64,000 nucleotides of DNA from Gammaproteobacteria bacterium (GTDB lineage Bacteria > Gemmatimonadota > Gemmatimonadetes > Longimicrobiales > Gaopeijiaceae). The stretch covers positions 1 to 64,000 of the forward strand of contig VXNP01000109.1 in NCBI GenBank assembly GCA_009840525.1. Reading direction: 5' to 3'. Of this stretch, positions 1 through 64,000 are shown piece by piece (position 1 is the first letter of the stretch; each line of letters starts with the position of its first letter). The position numbers and the translations under genes were made by a program. The notes beneath the pieces were generated by a model. The model was not told where the DNA came from and did no database searches. It saw only the letters and a list, made by a program, of their open reading frames with translations.

Positions 1-756
1 GTGGCGCCCGTACTCGCCCAGCCCGGCCTTGATGGCGAGCGGGATGGCCAGCGCCGAGTCGTTCATGCTGGCCACGGCCCGGTAGCCGAGATTGGTGATG
101 TACTGCGCGATGGCCAGCAGCACGATGGTGTCACGGGAGTAGGTGGCTCCCGTCGCGGTGCCGCTCAGCGCTGAGGGCGCCGTGCTCAGGACTTCCCGGT
201 CCATCGACTGTGCGATCACGATAACGTTGCCGAGATCGGTGGAGATCTCCTGCGGTTTCTCGTGCTCGTTCTCGCGGCTGTACGCATCCGTGTAGAGCCA
301 CCGCTCGTCGTTGCCGGTGATCCCCACCAGATCGGCGCCCAGGGTCTTCGCGGCGTGCTTGATCTCGCGCGCCGCCTCCTCGGGAGATTCCACCGGCAGC
401 GTGTGGCCCGGGCCCTCGCGGACAGCCGTGTACGGGTCCAGGAACCCCTCGCGGCGGTCATCGTCCCCACGCAGCTCGGCGAAGATGTCCGTCACATGCC
501 AGGACGCGTTGCGCAGCGCGTAGTCGCGCTGGGTGAAACCGTCGACGGAACGCCAGGTCAACTTCGGCGTGCGGTACGTCTCGTAGAACATGTCCGAGCG
601 GTGCGTGCGCACCTCAGGGTCCCAGAACGAGCGGCAGAAGATGTCGTCGCGCTGCGAGAAGCGCCGAAAGTCCTCCCGGATATCGAAGCCGGCTTCCTCG
701 TCGGAGACGGCGGATTCTGTATCGCGTGTGCGACCCGGGTTGGCAGAGTCGTTCAT
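1..756 (-). CDS. reductive dehalogenase-like protein, cut by the left window edge
   Basis: The visible N-terminal 252 residues start at ATG 756 and stay open to base 1. They contain a run like RDDIF-RSFWDPEV, then GFTQRDYALRNASW, LGADLVGIT and, near the edge, ASMNDSALAIPLAIKAG followed by AGLGEYGRH. That series is familiar from reductive dehalogenase (RdhA) catalytic subunits, which use cobalamin and two [4Fe-4S] clusters to remove halogens; the cluster cysteines would lie beyond the window. I see no twin-arginine signal or hydrophobic leader, so the protein should be cytoplasmic, unlike classical respiratory RdhA. Epoxyqueuosine reductase (QueG) is a distant relative and the main alternative, but the long N-terminal region argues against it. 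The start is supported only by a weak AGG next to the ATG. Confidence 0.7.
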   Translation of the reverse strand, partial: MNDSANPGRTRDTESAVSDEEAGFDIREDFRRFSQRDDIFCRSFWDPEVRTHRSDMFYETYRTPKLTWRSVDGFTQRDYALRNASWHVTDIFAELRGDDDRREGFLDPYTAVREGPGHTLPVESPEEAAREIKHAAKTLGADLVGITGNDERWLYTDAYSRENEHEKPQEISTDLGNVIVIAQSMDREVLSTAPSALSGTATGATYSRDTIVLLAIAQYITNLGYRAVASMNDSALAIPLAIKAGLGEYGRH

Positions 757-784
757 CCTGTTCAGTACTCCAGCCGCCGGCCGA

Positions 785-2122
785 CTAGCGGACAGCTTCC
801 GGCACCCGCTTCACGATGATCGTGGGGACATCGAATTCGTCCGTCTCGACGAAGGCGACGATGCCACCTGGCCCGAACGCCGCGGGCATCGGCGTCTCCT
901 CGAGGGAGAACGTGCCGACGTACTCGCCCTCCGCAGCGAGTACATCGATCCATCCGTCAGCCGCCTCGTCCGTCCCCAGCCCTGAGCCCGGGAACTCGAC
1001 CTGAGCCAATGGATCGCTCCCCCACCGTTGCACCCAGATCGTCCCCTCCCACGTCGTACGAAGATCGCGCACCAGAGGCACCTCGGGCATGAAGGCCGCG
1101 TTCTCCACCATTTCGCGCATGCCGGCCAGCATGCTCTCCATCAGGGCTGCGAACTGCGCGCGGAAGGCCTCCGGAACGTCTCCGCCCAAGTCCGAGGTGG
1201 TGAACTGCTCCTCGACGGACGCCTCGTATTCCTCCAGCACACGCGTGCGAGCGCGCTCGCGCAGGCGATCCGTAACGGCCTGTGGGTGAAGGGGCCGGCC
1301 CACGACGCGTGGCGGGGCATCCGCAGTCCGGATCTTTACGGCAAACGCGGAGGAATCCGAATACGCCACCCCGCCACCGGGGAGAACATCGAACACCAGG
1401 CGGGGCTCGAAGTAGGCGATTGCGCCGTCGAGCGCGGCGAACATGTCCAAGGGATCAGCGGCCTCGATCGTGACCTGCCGCTGTGGGCGCGGTTCCCAGC
1501 CCTCCGCGAACGGTATCGGGACGGCCTCTTCCCTCTCGTCGAGCGCCACGCCGTAGATCGTGCGGTCACCCGACGAAACGGATGCCTCCCCCTGGCTGAG
1601 GCTCGCGGACGCGCTTCGCGTCAGGAACAACGCGCCCCCGTCCCGCGCGGAGCGCACGATCTGCGCGGAACCGGCCCGGACGCCACCCGTATCCGCGAAG
1701 CGGAGCGCGCGTTCGAACGAGCCGTCCGGGCTGAACAGGAGGTAGGCGCGGTGTCCGGTGTCGACGAGCACGGCGCCGCCCTCGGGCCGAGCCACCATCT
1801 GCCCCACCTGCCGAAGCTCCCCCGGGCCGTCGCCCATGCGCCCGAACTCCGCCGCCAGGTCTCCGACCCCGTCAACGACCACGATGCGGGTAGAGGATCC
1901 CGCCTCGTCACGGACGTAGAGATGACCGCGCGCGTCGAAGTCCAGGTCAGCGATCTCCGTGAACGCGTCCCACCCTTCCGCCGCGATCCCACCGATCCGG
2001 TACACCTCCTCGAAGTCGGCCTCCAGCGCACGGTCCTCGCTCACGGGCGGAGCGGACTCTCCGTCGCTTTCGCTGCCACAAGCCGCCAGCAACGCGGCGA
2101 ATACAGCGTAACGTCTTCTCAT
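785..2122 (-). CDS. 6-bladed beta-propeller lipoprotein
   Basis: The protein begins MRRRYAVFAALLAACGSES, a short lipoprotein signal with the lipobox LLAAC, so it should be lipid-anchored outside the inner membrane. ATG 2122 is preferred because GGAGG lies 7-8 bases upstream; an upstream in-frame ATG at 2149 would bury the signal. The rest of the 445 residues is propeller-like: repeats such as LDFDARGHLYVRDE, FGRMGDGPGELRQV and LLFSPDGSFERAL are NHL/6-bladed beta-propeller blades. Two further family members occur at 7623-8855 and 13940-15148. No catalytic residues are recognisable. Binding or sensing of an extracellular ligand is a guess; the family is abundant in Gemmatimonadota without known function. 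Confidence 0.8.
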   Translation of the reverse strand: MRRRYAVFAALLAACGSESDGESAPPVSEDRALEADFEEVYRIGGIAAEGWDAFTEIADLDFDARGHLYVRDEAGSSTRIVVVDGVGDLAAEFGRMGDGPGELRQVGQMVARPEGGAVLVDTGHRAYLLFSPDGSFERALRFADTGGVRAGSAQIVRSARDGGALFLTRSASASLSQGEASVSSGDRTIYGVALDEREEAVPIPFAEGWEPRPQRQVTIEAADPLDMFAALDGAIAYFEPRLVFDVLPGGGVAYSDSSAFAVKIRTADAPPRVVGRPLHPQAVTDRLRERARTRVLEEYEASVEEQFTTSDLGGDVPEAFRAQFAALMESMLAGMREMVENAAFMPEVPLVRDLRTTWEGTIWVQRWGSDPLAQVEFPGSGLGTDEAADGWIDVLAAEGEYVGTFSLEETPMPAAFGPGGIVAFVETDEFDVPTIIVKRVPEAVR

Positions 2123-2300
2123 GAGACAACCTCCGGGGGGTCGACGCATGTCACGATGCCTGCATGTCGAAGGTTGCGCCAGCCTTGGTTGCCACGGGTC
2201 GCCGCGGATTTCCGCTATTCTGGCGCGATGGGACCTGTTGACCCGGCGTCACGTAGAAGATGATCGAGACTGCGCGGGAGGGCCAAGGAGAGACAAACCG

Positions 2301-2726
2301 ATGAAATCGAAGATTCTGCACTACTCCGGCGAGAAGGCGGCCGTGAGCTACGATGTTGGGAGATGTATCCACGCCGCCGAATGCGTTCACGGCTTGCCCG
2401 ATGTGTTCGACCCGGGCCGAAAGCCCTGGATCGATCCCGACCGCGCCGAGGCGGAACAGCTCCTCCAGGTGATCATGCGTTGTCCGACGGGTGCCCTGCA
2501 TCTGGAGCGAAGCGACGACGAACACGCCGAGCCCACGCCCGGGCGGAATACCGCGATCGTAGAGCGGAACGGTCCGGTCTACCTTCGCGGTGACCTGGAG
2601 ATCGTCACAGGTCAGGGCGAGGTTCTGCTCAAGGACACACGCATCGCGCTCTGTCGCTGCGGGGCTTCGGAGAACAAGCCATTCTGCGACGGAAGTCATG
2701 TCCGGGTCGGGTTTAAGGAGGACTGA
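2301..2726 (+). CDS. two-domain iron-sulfur protein (mono-cluster ferredoxin-like + CDGSH)
   Basis: This 141-residue cytoplasmic protein joins two metal sites. The N-terminal half has Cys22, Cys28 and a CPTGAL motif at Cys61, the pattern of the divergent 4Fe-4S mono-cluster domain (Fer4_19/DUF1271). The C-terminal end carries CRCG..ENKPFCDGSH with Cys118, Cys120, Cys129 and His133, the three-Cys-one-His ligand set of a CDGSH [2Fe-2S] domain. ATG 2301 is chosen because AAGGAG stands 10 bases upstream. Electron transfer or cluster delivery is the likely role but no partner gene is adjacent. It stands alone between convergent or divergent neighbours. Confidence 0.85.
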   Translation: MKSKILHYSGEKAAVSYDVGRCIHAAECVHGLPDVFDPGRKPWIDPDRAEAEQLLQVIMRCPTGALHLERSDDEHAEPTPGRNTAIVERNGPVYLRGDLEIVTGQGEVLLKDTRIALCRCGASENKPFCDGSHVRVGFKED

Positions 2727-2756
2727 AGCGCCGACGAAGCGCTGGCGCGCCGCCTC

Positions 2757-4295
2757 CTACCAGAACACCACGTAAAGCCCCACCGTCAGCATCACCACGA
2801 CCGCGCCCGCCCACCTCGCCGAGGGCGCGGGTTCGAGGTCGACGGCATCGGACTGCGGCAGTGGCCGAGCCTCCTTCAGCGGGCGCACGCGCGACCCGAC
2901 GACCATGGCCAGGCTCGAGAGGACGAACGCCCCGGCCGCGGCATTCAGGTACGCCTGCGAGTCGAAAAACACATCGAGCACCACCGTCAGCAGCCCGTAC
3001 GCCACCGGGCCGATCAGGAGCGCCACGGTCGCCGCCCGCGGGGGGGCCTTGGGCAGGATCATCCCCATGAGGAAGACGGCGAGGATGCCCGGCCAGATGA
3101 AGTTCCAGACGCGCTGCATGTACTCGTAGATCCCCCCGACCGACGCGAGCTGGGGGGCCAGCAGGCAGCCGATCACGACGAAGACGCCGGTCGCGATCCG
3201 GCCGATGCGGATCGCCCTGCGGGGTTCGAGCTCCTCCTTCACGACGTGGCGCGAGTAGATGTCCAGGGTGAAGATCGTGGACGCCGAGTTCAGCATGGAG
3301 TCGAGCGAGCTCATCACCGCCCCGAAGAGTGCCGCGAACATGACGCCGCGAAGGCCCGTGGGGAGCAGATCGGTCATGAGCGTGGGATATGCCTGATCTC
3401 CGATCGCGATCCGGTCGGCGTAGAGCTGATAGGCCGCGATCCCGGGCATCACGATCAGGAACGGGATCAGCAGCTTGAGAAACGCCGCGAAGATCACGCC
3501 TTTCTGGCCCTCCGCCAGACTCCGCGCGGCCAGCGCCCGCTGGGAAATGAACTGGTTCAGCCCCCAGTACGCGATGTTCGGCACCCAGATGCCCATGAGG
3601 TAGATCGTCCACGGGAGCGTCGGATGATCGGCCGGCAGCATGAGGTGGAGCCTGTCCTCGTTCGCGGACAGGAAGGCTCCGAATCCGCCCACGGCGTCCA
3701 TCGCCAGGAAGAACAGCACGGCTCCGCCTCCGAGCAGCGCGACGCCCTGGAGCATGTCGGACCAGACGACCGCCTTCAGCCCGCCGTAGATGGTGTAGCC
3801 GCCCGCGAGCAGGCCGATGGCCCAGACCCCGGCCGTCAGGTCGAGCCCGAAGATGCTCGTCAGGGCCAGGCTTCCCGCGTAGAGGATTCCGGCCAGCCCC
3901 ACAATGACGTACACCGTCATCAGGTATGCGGCCATGATGACGCGCGGCGTGGGCCCGAACCGGAACTCGAGGTATTCCGGGAGCGTGTAGATGCCCGCCT
4001 GTAGAAACCTGGGCAGGAGCACGAGCGCCACGAAGACGAGCGCGATGGCTGCGATCCACTCGAAGGCGGCGATGGCCAGTCCCGTCTGAAACCCCTCGCC
4101 GGACATGCCGATGAAGTGCTCGGAGGAGATGTTCGACGCGATCAGCGAGACGCCGATGAGCCACCAGGGCAGGTTGCGGCCCGCAAGGAAGTAGTCGGCC
4201 GCGGTGTCCTCTCTGCGGCCTGCGTAGAGGGATACGCCCACCACGACGCCCAGGAAGATGAGGAACGCGGCGAGATCGATCCGGTCTAGCGCCAT
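2757..4295 (-). CDS. sodium:solute symporter (SLC5/SSS family)
   Basis: A 512-residue integral membrane protein of about 13-14 hydrophobic segments. The N-terminus shows the SSS signature: a first helix (LAAFLIFLGVVVGVSLYAG), then DYFLAGRNLPWWLIGVSLIASNISSEHFIGMSG, which forms the sodium and substrate site in SglT-type transporters. It should couple uptake of a sugar or other small organic solute to sodium. The substrate cannot be read from the sequence and the neighbours give no clear clue. A second, more distant member (10145-11917) sits in the galactokinase cluster. Length and start are normal for the family. Confidence 0.9.
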   Translation of the reverse strand: MALDRIDLAAFLIFLGVVVGVSLYAGRREDTAADYFLAGRNLPWWLIGVSLIASNISSEHFIGMSGEGFQTGLAIAAFEWIAAIALVFVALVLLPRFLQAGIYTLPEYLEFRFGPTPRVIMAAYLMTVYVIVGLAGILYAGSLALTSIFGLDLTAGVWAIGLLAGGYTIYGGLKAVVWSDMLQGVALLGGGAVLFFLAMDAVGGFGAFLSANEDRLHLMLPADHPTLPWTIYLMGIWVPNIAYWGLNQFISQRALAARSLAEGQKGVIFAAFLKLLIPFLIVMPGIAAYQLYADRIAIGDQAYPTLMTDLLPTGLRGVMFAALFGAVMSSLDSMLNSASTIFTLDIYSRHVVKEELEPRRAIRIGRIATGVFVVIGCLLAPQLASVGGIYEYMQRVWNFIWPGILAVFLMGMILPKAPPRAATVALLIGPVAYGLLTVVLDVFFDSQAYLNAAAGAFVLSSLAMVVGSRVRPLKEARPLPQSDAVDLEPAPSARWAGAVVVMLTVGLYVVFW

Positions 4296-4333
4296 CTTCG
4301 GGACGATTCAGGGGTGACGGGACTCGATCGACT

Positions 4334-4684
4334 CTATCTGGGATCCAGGAGCTGGTCGAGATGCATCCAGATGACTCGAGAGTAGCGGAACAGCAGCGGA
4401 GCCAGAAAGGGAACCATCACCGCGATCGTCACGATGGTCTGATTCGCCGAGAGACCACCCAACACCATCAGGACCACACCCAGCGGCGCGCATAGAGCCA
4501 GGCCCAACCCGTAGCTCACGTACATCGCCCCGGTGAAGTAGCCCGGCTCTCGTTCGTATTCCAGCCCGCAGGAGGGGCAAAGAGAGTGCATCTTCCAAAG
4601 GCTCTTGAAGACCGCGCCGTCCAGGCAGCGCGGGCACCGGAGGAAGACGATGGCCTGGAGGCGGCTCGGCGGCTTTTCCCTCAT
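4334..4684 (-). CDS. DUF983 family membrane protein
   Basis: A 116-residue protein with two Cys pairs near the N-terminus (LRCPRC and CPSCGLEYEREPGYFTGAMY), a probable zinc-binding treble, followed by two hydrophobic segments (about residues 52-72 and 80-100). The CPSCGL.YEREPGYFTGAMYVSYG stretch is the hallmark of DUF983. The function of the family is unknown; in some lineages members sit near cytochrome oxidase genes, which is not the case here. It lies 38 bases downstream of the next sodium symporter gene's start, on the same strand but as a separate unit. Confidence 0.85.
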   Translation of the reverse strand: MREKPPSRLQAIVFLRCPRCLDGAVFKSLWKMHSLCPSCGLEYEREPGYFTGAMYVSYGLGLALCAPLGVVLMVLGGLSANQTIVTIAVMVPFLAPLLFRYSRVIWMHLDQLLDPR

Positions 4685-4748
4685 GGACGGGGCCGCACCT
4701 GGTCGGTCGGGCCCCGGCCCGCGGCGGCCGACCCGAGGGCCACGGGCA

Positions 4749-5543
4749 TCAGGACCGTCCCGAAGGCGGCGTGTACCTCCCGTCGATGGCGGTCCAGCCG
4801 CCGTCCGCGAACAGGACCGACCCGGTCACGTAGCTGGCGGCGTCCGAGGCGAGGAAGACCGTAGGGCCGGCCATCTCCGCGGCGCTGCCCCAGCGGTTGA
4901 GGATGTTGCGCGCGGCGTAGGCGCCGTACCAGTCCGGGTGGTCCTTGATGGGCGCCGTGAGCGGGGTGTCGATCACGCCCGGCGCGACGGCATTCACCCT
5001 CACCCCGCCGGGCCCGAGTTCGGCCGCGGCGACGCGCACCATCTGCACGATCCCCGCCTTTGTGGCGGCGTACATGCTCTGACCCGGCTCGACCACCACC
5101 GACCGGATGGAACTGAAGAGGATGATGGACCCGGAGCCCTGCCCGCTCATGATCCGGCCCGCGGCCTGGATGACGTGCGCCCCGCCCTTGAGGTTGAGCC
5201 CCAGAACCCGGTCGATCTCCTCGTCGGTGTAGTCGAGGAGGGGCTTGCGCACGTTCACTCCCGGCGTGCACACCACGACGTCGAGGGATCCGCGGGCGGC
5301 CGTGATGTCCTCGAATGCGCTGGTGACGGCCTCTCCGTCCATGATGTCCAGGCGGGCGGAGGCGGCCTCGCCCCCGGCCGCACGGATGGTCGCCGCGGTG
5401 CGGGAGGCGGCGTCCGCGTCGATGTCGAGGCAGGACACGTGCGCACCCGCCTCCGCACATCCGATCGCGACGGCTTCGCCGATGCCGGAACCGCCTCCGA
5501 CGACCGCGGCCGCGCGTCCTTCCAGGCTGAACATGGTTGTCAT
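4749..5543 (-). CDS. short-chain dehydrogenase/reductase (SDR)
   Basis: A 264-residue classical SDR. The nucleotide-binding motif GGGSGIGEA is at residues 16-24, the active-site serine region is ILFSSIRS, and the catalytic Tyr and Lys are in MYAATKAG. The C-terminal part (VAPGVIDTPLT and YVTGSVLFADGG) is typical of the FabG-like group. It should oxidise or reduce a hydroxyl/keto substrate with NAD(P)H in the cytoplasm; the substrate is unknown. It is transcribed away from the M20 hydrolase gene at 5687, with 143 bases between them, so the two may act on one substrate, but that is inference. Confidence 0.85.
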   Translation of the reverse strand: MTTMFSLEGRAAAVVGGGSGIGEAVAIGCAEAGAHVSCLDIDADAASRTAATIRAAGGEAASARLDIMDGEAVTSAFEDITAARGSLDVVVCTPGVNVRKPLLDYTDEEIDRVLGLNLKGGAHVIQAAGRIMSGQGSGSIILFSSIRSVVVEPGQSMYAATKAGIVQMVRVAAAELGPGGVRVNAVAPGVIDTPLTAPIKDHPDWYGAYAARNILNRWGSAAEMAGPTVFLASDAASYVTGSVLFADGGWTAIDGRYTPPSGRS

Positions 5544-5686
5544 GACGGGTCTCCGCCGGGGTTTCGTATGGTGAAGGGGCGGAGCACTATGTAAGGGTCA
5601 CGCCCGCCGGGCAACCCGGCTCGCGGCCGCCCATACGCCCGGCCTCCGTTTCCTCTCACCTCCGGTCTCCAGCCTCGCAAACCTGC

Positions 5687-6982
5687 ATGAACCACGCCAG
5701 CCCACCGCCTCGCATCCGCCGCGAAGACCGCATCCTCGCGGAAGTGGAGGCCGCGCGCGACGAGATCGTGGCCTTCACGGCGGATATGATCCGCATCCCC
5801 ACGGTGAACCCTCCGGGAGCGTGCTACCGGGACTGCGCCGAACTGGTCGGCCGCCGTTTGCAGGCGACCGGCCTGGCCATCGAGTACGTGGAGGCCGATG
5901 GGCGCCCCGAGCACACAGCCGAGTATCCCAGAGTCAACGTGGTCGGGCGGGGGCCGGCCGTTCCGGGACGCCCGCGGCTCCACCTGAACGGCCACTTCGA
6001 CGTGGTTCCGCCGGGTGAGGGCTGGACGGTCGACCCCTTCGCGGGCCTGGTGCGTGACGGGCGCATCTACGGGAGGGGTGCGTCGGACATGAAGTCGGGG
6101 ATCGCTGCCGCCGTCTTCGCGGTCGAGGCGCTGCGGCGGGCCGGAGTCGAACTCGCCGGAGCCGTGGACATCAGCGCCACCGTGGACGAGGAGAGCGGCG
6201 GCTTCGCGGGCGTGGCGCACCTCTGCGAAGCCGGGATCATCTCAAGCGACCATACCCAATACGCGATCATCCCGGAGCCGTTCGGGCCCACCCGCGTGTG
6301 CCTGGGGCACCGGGGCGTCTACTGGTTCGATATCATCGCGCACGGGCGCGTGGCCCACGGCAGCATGAGCCATCTGGGGCGCAGCGCCATCGAGGACATG
6401 GGCGCCCTGCTGGAAGCCTTCCGCACCGGGCTCATCCCCGAACTCGCAACCCGCATTTCCGCCCTGCCCATCGTACCGGAGCCCTCCCGGCGCCCTTCTC
6501 TGAACGTCAACGCGATCACCGGCGGCCAAGCGGGCGAAGGGACCCAGTCGCCCTGCGTGGCCGACCGCTGCGTCGCCACCGTCGACCGCCGTTTCATCCC
6601 CGAGGAGCCCTTCGAGAAGGTACGCGCCGAAATCGCGCGCCTGGTCAAGTCAGTGGAGGACGACGACCCCGGACGCCGTTTCACCATCGAGGAGCGCATG
6701 GTCGTTCATCCGACCTCCACGCCCTGCGGATCACCCCTCGTGGCTGCCCTGTCCCACGCGGTGGAAGCGGTGCGGGGCCGCCCCGCGACCCTCGTGGCCA
6801 GTCCCGGCACCTACGACCAGAAGCACTTCGACCGCATCGCCGGCATCGAGCACTGCGTGGCCTACGGCCCCGGACCGCTCGAGGAGGCCCACCAGCCGGA
6901 CGAGTCGTGCTCCGTCGACGACCTCGTGGCGACCACGCAGGTGCTGGCGCTGGCGGCGCTGGAACTGGTGGGGCCCGCGTAG
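5687..6982 (+). CDS. M20 family metallohydrolase (ArgE/DapE-type)
   Basis: A 431-residue cytoplasmic zinc hydrolase of the ArgE/DapE/ACY1 group. The expected metal and catalytic residues are all present: His103 in NGHFDVVP, Asp134 in GASDMKSG, the catalytic glutamate pair in TVDEESGG (about 168-169), a glutamate in IIPEPFGP, and the C-terminal histidine in EEAHQPDES. A dimerisation domain follows the first metal lobe. It should remove an acyl group from, or cleave a peptide-like bond in, an amino-acid derivative. The gene ends in TAG directly before the ATG of the next gene, so the two are probably co-transcribed. Confidence 0.88.
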   Translation: MNHASPPPRIRREDRILAEVEAARDEIVAFTADMIRIPTVNPPGACYRDCAELVGRRLQATGLAIEYVEADGRPEHTAEYPRVNVVGRGPAVPGRPRLHLNGHFDVVPPGEGWTVDPFAGLVRDGRIYGRGASDMKSGIAAAVFAVEALRRAGVELAGAVDISATVDEESGGFAGVAHLCEAGIISSDHTQYAIIPEPFGPTRVCLGHRGVYWFDIIAHGRVAHGSMSHLGRSAIEDMGALLEAFRTGLIPELATRISALPIVPEPSRRPSLNVNAITGGQAGEGTQSPCVADRCVATVDRRFIPEEPFEKVRAEIARLVKSVEDDDPGRRFTIEERMVVHPTSTPCGSPLVAALSHAVEAVRGRPATLVASPGTYDQKHFDRIAGIEHCVAYGPGPLEEAHQPDESCSVDDLVATTQVLALAALELVGPA

Positions 6983-7615
6983 ATGGCGAAGCTCCATCCG
7001 GGCATGGCGGTCGAGGAGTTCGACGACAACTACTTCTATGCCGCAGAACTCAAGACCTTCGCACGCCAACTCGGCATTGCCGTCGGCCGACGGCGGAAGC
7101 TCGAGCTTGAGGCGCTTATCCGGGAGTTCCTTCGAACAGGGACGGTTCCCCTGGCCAAACCCGAGCCTGATCGCCGGTCCGGCAAGTCGCGCGACAGGCT
7201 GGCGGCGGAGACCATCGTCCGGAACTACGTCGACGACCGCAGGACGAAGGACTTTCTGCGAGACCTCGTGCACGCGCGCGACCCGCAGCTAGCGGACAAG
7301 TCGGGCCAGTGGTACCGGCTCAACGAATGGCGCCGCACGCAACTTCGGGCAGGCCAGCGCATCACCTACGCGGACCTCGGCAATCGATTGATGGAGCTTA
7401 TGCGTTGGGAGGGCCGCTTTCCGCGGATCCCCGCCGGTCGATTCAACAACTTCGTCACGGATTTCTGGGCGGACCCGGCGAACAAGGGCAAGACCCGGGC
7501 CGATGCCGTGGCAGCCTGGGAACGCATCAAGTCGGTCCCCGGACCGAAGACGTACGAGGCTTACGCGGCTCTTGAGCCGACTGGAGGTAGCGGAGCTGCC
7601 ATCGACGGGAAATGA
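6983..7615 (+). CDS. SAP domain-containing protein (DUF6434-like)
   Basis: This 210-residue protein starts at the ATG that follows the M20 gene's stop codon without any gap. Residues about 17-53 (YFYAAELKTFARQLGI and ELEALIREFLRTG) form a SAP-like helix-extended-loop-helix, a motif that often binds DNA. The C-terminal end, with FWADPANKGKTRADAVAAWE and PKTYEAY, matches a family of small SAP proteins of unknown function that I associate with DUF6434. No catalytic residues are evident. Its tight linkage to the M20 gene suggests shared transcription rather than shared function. Confidence 0.7.
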   Translation: MAKLHPGMAVEEFDDNYFYAAELKTFARQLGIAVGRRRKLELEALIREFLRTGTVPLAKPEPDRRSGKSRDRLAAETIVRNYVDDRRTKDFLRDLVHARDPQLADKSGQWYRLNEWRRTQLRAGQRITYADLGNRLMELMRWEGRFPRIPAGRFNNFVTDFWADPANKGKTRADAVAAWERIKSVPGPKTYEAYAALEPTGGSGAAIDGK

Positions 7616-7622
7616 TGAAGCG

Positions 7623-8855
7623 ATGAAGCAACAACCGGGTCTCGGCGCATTCCGGCGAGAGCTGCGGCGGCGGTACGCGCGGTGCGCGATCCTGGCCCTG
7701 GCCGTGACGGCGGTTGCAGGCTGCGAAGCGGCCCCCGTCTCCACGAACACGTCCCGCGACAGCCTCGGGGTAACGATCGTCGAATCGGTTGCGCCGTTGT
7801 GGGGCGAGCGTGACGCCTGGCGGATCGAGGAGGAGCCGATCCTCGACCTCGCCCAGGGCGGCTCGGGCGAGATGCACACCTTCTTTCGCGTAAGGGATGT
7901 GCTGCGCGCGGGATCCGGGCATGTGGCCGTTGCCGACGGCGCGTCCCAGCAGGTCCGGGTATACGATATGACCGGGCGGTTCGTCCGTGCCTTTGGCGGA
8001 CCGGGGGAGGGGCCGGGGGAGTTTCGCTCTCTCTGGACCGTCGTCGTGCAGCCCGACGGCCGACTCGTGGCGCTGGACCGCGCGGCGGGGGGAAGCGGCG
8101 CGGAGTTCGACCTGGAATCGGGTCTGGTGTCTTCGTTTCGGATGCCGGAGGGGGTCTCTCCGGTTCGGCATCCCCTGCCCTCGGACGAGGTCTGGGGACT
8201 GGATCTGGCGCCAGGCACGGATGAGGAGAGACGAAGCGCGGGTGTGCTGCGCCCTCCGGTCACCGTCGTTCGCTTGTCGGAGGACCGGATGTCGGCCGAC
8301 TCGGTCACGAGCCTTCCCGGATACGAGAACTTCATCGTTACCGAAGGGGACGACATCCCGATCATGGGCCGGCTGCCCCACGCGGTGCCGGACGGCGGGG
8401 GGCGCATCGCAATGGGCACGGCCGACGCGCTGGAGTACTCGATCGTCGACGGCAGGACCGGGGAGCTGCGCCTGATCGCGAGCATTCCCGGAGTTCCGCT
8501 GACCGTGTCCAGCGCGGAATTAGAGCGTGAGAGGGAGGAATGGCTGGGACCCGATCCCGGTCCCTTCATTCGGGATTTCCTGGCTCGCCTGCCCGAGCCG
8601 GCCGAGAAGCCGGGCTACCAGCGCCTGATCGTGGATGCCGACGGGAATGTGTGGGCGGGCGAGTACCTTGGGCTCGCCCGGCGCGACGAACCGCAGGAGT
8701 GGTACGTGCTGGACTCGTCGGGGGCGTGGCTCGGAGTCGTCGAAACGCCGGAGCGCTTCGAGCTGATGCGGGTAGGGGCCGACGAGGTGTTCGGGGTGCG
8801 GCGCGATGTCGACGACGTCGAGCATCCGCAGGTTCTGCGGCTGGTGAAGCCCTAG
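7623..8855 (+). CDS. 6-bladed beta-propeller lipoprotein
   Basis: A 410-residue exported protein. ATG 7623 is chosen because it gives a clean leader ending in the lipobox LALAVTAVAGC; an in-frame start at 7503 would overlap the preceding gene by more than 100 bases. Just after the cysteine comes RDSLGVTIVES, then repeated blades such as VRVYDMTGRFVRAFGGPG with EGPGEF. This RDS.GV.IVES / GPGEF style is very characteristic of Gemmatimonadota propeller proteins. It is a family relative of 785-2122 and 13940-15148. Role unknown; probably a periplasmic or surface binding protein. Confidence 0.82.
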   Translation: MKQQPGLGAFRRELRRRYARCAILALAVTAVAGCEAAPVSTNTSRDSLGVTIVESVAPLWGERDAWRIEEEPILDLAQGGSGEMHTFFRVRDVLRAGSGHVAVADGASQQVRVYDMTGRFVRAFGGPGEGPGEFRSLWTVVVQPDGRLVALDRAAGGSGAEFDLESGLVSSFRMPEGVSPVRHPLPSDEVWGLDLAPGTDEERRSAGVLRPPVTVVRLSEDRMSADSVTSLPGYENFIVTEGDDIPIMGRLPHAVPDGGGRIAMGTADALEYSIVDGRTGELRLIASIPGVPLTVSSAELEREREEWLGPDPGPFIRDFLARLPEPAEKPGYQRLIVDADGNVWAGEYLGLARRDEPQEWYVLDSSGAWLGVVETPERFELMRVGADEVFGVRRDVDDVEHPQVLRLVKP

Positions 8856-8894
8856 GCGCCACGGCTGTCCGGCCGCACCACCGGAGTTGCGAGG

Positions 8895-10148
8895 CTACAT
8901 CTCCTGGACCCCTGCCCCTCCGCCGGGCTTCGCGACGAACAGCATGTCGGTGGTGGGTGGCCCGCCCAGGCGCGGCTTGTAGAAGCGCGCGGTTAGCGCC
9001 TCCATGACCGGCGCGACGGTGCTGTCGTCGCAGAGCGCGACGGCGCAGCCACCGAAGCCGGCGCCGGTAAGGCGTGCACCCGCTGCACCCGCCTCGAGTG
9101 CGACTCCCACAATCGCGTCGAGCTCGCCCGTGCTCACCTCGTAGTCGTCGCGGAGGCTCTCGTGCGAACGCACCATGAGCTGGCCGAAGCGGTGCATGTT
9201 GACGTCGCGCATGGCCTGCTCGGCGAGGGCCACCCGGCGGCCCTCCGTGACGACGTGGCGGAAGCGGCGAAACAGTACGGGGGAGAGGATCCGGCGGACG
9301 CGGCGGAGCAGGCCGCCGGGGTCGGCCGCTGAGACCAGGTCGTTGTACGCAGGCGCGGTGTTGGTTGCGCGGTTGCCCGAGTTGGGCGCCTGGCCTCCCG
9401 GCACGGCGCCGACCGAGGCTGCCAGCGCCTCCCGGCACTGCCGCGCCCTCTCATTGTACCTCCCGCGCGCGCCCGCAGACTTCTCCGCGCGCACCAGCGA
9501 CGACGCCACCACCCAACGCCATCCGTCGGGCACGGGTACCGGGGTCACCCGCAACGGGTCGAACTCGATGCGGAGGGCGTGTCCCTCGACCCCGTGAAGA
9601 CATGCGGCCTGGTCCATACCACCCCCTTCGAGACCGACGAAACGCTCGGCGCGCGCCATGAGCGCGGCAAGCTCGAGGCGCGACATGGCTCGAGACCCAT
9701 CGCCTCGCGCCGCCCCGTCGTCAACGTCCACCCCGTTCGCCTTCAGCAACGCCAGCGCGGAGGCTACCACCAGCGCCGACGACGACGACAGCCCCGACGC
9801 GATCGGGGCATCGCCGGACACGGTTCCTTCGATGCCTCGCTTCAGCGATATCCCGTGCTCGAGCAGTCCCCGAGCCGCGGCGCGCACGTAGTTGGACCAG
9901 TCTCCCTGGGCCGCCGGCTCAATGGGACGTTTCAGCTGAAACGCGAATGGCGCGAAACGGGCCGACGGGCTGTCCAGCCGCACCACCGGATCGTCCACGA
10001 CCCGGAACTCGATACGGACGTCCCGGTCGATGGCGATGGGAAAGACCGGCAGGCCGTTGTAGTCGGTGTGTTCGCCGATCAGGTTGACGCGGCCGGGTGC
10101 GATCGCTCGCCAGCGGGCGGCATCGCGGCTGCGCAATTCACCGCTCAA
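8895..10148 (-). CDS. galK: galactokinase (GHMP kinase family)
   Basis: The 417-residue enzyme should phosphorylate galactose, or a related sugar, at C1 with ATP. It has the galactokinase signature APGRVNLIGEHTDYNG close to the N-terminus, the ATP loop APIASGLSSSSALVVA, the GLEGGGMDQAACLHG segment and the third GHMP motif GARLTGAGFGGCAVAL. No ATG or GTG is available: TTG 10148 overlaps the symporter's stop codon, and TTG 10136 is an alternative. The long open frame continuing upstream to 11174 is antisense-like noise over the symporter gene. Low-complexity insertions (around AVPGGQAPNSGNRATN and DDGAARGDGSRAM) are unusual for the family. It is the last gene of a three-gene operon. Confidence 0.88.
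   Translation of the reverse strand: MSGELRSRDAARWRAIAPGRVNLIGEHTDYNGLPVFPIAIDRDVRIEFRVVDDPVVRLDSPSARFAPFAFQLKRPIEPAAQGDWSNYVRAAARGLLEHGISLKRGIEGTVSGDAPIASGLSSSSALVVASALALLKANGVDVDDGAARGDGSRAMSRLELAALMARAERFVGLEGGGMDQAACLHGVEGHALRIEFDPLRVTPVPVPDGWRWVVASSLVRAEKSAGARGRYNERARQCREALAASVGAVPGGQAPNSGNRATNTAPAYNDLVSAADPGGLLRRVRRILSPVLFRRFRHVVTEGRRVALAEQAMRDVNMHRFGQLMVRSHESLRDDYEVSTGELDAIVGVALEAGAAGARLTGAGFGGCAVALCDDSTVAPVMEALTARFYKPRLGGPPTTDMLFVAKPGGGAGVQEM
9929..9942. repeat. 14-bp perfect palindrome, first copy
   Basis: GTTTCAGCTGAAAC is a perfect 14-base palindrome inside galK. The identical word, with the same flanking CG, recurs in an intergenic gap at 31159-31172. Here it encodes part of the galactokinase, so a regulatory role at this copy is uncertain. 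Confidence 0.5.
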
Positions 10149-11917
10149 TCCGAATAGCCCAACTTCGGCAGCAGCCGGAAGAGCCAGACGCCGGCTCCAG
10201 CCGAGATCGCAAGCGCCACCACCGCCGCCACGCCCTGCCCGTACAGCAGGTATCCCGTCCCGAAGAGCGCCGCGTAGACCAGCACGCACCCGAGGAACCA
10301 GGCGAGGAAGGCCGCCGTGACGGACCCCGACTCGCGCGGCCCGTCGCCCACGTCGACGACCCGCCGCCATCCCGCGCCCATCGGCCGGATCTTGTCGTAG
10401 AAGCCCTGCAGCGTCTCCGAATCGGCGGGGGCCGTGAGGAAGGTCACCCCGAGCCAGCCGACCGTCGTGATCGCCACGCCGATCACGAGCTGCGTCCAAG
10501 CCGGGAGGGGCGCCAATCCCAGCGCCCCGTGCACCCACGCGAAGTAGACGGCCACCATGAACGAAATCGTCATCCCGGCGAGCTCGCTCCAGACGTTCAC
10601 GCGATACCAGAACCAGCGCAGCAGGAAGATGAGTCCGGTCCCGGCGCCGATCTGGAGCAGGATCTGGAACCCCTGCCCCGCGGTGTCGAGCTGGAGCGCG
10701 ATGAAGGCGCCCAGGACCATGAGCCCGACGGTCGAAAGACGTCCCACCGCAACCAGCCGCCGCTGGCTGGCATCCGGGTTCACGAAGCGGCGATAGAAGT
10801 CGCTCACGACGTAGGACGAGCCCCAGTTGAGCTGGGTGCTGATCGTGGACATGTACGCCGCCGCCAGCGACGCCACCACCAGGCCGAGCAGTCCGGCGGG
10901 CAGAAACACGAGCATGGCGGGATAGGCCAGGTCGTTGCCCACCAGCCCGGGATCGAGGTCCGGGAAGCGGGCCTGGATGTCGGACAGCTCCGGGTACACG
11001 AGCATCGAGCACAACGCCACGATGATCCAGGGCCAGGGGCGGAGCCCGTAGTGCGCGACGTTGAACCAGAGCGTCGCCTTCATCGATTCCTTCTCGTTCT
11101 TCGCGGCCAGCATCCGCTGCGCGACGTAGCCTCCGCCCCCCGGCTCGGCCCCCGGATACCACGCACTCCACCACTGCACCGCGATGGGGATGATGAAGAT
11201 TCCCGCGGCGACGCTCCAGTCGGAGAAGTCCGGGAAGAAGTTCATCGCCGACTGCAGGTCCGGGTGCGAGACGAGCCCCGCGAGCCCCCCGACTTCAGGC
11301 TGGCGCAACGCGAACACGGCGGCTGCGACCGATCCGATCATCGCCACGACGAAGAGCACGAGGTCGGTCACGACGACGCCCCAGAGCCCCGAAGTCGCGG
11401 AGTAGATCATGGTCACGGTGCCCGCGATCAGGACCGTGGTCAGCGGATCCAGCCCCAGAAGAACGCCGCCGATCTTGGTCGCCGCGAGCGTCACCGTCGC
11501 GATGATCATCACGTTGTAGAACACGCCCAGGTACAGCGCCCGGAAGCCCCGCAGGAACGCCGCCGCGCGTCCCGAATAGCGCAGCTCGTAGAACTCGATG
11601 TCGGTCAGCGCGCCGGACCGCCGCCACAGGCGTGCGTAGAAGAAAACCGTGCACATCCCGGTGATCAGGAAGGCCCACCACGACCAGTTCTGCGCGACCC
11701 CGCCCCCGCGCACGAAGTCGGCGATCAGGTTTGGCGTGTCGGTCGAGAAGGTCGTTGCGACCATCGACGTGCCCAGCAGCCACCACGGCAGCTTCCGCCC
11801 CGAAAGGAAGAACTCGTCGGCCCCGGACCCCGCGCGCCGGGCGAAGCGAAGGCCGATGGCGAGGGCGGTGAGCCCGTACAGCGCGATGACGATCCAGTCG
11901 AGCGTGGTGAGTTGCAT
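10145..11917 (-). CDS. sodium:solute symporter (SLC5/SSS family)
   Basis: A 590-residue transporter with about 14 membrane segments and the SSS motif DEFFLSGRKLPWWLLGTSMVATTFSTDTPN near the N-terminus (residues about 34-64). It begins 6 bases after the nucleotidyltransferase stop and its TGA overlaps the galK start, so the three genes form an operon. The context suggests uptake of the sugar that the kinase then phosphorylates, most likely galactose or a derivative. It is longer than the symporter at 2757-4295 because of an extended C-terminal region (about residues 470-560) with a cytoplasmic loop and two further helices. Confidence 0.88.
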   Translation of the reverse strand: MQLTTLDWIVIALYGLTALAIGLRFARRAGSGADEFFLSGRKLPWWLLGTSMVATTFSTDTPNLIADFVRGGGVAQNWSWWAFLITGMCTVFFYARLWRRSGALTDIEFYELRYSGRAAAFLRGFRALYLGVFYNVMIIATVTLAATKIGGVLLGLDPLTTVLIAGTVTMIYSATSGLWGVVVTDLVLFVVAMIGSVAAAVFALRQPEVGGLAGLVSHPDLQSAMNFFPDFSDWSVAAGIFIIPIAVQWWSAWYPGAEPGGGGYVAQRMLAAKNEKESMKATLWFNVAHYGLRPWPWIIVALCSMLVYPELSDIQARFPDLDPGLVGNDLAYPAMLVFLPAGLLGLVVASLAAAYMSTISTQLNWGSSYVVSDFYRRFVNPDASQRRLVAVGRLSTVGLMVLGAFIALQLDTAGQGFQILLQIGAGTGLIFLLRWFWYRVNVWSELAGMTISFMVAVYFAWVHGALGLAPLPAWTQLVIGVAITTVGWLGVTFLTAPADSETLQGFYDKIRPMGAGWRRVVDVGDGPRESGSVTAAFLAWFLGCVLVYAALFGTGYLLYGQGVAAVVALAISAGAGVWLFRLLPKLGYSD

Positions 11918-11923
11918 GCGGCT

Positions 11924-12913
11924 TCAGTCGCGGGAGAAAGGGGATGGGCGAGCGTCCCGCACGGGTGGCGGAGCGTCCCGAAGGGATGGTCCGCCGTCCC
12001 AGAGACGCATCGGATTGACCCCCGAGTCTACCAGCCCCCGCAGCGATTCGGCCACTCCCGCATGATCGCCGGGGAACGTGACGCCGAGCCACCGCTCTCG
12101 GGTGAGCAGCACGGTGCAGCGCGCGCGGCCGGCCGCGATGAGGTCGTTCATGGCCTCCGAGAGGTAGAATTCGCGGTCGAGCCCCGGTCCCGAGGCAAGG
12201 AATGCGGCAAACAGGTCGCGGAGGTGCGGAACGATGTCCGGCTGGAAACCCCAGAGGTTGGTGCAGACGGGCGTTTGCACGGGGACGTCGAGCGGTCGGC
12301 CGCCCACGTCCCGGCCCACGGCGCGGTCCCCGTCAAGTCGGAGTTCCAGCCCCTCGGTCAGCCGCCGGAGCGCGCCCGACTCGTCGATCTCGCAGAGGCC
12401 CCGGGAGACGCCCCCGCTCTCCGACAGGGTGACTTCGAGGGGGTATCCGATGGTGAAATGAATGGTGTTGCGCGCGTCGGCGGGTGCCGACTGAGCGCCG
12501 CGCATCGCCCCGGCAAGAGCCGCGTACGCCCCCCGCCCGTAGAAGTCGTCCGCGTTGCATACGGCAAAGGGACCGCCGACCTCTTCCCCCGCGGTGAGGA
12601 CTGCGAACCCGGTGCCCCAGGGGCGGATCCGACCCGATGGCGGGTCATCCACGAGTCCCGGATGGGCCATCCGCTGGTACGCGTAGCGGATGTCGAGGTG
12701 GGTTGCCGCGTCCCGAAGATGCTCATCGAAATCCGGGCGAAGCGTCTCCTGGACGACGAGCAGGAAGCGCGTGAACCCGGCGAGCGCGGCATCGTAGAGG
12801 GCGTAGTCGAGGAGGGCCTCTCCACCCGGGCCGATGGGCGCGAGCTGCTTGAGGCGGCCGAACCGGGTCGAGCGGCCGGCCGCGAGGATGACGAGGGTGA
12901 GGGGTGGACTCAA
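11924..12913 (-). CDS. sugar-1-phosphate nucleotidyltransferase
   Basis: A 329-residue protein opening with LTLVILAAGRSTRFGRLKQL, the G-x-x-x-R-F-G...K nucleotide-binding loop of NTP-transferase enzymes, followed by AVCNADDFYG, where the metal-binding aspartates lie. It should join a sugar-1-phosphate to a nucleotide; with the galactokinase and the epimerase nearby, making or using a UDP- or dTDP-hexose is the simplest reading. The start is TTG 12913; the only nearby ATG is in another frame. The last 25 residues are a proline/arginine-rich tail (with two RDA..P units) that looks like a recent extension. It is the first gene of the operon with the symporter and galK. Confidence 0.8.
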   Translation of the reverse strand: MSPPLTLVILAAGRSTRFGRLKQLAPIGPGGEALLDYALYDAALAGFTRFLLVVQETLRPDFDEHLRDAATHLDIRYAYQRMAHPGLVDDPPSGRIRPWGTGFAVLTAGEEVGGPFAVCNADDFYGRGAYAALAGAMRGAQSAPADARNTIHFTIGYPLEVTLSESGGVSRGLCEIDESGALRRLTEGLELRLDGDRAVGRDVGGRPLDVPVQTPVCTNLWGFQPDIVPHLRDLFAAFLASGPGLDREFYLSEAMNDLIAAGRARCTVLLTRERWLGVTFPGDHAGVAESLRGLVDSGVNPMRLWDGGPSLRDAPPPVRDARPSPFSRD

Positions 12914-12924
12914 GTTCCGCTACC

Positions 12925-12961
12925 ATCGGTGTTGGTTTGGGTTACCGTATACAACACCGAT
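12925..12961. promoter_or_regulatory. 10-bp inverted repeat in the divergent sugar-cluster promoter
   Basis: ATCGGTGTTG at 12925-12934 is exactly matched in reverse complement by CAACACCGAT at 12952-12961, with 17 bases between. It fills nearly half of the 80-base gap between the nucleotidyltransferase and the epimerase. Such a spaced dyad fits an operator bound by a dimeric repressor or activator that controls both directions. No regulator gene is adjacent. Confidence 0.6.
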
Positions 12962-12993
12962 AGCGACCACGGGAAAAGGGGGGAGGTCTGGAG

Positions 12994-13938
12994 ACGAAGG
13001 TCCTGATCACCGGCGGCGCCGGATTCGTTGGCAGCCACGTCGCGGGCGCTCACATTGCACGCGGCGACCGGGTCTGGATTATCGACGACCTCTCATCGGG
13101 ACGTCGCGCGAACATTCCCACCCGCGCCGAGTTTGTCGAGATGGACATTGCCGATCCGCGTGCCCAGGAGCTGATCCGCGATGTCGGCTTCGACGTGATC
13201 AACCACCATGCAGCGCAGATCGACGTGCGCGCCTCGGTGGCCGATCCGATGGGCGACGCAAGGGTCAACATCGCCGGCCTCATCAACATCCTGGAGGGAG
13301 CGCGCGCCGCGGAAACGCAACGCGTGGTCTTCGTGTCCAGCGGAGGCGTGGTCTACGGCGAGCCGGACGTGTATCCTACGCCCGAGGACGCCCCCAAGCG
13401 CCCGGTGTCCCCCTACGGAGTGTCAAAGCTCGCGGGCGAATACTACCTCGACTACTACCGTGCGGTGCACGGCCTCGAGCACGTGGCGCTCCGCTACGGC
13501 AACGTCTACGGCCCCGGGCAGGATCCTCATGGAGAGGCCGGCGTGGTGGCCATCTTCTGCAACCGTCTGATCGACGGCGAGCCGCTCGACATCTACGGGG
13601 ACGGCGAGCAGACGAGGGACTACGTCTACGTGGAGGACGTGGCGGTCGCTAACCTGACCGCCGCTGACATGCCGCTTGAAGATGGCGCCGGCATCGACGC
13701 GAGAGCCTACAACGTGGGCACCGGAGAGGCGACGAGCGTCAACACGCTTGCGACCCTCCTGGAAGAGATCGCGGGCGTCCGCCCGGGGCGCGTCCACCAG
13801 GACGCCCGCGCCGGGGAACTTCGGCGCAGTGTGCTGTCGACGGAACGGATGGGCGCGGTGGGATGGGCACCCGCGCATAGCTTGCGCGAGGGGTTGGCGC
13901 GGACGTTCAGGCACATCGCGTCCCAGGCGGGAGGGTGA
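12994..13938 (+). CDS. NAD-dependent sugar epimerase/dehydratase with a non-AUG start
   Basis: About 314 residues of an extended SDR. The Rossmann motif TGGAGFVGSH follows the KVLIT strand at the very N-terminus, the catalytic pair is YGVSK (in PVSPYGVSKLAGEYY), and RYGNVYGPGQDP and GDGEQTRDYVYVEDV are typical of UDP-glucose 4-epimerase-like enzymes. Between the in-frame TAG at 12961 and the ATG at 13141 there is no ATG, GTG or TTG, yet the Rossmann motif lies in that stretch. ACG 12994 is 7 bases after GGAGG and would give MKVLITGGAGFVG; CTG 12988 is the other option. Likely role: interconversion of nucleotide sugars made by the divergent cluster. Confidence 0.83.
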   Translation, partial: TKVLITGGAGFVGSHVAGAHIARGDRVWIIDDLSSGRRANIPTRAEFVEMDIADPRAQELIRDVGFDVINHHAAQIDVRASVADPMGDARVNIAGLINILEGARAAETQRVVFVSSGGVVYGEPDVYPTPEDAPKRPVSPYGVSKLAGEYYLDYYRAVHGLEHVALRYGNVYGPGQDPHGEAGVVAIFCNRLIDGEPLDIYGDGEQTRDYVYVEDVAVANLTAADMPLEDGAGIDARAYNVGTGEATSVNTLATLLEEIAGVRPGRVHQDARAGELRRSVLSTERMGAVGWAPAHSLREGLARTFRHIASQAGG

Positions 13939-13939
13939 C

Positions 13940-15148
13940 CTACCTCATCGGGTCGAACCCCAGCCTCCAGACCACCATCTGAGGGTAGCCGGTTTCGGTC
14001 TCCCTGTTCTCGATGGCCAGCCCATCGCCGACAAAGGCCTCGAACAGCGCAATGTGACGGCGGGTGGCGATGAACGAGCCGCTGGCGAGATCGATCAGGT
14101 CGATGCGACTCTCGAATATGTTACGCCAGTCATCGTCGGTCGGCGCATGCCCGACCCGTCCATTGGGTGCGACCCGCTCCTCCAGGTGATCAAGCCAGTT
14201 CTCCCTGCGGAGGTGGCTGATCACCCAGAGTCGCTGTTCGGCGTCAACCTGCATCGCGAAGACCCGGTTGCGCGGCGGATTGTCGGGAGACCAGAATCCG
14301 CGTGAAGCTTCCTCCTCATTCAGCCTGGGTCCTCGGAGCCCCAGGATCCTGCGGCCACTCTCGCTCCATACCTGAATGAGATAGTCGCCTGCTCGCGTGC
14401 TGTAGATGCGCGGCTGCCGATCGACCGCCAATACCCGAGGTGAGAAGCCCGGAGCCTCAATGCCCTCCATCCGGTCGAACGAATGAAGGATGTCCAGCCC
14501 ATCGACGATGTGGAGCGGCACACCCATTGTCCCGGCCGTCGTCCTGCTTGTGTTCCCCAGGTACTTGCCGTCCTCCCCGAGCGGTATCGCGAGTTGGTAA
14601 GACCCCAGGAAGAGAGACCTGTCCGAATCATAGGAAAAGTCGGTGTTCACAACCGTTTCCCGCCCGGTTGCCAGGTCGACGACATGCATGCGTCCGTCGC
14701 CATCGGTGCCAACCGGTGCAGGACGCTGGAACTCCATGGGTCCGTCCCCCCTGCGGCCGACCTGCCTCACGAATTGGCCCTCCGCATCCCAGACCTTCAC
14801 CACCGATTCGCGCGGCATCCCTACCCAGTAGTTGCCGAAATCATCAACCGCCGCGTAAACCGACCAGTCGATGTACCCCGGGGCGACCGTGTCGCCCAGG
14901 GTCACGACGCGGTCAACGGTGATGCAGTCCGCGCACATCCCGGGACTATCGAGGATGTCTACGGTGGCGGTGCTGTCCTGCAGGGTGGTCAGATCCCTGG
15001 GAGAGTCGGGGGCGTCACAGCCGGAGAGCCAGCCGGCCAAGGCGACGGCAAGTGCCAGTGGAGTGACAGCAACGGGCGGTCGAGCAACAGCGAGGGGCCG
15101 CTGAGCAACCGCGAAAGGCTGCGATGCCCTGGTGGACCTGCCAAGCAT
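13940..15148 (-). CDS. 6-bladed beta-propeller lipoprotein
   Basis: A 402-residue exported protein. The leader is long (about 44 residues) and ends in the lipobox LAGWLSGC. The body has blade-like repeats such as DDFGNYWVGMPRESVVKVWD and GQFVRQVGRRGDGPMEFQRP, which place it with the Gemmatimonadota-type 6-bladed propellers at 785-2122 and 7623-8855. A Cys pair (MCADC) soon after the anchor is not shared with the other two. It ends one base after the epimerase stop on the other strand, so the two genes are convergent with no room for a terminator. Role unknown. Confidence 0.78.
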   Translation of the reverse strand: MLGRSTRASQPFAVAQRPLAVARPPVAVTPLALAVALAGWLSGCDAPDSPRDLTTLQDSTATVDILDSPGMCADCITVDRVVTLGDTVAPGYIDWSVYAAVDDFGNYWVGMPRESVVKVWDAEGQFVRQVGRRGDGPMEFQRPAPVGTDGDGRMHVVDLATGRETVVNTDFSYDSDRSLFLGSYQLAIPLGEDGKYLGNTSRTTAGTMGVPLHIVDGLDILHSFDRMEGIEAPGFSPRVLAVDRQPRIYSTRAGDYLIQVWSESGRRILGLRGPRLNEEEASRGFWSPDNPPRNRVFAMQVDAEQRLWVISHLRRENWLDHLEERVAPNGRVGHAPTDDDWRNIFESRIDLIDLASGSFIATRRHIALFEAFVGDGLAIENRETETGYPQMVVWRLGFDPMR

Positions 15149-15262
15149 TTGATCGCCCCCTTCGGCGAGCCGCCGGAACGAGCAGGCAGCGAACTTCCTT
15201 CCATTCAGACTGCCTCCGCGGTCTGAACGTTCCCGCCCGGTCGTGTCTCAGCGGATCTCGCC

Positions 15263-15829
15263 TCAGCGCTCTTCCTGCGTCTTCTCAACGTTCTCCACGT
15301 ACGTCAAGGACTTCTCCAGCGTCGGATTCTCGTTGTAGGCCTCCGACTGCCCGGGCGGAATGCTCAGGTACTTCCAGTCCTCACCGCGGAAGGACTTGGC
15401 CAGATACACGATCTGCCCGACGTGGTACGCAGCGTGGGCCAGCGAGCGGAGGAGTGCTTCGTCGACTCGATGGGGAACGCGGCGGACGGCTACTTCGGAG
15501 GTCAGGTCGTCGTCCGTGAGCTGTGAGAGCGTGTTGAGGAGCACGCCCCAGCCCCGGTCCCACTTCGCGGCAACTTCATCGGGCGACGCCTCGCGCGGCT
15601 CGAACTCCGACTCTCTGTCGCGCCAGGGCTTCTCGCCGTCCGTGGTCAGGAAGTCGGTGAAGCGCGACTCCAGGTTGCCGGCAACGTGCCAGACGATGGT
15701 CGCGATCGAGATGGCGTGCTCGGACCCGGCGACGAGGTGCTCGACGTCCAACTGATTGAACGCGCGCTCCCCGATGAGCTTGTAGCGCTGGTATTCGGCT
15801 TCGATGAGGGCCAGGACGGTGCGGTTCAT
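15263..15829 (-). CDS. DinB-like protein (DUF1572)
   Basis: A 188-residue four-helix-bundle protein. The three expected metal histidines of the DinB/YfiT superfamily are present: one in SIATIVWHVAGNLESRF (about residue 48) and two in LAHAAYHVGQIVYLAK (about 132 and 136). Many relatives are thiol-dependent transferases or detoxification enzymes; the substrate here is unknown. GAGG lies 8 bases before the ATG and TACAAT 15-20 bases before it. The gene is fed by the extremely AT-rich stretch described at 15841-15945. Confidence 0.82.
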   Translation of the reverse strand: MNRTVLALIEAEYQRYKLIGERAFNQLDVEHLVAGSEHAISIATIVWHVAGNLESRFTDFLTTDGEKPWRDRESEFEPREASPDEVAAKWDRGWGVLLNTLSQLTDDDLTSEVAVRRVPHRVDEALLRSLAHAAYHVGQIVYLAKSFRGEDWKYLSIPPGQSEAYNENPTLEKSLTYVENVEKTQEER

Positions 15830-15840
15830 ATTGTCGCCTC

Positions 15841-15945
15841 ATATTGTAGTGACGTGATATATTGAGCATACATTGATATATACTGCAAGATATAATATAT
15901 ATTAGATATACTATATAGATAAGATATACAATATAATATAAGACC
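15841..15945. promoter_or_regulatory. AT-rich island with five GATATA repeats upstream of the DinB-like gene
   Basis: About 105 bases are almost entirely A and T in a window that is otherwise roughly two-thirds G+C. GATATA occurs five times in the same orientation, at 15856, 15875, 15889, 15905 and 15923, spaced 14-19 bases apart. The stretch lies between the DinB-like gene and the 3' end of the serpin gene. Whether it is a multi-site operator, a nucleoid-protein silencing site or a scar of inserted DNA cannot be decided by eye. No gene is seen from 15830 to 16053. Confidence 0.6.
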
Positions 15946-16053
15946 CGTGGACTATCAACCCTTCGGGCCGATCCGCTCCACAAGGGTCCCGATTTCCGCC
16001 ACGGGAAGTACCGAGATGCGGTCGTCGAGCACGTACCCTTCATCGCCAGCCAG

Positions 16054-17400
16054 CTATCCCGTGTCGGGCGGCCTCCTCAGCACCCCTGCGAACAGAATTG
16101 CGCCGGACTCGCGCTCCCGTATCAGGTAGACGAACGGCCGGTTCGCGATCACCGACGGGGGAAGGCTCGTGACCCCGATCCCGACCGAAGTCGTGCCGAC
16201 TCCTTCCGCGCCTTCCTCGGCCACCTCCACGAACGCCTTCTGCTTGACTTCGGAGATGTAGAGCGGAGGCGAAGCAGCGGAGATGCCCGTGAAGTCGGCG
16301 ACGTTCGGGAGGAAGGCATCCGTCGTCCCGAGCGCCTGCAGGACCGGCTTGAGACTCTCGTCGTACTCGACGCGGAACCTGGGGAGCACGATCCTCACTT
16401 TCCTCACGTTCAGCTTGTCCAGCAGGCTCTGCCAGCGCCTCACATCCATCGAAGCGAGTTGCGCATCGATGCTGCTCCCGGCTCCCGGCACCAGAACCGT
16501 CATCGCGAAAGCGCCTTCTCCGAAAGGCAGCTCGATGACCTGAAGGTCGCCGTCCTCGCCATATGGGAATTCGGCGGTCAGATCCATCATGGGCATGGAC
16601 TCCGACCGGCCGTCGGCAGTGTGGAAGGGCGCGTCCTGCGTCCTTTGCGGATCGAATGCGTACTTCCACAGGCCCCTGAAGTAGATCGCGTTGATCAGGA
16701 AGAGCATCGTGCGGCTGTCAACGGGAGACTCGACGATCTCTTCGATTCGTCCGCCGGTCTTCTCCGACACCCACTGATTGATGGTGTCGGCAGCGGCGGG
16801 AATCGAGAAGTCGAGCCCGGCGATCTCAGCGTCGAAGAAGGCTCGCACCGCTTCCATGAAGCTCTGCTCGACCGCGAATCCGCTACGGTACCACGCGGAG
16901 TTGGCGAGCTGCGTACTCACGGTGGAATCCGCTGCCGGCAGATGGGCCATGAGGCCATGATAGCCCAGGTTGACCGTGTCCAGCGGGGCATCCTCGAATC
17001 CGAGTGTGGCCTGCATCTGATCGTACGTCGTCCCCCGAGCCCCGTTGAGCGCCATGCCGAGAGCCATGGACGCGCTCAGTGGCGAGACGAGGACGTTCGC
17101 CTCGGGATCCGCTGCCATCGCGGCGGGAAGCAGCTTCCACGCGAAGGCATTGCTCTTCTCGAGGACGGCAGCCTCCGCAGAGACCGAGCGCGGTGGGATG
17201 ACGATCGAGTCCGGGGGAGAGGGATCTGCGGGCTCCGGGACGACAGGATCTGCCGGGCCCGGCTCGACAAGGTCGTCGGAGCAGGCCAGGGCCGGCATCA
17301 CTGCCGCGATCCAGATCGCCAGAGCGATGCGGCTAACGCACGCTACCCGGAATACCAGTTCGATTCGGAAGCTCGCTCCGACGCGTCTGTGGTTGCTCAC
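16054..17400 (-). CDS. serpin-family protease inhibitor lipoprotein
   Basis: A 448-residue serpin. The leader ends near PALACSDD, a plausible lipobox, followed by a Pro/Asp/Glu-rich spacer (about residues 45-70), so the domain should be tethered outside the cell membrane. Serpin landmarks include NVLVSPLSASMALGMALNGA, INAIYFRGLWKYAFDP and the C-terminal NRPFVYLIRERESGAILFAG. The reactive-centre hinge EEGAEGVGTT (from about residue 395) has the small residues of inhibitory serpins. Aligning SLPPSV with the SIPPEV of alpha-1-antitrypsin places the scissile bond at Thr411-Ser412, suggesting elastase- or subtilisin-like targets. GTG 17400 has AGAGGA 6 bases upstream. Confidence 0.9.
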   Translation of the reverse strand: MSNHRRVGASFRIELVFRVACVSRIALAIWIAAVMPALACSDDLVEPGPADPVVPEPADPSPPDSIVIPPRSVSAEAAVLEKSNAFAWKLLPAAMAADPEANVLVSPLSASMALGMALNGARGTTYDQMQATLGFEDAPLDTVNLGYHGLMAHLPAADSTVSTQLANSAWYRSGFAVEQSFMEAVRAFFDAEIAGLDFSIPAAADTINQWVSEKTGGRIEEIVESPVDSRTMLFLINAIYFRGLWKYAFDPQRTQDAPFHTADGRSESMPMMDLTAEFPYGEDGDLQVIELPFGEGAFAMTVLVPGAGSSIDAQLASMDVRRWQSLLDKLNVRKVRIVLPRFRVEYDESLKPVLQALGTTDAFLPNVADFTGISAASPPLYISEVKQKAFVEVAEEGAEGVGTTSVGIGVTSLPPSVIANRPFVYLIRERESGAILFAGVLRRPPDTG

Positions 17401-17607
17401 GCTGATCCTCTGTTCAACACCAACTCGCTCAGGACGAAAATAGCACTGCCCTCGGGGAACGAGTGCAGGAGCTGGAATGTGACGTCTCCGGGGAACGTCG
17501 TTGTCTGGCTGGAATCCGATGGAGGGCGTTAAGCTCGACTACCTCCGGGCCGGTTGCGAGCGACGGCGCGGCTCCTCGAAGGGCGACTCCAAGAGAGGAA
17601 GACCCCG

Positions 17608-19995
17608 ATGAACAGCATCGTCCGCCTTGCCTTCGCGGCTGCAACGGCCCTCGCCACGGCTGCCACCGCGATGGCCCAGCAGCTTCCTCCGTCCGACTCC
17701 CCCGGCGCCCTTCCCTACGACCTCGCCTTCGGGATGGCGTCGTTCATCTGGGACACGCATTTCGCGGTTTCGGCGGACGGGCGCTTCGTCGCCTACGACG
17801 TGCGGGTTCCGCCTGCGGACACGACGGCCAACCTGGACGAGCGCTATCAGCCCAACGGCACGCCCAGCTCGGTGGTGGGAGCGACCATCCGATACACGGA
17901 CATGGCGAGCAAACGCACGATCGAGGTCTGCCCGGGAGGCACCTGCTGGAGGCCGGTGTGGTCCCCGGACGGGGCGGCGATCGCGTTCTTCTCGGACGCC
18001 GATGGCCTGCCTCAACTGTGGGTGCACGATGTCGCGGCGGGCACGTCGCGCAAACTCTCCGAGGAGCCGGTCAAGCCGAAGCTCTGGCACGGGGATGAGC
18101 CGCGCTGGAGCCCGGACGGTTCGACGCTGTACATCGGGTTCGCGCCGGAGGGGCCGTTCCGCAACCCGATGCGCCCGGCCGAGGTGCGGCCGGAGAACCC
18201 GGCCGGGGTCGTGGTTCTGCGCAGCGGCAGCGAGGCGGCCGCGGCTCCTCAGGAGGAAGCACCGCCGCCCACGCCGATGACCGACCACTACGCGCGCGAG
18301 CACCTGGTGGCCATCAAGGCGGTCGATGTCGCGAGCGGGGAGACGCGCATGCTCGTGGCCCAGGACGCGGAGTTCCCGGCGGGCACGCTGCGCCGTTCGG
18401 CCTCCGGCAGATGGCTGGGGTACCTCTCCACCTTCCGCCCGGAGAGCGACACCACCCAGTCCACGGTGATGGATGTCGCGGTGGTGCCCACAGCGGGCGG
18501 CCTACCGGTCCCGGTCGTGCGCAACGTCCCGCTCACCCGGAACGACTACTTCGGCGTCAGCTACGCCTGGCACCCGTCGGACGACCGGCTGGTGTACCTG
18601 GACGGGAAGCGCATGCACCTGCTCGACCTGCGTTCGGGATCGCCTGCCACCCCCGTGCCCCTCGCTCCGGAACTGGGCGACGTGGCCCCGACCGTCTTCG
18701 CCTTCACGCGCGATGGCCGGGCAGGAGTGATGGGCGTTGAAGTGGTCGACGACCAAGGCTACGGCGACCCGCGTCCGCGCGCGATCGCCGTCGTTCCGCT
18801 GGACGGCAGCCCCCCGAACACCTTCGCCCTCGACGACGAACGCTGGACCTACGACCAGGTCCTCAAGGCCGACGAACGGACCGCATGGCAGCCGGACGGC
18901 TCATCCATTTCAGTGCTGGTCACCGAGCGCGCGACCGGCGACAAGGCCATCCTCCGCTTCGATCCGGCCACGGACGACAGCCGCGTGCTCTGGAAGGCCC
19001 GCGCGAGGCTCGTCAACCTCACGTCTGGCGGCAGCCACGACTTCATCGTGGGCCAGTACGAGGACATGCGCACGCCGTCGAACATCTTCCACTTCGACGC
19101 CGACTTCTCGGCCCGCGAGCGCATCTCGCACATCGATCCGCGCCTGGACGATGTGGAGGTGGGAACCGCGGAGATCTTCGAGACCACCGTGCCGCTTCAC
19201 GACGGCACCCTCGCCACCGTCAAGACCGCCGTGCTGCTCCCCCCGGGAGCAACGCGGGGCGACCGCCTTCCCGCGCTCGTCACGATGTACCCGGGCAGCG
19301 ACATCACCCGCCGCGCCGCCGACTTCGGGGGCGGAAGCGTGTTCACCGTGCCGAACCTGGTCTTCACCAGCCGCGGCTATGCGGTGGTGCTCTGCGACCT
19401 GACCCTCGGCCCCAACGAGCAGGCCGGCAACCCGATCCGCGACATGGTCGACGTGCTCCTGCCCCAGGTCTACCGCGCCGCCGAGCTCGGCTACGTGGAC
19501 CTGAACCGGCTTGCGATCACGGGCCAGTCGTTCGGCGGCTACGGCACCGGCTCGATCATCACGCGCACCAACATCTTCCGCGCGGCGGTGCCCATCTCGG
19601 GCATCTTCGACCTGTTCGGGACCTACGGGCGCATCGATGTCGACGGCGGCGGCTTCTTCCTGGCCTGGAGCGAGGGCGGGCAGGCGCGCATGGGCACGCA
19701 TCCCTGGGCCGACGTGCGCCGCTATCTCGAAAATTCGCCGTACTACAATGCGGACAAGATCGCGACCCCGGTGCTGATCGTGCACGGAACCGAGGACATG
19801 GCCTATCACGACGCGGGGAAGCTCTTCAGCGCGCTCCGGCGGCTGGGAAAGCCCGCGCAACTGGCGTCGTACCTGGATCAGGGCCACGTCATTTCGTCAT
19901 GGCGGAGGTCGAGCGCGATCGACGCGGCCCGGCGCATGGTGGAGTTCTACCGGCGGCATCTCGGGGATCCGGCGCCGAACCAGATGATCCCCTGA
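17608..19995 (+). CDS. S9 family (prolyl oligopeptidase-type) secreted peptidase
   Basis: A 795-residue enzyme with a Sec signal ending near ATAMAQQ. The N-terminal 450 residues are WD40/TolB-like propeller repeats ([29 protein letters not shown]). The C-terminal alpha/beta-hydrolase domain has the nucleophile Ser641 in [10 protein letters not shown], Asp730 in [14 protein letters not shown] and His760 in DQGHVISSW. It should cleave short peptides in the periplasm. ATG 17608 follows AGAGAGGAA at good distance; the in-frame ATG at 17554 would lengthen the leader without need. The 207-base gap to the divergent serpin gene holds no other recognisable element. Confidence 0.88.
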
Positions 19996-20057
19996 CTCAA
20001 CGGGAACCACATCCTCTTCCCGAACACGACCACCCACGCCACCCCAGGATCCATCCC

Positions 20058-20450
20058 ATGCAACTCGGCGCCTTCTCCATCAGCCTTTCCGTCAACGATC
20101 TCGAAGCCTCGAAATCCTTCTACGAGAAGCTCGGCTTCAGGCAGACCGGCGGGGACGGCAAGGGATATCTGATCATGGTCAACGACAGCACGATCATCGG
20201 CCTCTTCCACGGGATGTTCGAGGGCAATATCCTCACCTTCAACCCCGGACTGGCGCAGGACATGTCGCGGCCGGAGATCTTCACCGACGTGAGGGAGATC
20301 CGCGCGTCGCTGGTGGCGGACGGCGTGGAGATGTCGACGGATACGGACCCGGAGGGCACCGGGCCGGCGCACATCGTCGTGGTGGATCCGGACGGGAATC
20401 CGGTGCTGATCGACCAGTTCTTTCCGAGACCGGGGAGCGAAGGGAAATGA
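20058..20450 (+). CDS. VOC family protein (glyoxalase fold)
   Basis: A 130-residue single-module member of the vicinal-oxygen-chelate superfamily: [20 protein letters not shown] at the N-terminus and [19 protein letters not shown] at the C-terminus. Such proteins are metal-dependent lyases, dioxygenases or fosfomycin-type resistance proteins, or plain binding proteins; nothing here decides between them. Only one of the usual metal ligands per half is obvious. It is 62 bases after the S9 peptidase and 16 bases before the SRPBCC gene, so the last two are probably co-transcribed. Confidence 0.82.
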
Positions 20451-20466
20451 AACCGAGGGGAGAGCC

Positions 20467-20919
20467 TTGAGCCGCACAGAGATACAGCGCACAATCGCCG
20501 CGCCCGCCGACAAGGTCTTCGCAACGGTCGCCGACGTGAGACAGTTCTCTCGCGCCGTGGAGCACATCGAGCGCGTCGAGTTCGTGTCCGACACCCGGAC
20601 CGGCCTGGGCACCCGCTTCCGCGAAACCCGCCGGATGCGTGGGCGGGAGGCCACGGTCGAGCTCGAGATCACGGAGTTCGCAGAGCCCGAGCGAGTCCGG
20701 TTCCTGTCGGAGGCCGGTGGTGTGAAGTGGGACACGGTCTTCACGGTTGCGGCAGCCCGGAACGGCAACACGCGCCTGATGTTGGTCATGGAAGCTACGC
20801 CTCTCACCTTCCCCGCCCGGCTCATGGTGCCGCTGATGAAGGGCATGGTCCGCAAGGCGATTGCCGCGGACATGGACGCGGTCAAGAGGTATTGCGAGAG
20901 ATCTTCGGGAGGTTCGTAG
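20467..20919 (+). CDS. SRPBCC (START-like) family protein
   Basis: A 150-residue protein starting at TTG 20467, which follows GGGGAG by 4 bases. It opens EIQRTIAAPADKVFATVADV, the standard start of polyketide cyclase/START-like folds, with a hydrophobic ligand cavity expected. A second, unrelated SRPBCC gene is at 54063-54545. It follows the VOC gene closely. Ligand and role are unknown. Confidence 0.78.
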   Translation: MSRTEIQRTIAAPADKVFATVADVRQFSRAVEHIERVEFVSDTRTGLGTRFRETRRMRGREATVELEITEFAEPERVRFLSEAGGVKWDTVFTVAAARNGNTRLMLVMEATPLTFPARLMVPLMKGMVRKAIAADMDAVKRYCERSSGGS

Positions 20920-21018
20920 CACGCCGGGGTTTGCATCGTGGTTCGAGCGCATCCAGCTTTGGGCGCTTAATGTTCCGATACCCTTATCGACATCGATACC
21001 ACTCAGAGACACATACAT

Positions 21019-23283
<2,265 letters not shown>

Positions 23284-23359
23284 CGCAAACGCGGCTCGTC
23301 GATTCACGGACGCGAACCCCTTCAATTCGAACACACGAAGCCGTCCCACAGGAGGATTC

Positions 23360-24763
23360 ATGACATTTGATGCACTCGCGGGGCGTCGCTCCGGCGGCGC
23401 AGCGCTCTTCCTGCTTGCACTCGCCCCCGCGCTTGGAGCCGAGCTCACCGCGCAGAAGCCGGTCCATGTCCCGGAAGACATCCCCGCCCGCGTCCAACCC
23501 CTGCCCTCCCTGCGCGAGCAGGCGGCGGAGCAACAGGAGTGGCTGGAGCTGCGCATCGGCCAGGTCTTGCCTCGGCTGATGGCGGAATACGACGTGCGCA
23601 TGTGGATCCTGTCGATGCGCGAGTACGCGGAGGATCCGGTTTTCTGGTCGATCATCTCGCCCACCACCTTCGCCGCCCGCCGGCGCTCCATCTACGTCTT
23701 CACCCGCCAGGACGACGGTGCGGTCGAGAGGCTGGCGCTCGGCGGGACCGACCAGGGCGGGGTCTTCCAGGCCTATCGCTCGACGCGGCCGGCGCCCACT
23801 CAGCCCACCGCGGAGCTGGTCGGCAACGAGCAGTGGAGGCTCCTGCGCGAGCTGGTGGAGGACCGCGATCCCGAGAACATCGTCCTGAACATCGACCCCG
23901 ACTGGGCCTTCTCCGACGGCCTGCACGCCGGGGAGCGCGAGGCTCTGGAGGAAGCGCTGGGCCCGGAGCTGATGGGCCGCGTGAAGCGCGAGCCGCGCCT
24001 GGCCATGAACTACATCGCGCTGCGCCTGCCGGAGATGATGCCCCGCTACCGCAAGATCGAGGAGACGGTGCACGCGGTCATCTCGGAGGCGTTCTCGAAC
24101 GCGGTGATCACTCCCGGCGAGACCACCATCGAGGACGTGGAGTGGTGGATGCGCCAGCGGGTGCGCGACCTGGGCTACACGGTCTGGTTCCAGGCCAACG
24201 TGGACGTGCAGCGGGCGGGCGAGGTGCCCTCGGACCGGCCCGCGGTGATCGAGCGGGGCGACCTGCTTTGGACCGACTTCGGGGTGGTGGCGCAGAACCT
24301 CCACACCGACACGCAGCACCTGGGCTACGTCCTGCGCGAGGGTGAGACCGAGGTGCCGGCGGGGCTCCGGCAATGCATCGCCAACTCGAACCGCCTGCAG
24401 GACATCCTGCTCGAGCACATGGAGCCGGGGCTGACCGGCAACGTGATCCTGGCCAACACGCTCGCCCAGATGCGGGAGGAAGGAATCAACGGGACCGTGT
24501 ACACGCACCCCATCGGGGACCACGGGCACGGCGCAGGGCCGCTGATCGGCCGATGGGACGGGCAGGAAGGGGTGCCGGTGCGCGGCGACGCGGTGTTGCT
24601 GCCCTCGACCTGGCACGCGATCGAGCTTCAGGCCACGACCCCGATCCCCGAGTGGGACGGCAAGGCGGCCAGTTGCCGCCAGGAGGAGGAGGCGTACCTC
24701 GACACCGAGGGCGCGCGCCACTGGGTGTTCCGGAGGCAAAGCAGGTTCCACATCGTGTGGTAA
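23360..24763 (+). CDS. secreted M24 family metallopeptidase (Xaa-Pro aminopeptidase-like)
   Basis: A 467-residue protein with a Sec-type leader (LFLLALAPALGAELTAQ) and an AGGAGG ribosome site 4 bases before the ATG. The C-terminal half has the pita-bread fold ligands: DLLWTDFG, HTDTQHLGY, HPIGDHGHGAGP and HAIELQ, which supply the two aspartates, the histidine and a glutamate of the dimetal site. The N-terminal 200 residues are the creatinase-like non-catalytic domain. It should remove residues from proline-containing peptides outside the cytoplasm. An M28 peptidase gene follows 37 bases downstream, so the pair likely forms a peptide-degrading operon. Confidence 0.87.
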   Translation: MTFDALAGRRSGGAALFLLALAPALGAELTAQKPVHVPEDIPARVQPLPSLREQAAEQQEWLELRIGQVLPRLMAEYDVRMWILSMREYAEDPVFWSIISPTTFAARRRSIYVFTRQDDGAVERLALGGTDQGGVFQAYRSTRPAPTQPTAELVGNEQWRLLRELVEDRDPENIVLNIDPDWAFSDGLHAGEREALEEALGPELMGRVKREPRLAMNYIALRLPEMMPRYRKIEETVHAVISEAFSNAVITPGETTIEDVEWWMRQRVRDLGYTVWFQANVDVQRAGEVPSDRPAVIERGDLLWTDFGVVAQNLHTDTQHLGYVLREGETEVPAGLRQCIANSNRLQDILLEHMEPGLTGNVILANTLAQMREEGINGTVYTHPIGDHGHGAGPLIGRWDGQEGVPVRGDAVLLPSTWHAIELQATTPIPEWDGKAASCRQEEEAYLDTEGARHWVFRRQSRFHIVW

Positions 24764-24800
24764 GTGGATGACGGTTTTGTAGCAGGCAAGGAAGGACGAC

Positions 24801-26411
24801 ATGAAGACGATGCGAATCACGATGCGAGGATGGGCCCTGGGAATGCTGTTGGGCTCAGCCGCGGCGCTGGCCAGTCCGACGCAGGCAGCCGCAGCCCAGC
24901 GGCTTGCGGTGCCAGACCCCGTGCTCGAAGGCATCTGGACCGAGGCGATGGGCAACTCGCAGATCGAGTCCATGGGACAGGTGCTGCTGGACGCCATCGG
25001 CCCGCGGCTCACCGGCTCGCCGCACATGGAACGGGCCCAGGAATGGGCGGTCTCGATGCTCTCCGGCTGGGGGGTGGAGGCCCGCACCGAGGAGTACGGC
25101 ACGTGGGAGGGCTGGGACCGCGGCGTCAGCCACGTGGACCTGGTGTCGCCGCGGGTGCGCTCGCTGGAGGGGCGCATCCTGGCGTGGAGCCCCGGGACCG
25201 GGGGCGAGCCGGTCGAAGGCGGGGTCGCCGTCCTGCCGGAAATGCGCTCGCCGGCGGACTGGCAGGCCTTCCTGGGCACGGTGAGCGGCAAGTGGGTGAT
25301 GTTCTCCTACGCGCAGCCGACCTGCCGCGCGGACGAGCAGTGGCTCGAGTTCGCACAGGACGGATCGTACGAAGCCATGGCCGAGGCGCGCACGGCGGGC
25401 AACCGGGCCTGGAACCAGAACCTGGCCGCCACCGGCACGCGCGATCCGCGCCGCCGCGACCTGCACGCGCAGATCGAGGAGGCCGGCGCGCTGGGGATCG
25501 TGACTTCGCTCTGGCCGGGTTCGTACGGCACGACCCGCGTCTTCAACGCCTACAACCGTGAGACCCCCACCTTCGAGCTGGGGTGCGAGGACTACGGGCT
25601 CGTCCATCGCCTGGCCGCCAACGGACAGGAGCCGGTGCTGCGGCTGACCGCGGAAGCCGTGAACTTGGGCGAGGTGCCGGTCTCCAACGTCATCGGCACC
25701 ATTCCGGGGACCGAGCTTCCGGACGAGTACGTCATGCTCTCGGCCCATTTCGACTCCTGGGAGGGCGGATCGGGCGCGACCGACAACGCCACCGGCTCGC
25801 TGCTCATGCTCGAGACCATGCGCATCCTGTCCGCCGTGTATCCGGACCCGAAGCGCACCATCCTCATCGGGCTCTGGAACGGGGAGGAACAGGGGCTCAA
25901 CGGCTCGCGCGCATTCAGCGAAGACCATCCCGAGGTGGTTGATGGGCTGCAGGTGCTCTTCAACCAGGACAACGGTACCGGACGGGTGGTGAACATCTCC
26001 GCCCAGGGGTTCACGGGGGTGGGAGCGTCGCTCGCAAAGTGGCTGACGCGGGTGCCGGTCGAGGTCTCGGGCCACGTGAGCCTGAGGCTGCCGGGCAACC
26101 CGGGCGGAGGCGGCTCGGACTACGCCTCCTTCGTCTGCCACGGGGCGCCCGGCATCAACCTGAGCGCGCTGTCATGGGATTACGGGTCGCACACCTGGCA
26201 CACCCATCGCGACACCTTCGACAAGCTCGTGTTCGATGACCTGAAGAACAACGCGGTGCTGGCGGCCTCGCTCGTCTACCTGGCTTCCGAGGATGATCAG
26301 CGGGTGAGTCGCGAGCGGCGAGAACTGATCATGGGGCTCGGCGGAACCGGCGGGCGCTGGCCGGAATGCACGCCCGCGGCGCGGAGTTCGCGGGCCAGCC
26401 AGAGGATGTAG
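24801..26411 (+). CDS. secreted M28 family aminopeptidase/carboxypeptidase
   Basis: A 536-residue zinc peptidase with a signal peptide ending around ASPTQAAAAQR. After a PA-like middle region come the M28 ligands: His and Asp in LSAHFDSWEGG and SGATDNATG, the glutamate pair in WNGEEQGLNGS, Asp in LFNQDNGTG and the last His in HTWHTHRDTFD. AAGGAAGG precedes the ATG. It is clearly paralogous to the M28 enzyme at 57723-59339, sharing LTGSP, YGTW.GW.RG.(S/T)H.DL and the WPEC..PARSS tail. It follows the M24 gene, so joint breakdown of peptides is likely. Confidence 0.9.
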   Translation: MKTMRITMRGWALGMLLGSAAALASPTQAAAAQRLAVPDPVLEGIWTEAMGNSQIESMGQVLLDAIGPRLTGSPHMERAQEWAVSMLSGWGVEARTEEYGTWEGWDRGVSHVDLVSPRVRSLEGRILAWSPGTGGEPVEGGVAVLPEMRSPADWQAFLGTVSGKWVMFSYAQPTCRADEQWLEFAQDGSYEAMAEARTAGNRAWNQNLAATGTRDPRRRDLHAQIEEAGALGIVTSLWPGSYGTTRVFNAYNRETPTFELGCEDYGLVHRLAANGQEPVLRLTAEAVNLGEVPVSNVIGTIPGTELPDEYVMLSAHFDSWEGGSGATDNATGSLLMLETMRILSAVYPDPKRTILIGLWNGEEQGLNGSRAFSEDHPEVVDGLQVLFNQDNGTGRVVNISAQGFTGVGASLAKWLTRVPVEVSGHVSLRLPGNPGGGGSDYASFVCHGAPGINLSALSWDYGSHTWHTHRDTFDKLVFDDLKNNAVLAASLVYLASEDDQRVSRERRELIMGLGGTGGRWPECTPAARSSRASQRM

Positions 26412-26454
26412 GGAGGGCGCGGGGCGCGCGGACGCAAGACGGTGTCGGGATCCG

Positions 26455-27684
26455 TCAGCCGTCCGCGGCTGGCGGCCCGTCACCTCCCCACACCCAGCGG
26501 TCGACCACCACCGACGTGGTGATCTGGCCCCACAGGTTGGTCACCGTGCGGAACATGTCAGGGATGCGGTCGATGCCGAGCAGGATGCCCAGCCCGCCGA
26601 GCGGCACCCCCGCCACGTCCAGCGCGGGCGCCATGGTGAAGATGCTCGCCGACGGCACCGGCGCGATGGTGAGCGCGACCAGGAATACCGCGAGCACCGC
26701 CCCTCCGGCCGCGGCGAGCGGGAACGGCACCTCGAACAGGTGCGCCAGGAAAACCACCGCGGCCCCTTGGAAGAGCGCGCTGCCGGGCCGGTAGAGCGAC
26801 GCGCCCAGGGGCAGCACCAGGTCGGCGACGTTCTCCGAAACCCCCAGCTTCCCGCTCGCCTCCTGGAGCGACGCCGGGAGGGCGGCCACCGTGCTGGTGC
26901 TCGCGAACGCGATGGAGGTGGCGCCGAACACGCCCTTCACGTAGCGGCCGGGACCGATGCCGCCCACCCAGCGCAGCAGCACCAGGAACACCCCGCCGGT
27001 GAACACGAGGAGCCCGGCGAGCACGGCCGCGACGAACACCGCCAGGCTCTGCACCAAGTCCCACCCGAGCTGCGCGGTCACCGGGGCGGCCAGCCCGAAG
27101 ACCCCCACCGGCGCGCACCAGAGCACCCACCAGACCAGCTTGATCAGGGTCGCCGAGACCGCGTCGGCGAAGGTCATCAACTGCTCCTTGTGCTTCCCGC
27201 CGAGCGCGGCCGCGGCCGCCCCGAAGAGCGCCGTGAACACGATCAGCGGGAGCAGGCTCCCCGCCGAGGCGGCCGCGAAGGGGTTGGGCGGCACCAGGGT
27301 CACCAGGAAGTCGACGACCCCGGGAATCTCGGGCGCGGCCTGTTCGCCGGCGGCCGGCATCGCCACCTCCGGCGCGAAGCGCAGGAAGAAGGCCATGGTC
27401 GCCATGCCCAGCACGATCGCCGGCGGGGTGGTGATCCAGTAGAAGCCGAGGGTGGTGCCGCCCAGCCGCCCGAGTTTGCGCAGGTCGCCGAGGCGCGCCA
27501 CCCCGGTGAAGATCACCGCCACCACCAGCGGAATCACCACCATGCGGATGGCGTTCATGAAGACGGTGCCGATGGGCGCGGAGGCCAGCGCCACCGACAT
27601 GAGCGCCTCCGACCCGGTGGCCGCGGCGAGCAACCCGACCGCCAGGCCCAGGACGAGTCCCGCGGCGATGAGGATGTGCAGCAT
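26455..27684 (-). CDS. dicarboxylate/amino acid:cation symporter (DAACS, SLC1)
   Basis: A 409-residue membrane protein with about 8 helices and two re-entrant loops. Family motifs are visible: FMNAIRMVVIPLVVAVIFTG near the N-terminus, a serine/threonine-rich hairpin FASTSTVAALPASL (the usual SSSAATLP is altered), and IDRIPDMFRTVTNLWGQ near the C-terminus, the substrate-binding segment where GltPh has an arginine and asparagine. It should import a dicarboxylate or amino acid with sodium or protons. It is convergent with the M28 gene, 43 bases away, and would fit uptake of amino acids released by the peptidases. Confidence 0.87.
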   Translation of the reverse strand: MLHILIAAGLVLGLAVGLLAAATGSEALMSVALASAPIGTVFMNAIRMVVIPLVVAVIFTGVARLGDLRKLGRLGGTTLGFYWITTPPAIVLGMATMAFFLRFAPEVAMPAAGEQAAPEIPGVVDFLVTLVPPNPFAAASAGSLLPLIVFTALFGAAAAALGGKHKEQLMTFADAVSATLIKLVWWVLWCAPVGVFGLAAPVTAQLGWDLVQSLAVFVAAVLAGLLVFTGGVFLVLLRWVGGIGPGRYVKGVFGATSIAFASTSTVAALPASLQEASGKLGVSENVADLVLPLGASLYRPGSALFQGAAVVFLAHLFEVPFPLAAAGGAVLAVFLVALTIAPVPSASIFTMAPALDVAGVPLGGLGILLGIDRIPDMFRTVTNLWGQITTSVVVDRWVWGGDGPPAADG

Positions 27685-27824
27685 GGCGGTACTCCGGGCT
27701 GGAGGTCGGGCGCCGGTCGGCTGGGCGGCGCCGGCGGGGCTGCACCGATGCTACGCCGCGTTCTTCCCGTCCGGCAACCCCGCAATCAGGGTATCTTCCT
27801 CCACCCCCGACCCGGAGACCTCCC

Positions 27825-28235
27825 GTGACCGACCCCTACCTCCTCGCGATCGCCATTCTGGGCGGCCTTCTCGCCGTCGCCGCTTTCGTTATCGCCATCG
27901 TGCTCCGGCGCTACACCCGGCTGCGCCTGGAGATGCCGGCCCGGCTTCGGGACGCGCGCGAGGACGCGGTGGCGCGCAGCACGGCGGTTGTGCGCGGGCA
28001 GGCGTTCGAGCACCTGGCGCCCTTCATGGACGACTTCGGCTACCATCCCCGGGACGCCCGCTTTCTTGGAAGCCCCATCGACCTTGTCGTCTTTGACGGC
28101 CTCGGCGAGACCGATGTGCGCGAGATCGTCTTCGTGGAGGTCAAGACAGGCCGGTCTCGCCTGAGCGCGCGTGAGCGGGCGGTGCAGAAAGCCGTGCTCG
28201 AAGGGCGGGTCACCTGGCGCGAGCTGCGGGCCTGA
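27825..28235 (+). CDS. membrane-anchored Holliday junction resolvase-like nuclease
   Basis: A 136-residue protein starting at GTG 27825 (GGAG 5-8 bases upstream). One N-terminal membrane helix (about residues 5-27) is followed by a PD-(D/E)xK core: GSPIDLVVFDGL supplies the aspartate and IVFVEVKTGRS the E-x-K pair. This arrangement matches the endonuclease family PF10107 annotated as Holliday junction resolvase-related. It should act on DNA at the inner face of the membrane, but no substrate has been shown for this family to my knowledge. The divergent neighbour is the DAACS transporter. Confidence 0.75.
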   Translation: MTDPYLLAIAILGGLLAVAAFVIAIVLRRYTRLRLEMPARLRDAREDAVARSTAVVRGQAFEHLAPFMDDFGYHPRDARFLGSPIDLVVFDGLGETDVREIVFVEVKTGRSRLSARERAVQKAVLEGRVTWRELRA

Positions 28236-28269
28236 CCGCGTCCGCGGGCCGGAGCAGCCCGTGGAGTGT

Positions 28270-28289
28270 GCCCCGGAGACTCTCGGGGC
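28270..28289 (+). other. hairpin before the SLC13 permease gene
   Basis: GCCCCGG and TCGGGGC can pair through 7 base pairs (one G-U) around a 6-base loop, 34 bases after the nuclease stop codon. There is no T-run after it, so it is a weak terminator candidate. It is followed directly by TAGAAT (28290-28295), a -10-like word 6 bases before the ATG at 28302, and no ribosome site is seen between, so the permease message may be leaderless. No matching -35 is evident. Confidence 0.35.
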
Positions 28290-28301
28290 TAGAATAGTCG
28301 C

Positions 28302-30080
28302 ATGACCTACGAAATCGTTTTCGTGCTTGTGGTTGCGGCGGCGGCCCTGGTGCTCTTCGCCATGGATCGCATCCGGCTCGACCAGCTCTCCATGTCGGTT
28401 CCGGTGGTGCTGCTGCTGGGCGGTATCATAGGCCCGCTGGAGGCGCTCTCCGGCCTCTCCAGCGAGGCCACCGTAACCGTGGCGGCGATGCTGGTGCTCG
28501 GGCTGGGGCTGCGCAAGACGGGGCTGGTGGCGGCGATCGGCATCTGGGCGCGCACGGCGCCGCTGGGCGGCAAGACCCTGCGCATGTTCATCCTGTGCCT
28601 GCTGGTGGCCTTCCTTTCGCCGTTCCTGAACAACACCGCGGTGGTGATCGTGTTCATCCCGGTGTTCGCGGCGCTCGCCGAGCAGGCCGACGAACCGGTC
28701 TCGCTGTACCTGATGCCCCTCTCGTTCGTGGCCATCATGGGGGGCACGGTTACCCTGATCGGCACCGCCACCAACCTGGTCGTGCACGGGGAGGCGGTGG
28801 CGCGCGGGTATGACGAGCTGACCATGTTCTCCATCGCGCCGGTGGGGCTGATCTGCCTGGCGGTGGGGATGCTCTACCTCTTCACCATCGGGCGTCACCA
28901 GATGCCCCGCCGGGAGCGCCCGCCGGATCTGTCCAGCCGCTACGGCGTGCGCCGGTTCACGACCGAGTTGCGGGTGGGGCGAGGCTCGCCCGCGGCCGGG
29001 CGCTCGCTGGCCGAGTTGCGCTGGGGCGAGCGCTTCGACGTCGTGGTCGTGGGAATCGAGCGGGGTGGACGGGTCATCTCGCTCCCCGCGGGCGAGCGCG
29101 TGATCGAGGCCGGCGACAGGCTCTACGCCCAGGGCGCGGCCGACAACCTGCTGCGGCTCGCCCAGGGACAGCGGCTGGACACGCCCGAGGGGAAGCCACC
29201 GCAGGAGGCGAGCGAGACCGTCGTCGGCGGGCGGATGGTGGAGGTCATCATGGGGCCGGGCTCGGCGCTCGTGGGGCGGACGCTGAAGGACCTCTCCTTC
29301 GCCCAGCGCTACGACGTGACCGTGCTCGGGGTCCAGAGCCACGGCGCCGCAGTGACAGACCGGATCGCGCAGCTTGAGTTCTCCGTGGGCGACATCCTCC
29401 TGGTGCGCGGGGAGGCGAGCGCCCTCGACCGTCTGGCCGACGAACCCGGCTTCATCCTGATGGCCGAGGTGGACCACCCGGTGGGCAGCCGGCCGCGCGC
29501 CGCTTTCGCGGCCGCTATCATGGCCGCGGTGGTACTGGCCGCGAGCGTCGGCCTCTTCCCCATCTCCACGTCGGCCATGGCGGGGGTGGCGCTCATGGTG
29601 TTCACCGGGTGCGTGCGCGTCGACGAGATCTACGCGGAGCTTGACTGGCTGGTCGTGTTCGTGATGGCCGGGCTCATCCCGCTGGGGCTGGCGATGGAGT
29701 CGACGGGCGCGGCCGCCTGGATCGCCTCGGGGGTGGTGGGCGCGACCTCCGGGCTCGGCGAAACCGGGATGATCGCGGCGTTCTACCTGCTGACGGCGGT
29801 CATGACTGCCGTGGTGGCGAACACCGCCACGGCCGTGATGCTCACCCCGGTCGCCATCCTTGTGGCCCAGAACGCCGGGCTCAACCCCTACGCCCTTCTG
29901 GTAACGGTGATGTTCGGAGCCTCCGCCTCCTTCGTCACCCCGTTCGGCTACAAGACGAACGTGATGATCTACTCGCCGGGCGGATACCGCTTCATGGACT
30001 TCGTGAAGGTGGGGGGGCCGCTCAACCTGCTCCTCGCGATCGTGGCCTCGATCTGCATCCCGTTCTTCTGGCCGAGCTGA
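28302..30080 (+). CDS. SLC13-type permease with two RCK_C (TrkA-C) domains
   Basis: A 592-residue transporter. An N-terminal membrane block (about residues 1-195, with LLLGGIIGPLEALSGL and LVAFLSPFLNNTAVVIVFIP) is followed by two TrkA-C regulatory domains (about 210-375; each has a GRSLAELR / GRTLKDLSFAQRY unit) and a second membrane block to the end. The conserved NNTA and NTATAVML motifs match the helix-breaking substrate hairpins of SLC13/DASS and CitT-like transporters. Dicarboxylate, sulfate or a related anion with sodium is the likely cargo. The RCK_C domains suggest gating by a bound ligand. Confidence 0.87.
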   Translation: MTYEIVFVLVVAAAALVLFAMDRIRLDQLSMSVPVVLLLGGIIGPLEALSGLSSEATVTVAAMLVLGLGLRKTGLVAAIGIWARTAPLGGKTLRMFILCLLVAFLSPFLNNTAVVIVFIPVFAALAEQADEPVSLYLMPLSFVAIMGGTVTLIGTATNLVVHGEAVARGYDELTMFSIAPVGLICLAVGMLYLFTIGRHQMPRRERPPDLSSRYGVRRFTTELRVGRGSPAAGRSLAELRWGERFDVVVVGIERGGRVISLPAGERVIEAGDRLYAQGAADNLLRLAQGQRLDTPEGKPPQEASETVVGGRMVEVIMGPGSALVGRTLKDLSFAQRYDVTVLGVQSHGAAVTDRIAQLEFSVGDILLVRGEASALDRLADEPGFILMAEVDHPVGSRPRAAFAAAIMAAVVLAASVGLFPISTSAMAGVALMVFTGCVRVDEIYAELDWLVVFVMAGLIPLGLAMESTGAAAWIASGVVGATSGLGETGMIAAFYLLTAVMTAVVANTATAVMLTPVAILVAQNAGLNPYALLVTVMFGASASFVTPFGYKTNVMIYSPGGYRFMDFVKVGGPLNLLLAIVASICIPFFWPS

Positions 30081-30200
30081 GGGCACGCCCCGCGGCAACC
30101 TCCTCACCACAGAAGGAATCACATGGTATCGAGAGCGTGAGGCATCCTGCCGGGCTAGCGGGCTGGTGCGAACATCGTTCCCGGGGACGAGCGACATGCG

Positions 30201-31103
30201 GTGACGCCAGCAGCGGATGGCACGAGAGTGGATACGCAGCGCAGGGAAAGCCGCCGGGTCATCGTGGCCTCCATGGCCGCGTCGATCATGATCCATGCCT
30301 TCGTTTTCTCTCTTGCAATCACCCCATCCTCGGAAGCCGGCCCGCTTACAGGGGCCGCGCCCGACTCCCCGGGGTCCGCCACGTCACGAAATGCCTCCTC
30401 GGGCATCCGGATCACCAGAATCGTCGTCGCCGAGTTGGCCGCGCACCCCGAATCGACCGACGCGGCGACCAACGAACTCGTCGCGGAACGTTCCGAGCCC
30501 CAAACCGAGGATTCGCCTGAGCCGGAGCCGGATTATCCACCGTCGCGACCCGACATCGGGCCAAGGGATCCCTCGCGCGTACGGCAACCTGTTGGGAATC
30601 CTTCGGTTGCACTCGAAGGAGAGCCGCAGCGACCCCTCCGGACTGACCCCACCGCCCGGCTCAGGCCCCGCTTCATCAATCCCGTGCTCTGGCGGGAGAT
30701 CCGGGGCGCTCAAGCCGATAAGGAGAGGACGAGAGGCATGCTCTTGCGCGACCGCGTCGAGGGGCGAGGATCACGATACACGCCGCCCGACGCCTGGGCG
30801 TTCGACACGTGGACGACTCGGGATGCGGCCGGACGGCTCTGGGGCGTCGCCCCGGGCAGCATCTACCTTGCCGGGTTCGGCATACGCACCTGTGGCGGAC
30901 GCTTCGACGCCTCGAACTGCGGTTTCGGCCTGCCTGGCTGGCAGCGACGGCAATACCAGCGCTCCCTCCAGGCCGCAATGGAAATCGAGAACCAACAACG
31001 CTGGCGGGGCATCATGGAACGCGACCGGGCAATCCGTGAACGGCGGGACGCGGAACGCCATCCGAAGACGGACTCCATCCCCGGCATTCGCGACGACGAT
31101 TGA
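30201..31103 (+). CDS. hypothetical protein with TonB-like N-terminus
   Basis: A 300-residue protein I do not recognise. It starts at GTG 30201 (GTG 30228 is an alternative). After a short basic stretch there is one membrane helix (IVASMAASIMIHAFVFSLAI, about residues 21-40), then a Pro/Glu/Ser-rich segment (SEPQTEDSPEPEPDYPPSRP, about 96-115), the layout of TonB-type energy transducers. The C-terminal half (with WAFDTWTTRDAAGRLWGVAPG and two cysteines in TCGGRFDASNCGFG) does not look like a TonB domain. Its tail is highly charged. A periplasm-spanning structural or envelope role is a guess. Confidence 0.6.
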   Translation: MTPAADGTRVDTQRRESRRVIVASMAASIMIHAFVFSLAITPSSEAGPLTGAAPDSPGSATSRNASSGIRITRIVVAELAAHPESTDAATNELVAERSEPQTEDSPEPEPDYPPSRPDIGPRDPSRVRQPVGNPSVALEGEPQRPLRTDPTARLRPRFINPVLWREIRGAQADKERTRGMLLRDRVEGRGSRYTPPDAWAFDTWTTRDAAGRLWGVAPGSIYLAGFGIRTCGGRFDASNCGFGLPGWQRRQYQRSLQAAMEIENQQRWRGIMERDRAIRERRDAERHPKTDSIPGIRDDD

Positions 31104-31158
31104 CATGCGGAGCGAACGGACGAGCGATCGAGGAGTTGCGGGTGGAGCGGAGCGCCGA

Positions 31159-31172
31159 GTTTCAGCTGAAAC
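31159..31172. repeat. 14-bp perfect palindrome, second copy
   Basis: GTTTCAGCTGAAAC recurs here in the 102-base gap between two convergent genes, identical to the copy in galK at 9929-9942 including the following CG. In this position it could be a protein-binding site or part of a bidirectional terminator; there is no T-run. Confidence 0.5.
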
Positions 31173-31205
31173 GGGATTTGGCCCTTCGATCCCCGGGCCG
31201 TTCCG

Positions 31206-31826
31206 TCAGGAACCCTCCCTCGGGGCGCGGCTGAACGGTTCGCGGGCGAACACCCGCCGCACCATCGGCTCGAAGAATTCGAGCGGCAGCGAATCGTAGT
31301 CGGGATCGAACGCGCACTGGTCCCATCGGTGACAGAAGTCCACGGCGTCCTGATACCAGGGATGGTTGCGGTACTTGTCGCGCGCGTTGCGGTCGCCGCC
31401 GACGTGGTGGCCGTAGTAGTAGTACTGGAACAGGCCGTGGTGCCGGACGATCCAGTACGTCCGCTCGGTCACGTAGGGACGCAGCAGCAACGCGGCCAGC
31501 TCGCCGTGGCTGTGCGGGGCCATCAGGTCGTCGATGTCGTGCAGGAGGGCCGCCACCACCAGTTCCTCTTCCGCGCCGTCGCGATGGGCGCGGGTCGCGG
31601 TCTGCAGAGAATGCTCCAGCCGATCGACCTGGTAGCCGGCGAGCGAACCGGACAGCTCGCGGAGGTGCGCCAGCACCCGGTCGGCGGTGCCGGCGGCGAA
31701 CTCCTCCTCGAGGTGCGCGAGCAACTCGTAGTCCTCGCGGGTCCCGTCCGCCATGCTGGTGAAGCTCACCACGCGGTCGCCGGGCCTTGCCGGCTCGTCC
31801 ATGCCCGTCACGTCCTCCATGACCAT
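31206..31826 (-). CDS. HD-domain mixed-valent diiron oxygenase, TmpB/PhnZ-like
   Basis: A 206-residue soluble HD protein. Its putative metal ligands are His72 (in RLEHSLQ), His96-Asp97 (LLHDIDD), a histidine in APHSHGEL (105 or 107), one in IVRHHG (129 or 130) and Asp169 (HRWDQ). The 24-residue spacing between the first His and the HD pair is the same as in PhnZ (His34 to His58), and a fourth histidine between HD and Asp separates these oxygenases from ordinary HD phosphohydrolases. PhnZ and TmpB use a mixed-valent diiron site to cleave the C-P bond of 1-hydroxyphosphonates. The PhnZ Tyr24/Glu27 pair is not obviously conserved. It is divergent from the Fe/2-oxoglutarate oxygenase at 32048, 221 bases away. 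Confidence 0.65.
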   Translation of the reverse strand: MVMEDVTGMDEPARPGDRVVSFTSMADGTREDYELLAHLEEEFAAGTADRVLAHLRELSGSLAGYQVDRLEHSLQTATRAHRDGAEEELVVAALLHDIDDLMAPHSHGELAALLLRPYVTERTYWIVRHHGLFQYYYYGHHVGGDRNARDKYRNHPWYQDAVDFCHRWDQCAFDPDYDSLPLEFFEPMVRRVFAREPFSRAPREGS

Positions 31827-32047
31827 CCACGCTCCCGAGTGAGGGATCGTCGCCCCGCAGCGTGCGACGACGCGGAGAGATGTGTCAAGGGACGGGCCGC
31901 GGGGTTGGTGCTTGACTCGCGCAGCATGAGCGCAATCAGATACTGGTTACTCGGGTACGCTCCACATGGGGCTGAGCCCGCGGATGCCCGGTGCCAATGC
32001 GAGAGCTGACCCCGGGCCGGTCACAACGGACCCGGAGGTGATCGACC

Positions 32048-33163
32048 ATGCAGCAATCGATCAGCAGCGTCAGCCCGAATGCCGGCGCCCTGGCCGCGGT
32101 CTGGAGCAGCGGCGAACGGACCGAGCTTCCGTACCTCTGGCTGCGCGACAACTGCGGATGCAGCGAGTGCCGCGTCGAGCAGACCACGGAGAAGCGGTTC
32201 CACATCTTCCAGATCGCCAGCGACCTGAGACCGCTTCAGGTCGGCATCGAATGCGCCGGATCCCGGGACGAGGCGATCTCCATCGCCTGGCCCGACGGGC
32301 ACCACACCCGATACCGCTCGAGCGAGATCCACGGCCTGCTGAGCCAGCCTCGCTCCGAGCTGCGCTACTGGGATGGCCGGTTCCAGCCGCGACAGTTCGA
32401 CTATGCACGGTTCCTAGCGAGCGACCGGGCGGCGGCGGAGCTGATCGAGGAGTTTCTCAGGACCGGGGTCTGCGTGCTGGTCGACGCCCCCACCGAACCG
32501 GATTCATCCGAGCAGCTTGCGGCCCGCCTGGGCCCTGTCCGCGAGGTGTTGTTCGAGCGCATCCACAACGTCAAGGTCGACCCGAAGGGCTACAACATCG
32601 CGCACACCGGCCTGGCCGTCGCGCCGCACAACGACTTCACCAGCTACACCTGGCCACCGAGCGTGCAGGCGCTGCACATGCTGGTCAACGAGTGCGACGG
32701 CGGCGAGTCCATCGTCGTGGACGGCTTCGGCCTGCTCCACGAGCTGCGCACCGATTCCCCCGACAAGTTCGATGCGCTGTGCGCGGTACCGGTGCCGTTC
32801 CGCATCTTCAGCGAGCGATACGAAGTCTACGCCGCCAACCCCATGGTCGAACTCGACAGCGCCGGCGAGGTCAGGCTGATGCGCTTCAACACCGCGCAGA
32901 TGCAGGCCGTCCCCCTCTCCGAGCCGCGGCTGAGCAACTTCTACGACGCCTATCACGAGTTGTCCAGGCGCGTCAATGACGCGCGCGCACAGGTGACCTT
33001 CCGGTTGGAGGGGGGGCAAGTCCTGCTGTGCGCCGGCCACCGCGTGCTGCACGGTCGTACCGCGCTTCGTTCGAATGGACGGCGGCACCTGCAGGATGCC
33101 TATTTCGAACACGACAACGTGCGCACCCACCTCAGGTGGCTGCGCCGCAGCGGGCGGATCTGA
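32048..33163 (+). CDS. Fe(II)/2-oxoglutarate oxygenase of the gamma-butyrobetaine hydroxylase family (TmpA-like)
   Basis: A 371-residue cytoplasmic oxygenase. The N-terminal DUF971-like domain has the zinc ligands of this family, Cys36-x-Cys38-x-x-Cys41 plus a histidine in WPDGHH. The TauD-type catalytic domain has His194-x-Asp196 (APHNDF) and His335 (VLHGRTAL) as iron ligands, with Arg346 or Arg345 placed to bind 2-oxoglutarate. Known members hydroxylate trimethylammonium compounds: gamma-butyrobetaine in carnitine synthesis, or 2-trimethylaminoethylphosphonate in TmpA. The HD oxygenase beside it favours the TmpA reading, which is inference. The MTHFR-like gene follows 13 bases later. Confidence 0.75.
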   Translation: MQQSISSVSPNAGALAAVWSSGERTELPYLWLRDNCGCSECRVEQTTEKRFHIFQIASDLRPLQVGIECAGSRDEAISIAWPDGHHTRYRSSEIHGLLSQPRSELRYWDGRFQPRQFDYARFLASDRAAAELIEEFLRTGVCVLVDAPTEPDSSEQLAARLGPVREVLFERIHNVKVDPKGYNIAHTGLAVAPHNDFTSYTWPPSVQALHMLVNECDGGESIVVDGFGLLHELRTDSPDKFDALCAVPVPFRIFSERYEVYAANPMVELDSAGEVRLMRFNTAQMQAVPLSEPRLSNFYDAYHELSRRVNDARAQVTFRLEGGQVLLCAGHRVLHGRTALRSNGRRHLQDAYFEHDNVRTHLRWLRRSGRI

Positions 33164-33176
33164 AGGCGGCAGGCCC

Positions 33177-34088
33177 TTGGCATCGGATGAAACGCCACCC
33201 CCTGCAAGCACCCGGACTCGGGCCGCGCTCCGCGCCTTGGCCCTCGGCGCTTCGGCGGAGATCCTGCCGGGTCAGCTGCCGTCTCCGGAAGTCCTCGCCA
33301 GACACCTCCCGCGCGCGACTTCCGTCTACATACCGTACCCCCCGAAGGGCCGGTGGCCGGACACGATCGCCGCCTGCGAACAGGCGCTGGCGGCGGGCAT
33401 GAAGCCGGTGCCGCACCTGCCGGCGCGATCGGTGCGGAGCGCGGGCGAACTCGACGACTGGCTGGCCGGCGTGGTGGAGACAGGAGCGGACGCCGTGATG
33501 CTGATGGCCGGAGACCGCGCGACGCCCGCCGGCCCCTACCCCGACACGCCGGCCCTGCTCGACTCCGGGCTCCTCGCCGAGCACGGCCTCCGGCGGCTAG
33601 GCGTCACCTCGTACCCGGAGGGGCATCCCGTGATCGCCCGGGCCGATCTCGATGAAGCACTACGGCGCAAGATGGAATACGCGCGGGCAACGGGTTCGGA
33701 GCTGTGGATCGTGACCCAGTTCGTGTTCTCGCCCTCCCCGGTGCTCACCTGGCTCGCGCGGATGCGGGACGCGGGTTGCACGATGCCGGTTCGCATCGGA
33801 ATGCCGGGGCCGGTCGCCCTGGGCGCGCTGATCGGCTACGCGGTCCGCTCCGGCGTCGTGGCGTCGGCACGGGCGCTGAAGCGCAAGCCCGGCATCGCGC
33901 GGCTGGCGGGCAGATGGTCACCCACTCCAGTCGCGCTCGCGCTGGCTCGGCACCTGGCCGCTCGCGCCGAAGAGGCTCCGGTGGACATTCATTTGTTTAC
34001 CTTCGGAGGACTCGCGGATGCCGCCGAATGGCTGTCGAACCTGAGGAAACCCGACGAACTGGCGGTTTGTCCGCCAGAAACGAGCTGA
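33177..34088 (+). CDS. methylenetetrahydrofolate reductase-like protein
   Basis: About 303 residues starting at TTG 33177, 13 bases after the oxygenase stop; the open frame continues further back only by overlapping that gene. It keeps MTHFR-fold landmarks: ASAEILPG early on, KPVPHLPARSVRS, ADAVMLMAGDRATPAGPYPD, RRLGVTSYPEGHPVI and ELWIVTQFVFSPSPVLTWL. MTHFR proteins interconvert methylene- and methyl-tetrahydrofolate using FAD. A variant next to a betaine-producing oxygenase pair fits handling of one-carbon units released when glycine betaine is demethylated; this is inference from position. Biosynthetic MetF is the alternative, but metF is rarely placed this way. Confidence 0.72.
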   Translation: MASDETPPPASTRTRAALRALALGASAEILPGQLPSPEVLARHLPRATSVYIPYPPKGRWPDTIAACEQALAAGMKPVPHLPARSVRSAGELDDWLAGVVETGADAVMLMAGDRATPAGPYPDTPALLDSGLLAEHGLRRLGVTSYPEGHPVIARADLDEALRRKMEYARATGSELWIVTQFVFSPSPVLTWLARMRDAGCTMPVRIGMPGPVALGALIGYAVRSGVVASARALKRKPGIARLAGRWSPTPVALALARHLAARAEEAPVDIHLFTFGGLADAAEWLSNLRKPDELAVCPPETS

Positions 34089-34124
34089 TCTGGCACACAA
34101 AAGAGGGCTGACAGGAGGTATTCC

Positions 34125-35591
34125 ATGCAGCGTCGGACAAACACTGTTCTGATCCGTGCGGGCATCGCCGCCGCGCTTGCCGGCTGCGCCCCCATGGGCG
34201 ACGCGCCCGCCAGAAACGACGCGACTGCTGCCCGCGTCGACGCCATCTTCGCCGACTACGCCAGCGAGGCGGGCCCCGGCTGCTCCATGGGCGTCATCCA
34301 GGACGGCCGCCTGATCCATGCCGCGGGCTATGGGACCGCCAATCTCGACCACGGTATCCCCAACGGACCCGCGACCATCTTCCGCACAGGCTCGGTCTCG
34401 AAGCAGTTCACGGCCGGTGCGATCGCCCTGCTGGCCATCCGGGGCGAACTGGAACTGGACGCTCCCGTCCAGCGCTACATCCCCGAATTTCCGGACTATC
34501 CCGACGCTCCCACGGTCCGACATCTGATCCACCACACGTCCGGCGTGCGCGACTACATCGTGCTCATGTCCCTGGCGGGCAATCGGAGCGAGGACTTCTA
34601 CACCAACCAGGAGGTTCTCGACGCGATCAACCGGCAGCGCGAGCTCAATTTCACGCCGGGCGCCGAGTACCTGTACAGCAACGCCGGCTACTTCCTGCTC
34701 AGCGAGATCGTGGCCAGGGTCTCGGGACGGAGCCTGCGCGAGTTCGCGGAGAGCGAGTTCTTCGGCCCCCTGGGCATGACCCATACCCACTTCCACGACG
34801 ACCACAACGAGATCGTGCCCAACCGCGCCATCGGCTACGCCCCCACCGGCGACGGCTTCCGCATCAACGTGACCACGCTGGACATGGTGGGCGACGGCGG
34901 CGTCTTCACCTCGGTGGAGGAGTGGGTCGCATGGGACCGCAACCTTACCGAGGGCACCGTGGGCGGGCCCGAATGGGTGGCGCTCATGCACGAGCGGGGC
35001 GTGCTCAACTCCGGTGACACCATCCCCTACGCCTTCGGCATCTCACACGGCGAGCACCGGGGGCTGGCGACGGTCGGCCACACCGGCTCGTGGGTCGGCT
35101 ACCGGGCGGCGATGTCGCGCTATCCGGAGGCGGGCCATTCGTTCGTGGCGTTCTGCAACCGGTCGGCCATCGCCCCCGCAACGCTCATCGCGAGCACGGC
35201 CGAGGTCTACCTGGACGACCGGATGGAGCCGGTGGAGGCCGCGGAAGCCGAGGTGACGGCCGAGGAGGAGGCACTCGCGGAGGCAACGGGCGACGCAGAC
35301 TCGCCGGATGAGCCCGACCTCGACATCCCCAACCGTACGCGCTACGCCGGGTCCTTCTACAGCCCCGAACTGGACACCACTTATCGGATTGTGGCGGGAA
35401 GCGATGACGGCCTCACGCTTCACGTGGGACGGCTCGATCCGGCCGCGCTGATGGCCGAGTCCGAAGGGGTGCTCACCAGCGAGCGGGGGTGGACTCTCCG
35501 GTTCTCGCAACTGGTCGACCCCCGCTACCAGGCGATGATGGTCGACGCGGGCCGGGTCCAGAACCTGCGCTTTGCACGGGTGGAGGGGTAG
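34125..35591 (+). CDS. serine hydrolase lipoprotein (class C beta-lactamase / PBP4-like fold)
   Basis: A 488-residue lipoprotein (lipobox AALAGC, Cys21). The catalytic set of the beta-lactamase/DD-peptidase superfamily is present: S90-V-S-K93, the YSN tripeptide in EYLYSNAGYFLL, and HTG in VGHTGSWVGYR. AGGAGG precedes the ATG. After the catalytic domain (to about residue 370) there is an acidic linker and a small C-terminal beta domain, as in EstB-like esterases and D-aminopeptidases. It should hydrolyse an ester, peptide or beta-lactam in the periplasm. The TonB receptor gene follows at once, so the two may be co-transcribed. Confidence 0.88.
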   Translation: MQRRTNTVLIRAGIAAALAGCAPMGDAPARNDATAARVDAIFADYASEAGPGCSMGVIQDGRLIHAAGYGTANLDHGIPNGPATIFRTGSVSKQFTAGAIALLAIRGELELDAPVQRYIPEFPDYPDAPTVRHLIHHTSGVRDYIVLMSLAGNRSEDFYTNQEVLDAINRQRELNFTPGAEYLYSNAGYFLLSEIVARVSGRSLREFAESEFFGPLGMTHTHFHDDHNEIVPNRAIGYAPTGDGFRINVTTLDMVGDGGVFTSVEEWVAWDRNLTEGTVGGPEWVALMHERGVLNSGDTIPYAFGISHGEHRGLATVGHTGSWVGYRAAMSRYPEAGHSFVAFCNRSAIAPATLIASTAEVYLDDRMEPVEAAEAEVTAEEEALAEATGDADSPDEPDLDIPNRTRYAGSFYSPELDTTYRIVAGSDDGLTLHVGRLDPAALMAESEGVLTSERGWTLRFSQLVDPRYQAMMVDAGRVQNLRFARVEG

Positions 35592-35606
35592 GAGGACGTG
35601 GAAACG

Positions 35607-37940
35607 ATGTGCGCGCGATTCGCGACGGGGACGGCGATCCTGTTTTCGCTCCTCGCCTTCACTGCACCTCTTCCCGTCTTCGCACAGGCGAGTCAGCTCA
35701 GCGGTCGAGTCCGGTCGGACGACGGCCGTCCCGTCGAGGGCGCGCTGGCGGAGGTCAACCCGGTTTCGGATTCCACGCGGGTCGAATACACCCTCGCGGA
35801 TGAGTTGGGCTTCTTCGCCCTCCGCGATCTGGAGCCGGGCGCGTACGTGCTCAGGGTGACCCGAATTGGCTTCCAGGAATACAGGGAACAGGTGAGCGTC
35901 GAGGCGGGCGTGACCGAAGTCGAGGTCGTGATGGCGGCCCAGGCGATCGTGGTCGGAGGCATTACCGTGGAGGCCGAGCGCAGCCGCGCCAAGACCCGCT
36001 TCGAGGAGTCGGCGGGCATCACGGTCCAGGAGATCGCGGCCGCCGACCTCAAGTCCATCCCGGTGCTGATCGAGGCGGACCCGCTGCGCGCAATCGAGGT
36101 GCTGCCGGGGGTGACGACGGTGTCGGACTTCGCCGGATCCTTCAACGTTCGAGGCGGTTCGGCCGACCAGAACCTCATTCTCCTCGACGGAGTCCCGATC
36201 TTCAATCCGTTTCACCTGGGCAACATCTTCTCCGTGTTCAACGCGGACATGGTGGACCGCGTCGAGCTTCAGTCAGGGGGCTTTCCGGCCGAATACGGCG
36301 GGCGCGTGTCTTCGGTGTTGACGGTTGCCAGCGATGCGGGCGACGGAGATTTCGGTGTCGACGCGGGCGTCAGCCTTCTGGCGACCCGCCTTGCGATGAA
36401 CGGGGCCCTTCCCGAAGGCGCCTCGCAGACCCTCGGATTCACCACGACGCGCTGGCGCGCCTCGGCCCGCCGATCGTATCTGGACGTGCTCTTCAAGCCG
36501 TGGGTCGACTTCCCGTACCACCTGACCGACCTTCAGGGCGTCTTCGAGGGCTGGACGGCGGGAGGAAGCCGACTCCGGTTCGTCGGGTACAGCGGACGCG
36601 ACATCCTGGATCTTTCCGGGGTCGACGATACGCCGCTTCCGATCCGGTGGTGGTGGGGAAACGACCTCGTCGGCGGGTCATGGACGCAGTCCATGGACGG
36701 GGGCGCGTCCATGGAAGTCCGCGCCTCCTTCTCGCGCTTCGGGTCCGATCTGTCGTTTCCGGAGGTCGACACGGAGTTCCAGACGGGCGTGGAGGAGGCG
36801 ACCTTCGGGGCTGATTTCGAACAGCGTCCGGCGTGGGCGACGCGCTGGAAGTCGGGCATGGCCGTGAAGCGGGTCGCCTACGACAACGGGCTGGTCGGAG
36901 GCGGCTCCACCTTCCTGGACCAGGAAGGCACGGGCGTCGAGGTGGCCGGCTACAGCCAGGTACACTGGGACCCCAATCCCGACTGGCTGGTGGAGGGCGG
37001 CCTGCGCCTCGACTACTGGCGCCCGAGCGCGGGGGAGACGGCGATCACGCTGTCGCCCCGCTTCGCCGTGAGACGCTTCCTGGGAGAGCGAAACGCGGCG
37101 GTGCGTCTGGCCGTGGGCAGGTACAGCCAGTTCATCCACTCCACGCGCGACGAGGAGTTTCCCTTCGGGCTCGACACATGGATCCTGGCGGGCGTGGAGG
37201 CCCCGCGCGTCGTGTCGGACCAGGTCCAGGTCGGAGCCGAGAGGTTCTTCGGCGACGCCGACCAGTGGTTCGCCTCGCTGGAAGGCTACTACCGGACGTT
37301 CGACGGAGTGGCCGCGGTCAACGCGGCCGAGGACCCGAACGACGAAACCGACGCTCTGGTGGCGGGTGACGGCAACGCGTACGGCGTGGACCTCTACGTG
37401 AAGCGGGACCGCGGCACCACCACGGGATGGCTGTCGGTCTCGTTCCTGAAGACCGTCCGAACCTTCCCGGATACGCGCGTCGGCATCGAACCCCTGCCGT
37501 TGATCACCTATCCGCCGGTTTTCGACCGCCGCCTCGAGATCGATCTCTCCCTGCGCCGGCCCCTGGGCTGGTGGGGACTGGAAGCGGGGATAAGGGCCAA
37601 CTTCGGAACCGGCCTGCCGTACACGAAGCCACTCGGCACCTACCGCGTCTATCGAACCCGGTTCGTGACGGGAGTCCTTGAAATCGATGACGACGACGCG
37701 GTGGTGCTTGGGCCGCGCAACGGCTCGCGCTATCCGGCCCGGCACCGGCTGGACCTCTCGCTCCGGAAGACGGTGACGAAGAGCTGGGGCACGATGACCC
37801 CCTACCTGAGCATCATCAACGTCTACAACCAGAAGAACGTCCTGTTCTACTTCTTCGACTACCAGGCGGTGCCTCCCGCCCGGGAGGGCGTGTCGATGAT
37901 CCCCTTCCTTCCCACCGTGGGCTTCGAGGTGTCGTTCTGA
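35607..37940 (+). CDS. TonB-dependent outer-membrane receptor with N-terminal carboxypeptidase-regulatory-like domain
   Basis: About 777 residues with a signal peptide ending in APLPVFAQA. A CarboxypepD_reg-like beta sandwich (about residues 28-110: LSGRVRSDDGRPVEGALAEV, LEPGAYVLRVTRIGFQEY) precedes the plug (EVLPGVTTVSDFAGSFNVRG, NLILLDGVPIFNPFHLGN) and a beta barrel ending in aromatic FEVSF. ATG 35607 is preferred to GTG 35598 because GGAGG is only 2 bases from the latter and 11 from the former. It should import a large or scarce ligand across the outer membrane. The next gene starts inside its stop codon, so the pair is translationally coupled. Confidence 0.88.
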   Translation: MCARFATGTAILFSLLAFTAPLPVFAQASQLSGRVRSDDGRPVEGALAEVNPVSDSTRVEYTLADELGFFALRDLEPGAYVLRVTRIGFQEYREQVSVEAGVTEVEVVMAAQAIVVGGITVEAERSRAKTRFEESAGITVQEIAAADLKSIPVLIEADPLRAIEVLPGVTTVSDFAGSFNVRGGSADQNLILLDGVPIFNPFHLGNIFSVFNADMVDRVELQSGGFPAEYGGRVSSVLTVASDAGDGDFGVDAGVSLLATRLAMNGALPEGASQTLGFTTTRWRASARRSYLDVLFKPWVDFPYHLTDLQGVFEGWTAGGSRLRFVGYSGRDILDLSGVDDTPLPIRWWWGNDLVGGSWTQSMDGGASMEVRASFSRFGSDLSFPEVDTEFQTGVEEATFGADFEQRPAWATRWKSGMAVKRVAYDNGLVGGGSTFLDQEGTGVEVAGYSQVHWDPNPDWLVEGGLRLDYWRPSAGETAITLSPRFAVRRFLGERNAAVRLAVGRYSQFIHSTRDEEFPFGLDTWILAGVEAPRVVSDQVQVGAERFFGDADQWFASLEGYYRTFDGVAAVNAAEDPNDETDALVAGDGNAYGVDLYVKRDRGTTTGWLSVSFLKTVRTFPDTRVGIEPLPLITYPPVFDRRLEIDLSLRRPLGWWGLEAGIRANFGTGLPYTKPLGTYRVYRTRFVTGVLEIDDDDAVVLGPRNGSRYPARHRLDLSLRKTVTKSWGTMTPYLSIINVYNQKNVLFYFFDYQAVPPAREGVSMIPFLPTVGFEVSF

Positions 37941-38983
37941 TGATGGCCTCAGGGCGAGGGCGGGGGATTTGGCGGCGGTTCCGCAGGTCGGGCGCCTTTC
38001 GGTCTGCGGCCGCGAGTGTTGTGACCGCCGCCGTCGCGTCGCTCGCAGCCTGCGAGCTCACCGAGGTCACGATCGCCGAATCGGATGACGTGGTGATCTC
38101 GGAGACGCAGTTGACCATCAACCTTCACGACGACGGTGGGACATCCCTCGCCGCGTACACCTTTCTGCACCGCACGCTGAGCGCCGCGCGCGCGGACGAG
38201 GTGGAAGGCGCCATGGTGCGCGTGTCGGGAGAATCGGGGGCGACCGTGCAACTCGAGGCAGCGGACAGCGGGGGTGCGTGTCTTTATCGGCCGGAGCCCG
38301 AGGATGACGACGACGACGATCCCCTCCGGGAAATCGGATCGTGCTACAGGGCCCGCGTCTCCCCGTCGCCCTTCTCTCCCGGCGAGGTGCTGGAACTCGA
38401 GGTGCTTCTCCCCGATGGGGGGACCCTGACCGGGGCGAGCCGGATACCCTCCGCCTTCGACTTCATCGGCCTCACGCACGAGGATGGGTACTGCCGCCTG
38501 GAACCCGACACCAACTACCGCTTCAACTGGACGGAGGCGGCGGGCACTTGGTCGTATCTCTCCGATGCCTGGATCGAGGGATTGCCCCAGGCGCTGGCGG
38601 GCCGCGACGTGGAAGCACCCGACTCGCTGTACCTGACGGGGTTTGCGATCGGACAAGAGGACACCGATATCCTTTTCCCCGGGGAATACGGGCTGTTCGA
38701 CCTGGGCGACGGCATCGAGACCGATCTGCTGCGCATTCTCGACGACGGCCTCCCGGGCGGCGCCTGGGCAAGGGTTGCGTTCGTAGCCACCGACCGGAAC
38801 TGGGTGAACTGGGCGCGGGGCGGAAACTTCAACCCCTCGGGGATCATCCGCATCCCCTCCGTCTTCGGGGATGGGACCGGCTTCTTCGGCACCGCAACGC
38901 AGCGGGTGCTCCACGTCCGGGCAGGCCCGGGCGGGGAGGGGATGCCGCCGCTGTGCGGGCCTGCCGAACCCCCGGAGTCCTGA
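37940..38983 (+). CDS. DUF4249-like lipoprotein, partner of the TonB receptor
   Basis: A 347-residue lipoprotein with a long basic leader and lipobox SLAACEL. The start overlaps the receptor stop by one base (TGATGATG; the second ATG at 37943 is also possible). The middle contains CYRARVSPSPFSPGEVLELEV and GGTLTGASRIPSAFDF, the pattern of DUF4249 proteins encoded after TonB receptors in Bacteroidota and relatives. An acidic run (EPEDDDDDDP, about residues 117-126) may bind calcium. It probably works with the receptor at the cell surface or just under the outer membrane; the ligand is unknown. Confidence 0.72.
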   Translation: MMASGRGRGIWRRFRRSGAFRSAAASVVTAAVASLAACELTEVTIAESDDVVISETQLTINLHDDGGTSLAAYTFLHRTLSAARADEVEGAMVRVSGESGATVQLEAADSGGACLYRPEPEDDDDDDPLREIGSCYRARVSPSPFSPGEVLELEVLLPDGGTLTGASRIPSAFDFIGLTHEDGYCRLEPDTNYRFNWTEAAGTWSYLSDAWIEGLPQALAGRDVEAPDSLYLTGFAIGQEDTDILFPGEYGLFDLGDGIETDLLRILDDGLPGGAWARVAFVATDRNWVNWARGGNFNPSGIIRIPSVFGDGTGFFGTATQRVLHVRAGPGGEGMPPLCGPAEPPES

Positions 38984-39019
38984 GAAGCGCGGAGAACGGG
39001 GCTCGGGGCTTGGTGTCCC

Positions 39020-41203
39020 CTACCCCGCCAGCGGGTCGGGCCGCAACTGGAACTGGAGGACCTTGCTGGGCGTGCCTCTGCCGCCTTCCATGTGGAACGG
39101 CGCGCGCGTGCTCACGGTCGCCCACAGCCCCCGGCCCTTCCAGCCCCCGTCCGGATCGTCGATCCGACCGTCCAGCCACTTGGTGTAGAAGCCGAGCGGA
39201 TACGGGACGCGCAGCACGACCCACTCCCCGTCCACGAGGGCGAGCAGCCCTTCGGAGGCGTTGCCGGTGTTGATTGGCACGTTCTCGCCCAGCCCGAAGA
39301 CGTTGAACTGATCGACCCACGTGTAGTAGCTCGCCTCGGCGCTCCCCGGCGCGGTCACGCCCCCGATCTGCGGGAGCGGCTCCCGATGGAAGGTCCAGCC
39401 CTCAGGGCAGTGCTGGCCGGTGGCCTCGGGACCGTTGAGCGGGCCCGTGCACTTCGTGCGGTCGAAGCTGGCCATGTGCCCGCTGGCGAGCGCCACCCAC
39501 ATGACCCCGTTGCGGTCTATGTCCCCGCCGCGGGGCGAGAACCCATTGATGGGCGCGCCGGTCTCGTCGAGGGGCAGCTCGTAGAGTTCGGCGAGGGCCG
39601 TCGCCGGGGGGTTCGGGCCCGGATCCAGCCGCACGATCGCGCCCGGATAGCCGAGTGACGTCGCCCAGACTGACCCGTCCGGCGCGGGCGCCACAGAGTA
39701 GAAGCCGGCCACGACCCTCTTGTCCATCGTTGGATCGACAGGCTCGTTGGGCTCGACGTAATCGTCCCGCTGGCCGTTGCCGTTGGTGTCGAGGATGAGC
39801 GCGGTCCAGCCCTGCGAAGCCTCCTCGTCACCGGTTTCCTCGAACATCCTCGTGTTGAGCCAGCCCACGACCTGTCCGCCGCCGCTGGTCCAGAGCGTGT
39901 TGTCCTCATCCTCGGCGAACATGAGGTGGTGCGTGCTGAAGCAGGTGCGGATGTGGGTGAGCTCCTGCGTCTCCGGATCCCACAGCTGCAGGTGGCGCCG
40001 GGCGCTGTTCGTCGGGAAGAGTTGTGCCGAAGGGTGGTCCGATCGCTCGCGGCAGAAGTCGGGATTCTCCGGGGGAGCCACCGTCGACGTGAGCCAGAGC
40101 CGTCCCCGCTCGTCGAGCATCGGGTTGTGAACGTTGTTCTTGCTCGTCCAGATCACCTCGTCTCCCCAATAGGGTGACGGCTCGGGCATGCCCGGACCCG
40201 ACGCGGGCTGCGTGCTCGGATCGCGGACCGTGAGAGGGATTTGCGTCGCGGCGTGGCCCACCGGATCCAGGACCGGCACGTAGTCCGCGCTGGCCTCCAG
40301 CGCCCCGTAGATGGGCCCATAGGCGTTGACCGTGGGATCGCGCCGGTCGGTGGAAACCTCGTCGTGGAGGTAGGCCCTCGGATCGGCCCAGTCCCACAGC
40401 GTGACGACCACGTTGCGCTCGATGCCCGCGGGCCGCGGAGGCGCCTCCGCCGGTACCTCGCCCGCGGCGATGCGATCGGTCCAGTCGGCGAACATCTCGA
40501 GCATCCGCTGCCGGCCCATGCGGTCGAAGCCGCCGCTCATCCCCGCGCCGGCCTGTCCCGACTTGATGCGCCGGTCCCACGCGGCCACGGAGGAAGCGAA
40601 CTCGCCCAGTTCCGCCGGGATGTTCCGTGTGCCGAGGCCGCCCATCTGATGGCACGCCGTGCAGTTGCCGGACTTCAGGAGCCGCATGAGCTGCGCCTGG
40701 TGCTCGAGGTTGGGCGAGATCCCGTTGCCCTCGTCGCCAGTGCCCGGGAACTCATGCTCCTCCGGCACCTGGAGCAGCGACAGCCAGTACCCCGCGGGAT
40801 AGTATTCCGCGGCTGCTCGGGCATCGGGCGCCGGGGCCGCCGTCAGGTTCAGATCCGCGCCGGGCGAGACGCGGACCTTTTCCGAATCGACCAGACCGTA
40901 GCCGCGCACCCAGACGTCGTAGCTGGCGTCGGGAAGGTCGGGGATCAGATACCGCCCCTCGTCGTCGGTCACCACGATCCGGGCGAAGCGGGTGGGAAGG
41001 TCGAGCGTCTCCGCGATGACCCAGACGCCGGCCTCGGGCCCGTTCGCGCCGGTCACGACGCCGCTGATGTCGGTGGCGTCGGTGGAGGGTGCATCCGCGG
41101 CGGGTTCGCACGCGGTGAGTGCGGCGAGGGTGGCCAAGGCCGCGAGGACACCCGCGGTCGAGATCCGGGGATTCATCATCCGTGAGTGCGTCCGATTCCT
41201 CAT
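39020..41203 (-). CDS. lipoprotein with regulatory-like sandwich, single haem c site and propeller
   Basis: About 727 residues. The lipobox is ALTACEP. Next comes a CarboxypepD_reg-like sandwich (ISGVVTGANGPEAGVWVIAE, DDEGRYLIPDLPDASYDVWV), then a c-type haem site CTACH in LKSGNCTACHQMGGLG, with MGRQRMLEMF offering a methionine. The C-terminal 400 residues resemble virginiamycin-lyase-like propellers (PAPDGSVWATSLGYPGAIVRL, DIDRNGVMWVAL). ATG 41203 is used because GGGAGAA lies 6 bases upstream. It could pass electrons in the periplasm or act as a haem-containing binding protein. Such fusions recur in marine bacteria, but I know no defined function. Confidence 0.75.
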   Translation of the reverse strand: MRNRTHSRMMNPRISTAGVLAALATLAALTACEPAADAPSTDATDISGVVTGANGPEAGVWVIAETLDLPTRFARIVVTDDEGRYLIPDLPDASYDVWVRGYGLVDSEKVRVSPGADLNLTAAPAPDARAAAEYYPAGYWLSLLQVPEEHEFPGTGDEGNGISPNLEHQAQLMRLLKSGNCTACHQMGGLGTRNIPAELGEFASSVAAWDRRIKSGQAGAGMSGGFDRMGRQRMLEMFADWTDRIAAGEVPAEAPPRPAGIERNVVVTLWDWADPRAYLHDEVSTDRRDPTVNAYGPIYGALEASADYVPVLDPVGHAATQIPLTVRDPSTQPASGPGMPEPSPYWGDEVIWTSKNNVHNPMLDERGRLWLTSTVAPPENPDFCRERSDHPSAQLFPTNSARRHLQLWDPETQELTHIRTCFSTHHLMFAEDEDNTLWTSGGGQVVGWLNTRMFEETGDEEASQGWTALILDTNGNGQRDDYVEPNEPVDPTMDKRVVAGFYSVAPAPDGSVWATSLGYPGAIVRLDPGPNPPATALAELYELPLDETGAPINGFSPRGGDIDRNGVMWVALASGHMASFDRTKCTGPLNGPEATGQHCPEGWTFHREPLPQIGGVTAPGSAEASYYTWVDQFNVFGLGENVPINTGNASEGLLALVDGEWVVLRVPYPLGFYTKWLDGRIDDPDGGWKGRGLWATVSTRAPFHMEGGRGTPSKVLQFQLRPDPLAG

Positions 41204-41255
41204 GTCACTTCTCCCGCTCAGGCATCCCGAGACCGTCAACTCGGGTACTCTGACT

Positions 41256-41286
41256 GATAGGACGGAGGCTGATACCGGGCCAGTGC
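41256..41286 (-). promoter_or_regulatory. shared upstream element, copy 1
   Basis: A 31-base block (reading GATAGGACGG to GGGCCAGTGC on the plus strand) lies 53 bases before the start of the haem/propeller lipoprotein. It matches 26 of 31 bases of a block at the same relative place before the VCBS-repeat gene (43823-43853). Both genes also share CTGAGCGGGAG in the ribosome-site region. A common promoter or operator is likely. Confidence 0.55.
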
Positions 41287-41351
41287 GTTCCCGCGGAGAT
41301 TCTGCCGCAGCCCACGGGATCAGTCATGACTGTCGATGTGACAGACAGGCC

Positions 41352-41855
41352 CTACTCGCTGTCTCCCGCTCGCTTTCGGGTCTGCCCCGGCGGACGAATC
41401 CGATAGGAAGCGCTGGGTTCCGGCCTGTCGGTCAGGAGTCCCGGCAGTGGACCCTCCGACTGCCGCTGCACGTAGCTGAGTGCCGCGCGCGCCAACAGGC
41501 CGGAGCGCGACTGCCCTTCGCGGACCGCCGCCTGATCCACGATGGCCAGCACTCGCTCCGGCAACGTGATGTTGATGCGCCGACTCTTGCTGGAGAGCTT
41601 CGAAATGTCCACGTGGACGATGGCCCAAACGCCACCTTGGTAGTCCTCGTTCGCCTGGTGTTCTTCGATCGAGGCCCGTAGCGGCACCGGTTCCCCGTCC
41701 ATCAGCAGCCCTTCGATATGGCATGCGATCGCTTCGCGGGCGGACTCGATTGCCTCGTCCAGCGTGTCACCGGCCGAGAAACAGCCGGGAAGATCCGGCA
41801 CGGTGACCCCGTACCCGCTGCACGAGTCCTTGTGGATCACGATCGGGAAGCGCAT
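41352..41855 (-). CDS. hicB: HicB-family antitoxin with C-terminal ribbon-helix-helix
   Basis: A 167-residue antitoxin. The N-terminal half is the degenerate RNase-H-like HicB domain (GYGVTVPDLPGCFSAGDTLD, EAREAI-type helix, LLMDGEPVP). The C-terminal part RRINITLPERVLAIVDQAA and GQSRSGLLARAALSYV is a CopG/Arc-type ribbon-helix-helix that should bind the operator at 42050-42068. The ATG at 41855 shares its A with the hicA stop codon (TGATG). A longer frame open upstream to 42167 merely runs antiparallel to hicA in another frame. It should neutralise HicA and repress the pair. Confidence 0.88.
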   Translation of the reverse strand: MRFPIVIHKDSCSGYGVTVPDLPGCFSAGDTLDEAIESAREAIACHIEGLLMDGEPVPLRASIEEHQANEDYQGGVWAIVHVDISKLSSKSRRINITLPERVLAIVDQAAVREGQSRSGLLARAALSYVQRQSEGPLPGLLTDRPEPSASYRIRPPGQTRKRAGDSE

Positions 41856-42049
41856 CAGCGGTCCTGCCACTTCCAGTTGGCTTGCCGATAGATGCTGCGA
41901 AGCGTCCCGATCGGGATGTCCTTGCTGGGGTGTTTCACCGTAACTCGACCGGACTTCTCGGGATGAACGAATTGGTGGTGGCTTCCACGGGTGTTGCGGA
42001 GCGTCCAGCCATCCGCCAGCAGTTTGCGAATGATCTGCCTGCTCGACAT
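41855..42049 (-). CDS. hicA: HicA-family mRNA interferase toxin
   Basis: A 64-residue toxin, the usual HicA length: MSSRQIIRKLLADGWTLRN, then the conserved GSHHQFVHP with the catalytic histidine, and VKHPSKDIPIGTLRSIYRQA. The dsRBD-like fold cleaves mRNA. ATG 42049 starts right at the edge of a 19-base palindrome and there is no ribosome site in front of it; the promoter geometry places the transcript start at or next to the ATG. It is the first gene of the hicAB pair, toxin first as is usual for this family. Confidence 0.9.
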   Translation of the reverse strand: MSSRQIIRKLLADGWTLRNTRGSHHQFVHPEKSGRVTVKHPSKDIPIGTLRSIYRQANWKWQDR

Positions 42050-42068
42050 GATGTGTATCATACACATC
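42050..42068 (-). promoter_or_regulatory. palindromic hicAB operator
   Basis: GATGTGTATCATACACATC is a 19-base palindrome with only the central base unpaired. It touches the hicA start codon and covers the -10 box, so binding of the HicB ribbon-helix-helix would block RNA polymerase directly. Confidence 0.75.
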
Positions 42069-42085
42069 ACCGGCGGCGTTCTCAA
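42057..42085 (-). promoter_or_regulatory. hicAB sigma-70-type promoter
   Basis: On the minus strand TTGAGA (42085-42080) and TATGAT (42062-42057) are separated by exactly 17 bases. Transcription would start about 7 bases further on, at 42049-42050, which is the A of the hicA ATG or the base before it, giving a leaderless message. Confidence 0.7.
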
Positions 42086-42155
42086 GGCGGAGTGACGCCA
42101 GATGAGCCCAGTGGTGGTAGATTTCCCAAGGTCCAACTACTAGGAGAAGCTCATC

Positions 42156-42224
42156 ATGGCCATGCACAACCCGCCACGTGACCGTACGCAGGAGATCACG
42201 GTCGAGCGCTTCGTGGCGGCGTGA
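42156..42224 (+). CDS. small ORF of 22 codons, possible higA remnant or leader peptide
   Basis: ATG 42156 has a good ribosome site (TAGGAG, 9 bases) and encodes MAMHNPPRDRTQEITVERF plus a few residues before a TGA that overlaps the GTG start of the DUF1801 gene (GTGA). The first seven residues equal the usual beginning of HigA antitoxins (MHNPPHPGE), but the helix-turn-helix is missing. It may be a decayed antitoxin end or a short upstream frame that couples translation of the next gene. Confidence 0.4.
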   Translation: MAMHNPPRDRTQEITVERFVAA

Positions 42225-42628
42225 AGCCCAAACTCCTCTCGGGCGGCAACCCCCAGATTCCCAAGGCCGATGGCGATGCGCCCGTACAGGCCTATATCGC
42301 CGCCATGCCGGGCTGGAAGCACGATGTCGGCCGCTATCTCGACACCCTTGTCGAGCGGTGCGTGCCCAGCGTGCGCAAGGCGGTCCGATGGAACACGCCC
42401 TTCTACGGCATCGACGACCAGGGCTGGTTCCTCGCCTATCACTGCTTCACGAAGTACGTGAAGGTGACCTTCCTCAACGGCGGCTCGCTGCGTCCCCTTC
42501 CGCCGGTGACTTCAAAGTACGAGCACGTGCGCTACTTCCACATCCACGAGGACGATGAGCCGGACGAGGATGTCCTGGTGAGCTGGATCAAACAGGCGTC
42601 AGCGCTGCCCGGAGAGCAGACCTTCTAG
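42221..42628 (+). CDS. DUF1801 (YdhG-like) protein
   Basis: A 135-residue protein starting at GTG 42221. It has the DUF1801 pattern: VQAYIAAMPGWKHDVGRYLD, CVPSVRKAVRWNTPFYGI, then FTKYVKVTFLNGGSL and a C-terminal helix with SWIKQA. Members are small soluble proteins of unknown function, sometimes compared with iron chaperone-like YdhG. It begins inside the stop of a 22-codon reading frame, and its end overlaps the VCBS gene's end by 4 bases on the opposite strand. Confidence 0.82.
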   Translation: MKPKLLSGGNPQIPKADGDAPVQAYIAAMPGWKHDVGRYLDTLVERCVPSVRKAVRWNTPFYGIDDQGWFLAYHCFTKYVKVTFLNGGSLRPLPPVTSKYEHVRYFHIHEDDEPDEDVLVSWIKQASALPGEQTF

Positions 42629-43776
42629 TCCCGTCCAGCCGCCACGTTCGCAAAGAGGCCGTTCGGCGCCCCTGAATTCGCGGTCACGATATCCGGAAAC
42701 CCGTCGCCGTTCAGATCCCCCACACCCAGCCCGTAGGTTGAGCAGTCCGCGCACCCGAAACGGAACTCGTGGAACGCCGGGAGTTCGCCGCTCCCGTTGA
42801 AGTAGACCGCGTTCTGCGCGCCCACGTTCGCAACGACGATGTCCGGATCCCCATCGAGATCCAGGTCCGCGAGGTGGACCGCGTAACTCTCGTCGTCGTC
42901 CCGCCCGAATGGCAGGCTGCGCTCGAACCCGCCGGACCCGTCACCGAAGTACACGGCGTTCGACTCGCCGATGTTCGCCGTCACGATGTCGAGGACCCCG
43001 TCGCCGTCCACATCGCCCACAGCCACACCGCGCGTCTCGTCGCTCCCGGTCCCGTATCCGCTCACCCGCTCGAAGCTGCCGCCGTCGTTCCAGTGGATGG
43101 TGTTCGCCCCACCGTCCCGGTTGGCGAGGACGAGATCCGGGTCCCCGTCGCGGTCGAGGTCCGCGGCGACCACGTCGATGGTAGAGTCGTCTCCGGCGCC
43201 GAACGGCGTTCCCTTGCCGAAGGCCCCCGAACCGTCTCCATGGAAGATGAAGTTCTGGCGGGCCCGGTTGACCACCAGGATGTCAACGTGCCCATCGCTG
43301 TCCAGATCGGCCAGCGTCAGGCTTCGCGTGGAACTTGGCGTGCCGAAGGTGGCTCCGGCCTCGAAGCGGCCGGTTCCATCGTTGAAGAAGATGAGGCTCC
43401 GCGTGCGGTCGTTCCCCACCGCGACATCCAGGTCTCCGTCGCCATCGAAGTCGGCGAGCGGGACGGCATAGCTGCCCGCCTCTTCCTCACCCAACCGCCG
43501 CGCCAGCGTGAAGGCGGCGTTCCCGTCGTTCAGGTAGACGCGGTTCTGCTCGGGCCAGTGGCGGCCGTTGGCGACGACCACGTCGAGCGCCCCGTCGGCG
43601 TTCACATCGCCCAGACTCACCGAGGCCGTCAGCTCGCTGCCTCCGCCGAGCGACCGGAGTGGGCGGAACGTCCGCTCCTGCGCGTCGAGCGGGGTCACAG
43701 CGAGCGGGGACGCGAGGATGGCGGCGGTGAGCAGCGCAAGGCAGCGTTCCCGAACGAGCATCGTCGAATCCCTCAT
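42625..43776 (-). CDS. secreted FG-GAP/VCBS repeat protein
   Basis: A 383-residue protein with a signal peptide ending near TPLDAQ and GGGAGGGG upstream of ATG 43776. It consists of about seven repeats of roughly 50 residues, each with a calcium-loop motif such as DVNADGALDVVVANG, DFDGDGDLDVAVGND, DLDSDGHVDILVVN and DLDLDGDPDIVVAN. The repeats fold into an integrin-alpha-like seven-bladed propeller. It has no enzyme domain, so adhesion or binding is likely. Its promoter region resembles that of the haem/propeller lipoprotein at 39020-41203. Confidence 0.87.
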   Translation of the reverse strand: MRDSTMLVRERCLALLTAAILASPLAVTPLDAQERTFRPLRSLGGGSELTASVSLGDVNADGALDVVVANGRHWPEQNRVYLNDGNAAFTLARRLGEEEAGSYAVPLADFDGDGDLDVAVGNDRTRSLIFFNDGTGRFEAGATFGTPSSTRSLTLADLDSDGHVDILVVNRARQNFIFHGDGSGAFGKGTPFGAGDDSTIDVVAADLDRDGDPDLVLANRDGGANTIHWNDGGSFERVSGYGTGSDETRGVAVGDVDGDGVLDIVTANIGESNAVYFGDGSGGFERSLPFGRDDDESYAVHLADLDLDGDPDIVVANVGAQNAVYFNGSGELPAFHEFRFGCADCSTYGLGVGDLNGDGFPDIVTANSGAPNGLFANVAAGRD

Positions 43777-43822
43777 TTCCCCCCTCCCGCTCAGTCCTGT
43801 CCGAGCCAGCGATCCTCGAATG

Positions 43823-43853
43823 GATAGGACGGGGCTGGATATCGGGCCAGTGC
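43823..43853 (-). promoter_or_regulatory. shared upstream element, copy 2
   Basis: This 31-base block, 47 bases before the VCBS gene start, matches 26 of 31 bases of the block at 41256-41286 before the haem/propeller lipoprotein. The two 5' regions also share the ribosome-site word CTGAGCGGGAG. Confidence 0.55.
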
Positions 43854-43927
43854 CGCGCGCCCTTCGCGGCGTTGTCCGCCAGAATCAAGCCCATGTGGCG
43901 GACAAGTGATCCCTCTGCCCCGGTGTG

Positions 43928-45454
43928 CTACGCGTTCGCCTTCCCTGGCCTCAACAGCAATGCAATGGCGATGGCGAGGGCCGCAACCAACCCTCCGACG
44001 ACAAAGGCATCGTCGAGTGCGCCGCCCAAAGCCGTCGTGAAGTACCGACTCACGCTCTCAGCGGCCTGCGCGCCACGCGGCAGCTCCATTGCCGTCGAGT
44101 CGAGAACCGGTCCGGCCAGCGCCATCGACTCCATCCAGCCGTCGGGAAGCTGGACGCGCAGCGACTCGGGGAGGACATCCAGGAACCGCGAGGACGTGCG
44201 CTGCGCAACCACGGCGCCCATGACGGCCACGCCCACCGTGCCTCCCACCGATCTCTGAAACTGCACTGCTGCCGTGGCGGCACCGATGTTCGCATGCGCA
44301 ACCGTGTTCTGTACCGCAACCGTGAATACCGACGTCACGCCGCCGATCCCGATGCCCATCACCAGGATGTACGCGAGGGCAATGGCAACGCCGGTTTCGG
44401 GGGTCAGGGTCGAAAGCGCCAGCATCCCGGTCGCGGCGAGCGCCGTGCTGGACAAAGCCAACGCGCGCTGGCTCACGCCTGACCGAGATAGGAGCTGTCC
44501 CGACGTTGCGGCGCCAAGGACGATGCCCAGCATGATCGGGGCAAGAAAAGCGCCGCTTTGCGCGGCGGATGTCCCCTGCACCGCCTGAAAGAAGAGCGGT
44601 ATGAAGAGGATGCCTCCGAACATCATGAACCCGATCAGGAACATGGCCGAGACGGACACGAGCACGGTTCGGTTTCGATAGATGTCCAGGGGCACGATCG
44701 GCCACGCCGCCCTGGACTCGATGGCCATGAAGAGACCGGTGACCGCCAGTCCGAAGACAAGGAGCCCGATCACCTGCCAGGAACCCCACGGATACAGGAC
44801 GCCTCCCGCCGAGAGGGCGACGAGCACGGACATCGTGGCTACGACGAGCCCCGCGATTCCCGCATGGTCGATCGCCGGGCGTGGGCCGGGCGGGCGCGCG
44901 GGACGGGGATAGGACCGCGCGAGCCGGGCGAACACCGCCAGCCCGACCGGGACGTTGACAAGGAACGCCCAGCCCCAGTGCACTCGGTCAACGACTACCC
45001 CGCCCACCAACGGTCCCGCGACGGCCGCCAGGCCGAAGACGGCGCCCGCGAGGCCGTGGTACCTGCCGCGATCCTCCGGGGGAGCCAGATCTCCGGCGGC
45101 GGCGATGGCGTTGACCAGGATCACACCGCCCCCGGTGCCCTGCAGGGCGCGGAAGGCGATGAGCTGGTTCATGGACTGGCTCAAGCCGACAAGAACCGAA
45201 GCGAGTGTGAAGGCCGCGATGCCGACCAGAAACATGACCCGGCGACCGTAGAGGTCGGCGAGCCTGCCCGCTATCGGCATGACCGTCGTCGACGTCACCA
45301 TGTAGGACGTGGACGCCCAGGCGTACCTGTCGAACCCCCCCAGGTCGGCGATGGCTGCCGGCAGCACGGTGCTTACGATCGTGTTTCCCATGGCGGCCAG
45401 AAAGAGCGCTGCCATCGCGCCGTGGAGCGCGCGTCGGTGTTGGTCGGGGCTCAC
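43928..45454 (-). CDS. MFS exporter of the DHA2 (EmrB/QacA) family
   Basis: About 508 residues with 14 predicted helices. Family motifs are present: GNTIVSTVLPAAIADLGG in helix 1, the loop motif GRLADLYGRRVMFLVGI, RALQGTGGG in helix 4 and GPLVGGVVVDRVHWGWAFLVNVP in helix 5. It should export drugs or other hydrophobic compounds with protons. The start is uncertain: the frame is open into the upstream dctM-like repeat (GTG 45478, 45457 or 45454) and ATG 45415 would still keep helix 1. Before the island inserted, this gene probably lay directly behind dctM. Confidence 0.86.
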   Translation of the reverse strand: MSPDQHRRALHGAMAALFLAAMGNTIVSTVLPAAIADLGGFDRYAWASTSYMVTSTTVMPIAGRLADLYGRRVMFLVGIAAFTLASVLVGLSQSMNQLIAFRALQGTGGGVILVNAIAAAGDLAPPEDRGRYHGLAGAVFGLAAVAGPLVGGVVVDRVHWGWAFLVNVPVGLAVFARLARSYPRPARPPGPRPAIDHAGIAGLVVATMSVLVALSAGGVLYPWGSWQVIGLLVFGLAVTGLFMAIESRAAWPIVPLDIYRNRTVLVSVSAMFLIGFMMFGGILFIPLFFQAVQGTSAAQSGAFLAPIMLGIVLGAATSGQLLSRSGVSQRALALSSTALAATGMLALSTLTPETGVAIALAYILVMGIGIGGVTSVFTVAVQNTVAHANIGAATAAVQFQRSVGGTVGVAVMGAVVAQRTSSRFLDVLPESLRVQLPDGWMESMALAGPVLDSTAMELPRGAQAAESVSRYFTTALGGALDDAFVVGGLVAALAIAIALLLRPGKANA

Positions 45455-45498
45455 CACCCCAGCACCGCCGGCAGCCACAACACCACCCCCGGCACAAG
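45450..45498 (-). repeat. 49-bp direct repeat A, displaced dctM 3' end
   Basis: On the minus strand this stretch encodes LVPGVVLWLP-A-VLGW and a stop, the end of a DctM permease with no gene in front of it. It matches 45 of 49 bases of the real dctM end at 50328-50376, in the same orientation. Three of the four differences are silent in the dctM frame, so this copy diverged while coding. It begins 5 bases beyond the methyltransferase stop codon and is read into by the MFS frame. Confidence 0.8.
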
Positions 45499-45502
45499 GC
45501 TT

Positions 45503-46495
45503 CTAGCGACCATCGACCGCCAGTCGCGCCCTCCCGAACAAGCCAGTGGTCTCATCCAGGAACCTGCGGCGGGCCAAGTCCAGGTATTCCGGGTCCACCT
45601 CCACGCCGACACTGTTTCTTCCAGCCCGGGCCGCAGCCACCGAAGTCGTTCCGGTCCCGAGAAACGGATCGAGCACGGTGTCGCCGACGAACGAGAACAT
45701 CCGGACCAGCCGAGTCGCCAGTTCCACCGGGTAGGGTGCGGGATGGTCTCGCGTGGACGCCCCCGGAATCGTCCAGATCTGCCGGAACCACTCGCGGTGA
45801 TCAGCTGCGGAGATCAGGCTCAGCACCCGCGCGGCGGGCGACGGACTCCGGTAGCCTCCGGGCTTCCTCTGCATGAGGATGAACTCGATGTCGTTCTTGA
45901 TGACGGCGTTGGGCTCGTAGGGCTTCCCCAGAAAGCCGCCCGCACCGCTCATCTCGAAGCGCGCGTTGGCGATCTTGTGCCAGATGATCGGCGCGAGGTT
46001 GTCGAACCCGAGCCTCCGGCACGACTCCTGGATGCTCGCGTGAAGCGGAACCACGACGTGGCGACCATGCCGGCGCCGAGACAGGCAGACATCGCCGACG
46101 ACGACGATCAGCCTCCCGCCGGGGACGAGAACCCTGTGGCATTCGCGCCACGCCCGAGCAAGCTCCGCGACGAATAGATCGTAGTCGCCAACCGCTCCGA
46201 GCTGGTCCTCCCCCTCGTTGTACTCCTTGAGAGTCCAATAGGGCGGAGAGGTGACGATCAGATGGACGGACCCGTCGGCAAGCGCCGACAGGTCGCGAGC
46301 GTCGCCTCGGAGGATGCGATGATTGGACGACACTTCCTCGACGGCCGCCGCCACCCTCGCCGAGTCCGCGGCGTCCCTCGCCATGCCGGGGAGCGCAGTC
46401 TTCAGCGACTCATCGGACAGGATCAGGTCCGGGAGATGCCTCTCTACGAGGGCCTCGAGCTCCGCGCCTCGGACGACCGTATTCGTCGGCGTCAT
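45503..46495 (-). CDS. type II DNA methyltransferase (beta-class, N4-cytosine or N6-adenine)
   Basis: A 330-residue amino-methyltransferase. The catalytic motif IV is TSPPYW (Ser83-Pro-Pro-Tyr86) and the AdoMet motif DPFLGTGTTSVAAARAGR comes near the C-terminus (about 276-293); this order, catalysis first, defines the beta class. SPPY favours N4-cytosine, but N6-adenine cannot be excluded. A target-recognition region lies between them (about 120-250). The N-terminal 55 residues are an extension not needed for catalysis. Its ATG overlaps the stop of the nuclease gene by 4 bases (ATGA), and its own stop lies 5 bases from direct repeat A. Confidence 0.88.
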   Translation of the reverse strand: MTPTNTVVRGAELEALVERHLPDLILSDESLKTALPGMARDAADSARVAAAVEEVSSNHRILRGDARDLSALADGSVHLIVTSPPYWTLKEYNEGEDQLGAVGDYDLFVAELARAWRECHRVLVPGGRLIVVVGDVCLSRRRHGRHVVVPLHASIQESCRRLGFDNLAPIIWHKIANARFEMSGAGGFLGKPYEPNAVIKNDIEFILMQRKPGGYRSPSPAARVLSLISAADHREWFRQIWTIPGASTRDHPAPYPVELATRLVRMFSFVGDTVLDPFLGTGTTSVAAARAGRNSVGVEVDPEYLDLARRRFLDETTGLFGRARLAVDGR

Positions 46496-47094
46496 GGGCG
46501 GCGCTCCAAGATCGGGTTCCGCTCCCGGACATGAGCGACAAGCCGATCGAAGAACGGGCCGACATCGTCAACGCCCGAGACGATCCGGGGGCCGTCCGAG
46601 AAATCGACTTCCAGAAACAGCGATGCCTCGATCATCCCGATGCTCCACGAAGGCGGCTTTCGGTCAGAGAGCCGTGTGATGCGACGCTTGAGCAGTTCCC
46701 CCCAGGTGGTGCCGTGAAGCCTGCTGTGGGCGTCCTCGGCGACGTTGAACAGCATAACGTAACCCGTCACGATCTCCGGCGAGTACATCTGCAGGTTCGT
46801 CACCTCGCCCATCATGTCGTCGAGTCGATTCGGAACGGTTCCGCCGAGGTTCTTGAGGAGCGATTTCAGCGAGATGGCGAGACGAGGCTTCTGGTCCAGC
46901 GTCCAGGCCACGTCCCAGGACTTTTCACGACCGCCGCCCGGCAGCTTGGCCTCCGCTACCGCCCCTTCGAGTCCGCGCTTCGCCAGTTCCTCGATGCAGA
47001 ACCGGGCCAGGCTGTCGAGCCGCTTCGTCGATGTCGCCTTGCCCTCCGTGACGGCGATCTGGTAGAGGGAGTTGACGGCGTCCTGGATGGTCAT
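46492..47094 (-). CDS. putative type II restriction endonuclease
   Basis: A 200-residue protein translationally coupled to the methyltransferase. A PD-(D/E)xK-like core can be read as Asp61 (KSWDVAW) followed by a strand ending in ISLK77, with a serine in place of the common Glu/Asp; Glu48 (AEAK) could supply an acid. The following KNLGGTVPNRLDDMMGEVTN and LQMYSPEIVTGYVMLF resemble restriction enzymes that check a substrate duplex with N-R-x-x-x-x-x-G residues. Position and coupling are the strongest evidence. The recognition sequence is unknown. No ribosome site is seen before ATG 47094. Confidence 0.65.
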   Translation of the reverse strand: MTIQDAVNSLYQIAVTEGKATSTKRLDSLARFCIEELAKRGLEGAVAEAKLPGGGREKSWDVAWTLDQKPRLAISLKSLLKNLGGTVPNRLDDMMGEVTNLQMYSPEIVTGYVMLFNVAEDAHSRLHGTTWGELLKRRITRLSDRKPPSWSIGMIEASLFLEVDFSDGPRIVSGVDDVGPFFDRLVAHVRERNPILERRP

Positions 47095-47364
47095 GGCGAG
47101 TGGGTGATGAGGAGCGTTGCTGGAAGATAGGCGGGAGTCGGGGGCGCGGACATGGTTAGGTGCGCCTAGCGTGGAGTCGCCAAGTATTCCCGCGTCAACC
47201 TCGAATCGCAGCCGATCGCCGGAAGCGAAGAAACACCAGGGAAGTCCAGCCGGATCTCAAGATGGAGTACCGGTGTGTTGCGACCCAGACCTACGATTCG
47301 ACCGCACAGTGATACATCATGACATGTCCAACGATACGTCGGTGAATCACATTGGAATGCCGTA

Positions 47365-47407
47365 AACGGCTATTTCATAAGCAGTTAAGAGATATGAAAT
47401 AACCGTT
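47365..47407. repeat. inverted repeat with 15-base arms
   Basis: AACGGCTATTTCATA at 47365-47379 pairs with TATGAAATAACCGTT at 47393-47407 apart from one G-T position, around a 13-base loop. It could be an operator or an RNA hairpin. It lacks the G+C-rich stem of an ordinary terminator. Confidence 0.65.
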
Positions 47408-47413
47408 AAGAGG

Positions 47414-47451
47414 ATGACATGGACGTCACGTTTGCAACGACCCCATGTCAT
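47414..47451. repeat. 9-base dyad ATGACATGG / CCATGTCAT
   Basis: ATGACATGG (47414-47422) and its exact reverse complement (47443-47451) are 20 bases apart. Further ATGACAT words stand at 47319 (direct) and 47541 (inverted), so this may be a set of binding sites for one of the winged-helix proteins encoded downstream. Confidence 0.5.
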
Positions 47452-47640
47452 TTCACATCGATAGGTCAGTTGTCTTGCCACTTCCACCCGAGATGTCGCC
47501 GAAGAAGCCAACGGCGAAAACCCCCTAGGAGTAGACACGAATGTCATCTCATCCCGATCATTTTCGCCGTTTGTTTGGGGGGAAGAGCGTGGCCAGCAAC
47601 CGGTTGGCTGAAGACGTGGTTCCCTAATGATGTGGTGGTG

Positions 47641-47669
47641 TTGACAGACATGGAGAACGAAGTTAGCCT
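47641..47669 (+). promoter_or_regulatory. promoter of the four-gene operon
   Basis: A perfect -35 TTGACA (47641-47646) is followed after exactly 17 bases by TAGCCT (47664-47669). A start near 47676 would give a leader of about 19 bases carrying GAGG before ATG 47695. Confidence 0.6.
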
Positions 47670-47694
47670 AAAGGGCAGTTGAGGATAACCACCG

Positions 47695-48174
47695 ATGGAA
47701 AACGCTGGTAAGTGCAGCGCATCGGATGTACGTGTGGGATACGTCCGGAGGAGGGAAAACGTATCAATGTCAGAAGTTACCTCGCACGACCCGCTGAAAG
47801 AACTCGTCGTTGACGCCCACGAGATGGACCGAGAACGGTTGGCTAGTTCCCTCAGCGTTTGGGCCCGTATCGACCCTTCTAAGAACTTGATTCGCTTCAT
47901 GCCGGGCGCCAAGCAGAATGCCACAATCAAGCAACTCACGCTCGTCGCGTTGCTGGGCCAGATGGCCATCAAGCTTCTCAACGATGAGCGGGAGGAGGGT
48001 TTGACGCCGAGTGAGCTGTCGCAGCGTACGGGCGTCAAAGGCAACTCGCTGCGGCCGCAGTTGAAAGCGCTGGCGGACGACGGAATCGTGCTGAAGAACG
48101 ATGGCAGAAAGTACATCGTTCCACCCCAGTCCTTCGATCGCGCCCTTGCGCTCTTGGGTGACTACGATGGTTGA
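47695..48174 (+). CDS. small winged-helix protein, first gene of the island operon
   Basis: A 159-residue protein I do not recognise. The C-terminal 80 residues form a winged helix: QLTLVALLGQMAIKLL, then GLTPSELSQRTGVKGNSLRP as the recognition helix and LKALADDGIVLKNDGRKYIV as the wing. The first 75 residues are helical and charged without known motif. ATG 47695 fits the promoter and a GAGG 10 bases upstream; ATG 47767 (135 residues) is an alternative with AGGAGGG further off. It overlaps the next gene by 8 bases. It may sense or regulate the system rather than act as effector. Confidence 0.7.
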   Translation: MENAGKCSASDVRVGYVRRRENVSMSEVTSHDPLKELVVDAHEMDRERLASSLSVWARIDPSKNLIRFMPGAKQNATIKQLTLVALLGQMAIKLLNDEREEGLTPSELSQRTGVKGNSLRPQLKALADDGIVLKNDGRKYIVPPQSFDRALALLGDYDG

Positions 48175-48769
48175 CCTCCCCCATGACGCCACTCAGAAGC
48201 TGGAGAGAGCGGGAAGGGTTGTGGATGCTGCGGTCGCGATGCTGGATCGCTATCCGGAAGAATACCGGGTGACGATTCTGGAATCGCTGCTCGCGGTAGC
48301 AAGCGGCGCCGGGTGGGCAACACGACCACCCTCACCCATAACGAGTGCGACCGGTCGTACCGACACCATCGCCGCCGAGAAAGGAGGTTCGCTGGCTGAA
48401 GCTGCCGCGGTGGCGGGTGTCGATCAAGCTGATCTTGAGCGGATCGTCCACCTTGGCGATGACGGCTTCGTGAAGTTACTGCTTCAAGTCCACGGTCGTT
48501 CAGTTGCTGAACGGGCGAATCGCGCCGCGGCCATCTATTGCTTCATTAAGGAGCACGGCTTCGGCGAGAGGGACGTGGAAATCGAGGAACTCAGGCGGGT
48601 CTGCGTTGAGCAGAAGGCATACAACGCCCCGAATTTCGCTCGAAACTTACAGACGAGCCCCTGGCTGCTAGTGATTGGCGAGCCCAGAAGCCGGCACAAG
48701 GAGTACCGGCTATCCGCGGAAGGCGAGCAAGAGGCCAAGGCCAGCCTGCGGGAGTTGCTCGGTGTGTGA
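48167..48769 (+). CDS. winged-helix protein, paralogue A of the island operon
   Basis: A 200-residue protein whose ATG lies inside the end of the previous gene, so it is translationally coupled. Layout: a helical N-terminus (LERAGRVVDAAVAMLDRYPE and a helix ending ESLLAVAS), a variable Pro/Ser/Thr linker (about 50-65), a middle helix-turn-helix-like part (LAEAAAVAGVDQADLERIVH), and a C-terminal winged helix with NFARNLQTSPWLLVIGEP and KEYRLSAEGEQEAKASLREL. The same layout recurs in the next gene. Function unknown; the architecture suggests a DNA- or protein-binding adaptor. Confidence 0.7.
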   Translation: MVDLPHDATQKLERAGRVVDAAVAMLDRYPEEYRVTILESLLAVASGAGWATRPPSPITSATGRTDTIAAEKGGSLAEAAAVAGVDQADLERIVHLGDDGFVKLLLQVHGRSVAERANRAAAIYCFIKEHGFGERDVEIEELRRVCVEQKAYNAPNFARNLQTSPWLLVIGEPRSRHKEYRLSAEGEQEAKASLRELLGV

Positions 48770-48880
48770 CCGAACAGCGGTGCCACATGGGCTCATCCTC
48801 AGCGATTAGGAGACATCCTCCATGGTTCAACCGGGGGTGCAACTCGACAACAGTGCAATCTATCGAAGGAGTCTGTCCAC

Positions 48881-49471
48881 ATGAATGATGACTTGTCGGG
48901 TCAGAATCGTTTTGATGCTTGGGAAGACTTGGTGACGGATGCCGTGGCCTTCGCCGAACGGTTTCCGCAGGGGGTACGCTCGGGCATAGTCCAAGCTCTC
49001 TTGAGCCATACCGTAAGTCCGTCGGCGACCGCCAGTACGGCGCCCTCGACGCCGAACAGCGGACCGATCTCATCGGATCACGGGGACAGCGGCATCGACG
49101 CAGTCGCCCGCGCTGCGCAAGTGAATGTGAACATCCTCCGGCGGTTCATTCAGGTAGACGAGGACGGCACCGTCACTGTCCGAGCACGCCTAGGGGCTTC
49201 GCGGGCGGATTCCCAGAACATCTACGGCGCCCTTCTAGCCTACGTGCGAGAAACCGCACTGGGTGAACTTAACACCGAGGCGGAACTAATCCACGCCATC
49301 TGTAACGAGCACGCGTGCATGGATGGGAATCTCGCTGCGAACCTAAGGAAACGAGAATGGCTTCTAGAACACGGGGTTAAGGGCGGGAACAAGTCGTACC
49401 GTCTCTCGCCCGCAGGAGAACAGGCCGCGCGAGAGCAGATTGTTGCCCTGTGCGCGGTCGAGTCGGGTTGA
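48881..49471 (+). CDS. winged-helix protein, paralogue B of the island operon
   Basis: A 196-residue protein homologous along its length to 48167-48769: WEDLVTDAVAFAERFPQGVR with GIVQALL, a Ser/Thr/Pro linker (about 44-66), GIDAVARAAQVNVNILRRFI, then LAANLRKREWLLEHGVKGG and KSYRLSPAGEQAAREQI as the winged helix. The two share perhaps a quarter to a third of residues, so the duplication is old. A 111-base gap without recognisable element separates it from the previous gene. Having two diverged copies suggests a heteromeric complex or two specificities. Confidence 0.7.
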   Translation: MNDDLSGQNRFDAWEDLVTDAVAFAERFPQGVRSGIVQALLSHTVSPSATASTAPSTPNSGPISSDHGDSGIDAVARAAQVNVNILRRFIQVDEDGTVTVRARLGASRADSQNIYGALLAYVRETALGELNTEAELIHAICNEHACMDGNLAANLRKREWLLEHGVKGGNKSYRLSPAGEQAAREQIVALCAVESG

Positions 49472-49493
49472 ACGCAATGACAGCATACAGGTC

Positions 49494-50264
49494 ATGGGCG
49501 CGTCACCCCTGAAGCAACCAGCGGTACTGGGCACCCTGCCGCCGGGGCTTCGTGATCCCCTCGTGGAAGAGTTCAACAAGATCCTTCGGAACTTTAGAGA
49601 GCGTCGTTGGGAGCCCGCTGAGTTGGATGGCGGTAAGCTCTGCGAGATTGTCTATTCGATTCTCAAGGGTCATGTGGACGGGTCGTTCCCCGCGTCCCCG
49701 TCAAAGCCGCCGAACATGTACGACGCGTGCCAACGTCTGGAACAGGCGCGTGGCCAGCTGCGGTCCATTCGGATCCAGATCCCTCGGATGTTGATTGCGC
49801 TCTACGAGATCCGGAACAACCGTGGTGTGGGTCACGTGGGGGGCGATGTCGATCCTAATCAGCAGGATAGCGCGGTGGTCGTCTCCATGTCGCAGTGGAT
49901 CATGGCGGAGCTTGTCCGCGTGTTCCACAAGGTTGACCTAGACACAGCCGCCGCAGCCGTTGAAACACTCGTCGAACGAACAATACCTCTGGTCTGGGGT
50001 GTCAACGGCTCGTTGCGGGTCCTGAACCCGTCGCTAACGGCGCGGGACAAGGCGCTCGTGGTTCTCTACAGCGCCCGCCGTATGACTGCCGCGAAGCTAG
50101 CAGTGGATGTCGAGTATAAGAACCTCTCGCGATTCCGCGACAAAGTGATCGGGAAGGCCCACGCTGAGAAGTTGCTCAACTTCGATCCACACACCGACCA
50201 AGTCGTTCTGTCGCCACTGGGCGCTCGCTACGTGGAGACGGAGATCGACCTAGAAGTGAGTTAG
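49494..50264 (+). CDS. HEPN/Abi-like protein with C-terminal winged helix, last gene of the island operon
   Basis: About 256 residues. The N-terminal 175 residues are helical and contain LYEIRNNRGVGHVGGDVDPN: Arg107, Asn108 and His114 form an R-N-x5-H motif such as HEPN ribonucleases and Abi_C proteins carry, with the helix IMAELVRVFH after it. The C-terminal part (LTARDKALVVLYSARRMTAA and VVLSPLGARYVETEI) is another winged helix. ATG 49494 has only a weak AGG in front; the frame is open a little further but without ATG or GTG. It is the best effector candidate of the operon, perhaps an RNase triggered by infection. Confidence 0.68.
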   Translation: MGASPLKQPAVLGTLPPGLRDPLVEEFNKILRNFRERRWEPAELDGGKLCEIVYSILKGHVDGSFPASPSKPPNMYDACQRLEQARGQLRSIRIQIPRMLIALYEIRNNRGVGHVGGDVDPNQQDSAVVVSMSQWIMAELVRVFHKVDLDTAAAAVETLVERTIPLVWGVNGSLRVLNPSLTARDKALVVLYSARRMTAAKLAVDVEYKNLSRFRDKVIGKAHAEKLLNFDPHTDQVVLSPLGARYVETEIDLEVS

Positions 50265-50327
50265 AGTGCCAAGCTCGGCGTCGATCCTATACCGCAGTCG
50301 CCTGATCCCCGCATGACCGACCATCCC

Positions 50328-50376
50328 CTCACCACCCCAGCACCCCCGGCAGCCACAGCACCACTCCCGGCACCAG
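50328..50376 (-). repeat. 49-bp direct repeat B, functional dctM 3' end
   Basis: This is the actual end of dctM, encoding LVPGVVLWLP-G-VLGW and its stop. It matches the displaced copy at 45450-45498 at 45 of 49 positions, same orientation. The island lies between the two. Confidence 0.8.
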
Positions 50377-51603
50377 TGCGATGAGCATCGTAAGCCCCAG
50401 CATCAAGGCCAGATACGGCCACAGCGGCCGCGCCACCTCGGCCGGCTCGACTCCCCCCACCGAGCAGGCCACCAGCAGGCTCACGCCCACCGGCGGCAGG
50501 AACACGGAGATCCCCTGGGTCGCCACGATGACAGCGCCGTAGTGCACGGGATCGATGCCCAGTTGCATCGCCAAGGGCAGCAGGATCGGCGTAAGCAGGA
50601 CGACCGCGGGCACACCCTCGAGGATGGCGCCGAGCGGAAGGAAGACGAGGATTGTGAGGATCATGAAGCCGGCCTGGCCGCCCCCCATCCCCACCACTGA
50701 TGCCGCCAGCGTCTGGGGCACCTGCATCACGGCGAGCACCCAGCCCAGCAGGCGGGCGGCGCCCACCACGAACAGCACCATCCCCGACACCATGGCGGTC
50801 TGGACGACCTTCCTCCACAGCTCCGCGAGGGTGAGGGATCGGTACACCGCCCCGGCCAGGAGCAGCGCATAGGCTACCGCTACCGCAGCGGCCTCCGTGG
50901 GAGTGAAGAGCCCGAAGCGGATGCCGCCCAGGATGACGACGATCATGAACAGGGGGAGCAGGGCGTCTCCCGCCGCCCGGCGGAGTTCCGCGAAGGACGC
51001 GCGCTCCCCGGCGGGCCATCCCTGCCTGCGCGCCTGCCACCCGATCTGCGTCATCAGGCCCACGGCGATCAGCAGCGCGGGCACGATCGAGGCGACGAAC
51101 AGGGCGCCGATGGAGATGTTGCCGATGACGCCGTAGACGACCATCACAATCGCCGGCGGAATGAGGATCCCCATTCCGCACGCGGCCGACACGATCGCGG
51201 TGGCGCGCGCCCGGCCGTATCCGTTCGCCGTCAGCTGGGGCACCATGATGCCCCCGATGGCGGCCGCGTCCGCGGAAGTGGAACCCGACACGCCCGAGAA
51301 GAACATCTCGGCCATGATGACCACCTGCCCGAGCCCGCCCGGGAGGTGTCCGACGAGTGCGCGCGCCAGCGTCACCAGTCGGCGGCTGATGCCCCCGACG
51401 TCCATCAGGAAGCCGGCCAGAATGAAGAGGGGCACGGCGAGCATGGGGAAGGAGTCCATCCCCGCGACGATCTGCTGCGGAATGATGACGAGCGGGAGGT
51501 CCGCCACCACGATGGCCAGCACGGCCGCGATCGCGAGCGCGAAGCCGATGGGCACGGCAGCCAGCACGAGCAGGCCGAAGACGCCGAGGAGGAAGGCGCC
51601 CAT
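50329..51603 (-). CDS. dctM: TRAP transporter large permease, DctM type
   Basis: A 424-residue membrane protein with about 12 helices. Motifs include MLAVPLFILAGFLMDVGGIS, FFSGVSGSTSADAAAIGGIM, GILIPPAIVMVVYGV and FGLFTPTEAAAVAVAYALLL, all standard for DctM. ATG 51603 shares its A with the dctQ stop (TGATG); the frame open further upstream overlaps dctQ and is not real. It carries a small organic acid inward using a sodium gradient, together with dctQ and the binding protein. Its last 16 codons are the repeat that flanks the defence island. Confidence 0.9.
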   Translation of the reverse strand: MGAFLLGVFGLLVLAAVPIGFALAIAAVLAIVVADLPLVIIPQQIVAGMDSFPMLAVPLFILAGFLMDVGGISRRLVTLARALVGHLPGGLGQVVIMAEMFFSGVSGSTSADAAAIGGIMVPQLTANGYGRARATAIVSAACGMGILIPPAIVMVVYGVIGNISIGALFVASIVPALLIAVGLMTQIGWQARRQGWPAGERASFAELRRAAGDALLPLFMIVVILGGIRFGLFTPTEAAAVAVAYALLLAGAVYRSLTLAELWRKVVQTAMVSGMVLFVVGAARLLGWVLAVMQVPQTLAASVVGMGGGQAGFMILTILVFLPLGAILEGVPAVVLLTPILLPLAMQLGIDPVHYGAVIVATQGISVFLPPVGVSLLVACSVGGVEPAEVARPLWPYLALMLGLTMLIALVPGVVLWLPGVLGW

Positions 51604-52085
51604 CAGCCCGAGTCCTCCCCCGCCCACCCAGCCACCATGTGCACCACCATCAGCAGCCCGGACACCGGAGCTGCCGCGTAAACCAGGGCGACAGGCAGGT
51701 TCAGCGCCGGCGAGCGCTCTCCCATGGTCAGATCCATGAGCGCGATGCCGGTACCGATGAGGAGGAGCGAGAACAGAAGCACGACCGCCCCGGCGAACCT
51801 CTCCACGACCTTCTTCGCGCGCGGCGCCAGCGCCTTCGTGACCTGGTCGAACCCGAAGTGCGCCCGGTGCTCCACCGCCAGCGACGCTCCCAGCAGCGAC
51901 AGCCAGATGAAGCAGAAGCGCGACACCTCCTCGCTCCACGGATTCGGGTACGCGAAGAGGTAGCGCATCAGGACCTGGAGGAGGACGACGACGCAGACCG
52001 CGATCAAGAGCGCGCCCACGGCGGAGGTCTCGAAAGCGACGAGAGCCCGGTTGGCCGCGTGAAGCCGTTTACGCATTTTACGCAT
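51603..52085 (-). CDS. dctQ: TRAP transporter small permease, DctQ type
   Basis: A 160-residue membrane protein with four helices and the DctQ landmarks LLQVLMRYLFAYPNPWSEEVSRFCFIW, split here by position about 37-63, and a long amphipathic loop before helix 3. The start lies in a 9-base tandem repeat that offers ATG at 52085 and again at 52076, both in frame (MRKMRK). No ribosome site precedes it. It is coupled to dctM at its end and separated from the AlkD-like gene by 49 bases. Confidence 0.85.
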   Translation of the reverse strand: MRKMRKRLHAANRALVAFETSAVGALLIAVCVVVLLQVLMRYLFAYPNPWSEEVSRFCFIWLSLLGASLAVEHRAHFGFDQVTKALAPRAKKVVERFAGAVVLLFSLLLIGTGIALMDLTMGERSPALNLPVALVYAAAPVSGLLMVVHMVAGWAGEDSG

Positions 52086-52094
52086 TTTACGTAT
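52068..52094 (-). repeat. 9-bp tandem repeat over the dctQ start codon
   Basis: TTTACGCAT occurs twice and TTTACGTAT once, end to end, on the plus strand. On the minus strand each complete unit reads ATGCGTAAA, so a start codon is duplicated in frame; the third unit has decayed to ATA. Changes in copy number would alter the N-terminus without shifting the frame. Confidence 0.7.
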
Positions 52095-52134
52095 TCTGGC
52101 GCATTCTACGGTACCCGCTCCGCCTCGGCCCGCG

Positions 52135-52893
52135 TCACCGGATCGCCCTCCTCCGCTTCCTGACCCTGTACCGGTCGTGATCGGGCAGATACCGCGTATG
52201 CCGCCGGATCATCTCGGCCGAGAGATCGTCGAAGTGCCGCTCCACCAGGGCGGCCGCGACCCCCGGGTGCGCCTTCGACATGTCGCTCACAACCCACCCG
52301 ATCCCGGTTTGGATGAACCGCTCGCGTTCGCGCACAAGCGCCGCAACCGTCGTCTCGATGAGCGGATGGTACGACTCGTCGCGCGCCACCGCCCTGAACG
52401 GCACGATTGCCGCGCGGCGCTGCCAGAGGTTCTCGGCGGTACGCCATCCGGCGATCCGTTCGGCCGTCCCGGTTCGGCCACGGCGCAACAGCGGACCCAG
52501 CACCCGCACGCTGAACCAGTCGCTCGTCGACCAGTCGAAGAAGGCTCCTTCCGCGAAGAGTCCTTCGGCCACCGCCAGAAACCGGTCCGGCTGCAGCCGC
52601 CGCATCAGGTATCTCTGCATGTAGAGAATCCCGGCGAACTTGTCCTCGGCCAGGCGTTCCCCGATCAGCGACCGGGCCAGGGCGAGTTGATCGTCGTCCG
52701 ACAGGCGCTCGAGCCCGTGCTCGCCTCGCCACTCGGCCACAATCCGCGTGACCACCGGTGTCTTCACCCCGCGGTAGGCTATCGCGTGCTTCAGGTAGTT
52801 CTCGAACCACATCTTCGTGGACGGATCCGCAACCGCGTCCAGTCGCCCCTGCAGGTCCGTGATGACGGCAGCGCCTCTCGGATCGAAGCTCAT
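52135..52893 (-). CDS. AlkD-like DNA alkylation repair protein (HEAT-repeat DNA glycosylase)
   Basis: A 252-residue helical protein. The pattern MWFENYLKHAIAYRGVKTPV near the N-terminus, FDWSTSDWFSVRVLGPLLRR in the middle, ENLWQRRAAIVPFRA and IGWVVSDMSKAHPG with a C-terminal EMIRRHTRYL matches the AlkD/AlkC-type ALK repeats that remove N3- and N7-alkylpurines. Its ATG is one base after the dctP stop, and dctQ follows 49 bases later, so a repair gene sits inside a transporter operon. The conserved Trp/Asp pair needed for catalysis can be placed only roughly. Confidence 0.8.
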   Translation of the reverse strand: MSFDPRGAAVITDLQGRLDAVADPSTKMWFENYLKHAIAYRGVKTPVVTRIVAEWRGEHGLERLSDDDQLALARSLIGERLAEDKFAGILYMQRYLMRRLQPDRFLAVAEGLFAEGAFFDWSTSDWFSVRVLGPLLRRGRTGTAERIAGWRTAENLWQRRAAIVPFRAVARDESYHPLIETTVAALVRERERFIQTGIGWVVSDMSKAHPGVAAALVERHFDDLSAEMIRRHTRYLPDHDRYRVRKRRRAIR

Positions 52894-52894
52894 C

Positions 52895-54076
52895 TCATCG
52901 CGGGGGGATCAGGCTGTCCACGGCGCCGCGGGAGACGGCCTCACGCTCCGCCTCCGCCACCAGCCTGTCGATCAGCGCCTCGCCGTCCGGCAGTCGGTCG
53001 GCCAGCTCGTTCCAGATGCGCGGCCGCACGGCCGGGGCGAACGGCGCAAGCTCCGGGCGCGAGATCTCCACGCCCGCGGCCCGCATCTGCTCGATCGCGT
53101 CCGCCTCCATCCGGCGCGCGACTTCACTCTGGTAGGCGAGCGCATCGGCCGCCGCACGATCTACCGTCTCCCGGACATCCTCGGGCAGCCCTTGATAGAA
53201 GGGCTCGTTCACCAGGAGCGTGATCGGGTTGTAGGTGATGGACGTGAAGCTGTAGAACCGGGCTACCTCATGGAGCCGGCTGCTCACGAATCCGATGGCG
53301 TTCGCCTCGCCGCCGTCGATCACGCCCTGCTGCAGCGCGGAGTAGACCTCGCCGTAGTTCATCGGGGTCGCCTGGACGCCGAGCGCCGAGTACGCCGCGA
53401 GGTACGTCGCGTTCTGCAGCACCCGAAGCTTCAGTCCGGCGAGATCCGCGGGCGTCTCGACGGGCCGGCGCCGGTTGTACACGTGGCGAAATCCGTAGTC
53501 GAGGAAGCCCAGCGAGCGGACGCCCGTGCGTTGGAGCAGGAGGTCGCGCCACCAGTCCCCGACGGGGCCGTTCATCACCGCGAGCCCGTGATCCCTGTTC
53601 TCGAAGAGGAACGGGAGGTCGAACATCTGCCCCTCGGGCACCCAGCCCGAGAGCACCGGAGTGCCCGTGATGGCCATGTGCACCGCGCCGACCTGGATCT
53701 GCTCGAAGGCCACGCGCTCCCCACCGAGCTGCCCCGACGGATAGATGACGACCCGGAAGCGCCCGCCGGTGCGCTCGAGCATGAGATCCCGGAAGCGCTC
53801 CGCCAGGAGATGGAACTCAGAGTTGGTTGAGAGCACGTGGGAGAAGCGGACGTCCCATGTGGACGCGTCACCCTGGGCCGCGCTGCCGGAGCTGCCCGAT
53901 TCCGGGCTGCGGCACGACGCCAGCAGGAGTGCCGCCGGCAGTGCGATGAGCGCTCGCAGGCTGCGACTGTTCCCTCCACGGCCAAGCCCGAAGCCGGCTC
54001 GCAGCCGCGCCGTTCGCTCACGCCGGTTGCTCGCGTGGCGCAGCGCACGTGCGCCCGCGTTGTCACTCCCGCCCAA
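52895..54076 (-). CDS. dctP: TRAP transporter substrate-binding protein, DctP type
   Basis: About 393 residues from TTG 54076 (GGAAGG 8 bases upstream). The mature protein has DctP landmarks: VRFSHVLSTNSEFHLLAERF, GRFRVVIYPSGQLGGERVAF, LAGLKLRVLQNATYLAAYSALG and NYGEVYSALQQGVIDGGEAN. The lipobox LLLASC lies unusually far from that start, behind about 40 basic residues. CTG 53959 would instead give MRALIALPAALLLASC, an ideal leader, with GGAGG 13 bases upstream; GTG 54085 is a third option. The lipoprotein delivers an organic acid to DctQM. Its beginning overlaps the SRPBCC gene. Confidence 0.82.
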   Translation of the reverse strand: MGGSDNAGARALRHASNRRERTARLRAGFGLGRGGNSRSLRALIALPAALLLASCRSPESGSSGSAAQGDASTWDVRFSHVLSTNSEFHLLAERFRDLMLERTGGRFRVVIYPSGQLGGERVAFEQIQVGAVHMAITGTPVLSGWVPEGQMFDLPFLFENRDHGLAVMNGPVGDWWRDLLLQRTGVRSLGFLDYGFRHVYNRRRPVETPADLAGLKLRVLQNATYLAAYSALGVQATPMNYGEVYSALQQGVIDGGEANAIGFVSSRLHEVARFYSFTSITYNPITLLVNEPFYQGLPEDVRETVDRAAADALAYQSEVARRMEADAIEQMRAAGVEISRPELAPFAPAVRPRIWNELADRLPDGEALIDRLVAEAEREAVSRGAVDSLIPPR

Positions 54077-54545
54077 GTGGAACACCTTCCACAATGTGCC
54101 GCCGGATCGCCGCGGCCCAGTGGGCCATGTAGTCGTCGAACGCCTCTCCGAACGCCCGCACGACATCATCCGCGTCGGATGACAACGACGTCATGCGGTA
54201 TCTCACCGACGCCCGGCTTTGGCCTTCGCCATCAGGGGTCACGCGAACGTCCACCATGGCAGTGTGGTGGTCCGGAATCACATACACGAAGGAAGCGATG
54301 CCCCTGGCGAGCTCATGGCGCGTCTGGATCCAGGTCGCAGTTCCGACGCCCTGCTTGAGCGTCTGGAACACCAGGCCTTCTCGCGCCAGGCCCTCGGTCG
54401 GATGGAGATATCGCGGGTCCCAACCTGCCACCCATCGCCGCTCGCCTTCCGCGCTGAACAGCGGAAACGCTTCCTCAAACGGCAGCGCCATTGCTACAAT
54501 GCCCGTCTTCTCCACGTGAGCGCGCTCGCCTGCTTCGGTCGCCAT
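54063..54545 (-). CDS. SRPBCC (START-like) family protein
   Basis: A 160-residue soluble protein with the helix-grip fold: GIVAMALPFEEAFPLFSAEG, a long strand region (FVYVIPDHHTAMVDVRVTP and ASVRYRMTSLS), and a C-terminal helix with YMAHWAAAIRRHI. It is not closely similar to the SRPBCC protein at 20467-20919. It lies between the SDR gene and dctP, overlapping the dctP start, so it probably belongs to the same transcript. Ligand unknown. Confidence 0.75.
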   Translation of the reverse strand: MATEAGERAHVEKTGIVAMALPFEEAFPLFSAEGERRWVAGWDPRYLHPTEGLAREGLVFQTLKQGVGTATWIQTRHELARGIASFVYVIPDHHTAMVDVRVTPDGEGQSRASVRYRMTSLSSDADDVVRAFGEAFDDYMAHWAAAIRRHIVEGVPLGRE

Positions 54546-54608
54546 CTTCGCTCCCGGTCCTGGATGTTCTGGCGAAGGTCGTAGCGAAGAGCGAACCCCT
54601 GCGCACCC

Positions 54609-55364
54609 TCAGATCAACTGCCCGGCATCGACGAACAGGCTGGTTCCGGTCACGAGGCGCGCTTCGTCGCCCGACGCGAGGAACACGACAGCCCCCACCA
54701 CGTCCTCCGGATTGCCGATCAGTCCGAGTGGAATGCGCGCGAGGCGGCTCTCCCGGAATTCGTCCCGCGCGATGTCGGCCCGGTTCAGGTCGGTCTCGAT
54801 GAGGCCAGGCGCGACGGCGTTCACCCGGATCCCGTGGGGCGCGAGTTCGAGCGCCATCTGCTTCGTCAGCATCCCGACCCCCGCCTTCGACACGCAGTAG
54901 TGGGCGAGGTTCGGACCGGCCACCGCCTGTCCGGCGGACGACACGTTGACGATGGCGCCCGGCGTTCCCGCGTCGACCATTCGGCGCGCCACCGCCTGTC
55001 CGACCAGGAAGTACCCCTTCAGGTTGACGTTCAGGATGGCGTCCCACTCCTCCTCATCGATCTCGAGAAGGGGGGTGCGCTTAAGGATGCCGGCGTTGTT
55101 CACCAGGATGTCGATGCCGCCCAGAAAGCCGTGCGCCTCGGCGACGAAGCGCTCGACATCCGAGCCCGAAGCCGTGGACCCCTGCACGGCAACCGCGCGC
55201 CGCCCCATCTGCTCGATCTCGCGTACGGCGCTCTCCGCGTCCGCGTGGCTTCGCCGATAGTTGACGGCTACAGCCGCGCCCTCGCGCGCCAAGCCCAGGG
55301 CGATGGCCCGGCCGATACCCCGGGACCCGCCAGTGACCAAAGCACGCCTGCCTTCAAGACGCAT
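54609..55364 (-). CDS. short-chain dehydrogenase/reductase (FabG-like SDR)
   Basis: A 251-residue classical SDR: cofactor loop TGGSRGIGRA, NNAG in ILVNNAGILKR, the active-site serines in VNVSSAGQAV, Tyr and Lys in AHYCVSKAGVGML and the C-terminal LVTGTSLFVDAGQ. ATG 55364 gives the normal MRLEGRRALVTGG start; an in-frame ATG 42 bases upstream is unlikely. It is the first gene of the unit that continues with SRPBCC, dctP, alkD-like, dctQ and dctM, so it may oxidise the compound imported by the TRAP system. The substrate is unknown. Confidence 0.85.
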   Translation of the reverse strand: MRLEGRRALVTGGSRGIGRAIALGLAREGAAVAVNYRRSHADAESAVREIEQMGRRAVAVQGSTASGSDVERFVAEAHGFLGGIDILVNNAGILKRTPLLEIDEEEWDAILNVNLKGYFLVGQAVARRMVDAGTPGAIVNVSSAGQAVAGPNLAHYCVSKAGVGMLTKQMALELAPHGIRVNAVAPGLIETDLNRADIARDEFRESRLARIPLGLIGNPEDVVGAVVFLASGDEARLVTGTSLFVDAGQLI

Positions 55365-55409
55365 GGAGAGTCCGGATTCGGGCGAGTCTCCGGCGACACC
55401 CGTCAACCA

Positions 55410-59335
<3,926 letters not shown>

Positions 59336-59339
<4 letters not shown>

Positions 59340-60157
59340 CCCCGCCCCATGTCCTCCGGCTCCGAGTGCACCGCGAAGGCCGCGCCCTGCGGGTCCAGGC
59401 ACTGGGCGATGAACCCGCCTCCCGGTACCTCCATGGGTCCGTTCAGCACCGTCCCGCCCAGCTCGGTGACCTTCTTCGCCGCGGTAAAGGCGTCCGGCAC
59501 GCGGACGTAGTTGAGCCACGCGGACACGGGCATCTCCGGGGGCCGGTTGTAGAAGCCGCCCAGCGGCTGCGCGCCGCGGTGGAACATCTGATAGATGCCC
59601 GCCTCGCCCATGTCCATCCGGTCAGCCTCCTGCCAGCCGAACAGCTCCGAATAGAAGGCCCAGGCCGCCTCCCAGTCGGTGGTGGCCAGCTCGCGCCAGG
59701 AGAACTCGCCGAGTTGGGCCAGCTCGTCGTGCCCGGGCGTCACGTCGGAGGGCTGGTAGGCGATGAAGACCGCGTCCAGCGGATCCTTGAGCACGGCCAT
59801 GCGCCCGACCTGGTCGACATCGACCATCTCCAGAACGGTCCCGCCCAGGCTCTCGGCCTTCGCGGCGCACGCGTCGGCATCCGGCGTCGACACGTACAGA
59901 AGCCAGTGGGGCGGCACGCCCGTGCTCGCGAGGTGCTCGGGGAGCGCCATCATCCCGCCGATCGGCATGCCCTGATTCATCCACAGGTGATACGGGGTCT
60001 CGCCTTCACCCCACTCGCCCGTGCCCCAGCCGATCACTTCACCATAGAAGGTGGCCGCCGCTTCAGGGTCGTTCGTGAGGAGTTCGTGCCAGCAGAATCG
60101 GCCGGTGGGTGTGGTCGTTGCGCTCTCGGCGGGTGTCGCAGCTGTGGTGTCGGACAT
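59336..60157 (-). CDS. double-module VOC (glyoxalase-like) protein
   Basis: A 273-residue protein of two VOC modules: FCWHELLTNDPEAAATFYGE with GRMAVLKDPLDAVFIAYQP (residues about 21-135) and FSWRELATTDWEAAWAFYSE with GGFIAQCLDPQGAAFAVH (about 150-265). Each begins with an aromatic/His plus Glu pattern, as in the CFP30B-like antigen group of hydroxylase-type glyoxalases. It may bind metal between modules. Function unknown. It is convergent with the M28 gene, overlapping it by 4 bases, and divergent from the peroxiredoxin gene 227 bases away. Confidence 0.82.
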
Positions 60158-60384
60158 GACGGGATTCCTCGCGGGATGTCGGGGTGGATGTCAGCATCGG
60201 GAAGCCGGCTCTCGCGCGGCCGGATCGTTGACTCGATTATCGGCCTCAGGCAATCTTGCCTCGATCCTCGATCCGTTCAACGCCCGCGCGATCAGCGACT
60301 CGCATAACATCGGTCGCGATACGATACGACGCGGGCTGCGACTTGGTGTCGCCACCGCAACTCAACACAAGAGGTAAGGATTTC

Positions 60385-60858
60385 ATGACACCCATCCGCG
60401 TGGGCGCCGATGCGCCCGATTTCACCGCGTTCGCACCCCCCGGCGGGGCGAACTTCACGCTCTCCGAGCACCGTGGCCGGCCCGCGGTACTCATGTTCGT
60501 TCCGCTGGCCTTCACGAGCACATGCACGGCCGAGTTCTGTCACGTCGCCGAGCACTGGGGCCAGTGGGGCGAGCTTGGCGCCGACGTTGTCGGCATCAGC
60601 GTGGACTCCCCCTTCGTCAACCAGAAATGGGGCGAGGAGATGGGGGCGCCGTTTCCCATCCTCTCGGACTTCAACAAGGAAGCAGTGAGCGCATACGGAG
60701 TTCTGCAGGACGAACTCATCGGGTTGCGCGGCGTGGCGAAGCGCTCGGTCTTCGTTGTCGACGGAGAGGGGCGGGTCACTTACGCGTGGGTGGCCGATAA
60801 CCCGGGCATGCTGCCCCCGTTCGACGAGATCGTGGAGGCCGTGCAGGCGGTCGCGTGA
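60385..60858 (+). CDS. peroxiredoxin, PrxQ/BCP-like
   Basis: A 157-residue thiol peroxidase. The peroxidatic cysteine is in PLAFTSTCTAEFC and a second cysteine follows five residues later (C-x4-C), the PrxQ/BCP arrangement for an internal disulfide; the rest (VVGISVDSPFVNQKW, FPILSDFNKEAVSAYGV) is also close to the AhpE group. ATG 60385 has AAGGA 5 bases upstream. It should reduce hydrogen peroxide and organic peroxides. With katG 3 kb away it adds to peroxide defence, but they are separate units. Confidence 0.88.
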   Translation: MTPIRVGADAPDFTAFAPPGGANFTLSEHRGRPAVLMFVPLAFTSTCTAEFCHVAEHWGQWGELGADVVGISVDSPFVNQKWGEEMGAPFPILSDFNKEAVSAYGVLQDELIGLRGVAKRSVFVVDGEGRVTYAWVADNPGMLPPFDEIVEAVQAVA

Positions 60859-60873
60859 CGCCCGCGGACGGGT

Positions 60874-60891
60874 CGGGAGCCGACGCTCCCG
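60874..60891 (+). terminator. hairpin after the peroxiredoxin gene
   Basis: CGGGAGC-CGAC-GCTCCCG forms a perfect 7-base stem, extendable to 10 with one wobble (60871-60894), 16 bases after the stop codon. There is no T-run, so it would be an imperfect intrinsic terminator or a stabilising 3' hairpin. Confidence 0.45.
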
Positions 60892-61055
60892 GCCGCCGCA
60901 TCCATCCGTGCCGCGGGCGCGGTCGGCCTTGACGTACTTTCAGCGGTAAGGCCGCCCCGGTTGTCCATGCGGGAGAGGGCCATCGCCTCATCCTGGAGGC
61001 GTGTGGTCGCCAAGCAGGCAAACCGCGCAACACAATCGATGTTCAGGAGAGGAAG

Positions 61056-62009
61056 ATGACGCTCACACGACGCGACTGGCTCAGGCTCACGGCAGGCGGC
61101 GGCGCCGCGCTCGCACTCACCCCCGACCTGCTTGCGTCGCTGGCGCGGCAGGAGGTCCTGGCCCGGGCCATTCCAGGCACCGACGAAACGATTCCGGTGG
61201 TCGGGCTCGGCAGTTCCGCCACCTTCTCGCGCGTGGCGCGCAGCGAGGATGTAACCGCCATCCGCAACGTGCTGCAGACCTTCGTGGACAACGGCGGCAC
61301 GGTGTTCGATACCGCCCCCGGCTACGGCGCCTCCGAGCAGGTGGCCGGCGACGTCGCCAACGAGCTCGGCATCCAGAACCGGATCTTCTGGGCCACCAAG
61401 GTCAACGTGGCCGGACGCGGCGGCGGCGGGGCCGACCCCGCGGCGGCGCGCGCGCAGATCGAGCGCTCCTTCGACCGCTTCCAGTTGCCGGTCATCGACC
61501 TCATCCAGGTGCACAACCTGGGCGACCCGCCCACCCAGCTCGGCATCCTCGCGGAGGAGAAGGCTGCGGGCCGGGTGCGCTACACCGGCATCACGAGCAC
61601 CAGCGAGCGGCGCTATCCCGACCTCGCGGCGATCATGCGCAACGAGCCCATCGACTTCATCGGCGTGGACTACGCGGTCGACAACCGCGCCTCGGCCGAC
61701 ATGATCCTGCCGCTCGCGCAGGAGCGGAACATCGGTTTGCTGGTCTACGCCCCCTTCGGCCGCACCCGTCTCTGGAACCGGGTCAGCGGCCGCGACGTGC
61801 CCGAGTGGGCCGGCGAGTTCGACGCGCACAGCTGGGCGCAGTTCTTCCTCAAGTTCGTCGTGGCGCACCCGGCGGTGACCTGCGTCACCCCAGCCACCAG
61901 CCGCCCCGAGCACATGATCGACAACCTGGGCGGCGGCATGGGCGGGCTCCCCGACGAGAGCCAGCTCGAGCGCATGGTTCAGTTGGTGGAGGATCTGCCT
62001 CCGGCGTAG
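61056..62009 (+). CDS. Tat-exported aldo/keto reductase
   Basis: A 317-residue protein with a twin-arginine leader (TRRDWLRLTAGGGAALALTP), so it is exported folded, which is unusual for this mostly cytoplasmic family. Aldo/keto reductase features: GLGSSATF, the DTAPGYGASE segment with the catalytic Asp and Tyr, Lys in WATKVNVAG and His in IQVHNLG. The GITSTSERRY strand and C-terminal SRPEHMIDNLGGG belong to the barrel and cofactor site. Substrate unknown; NADPH supply outside the cytoplasm would be a puzzle. A ribosome site GGAGAGGAAG precedes the ATG. Confidence 0.85.
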   Translation: MTLTRRDWLRLTAGGGAALALTPDLLASLARQEVLARAIPGTDETIPVVGLGSSATFSRVARSEDVTAIRNVLQTFVDNGGTVFDTAPGYGASEQVAGDVANELGIQNRIFWATKVNVAGRGGGGADPAAARAQIERSFDRFQLPVIDLIQVHNLGDPPTQLGILAEEKAAGRVRYTGITSTSERRYPDLAAIMRNEPIDFIGVDYAVDNRASADMILPLAQERNIGLLVYAPFGRTRLWNRVSGRDVPEWAGEFDAHSWAQFFLKFVVAHPAVTCVTPATSRPEHMIDNLGGGMGGLPDESQLERMVQLVEDLPPA

Positions 62010-62011
62010 CC

Positions 62012-64000
62012 CTACCCCTCCGGCCTCACGATCTCGTACTGCGGCGGCGGCTCGGCCCCCAGCAGGTGGCGCACGAAGTAGTCCCAGCGCCGTCGGATGA
62101 AGTAGGGCTCGTTGAGGCCGTGGGCGCGGTCCGGGGCCCAGATCAGGTCGAAGTCGCGGTTGGCCTTGATGAGTTCGTCGATCACCTGAACCGTCATCGC
62201 CGGGTGGACGTTGTCGTCCATGTCCCCGTGCATCAGCAGCAGCTTCCCCTCGAGGTTCGCGGCGTAGGTCTTGTTGGCGGATGCCTCGAAGTTGTCCGTG
62301 CCCGCTGAGTCGGTCTCCATGACTCCCTGGTACTTCTCGGCCCAGTAGATGTTGTAGCTGCGGTTGTCGTGATTCCCGGCCCCTGAAACGGCCACCTTGA
62401 AGAACTCCGGGAAGCGCAGGATGGCGTCGGTGGAGGCGAACCCGCCGCCCGAGTGCCCGTAGATGCCCACCCGGTCCAGGTCGATGAACGGATGGCGCGC
62501 CGCGAGCTGCCGGATGACGGCGATGTGGTCCGGGATGCCGTTGTCGATGAAGTTGCCGTAGTAGTTGTCGTGGAAGGCCTTCGAGCGGTGGGGCGTGCCC
62601 AGATGGTCGATCTGCACCACCACGAAGCCGAGCTGCGCCAGGGCGAAGTTCTCGCCGCCGCCCTTGAACTCCCAGTCCCCGACGCTGCCCCGCTGGGGCC
62701 CGGGGTAGATGTGCGAGATGATCGGGTACTTCGCGTTCTCGTCCAGATCCGGCGGCAGGTAGAGGATGCCGTAGAGATCGGTGATGCCGTCGCGCGCCTT
62801 GGCCGTGAACACCTCGCCGGGGATGAATCCGATCTCTTCGATTGCCGAGATGTCCGCCCGCTCCAGCTCGCGCACGACGCGACCATCGGCCGCGGTCCGC
62901 AGCACGGTGACCGGTTCTCCCTCGACGCGCGAGTACGTGTCCACGAAGTAGCTGCCGCTGGGCGAGAACTCGATGACGTGGTTGGCGTCCTCGGGGGTGA
63001 GCAGCGTCAGCCCCGAGCCGTCGAAGCCAACCCGGTACAGGTGCGCGTAGTACGGATTTCGCCCCGGCTCTCGCCCGCGAGCGGTGAAATAGATGCGCTG
63101 GCTCGTCTCGTCGACGTAGACGGCCTGGCCGACCGTCCACGGGCCGGAGGTGATGCGGTTCCTCAGGATGCCCTGGCCGTCGAAGCGGTAGAGGTGGGCC
63201 CAGCCGTCGCGCTCCGACCACCAGATCACGTCGTCGCCGCCCTCGGAGACGTACCAGGACGGGGTGCCGCCACTCGATCCCCCGCCCCGGTGCCCGAGCG
63301 ACACGAAGGTGCGGGTGGAGTCGCCCAGGATGACCCGTGAGGTCCCGGTGGCCGCGTCGACCTCGGCCAGGAACACGCGCTGTGAGCCGCGCGTGAAGTA
63401 GTTGACGTGCAGGCGGGTGCCATCCGCGCTCCACGCGGAGTCGGGAGCTGAGCCGGCGAAAGAGAGCTGGTGCGGTACGGGCGCCACCTCGACCCGGCGG
63501 TTGGCGGCCGCGCGCAACGCGGGGACGTTCGCCACGCCCGCCCCGTCGCCATCCTCCCCCACCCCGCTGCCGGCTGCCCTCTCGGCCTCCGCCCGCTCCG
63601 CGATGTGCCCGGTGGGCAGCGGGATCACCGAGTCGCCCGGCAGGGCGTACGGCTGGGAGAAGTGCCGCGGCCGCTGCGACGTGTACGAGATGTAGTGCAT
63701 GTGCTCCACGTTGCGCTCGTCCCGGCGGGCCACCGCGATGTAGCGCGCGTCGGGCGACCAGGCCAGCGTGGGCGTGCGCGGCCCAGCCCCCTGCCGCTCC
63801 TGGTTGGGCCGCGGCTCGTTGTAGCCGTAGGCGTAGTGCTTCTCGCCGTCGCTGGTCAGCCGGATCGAGTCCCCGCCCCCCGCGGGGCGCACGTACAGGT
63901 CGTACTCGTGCGAGAACGCCTCCCAGCGCCCGTCGGGGGACTCCACGAAGGGCAGCCCCGAGGCGAGCGTGTCCCCCACCGTGCAGGCGTAGCCCGCGAT
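62012..64000 (-). CDS. S9 family dipeptidyl-peptidase IV-like enzyme, cut by the right window edge
   Basis: The visible 662 residues lack the N-terminus; the frame is open to base 64000. A beta-propeller part (LAWSPDARYIAVARRDERN, VIWWSERDGWAHLYRFDGQG) precedes the hydrolase domain with the nucleophile in GIYGHSGGGFAS, an acid in LLMHGDMDDNVHP and the last residue in DRAHGLNEPYF. This is the DPP-IV (S9B) order. It should remove dipeptides from peptides in the periplasm. It is convergent with the aldo/keto reductase gene, 2 bases away. Confidence 0.9.
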   Translation of the reverse strand: MAGYACTVGDTLASGLPFVESPDGRWEAFSHEYDLYVRPAGGGDSIRLTSDGEKHYAYGYNEPRPNQERQGAGPRTPTLAWSPDARYIAVARRDERNVEHMHYISYTSQRPRHFSQPYALPGDSVIPLPTGHIAERAEAERAAGSGVGEDGDGAGVANVPALRAAANRRVEVAPVPHQLSFAGSAPDSAWSADGTRLHVNYFTRGSQRVFLAEVDAATGTSRVILGDSTRTFVSLGHRGGGSSGGTPSWYVSEGGDDVIWWSERDGWAHLYRFDGQGILRNRITSGPWTVGQAVYVDETSQRIYFTARGREPGRNPYYAHLYRVGFDGSGLTLLTPEDANHVIEFSPSGSYFVDTYSRVEGEPVTVLRTAADGRVVRELERADISAIEEIGFIPGEVFTAKARDGITDLYGILYLPPDLDENAKYPIISHIYPGPQRGSVGDWEFKGGGENFALAQLGFVVVQIDHLGTPHRSKAFHDNYYGNFIDNGIPDHIAVIRQLAARHPFIDLDRVGIYGHSGGGFASTDAILRFPEFFKVAVSGAGNHDNRSYNIYWAEKYQGVMETDSAGTDNFEASANKTYAANLEGKLLLMHGDMDDNVHPAMTVQVIDELIKANRDFDLIWAPDRAHGLNEPYFIRRRWDYFVRHLLGAEPPPQYEIVRPEG

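Follow-up and report, generated by a model that had tools for sequence, protein, structure and literature searches.

The minus-strand open reading frame at positions 1..756 of the window (the whole analysed DNA stretch of 64,000 nucleotides) was confirmed by sequence comparison as the N-terminal 252 residues of a reductive dehalogenase (RdhA) without Tat signal, the complete protein comprising about 400 residues. We consider it probable, with real room for doubt, that the gene encodes a stand-alone cytoplasmic reductive dehalogenase (RDase) dependent on a cobamide and two [4Fe-4S] clusters, which likely acts on ortho-brominated phenolics in a catabolic or detoxifying and not in a respiratory role. 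The gene is a common, conserved trait of the group to which the window belongs.

Identity and extent of the window gene

The assignment of the frame, taken from the list of open reading frames, was made by profile and structure-sequence matches. The fragment matched the RDH model TIGR02486 at E 7e-18 (65.5 bits, below the cut-off of 160.35 bits) and the Pfam Dehalogenase model (PF13486) at E 3.6e-5, slightly short of the model cut-off; since the latter model was matched in 0/14 control genomes, the match is not attributable to chance. PceA chains of known structure were retrieved at E 2.8e-19 (8q4h) and E 3.2e-13 (second PceA chain). The fragment contains the counterparts of PceA Tyr246 and Asn272 (placed by an alignment made on the relative L005), and the corresponding arginine and the iron-sulfur clusters fall beyond its end; the cluster cysteines were consequently read in relatives, the window gene stopping before them.

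The frame begins with an ATG at 754-756 and is still open at base 1. The window comprises bases 1-64000 of contig C82 (72,110 bases), which itself starts at base 1; because this base is a contig end, the cut is an assembly break and no biological truncation. The sequence left of base 1, which the initial annotation recommended to obtain, therefore does not exist in this contig, and the C-terminal half of the gene was present on no other contig of the genome when a full-length relative was used as query (sole further match: a QueG at C132); it is supplied, however, by the full-length relatives. In other genomes the gene is broken by contig ends as well (G010, with pieces on C76 and C103; G112; G002). 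Several genomes contain it in two copies (G290, G325, G366), which may explain the assembly breaks inside rdhA.

Conserved features of the full-length relatives

Relatives of the fragment were found at 56 loci, the best of them (L002-L007) with 92-96% identity over the whole fragment. Their complete protein has approximately 380-400 amino acids, the frames stopping soon after the second cluster. Both 4Fe-4S motifs, CxxCxxCxxxCP and C..CxxCxxxCP, were found with all eight cysteines in 51/51 rows reaching this region (core alignment of 55 rows, without L057, which has no N-terminus); the two clusters envisaged in the initial annotation are thus present in the full-length proteins. In L005, the Dehalogenase domain spans residues 178-275 and the clusters lie at 289-300 and 343-351. 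The solved structures matched by this protein were PceA (8q4h, E 7e-51; 4uqu, E 3e-50), 4ras, which we take to be NpRdhA (E 6e-29), and QueG (E 4e-11). PceA Tyr246, Asn272 and Arg305, presumably the catalytic residues, align with Tyr206, Asn232 and Arg265 of L005, three positions that were invariant in 33/33 rows of alignment A1; the eight cluster cysteines likewise correspond one to one.

The cluster spacing amounts to 54 in 52/52 family rows and to 49 in the fused enzymes; as PceA and some other Tat-type rows share the value of 54, it is not diagnostic of the family. The proteins end in a conserved, tryptophan-rich amphipathic tail that resembles the PceA tail (end of the L005-PceA alignment). 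A structure predicted from alignment A1 (33 rows) reached a mean pLDDT of 39 and was not used further. The viral contigs scanned contained no relative.

A weak similarity to QueG (62 bits for L005 on TIGR00276, cut-off 200) raises the question whether QueG or another iron-sulfur protein has been mistaken for an RdhA, a source of error that had been named beforehand. We regard this as scarcely credible: five relatives scored 59-68 bits on TIGR00276 and 159.9-196.9 bits on the RDH model (cut-off 160.35), where four of the five, L005 among them, lay above the cut-off and the fifth at 159.9, and the genome has its own, separate QueG (G000:C132) with 349 bits against the equivalog cut-off of 200.

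Individual copies deviated from the intact form. One copy from the window's genus is split over two frames (L094, G004:C49:254969-256116), either through a frameshift or through a sequencing error. Elsewhere in the same family, a genome consisting of a single contig contains no more than a fragment covering model positions 32-130 (L092, G034:C1:2408118-2408414), apparently a decaying copy. Flags of one stop inside the frame were not taken as signs of pseudogenes: they probably denote the stop codon that ends the gene, and G001 (L093) has a complete frame.

Predicted cellular location

In the window gene, 18 codons separate the ATG from the preceding in-frame stop and contain no twin arginine; the N-terminus is hydrophilic, and the highest 19-residue hydropathy of the fragment is 1.33. 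Four relatives (L015, L016, L018, L019) have just 14 codons between the in-frame stop and the conserved core, which leave no room for a signal peptide and make it impossible in these proteins. A clear membrane helix was found in none of the sequences: the top hydropathy values, 1.65 in several Acidobacteriota members and 1.61 in L002 and L023, barely exceed the cut-off (1.6, as used in the search for rdhB-like ORFs) and are located inside the folded domain. An rdhB-like small membrane ORF on the same strand within 1.2 kb was detected at 0/47 loci (of the 56 loci, the nine left out were cut copies plus the full-length L035); among the controls, the same test recovered PceB (L077) and the Dehalococcoides partner (L079), and gave a candidate at 7/11 Tat-bearing RdhA frames. 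The relatives' frames contain no fused C-terminal reductase. Both the Tat-less, plainly hydrophilic N-terminus described by the initial annotation and its view of a cytoplasmic enzyme, for which a nearby rdhB was to be sought, agree with these results, and the sequences suggest that the enzyme is most likely cytoplasmic and not of the exported respiratory type.

Two established types were considered and dismissed. A respiratory RDase would be recognized by Tat signal peptide and rdhB, neither of which is present; for a fused catabolic RDase (BhbA type), the frames end too shortly past the second cluster, and a common clade with the fused enzymes was rejected.

Phylogenetic position

Three maximum-likelihood trees were calculated from 47, 30 and 42 rows (the 47-row tree without L092, L093, L094 and L080; the two other sets omit further rows). 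The family formed one clade in all three, with support of 99-100. It grouped with the Tat-bearing PceA-type enzymes with support of 100/98 in the 30-row tree, more weakly (93/87) in the 47-row tree, and with 100/99 in the 42-row tree, some Tat-less paralogues of G451 and G416 being included in the latter case. A common clade of the family and the fused BhbA enzymes was rejected (AU test, p 0.0027 for 30 rows and 0.024 for 42 rows). A single clade of all Tat-bearing rows was rejected too (p 0.0037, 30-row tree), so that Tat is scattered over the lineages, a pattern that fits gain as well as loss; the test did not reject a clade uniting the family with Tat-less paralogues from G451 (p 0.163, 42-row tree). 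The economical reading of these trees would be that Tat was lost in the family clade, separately from the BhbA lineage. Because the family clade sits beside Tat-bearing PceA-type enzymes and apart from BhbA, cytoplasmic RDases probably arose more than once.

Further Tat-less sequences were observed outside the family. G451, from the phylum of L034, has seven RdhA-type matches, several of them Tat-less and outside the main family (L122, L123, L133), and is a candidate for a separate Tat loss. The Ardenticatenaceae genome G060 has four Tat-less frames of approximately 360 amino acids with CAMCxKC cluster motifs (L087-L090), which form a clade of their own, distant from QueG and from the remaining RdhA rows.

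Distribution and sponge hosts

The initial annotation had regarded the gene as unexpected in this lineage, a view at odds with its distribution: rdhA was found in 9/11 genomes of the window's genus, in 6/24 other genomes of the same family (one, G034, with a fragment) and in 1/24 other genomes of the same order, there as a Tat-type enzyme. In Gemmatimonadota, 77/395 genomes matched at E <= 1e-30 and 54 at E <= 1e-80. In the phylum of L034 (titled Thermoanaerobaculia), 47/247 genomes matched, 15 of them at E <= 1e-180; a cut of 1e-80 would admit a Tat-type enzyme in this phylum (G500, L124). Three loci titled Gammaproteobacteria (L002, L051, L057; RHO2_bin_50) contain a gene that is 95-98% identical; this title is a misassignment, because the bin corresponds to G010, which belongs to the same genus as the window.

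Aplysina is a bromotyrosine-rich sponge. The family occurs mostly in bacteria of marine sponges. For some carriers a symbiotic life in sponges is certain, among them Aplysina aerophoba bin 43 of the window's genus, and the name 'Palauibacter rhopaloidicola' together with RHO isolate names points to Rhopaloeides. According to the text available for PMC5649159, L010 and L032 correspond to A. aerophoba bins 43 and 94. Beyond Gemmatimonadota, the family has members in Acidobacteriota, Ilumatobacter and Ardenticatenaceae records; in consequence, sponge bromophenols cannot be assumed as substrate for every member.

Gene neighborhood and host genome

Neighborhood counts were based on an ad hoc gene caller that missed rdhA in 11/57 sequences; 24 loci, some of the missed ones among them, were laid out by coordinate. 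Directly upstream of rdhA, 28 bases before its start, the window encodes a putative lipoprotein of unknown family (785..2149, minus strand) that appears beta-propeller-like by eye and has no Pfam or NCBIfam match. Its homologues among the fetched loci are limited to L005 (87%, likewise immediately upstream of rdhA) and the distant L020; the gene is likely co-transcribed with rdhA in the window and is not a conserved partner. Divergently oriented, a small Fer4_19 and CDGSH iron-sulfur protein (PF06902, PF09360) follows at 2301..2726 on the plus strand. Homologues (86-95%) occur near rdhA in L002, L003, L004 and L006, all close relatives, and the protein is a possible electron carrier near rdhA, a candidate in close relatives only. 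In L002, the homologue and rdhA are direct neighbors in divergent orientation, 116 bases apart.

Palauibacter-like loci present the order sulfoacetaldehyde acetyltransferase (xsc), class-III aminotransferase, rdhA (L011 4827-9149; L013, L016 and others), in which no base lies between the end of the aminotransferase ORF and the start of rdhA; the xsc of L011 scored above the equivalog cut-off. This arrangement is a probable taurine-breakdown operon carrying an RDase. As a general partner, the taurine genes (xsc and aminotransferase) were rejected: other lineages have other neighbors, such as an ABC transporter beside rdhA in other Gemmatimonadota (L025) and a trehalose-phosphate synthase in Acidobacteriota (L034). 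Since no neighbor is general across the lineages, the context names neither substrate nor electron donor.

The host genome contains two COX1 genes and five B12-binding domains and has no CobA/CobO-type enzyme; on these grounds it fits an aerobe that uses corrinoids, which are probably imported. The aerobic background proposed beforehand is in keeping with this.

Proposed function and alternative readings

Family membership, motifs, catalytic residues of the relatives, absence of Tat and rdhB, and tree position are the observed basis of the proposed function; cofactor loading, electron donor, substrate and physiological role are what we infer. A cytoplasmic one-electron donor of the ferredoxin or flavodoxin type would reduce both clusters, and electrons would pass via the distal and proximal cluster to base-off cob(II)alamin, yielding cob(I)alamin as known from RDase precedent. 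The cob(I)alamin would then cleave the carbon-halogen bond; Tyr206 and Arg265 (L005 numbering) would presumably act as a pair in proton delivery and in halide or substrate handling. The substrates are likely to be ortho-brominated phenolics that reach the cytoplasm from the sponge host, a class suggested by sponge chemistry and the activity of Ros_A3X954 (see below); the resulting phenol would be less toxic and could be degraded further. Catabolic or detoxifying dehalogenation is most likely.

QueG has the same fold with another chemistry (epoxyqueuosine reduction) and is among the family's matches. By this analogy, the protein might be an RdhA-fold cobamide/Fe-S reductase with a non-organohalide substrate, e.g. 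for a step near taurine or other host-compound metabolism, in agreement with the several Palauibacter-like loci where rdhA follows the aminotransferase and sulfoacetaldehyde acetyltransferase genes without gap; the very high conservation across phyla indeed suggests a specific natural substrate. However, the three PceA catalytic residues are all kept, Tyr246 and Arg305 included, the best solved matches are PceA structures (E 7e-51 versus 4e-11 for QueG), the taurine context is limited to one group of loci, and a very similarly organized enzyme is a debrominase according to the text available for PMC13101508. A non-organohalide substrate is thus unlikely. We give still less credence to a respiratory-type RDase that, although cytoplasmic, is still coupled to the membrane, e.g. 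via the C-terminal tail, and acts as electron sink under sponge anoxia. The nearest relatives are Tat-bearing PceA-type enzymes, the tail is conserved and like that of PceA, and sponge tissue can be anoxic; nevertheless, Tat, rdhB and a clear transmembrane stretch are all absent, and to our knowledge the only RDases known to conserve energy are exoplasmic. The introduction of PMC13101508, as far as its available text extends, is consistent with this restriction.

A stand-alone cytoplasmic RDase of catabolic or detoxifying role is of a kind already known: Tat-less RDases without fused reductase have been reported (PMC3939436, PMC6737245, both as partial text), and one has been assayed. The clade in sponge symbionts seems unreported: in the titles and abstract starts of the searched literature, with most subscription journals and preprints outside, no description of the family in Gemmatimonadota or sponge symbionts was found, and the word stem 'dehalogen' has no occurrence in the portions of text available for PMC10469786, PMC5649159, PMC10581226, PMC10947273 and PMC8163846. 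We tentatively propose, as a conjecture that may well prove wrong, that this whole clade descends from respiratory enzymes of the PceA type which lost Tat and rdhB, independently of the BhbA lineage, and that its cytoplasmic RDases are widespread among aerobic sponge symbionts of at least two phyla (Gemmatimonadota and Acidobacteriota), where they disarm brominated defences of the host. Sponge debromination has been ascribed to Desulfoluna and other anaerobic organohalide respirers (PMC12203066, available text). If the proposal were true, a shared symbiosis factor would bring reductive debromination into aerobes alongside these anaerobes; with a conserved cytoplasmic RDase, aerobic symbionts would provide a second debromination route that does not involve respiration. 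Such an enzyme could explain symbiont tolerance of bromotyrosine-type defences and would demonstrate a repeated origin of catabolic RDases from respiratory enzymes. As the family is small, soluble and sequence-defined, the claim is testable in the published E. coli expression system.

Comparison with known reductive dehalogenases

The closest functional precedent is Ros_A3X954 of Roseobacter sp. MED193, a Tat-less marine enzyme that converts 2,6-dibromophenol to 2-bromophenol; in the available text of PMC13101508, its Dehalogenase domain is placed at 174-269 and its clusters at 283-294 and 337-345, with a spacing of 54. Like the family proteins, it is single-domain and Tat-less, its domain and clusters lie within a few residues of those of L005 at the same spacing, and its second cluster string, CAICMRVCP, recurs letter for letter in the family member L114. 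It differs in belonging to another phylum, and a purified enzyme exists for Ros_A3X954 only. As judged from its published positions and motif strings, it may belong to the family clade; these features support such membership and do not prove it. According to the same partial source, Ros_A3X954 loses its activity on oxygen exposure; 'cytoplasmic' alone therefore does not mean 'oxygen tolerant', which, by analogy, calls for caution with regard to an aerobic host.

The nearest solved relatives are the PceA enzymes of Sulfurospirillum and Desulfitobacterium (4uqu, 8q4h), which share the catalytic Tyr/Asn/Arg and all cluster cysteines with the family and are placed in a larger clade with it (30- and 42-row trees); PceA, unlike the family, has a Tat signal and is accompanied by PceB. 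BhbA and NpRdhA resemble the family as cytoplasmic enzymes without Tat, and brominated phenolics are their known substrates (PMC10463259, available text); the BhbA types, however, form a separate clade, have a cluster spacing of 49 versus 54, and possess a fused reductase.

Two further groups can be compared by their published, partially available descriptions. The Smkt1 RdhA cluster from subseafloor metagenomes (PMC3939436) has both Fe-S motifs, Tat in 0/12 sequences and one adjacent rdhB; its setting is anoxic sediment. RDases with N-terminal transmembrane helices (PMC6797604) share the lack of a separate rdhB with the family but differ in these membrane helices, and TM-type rows formed another clade in all three trees.
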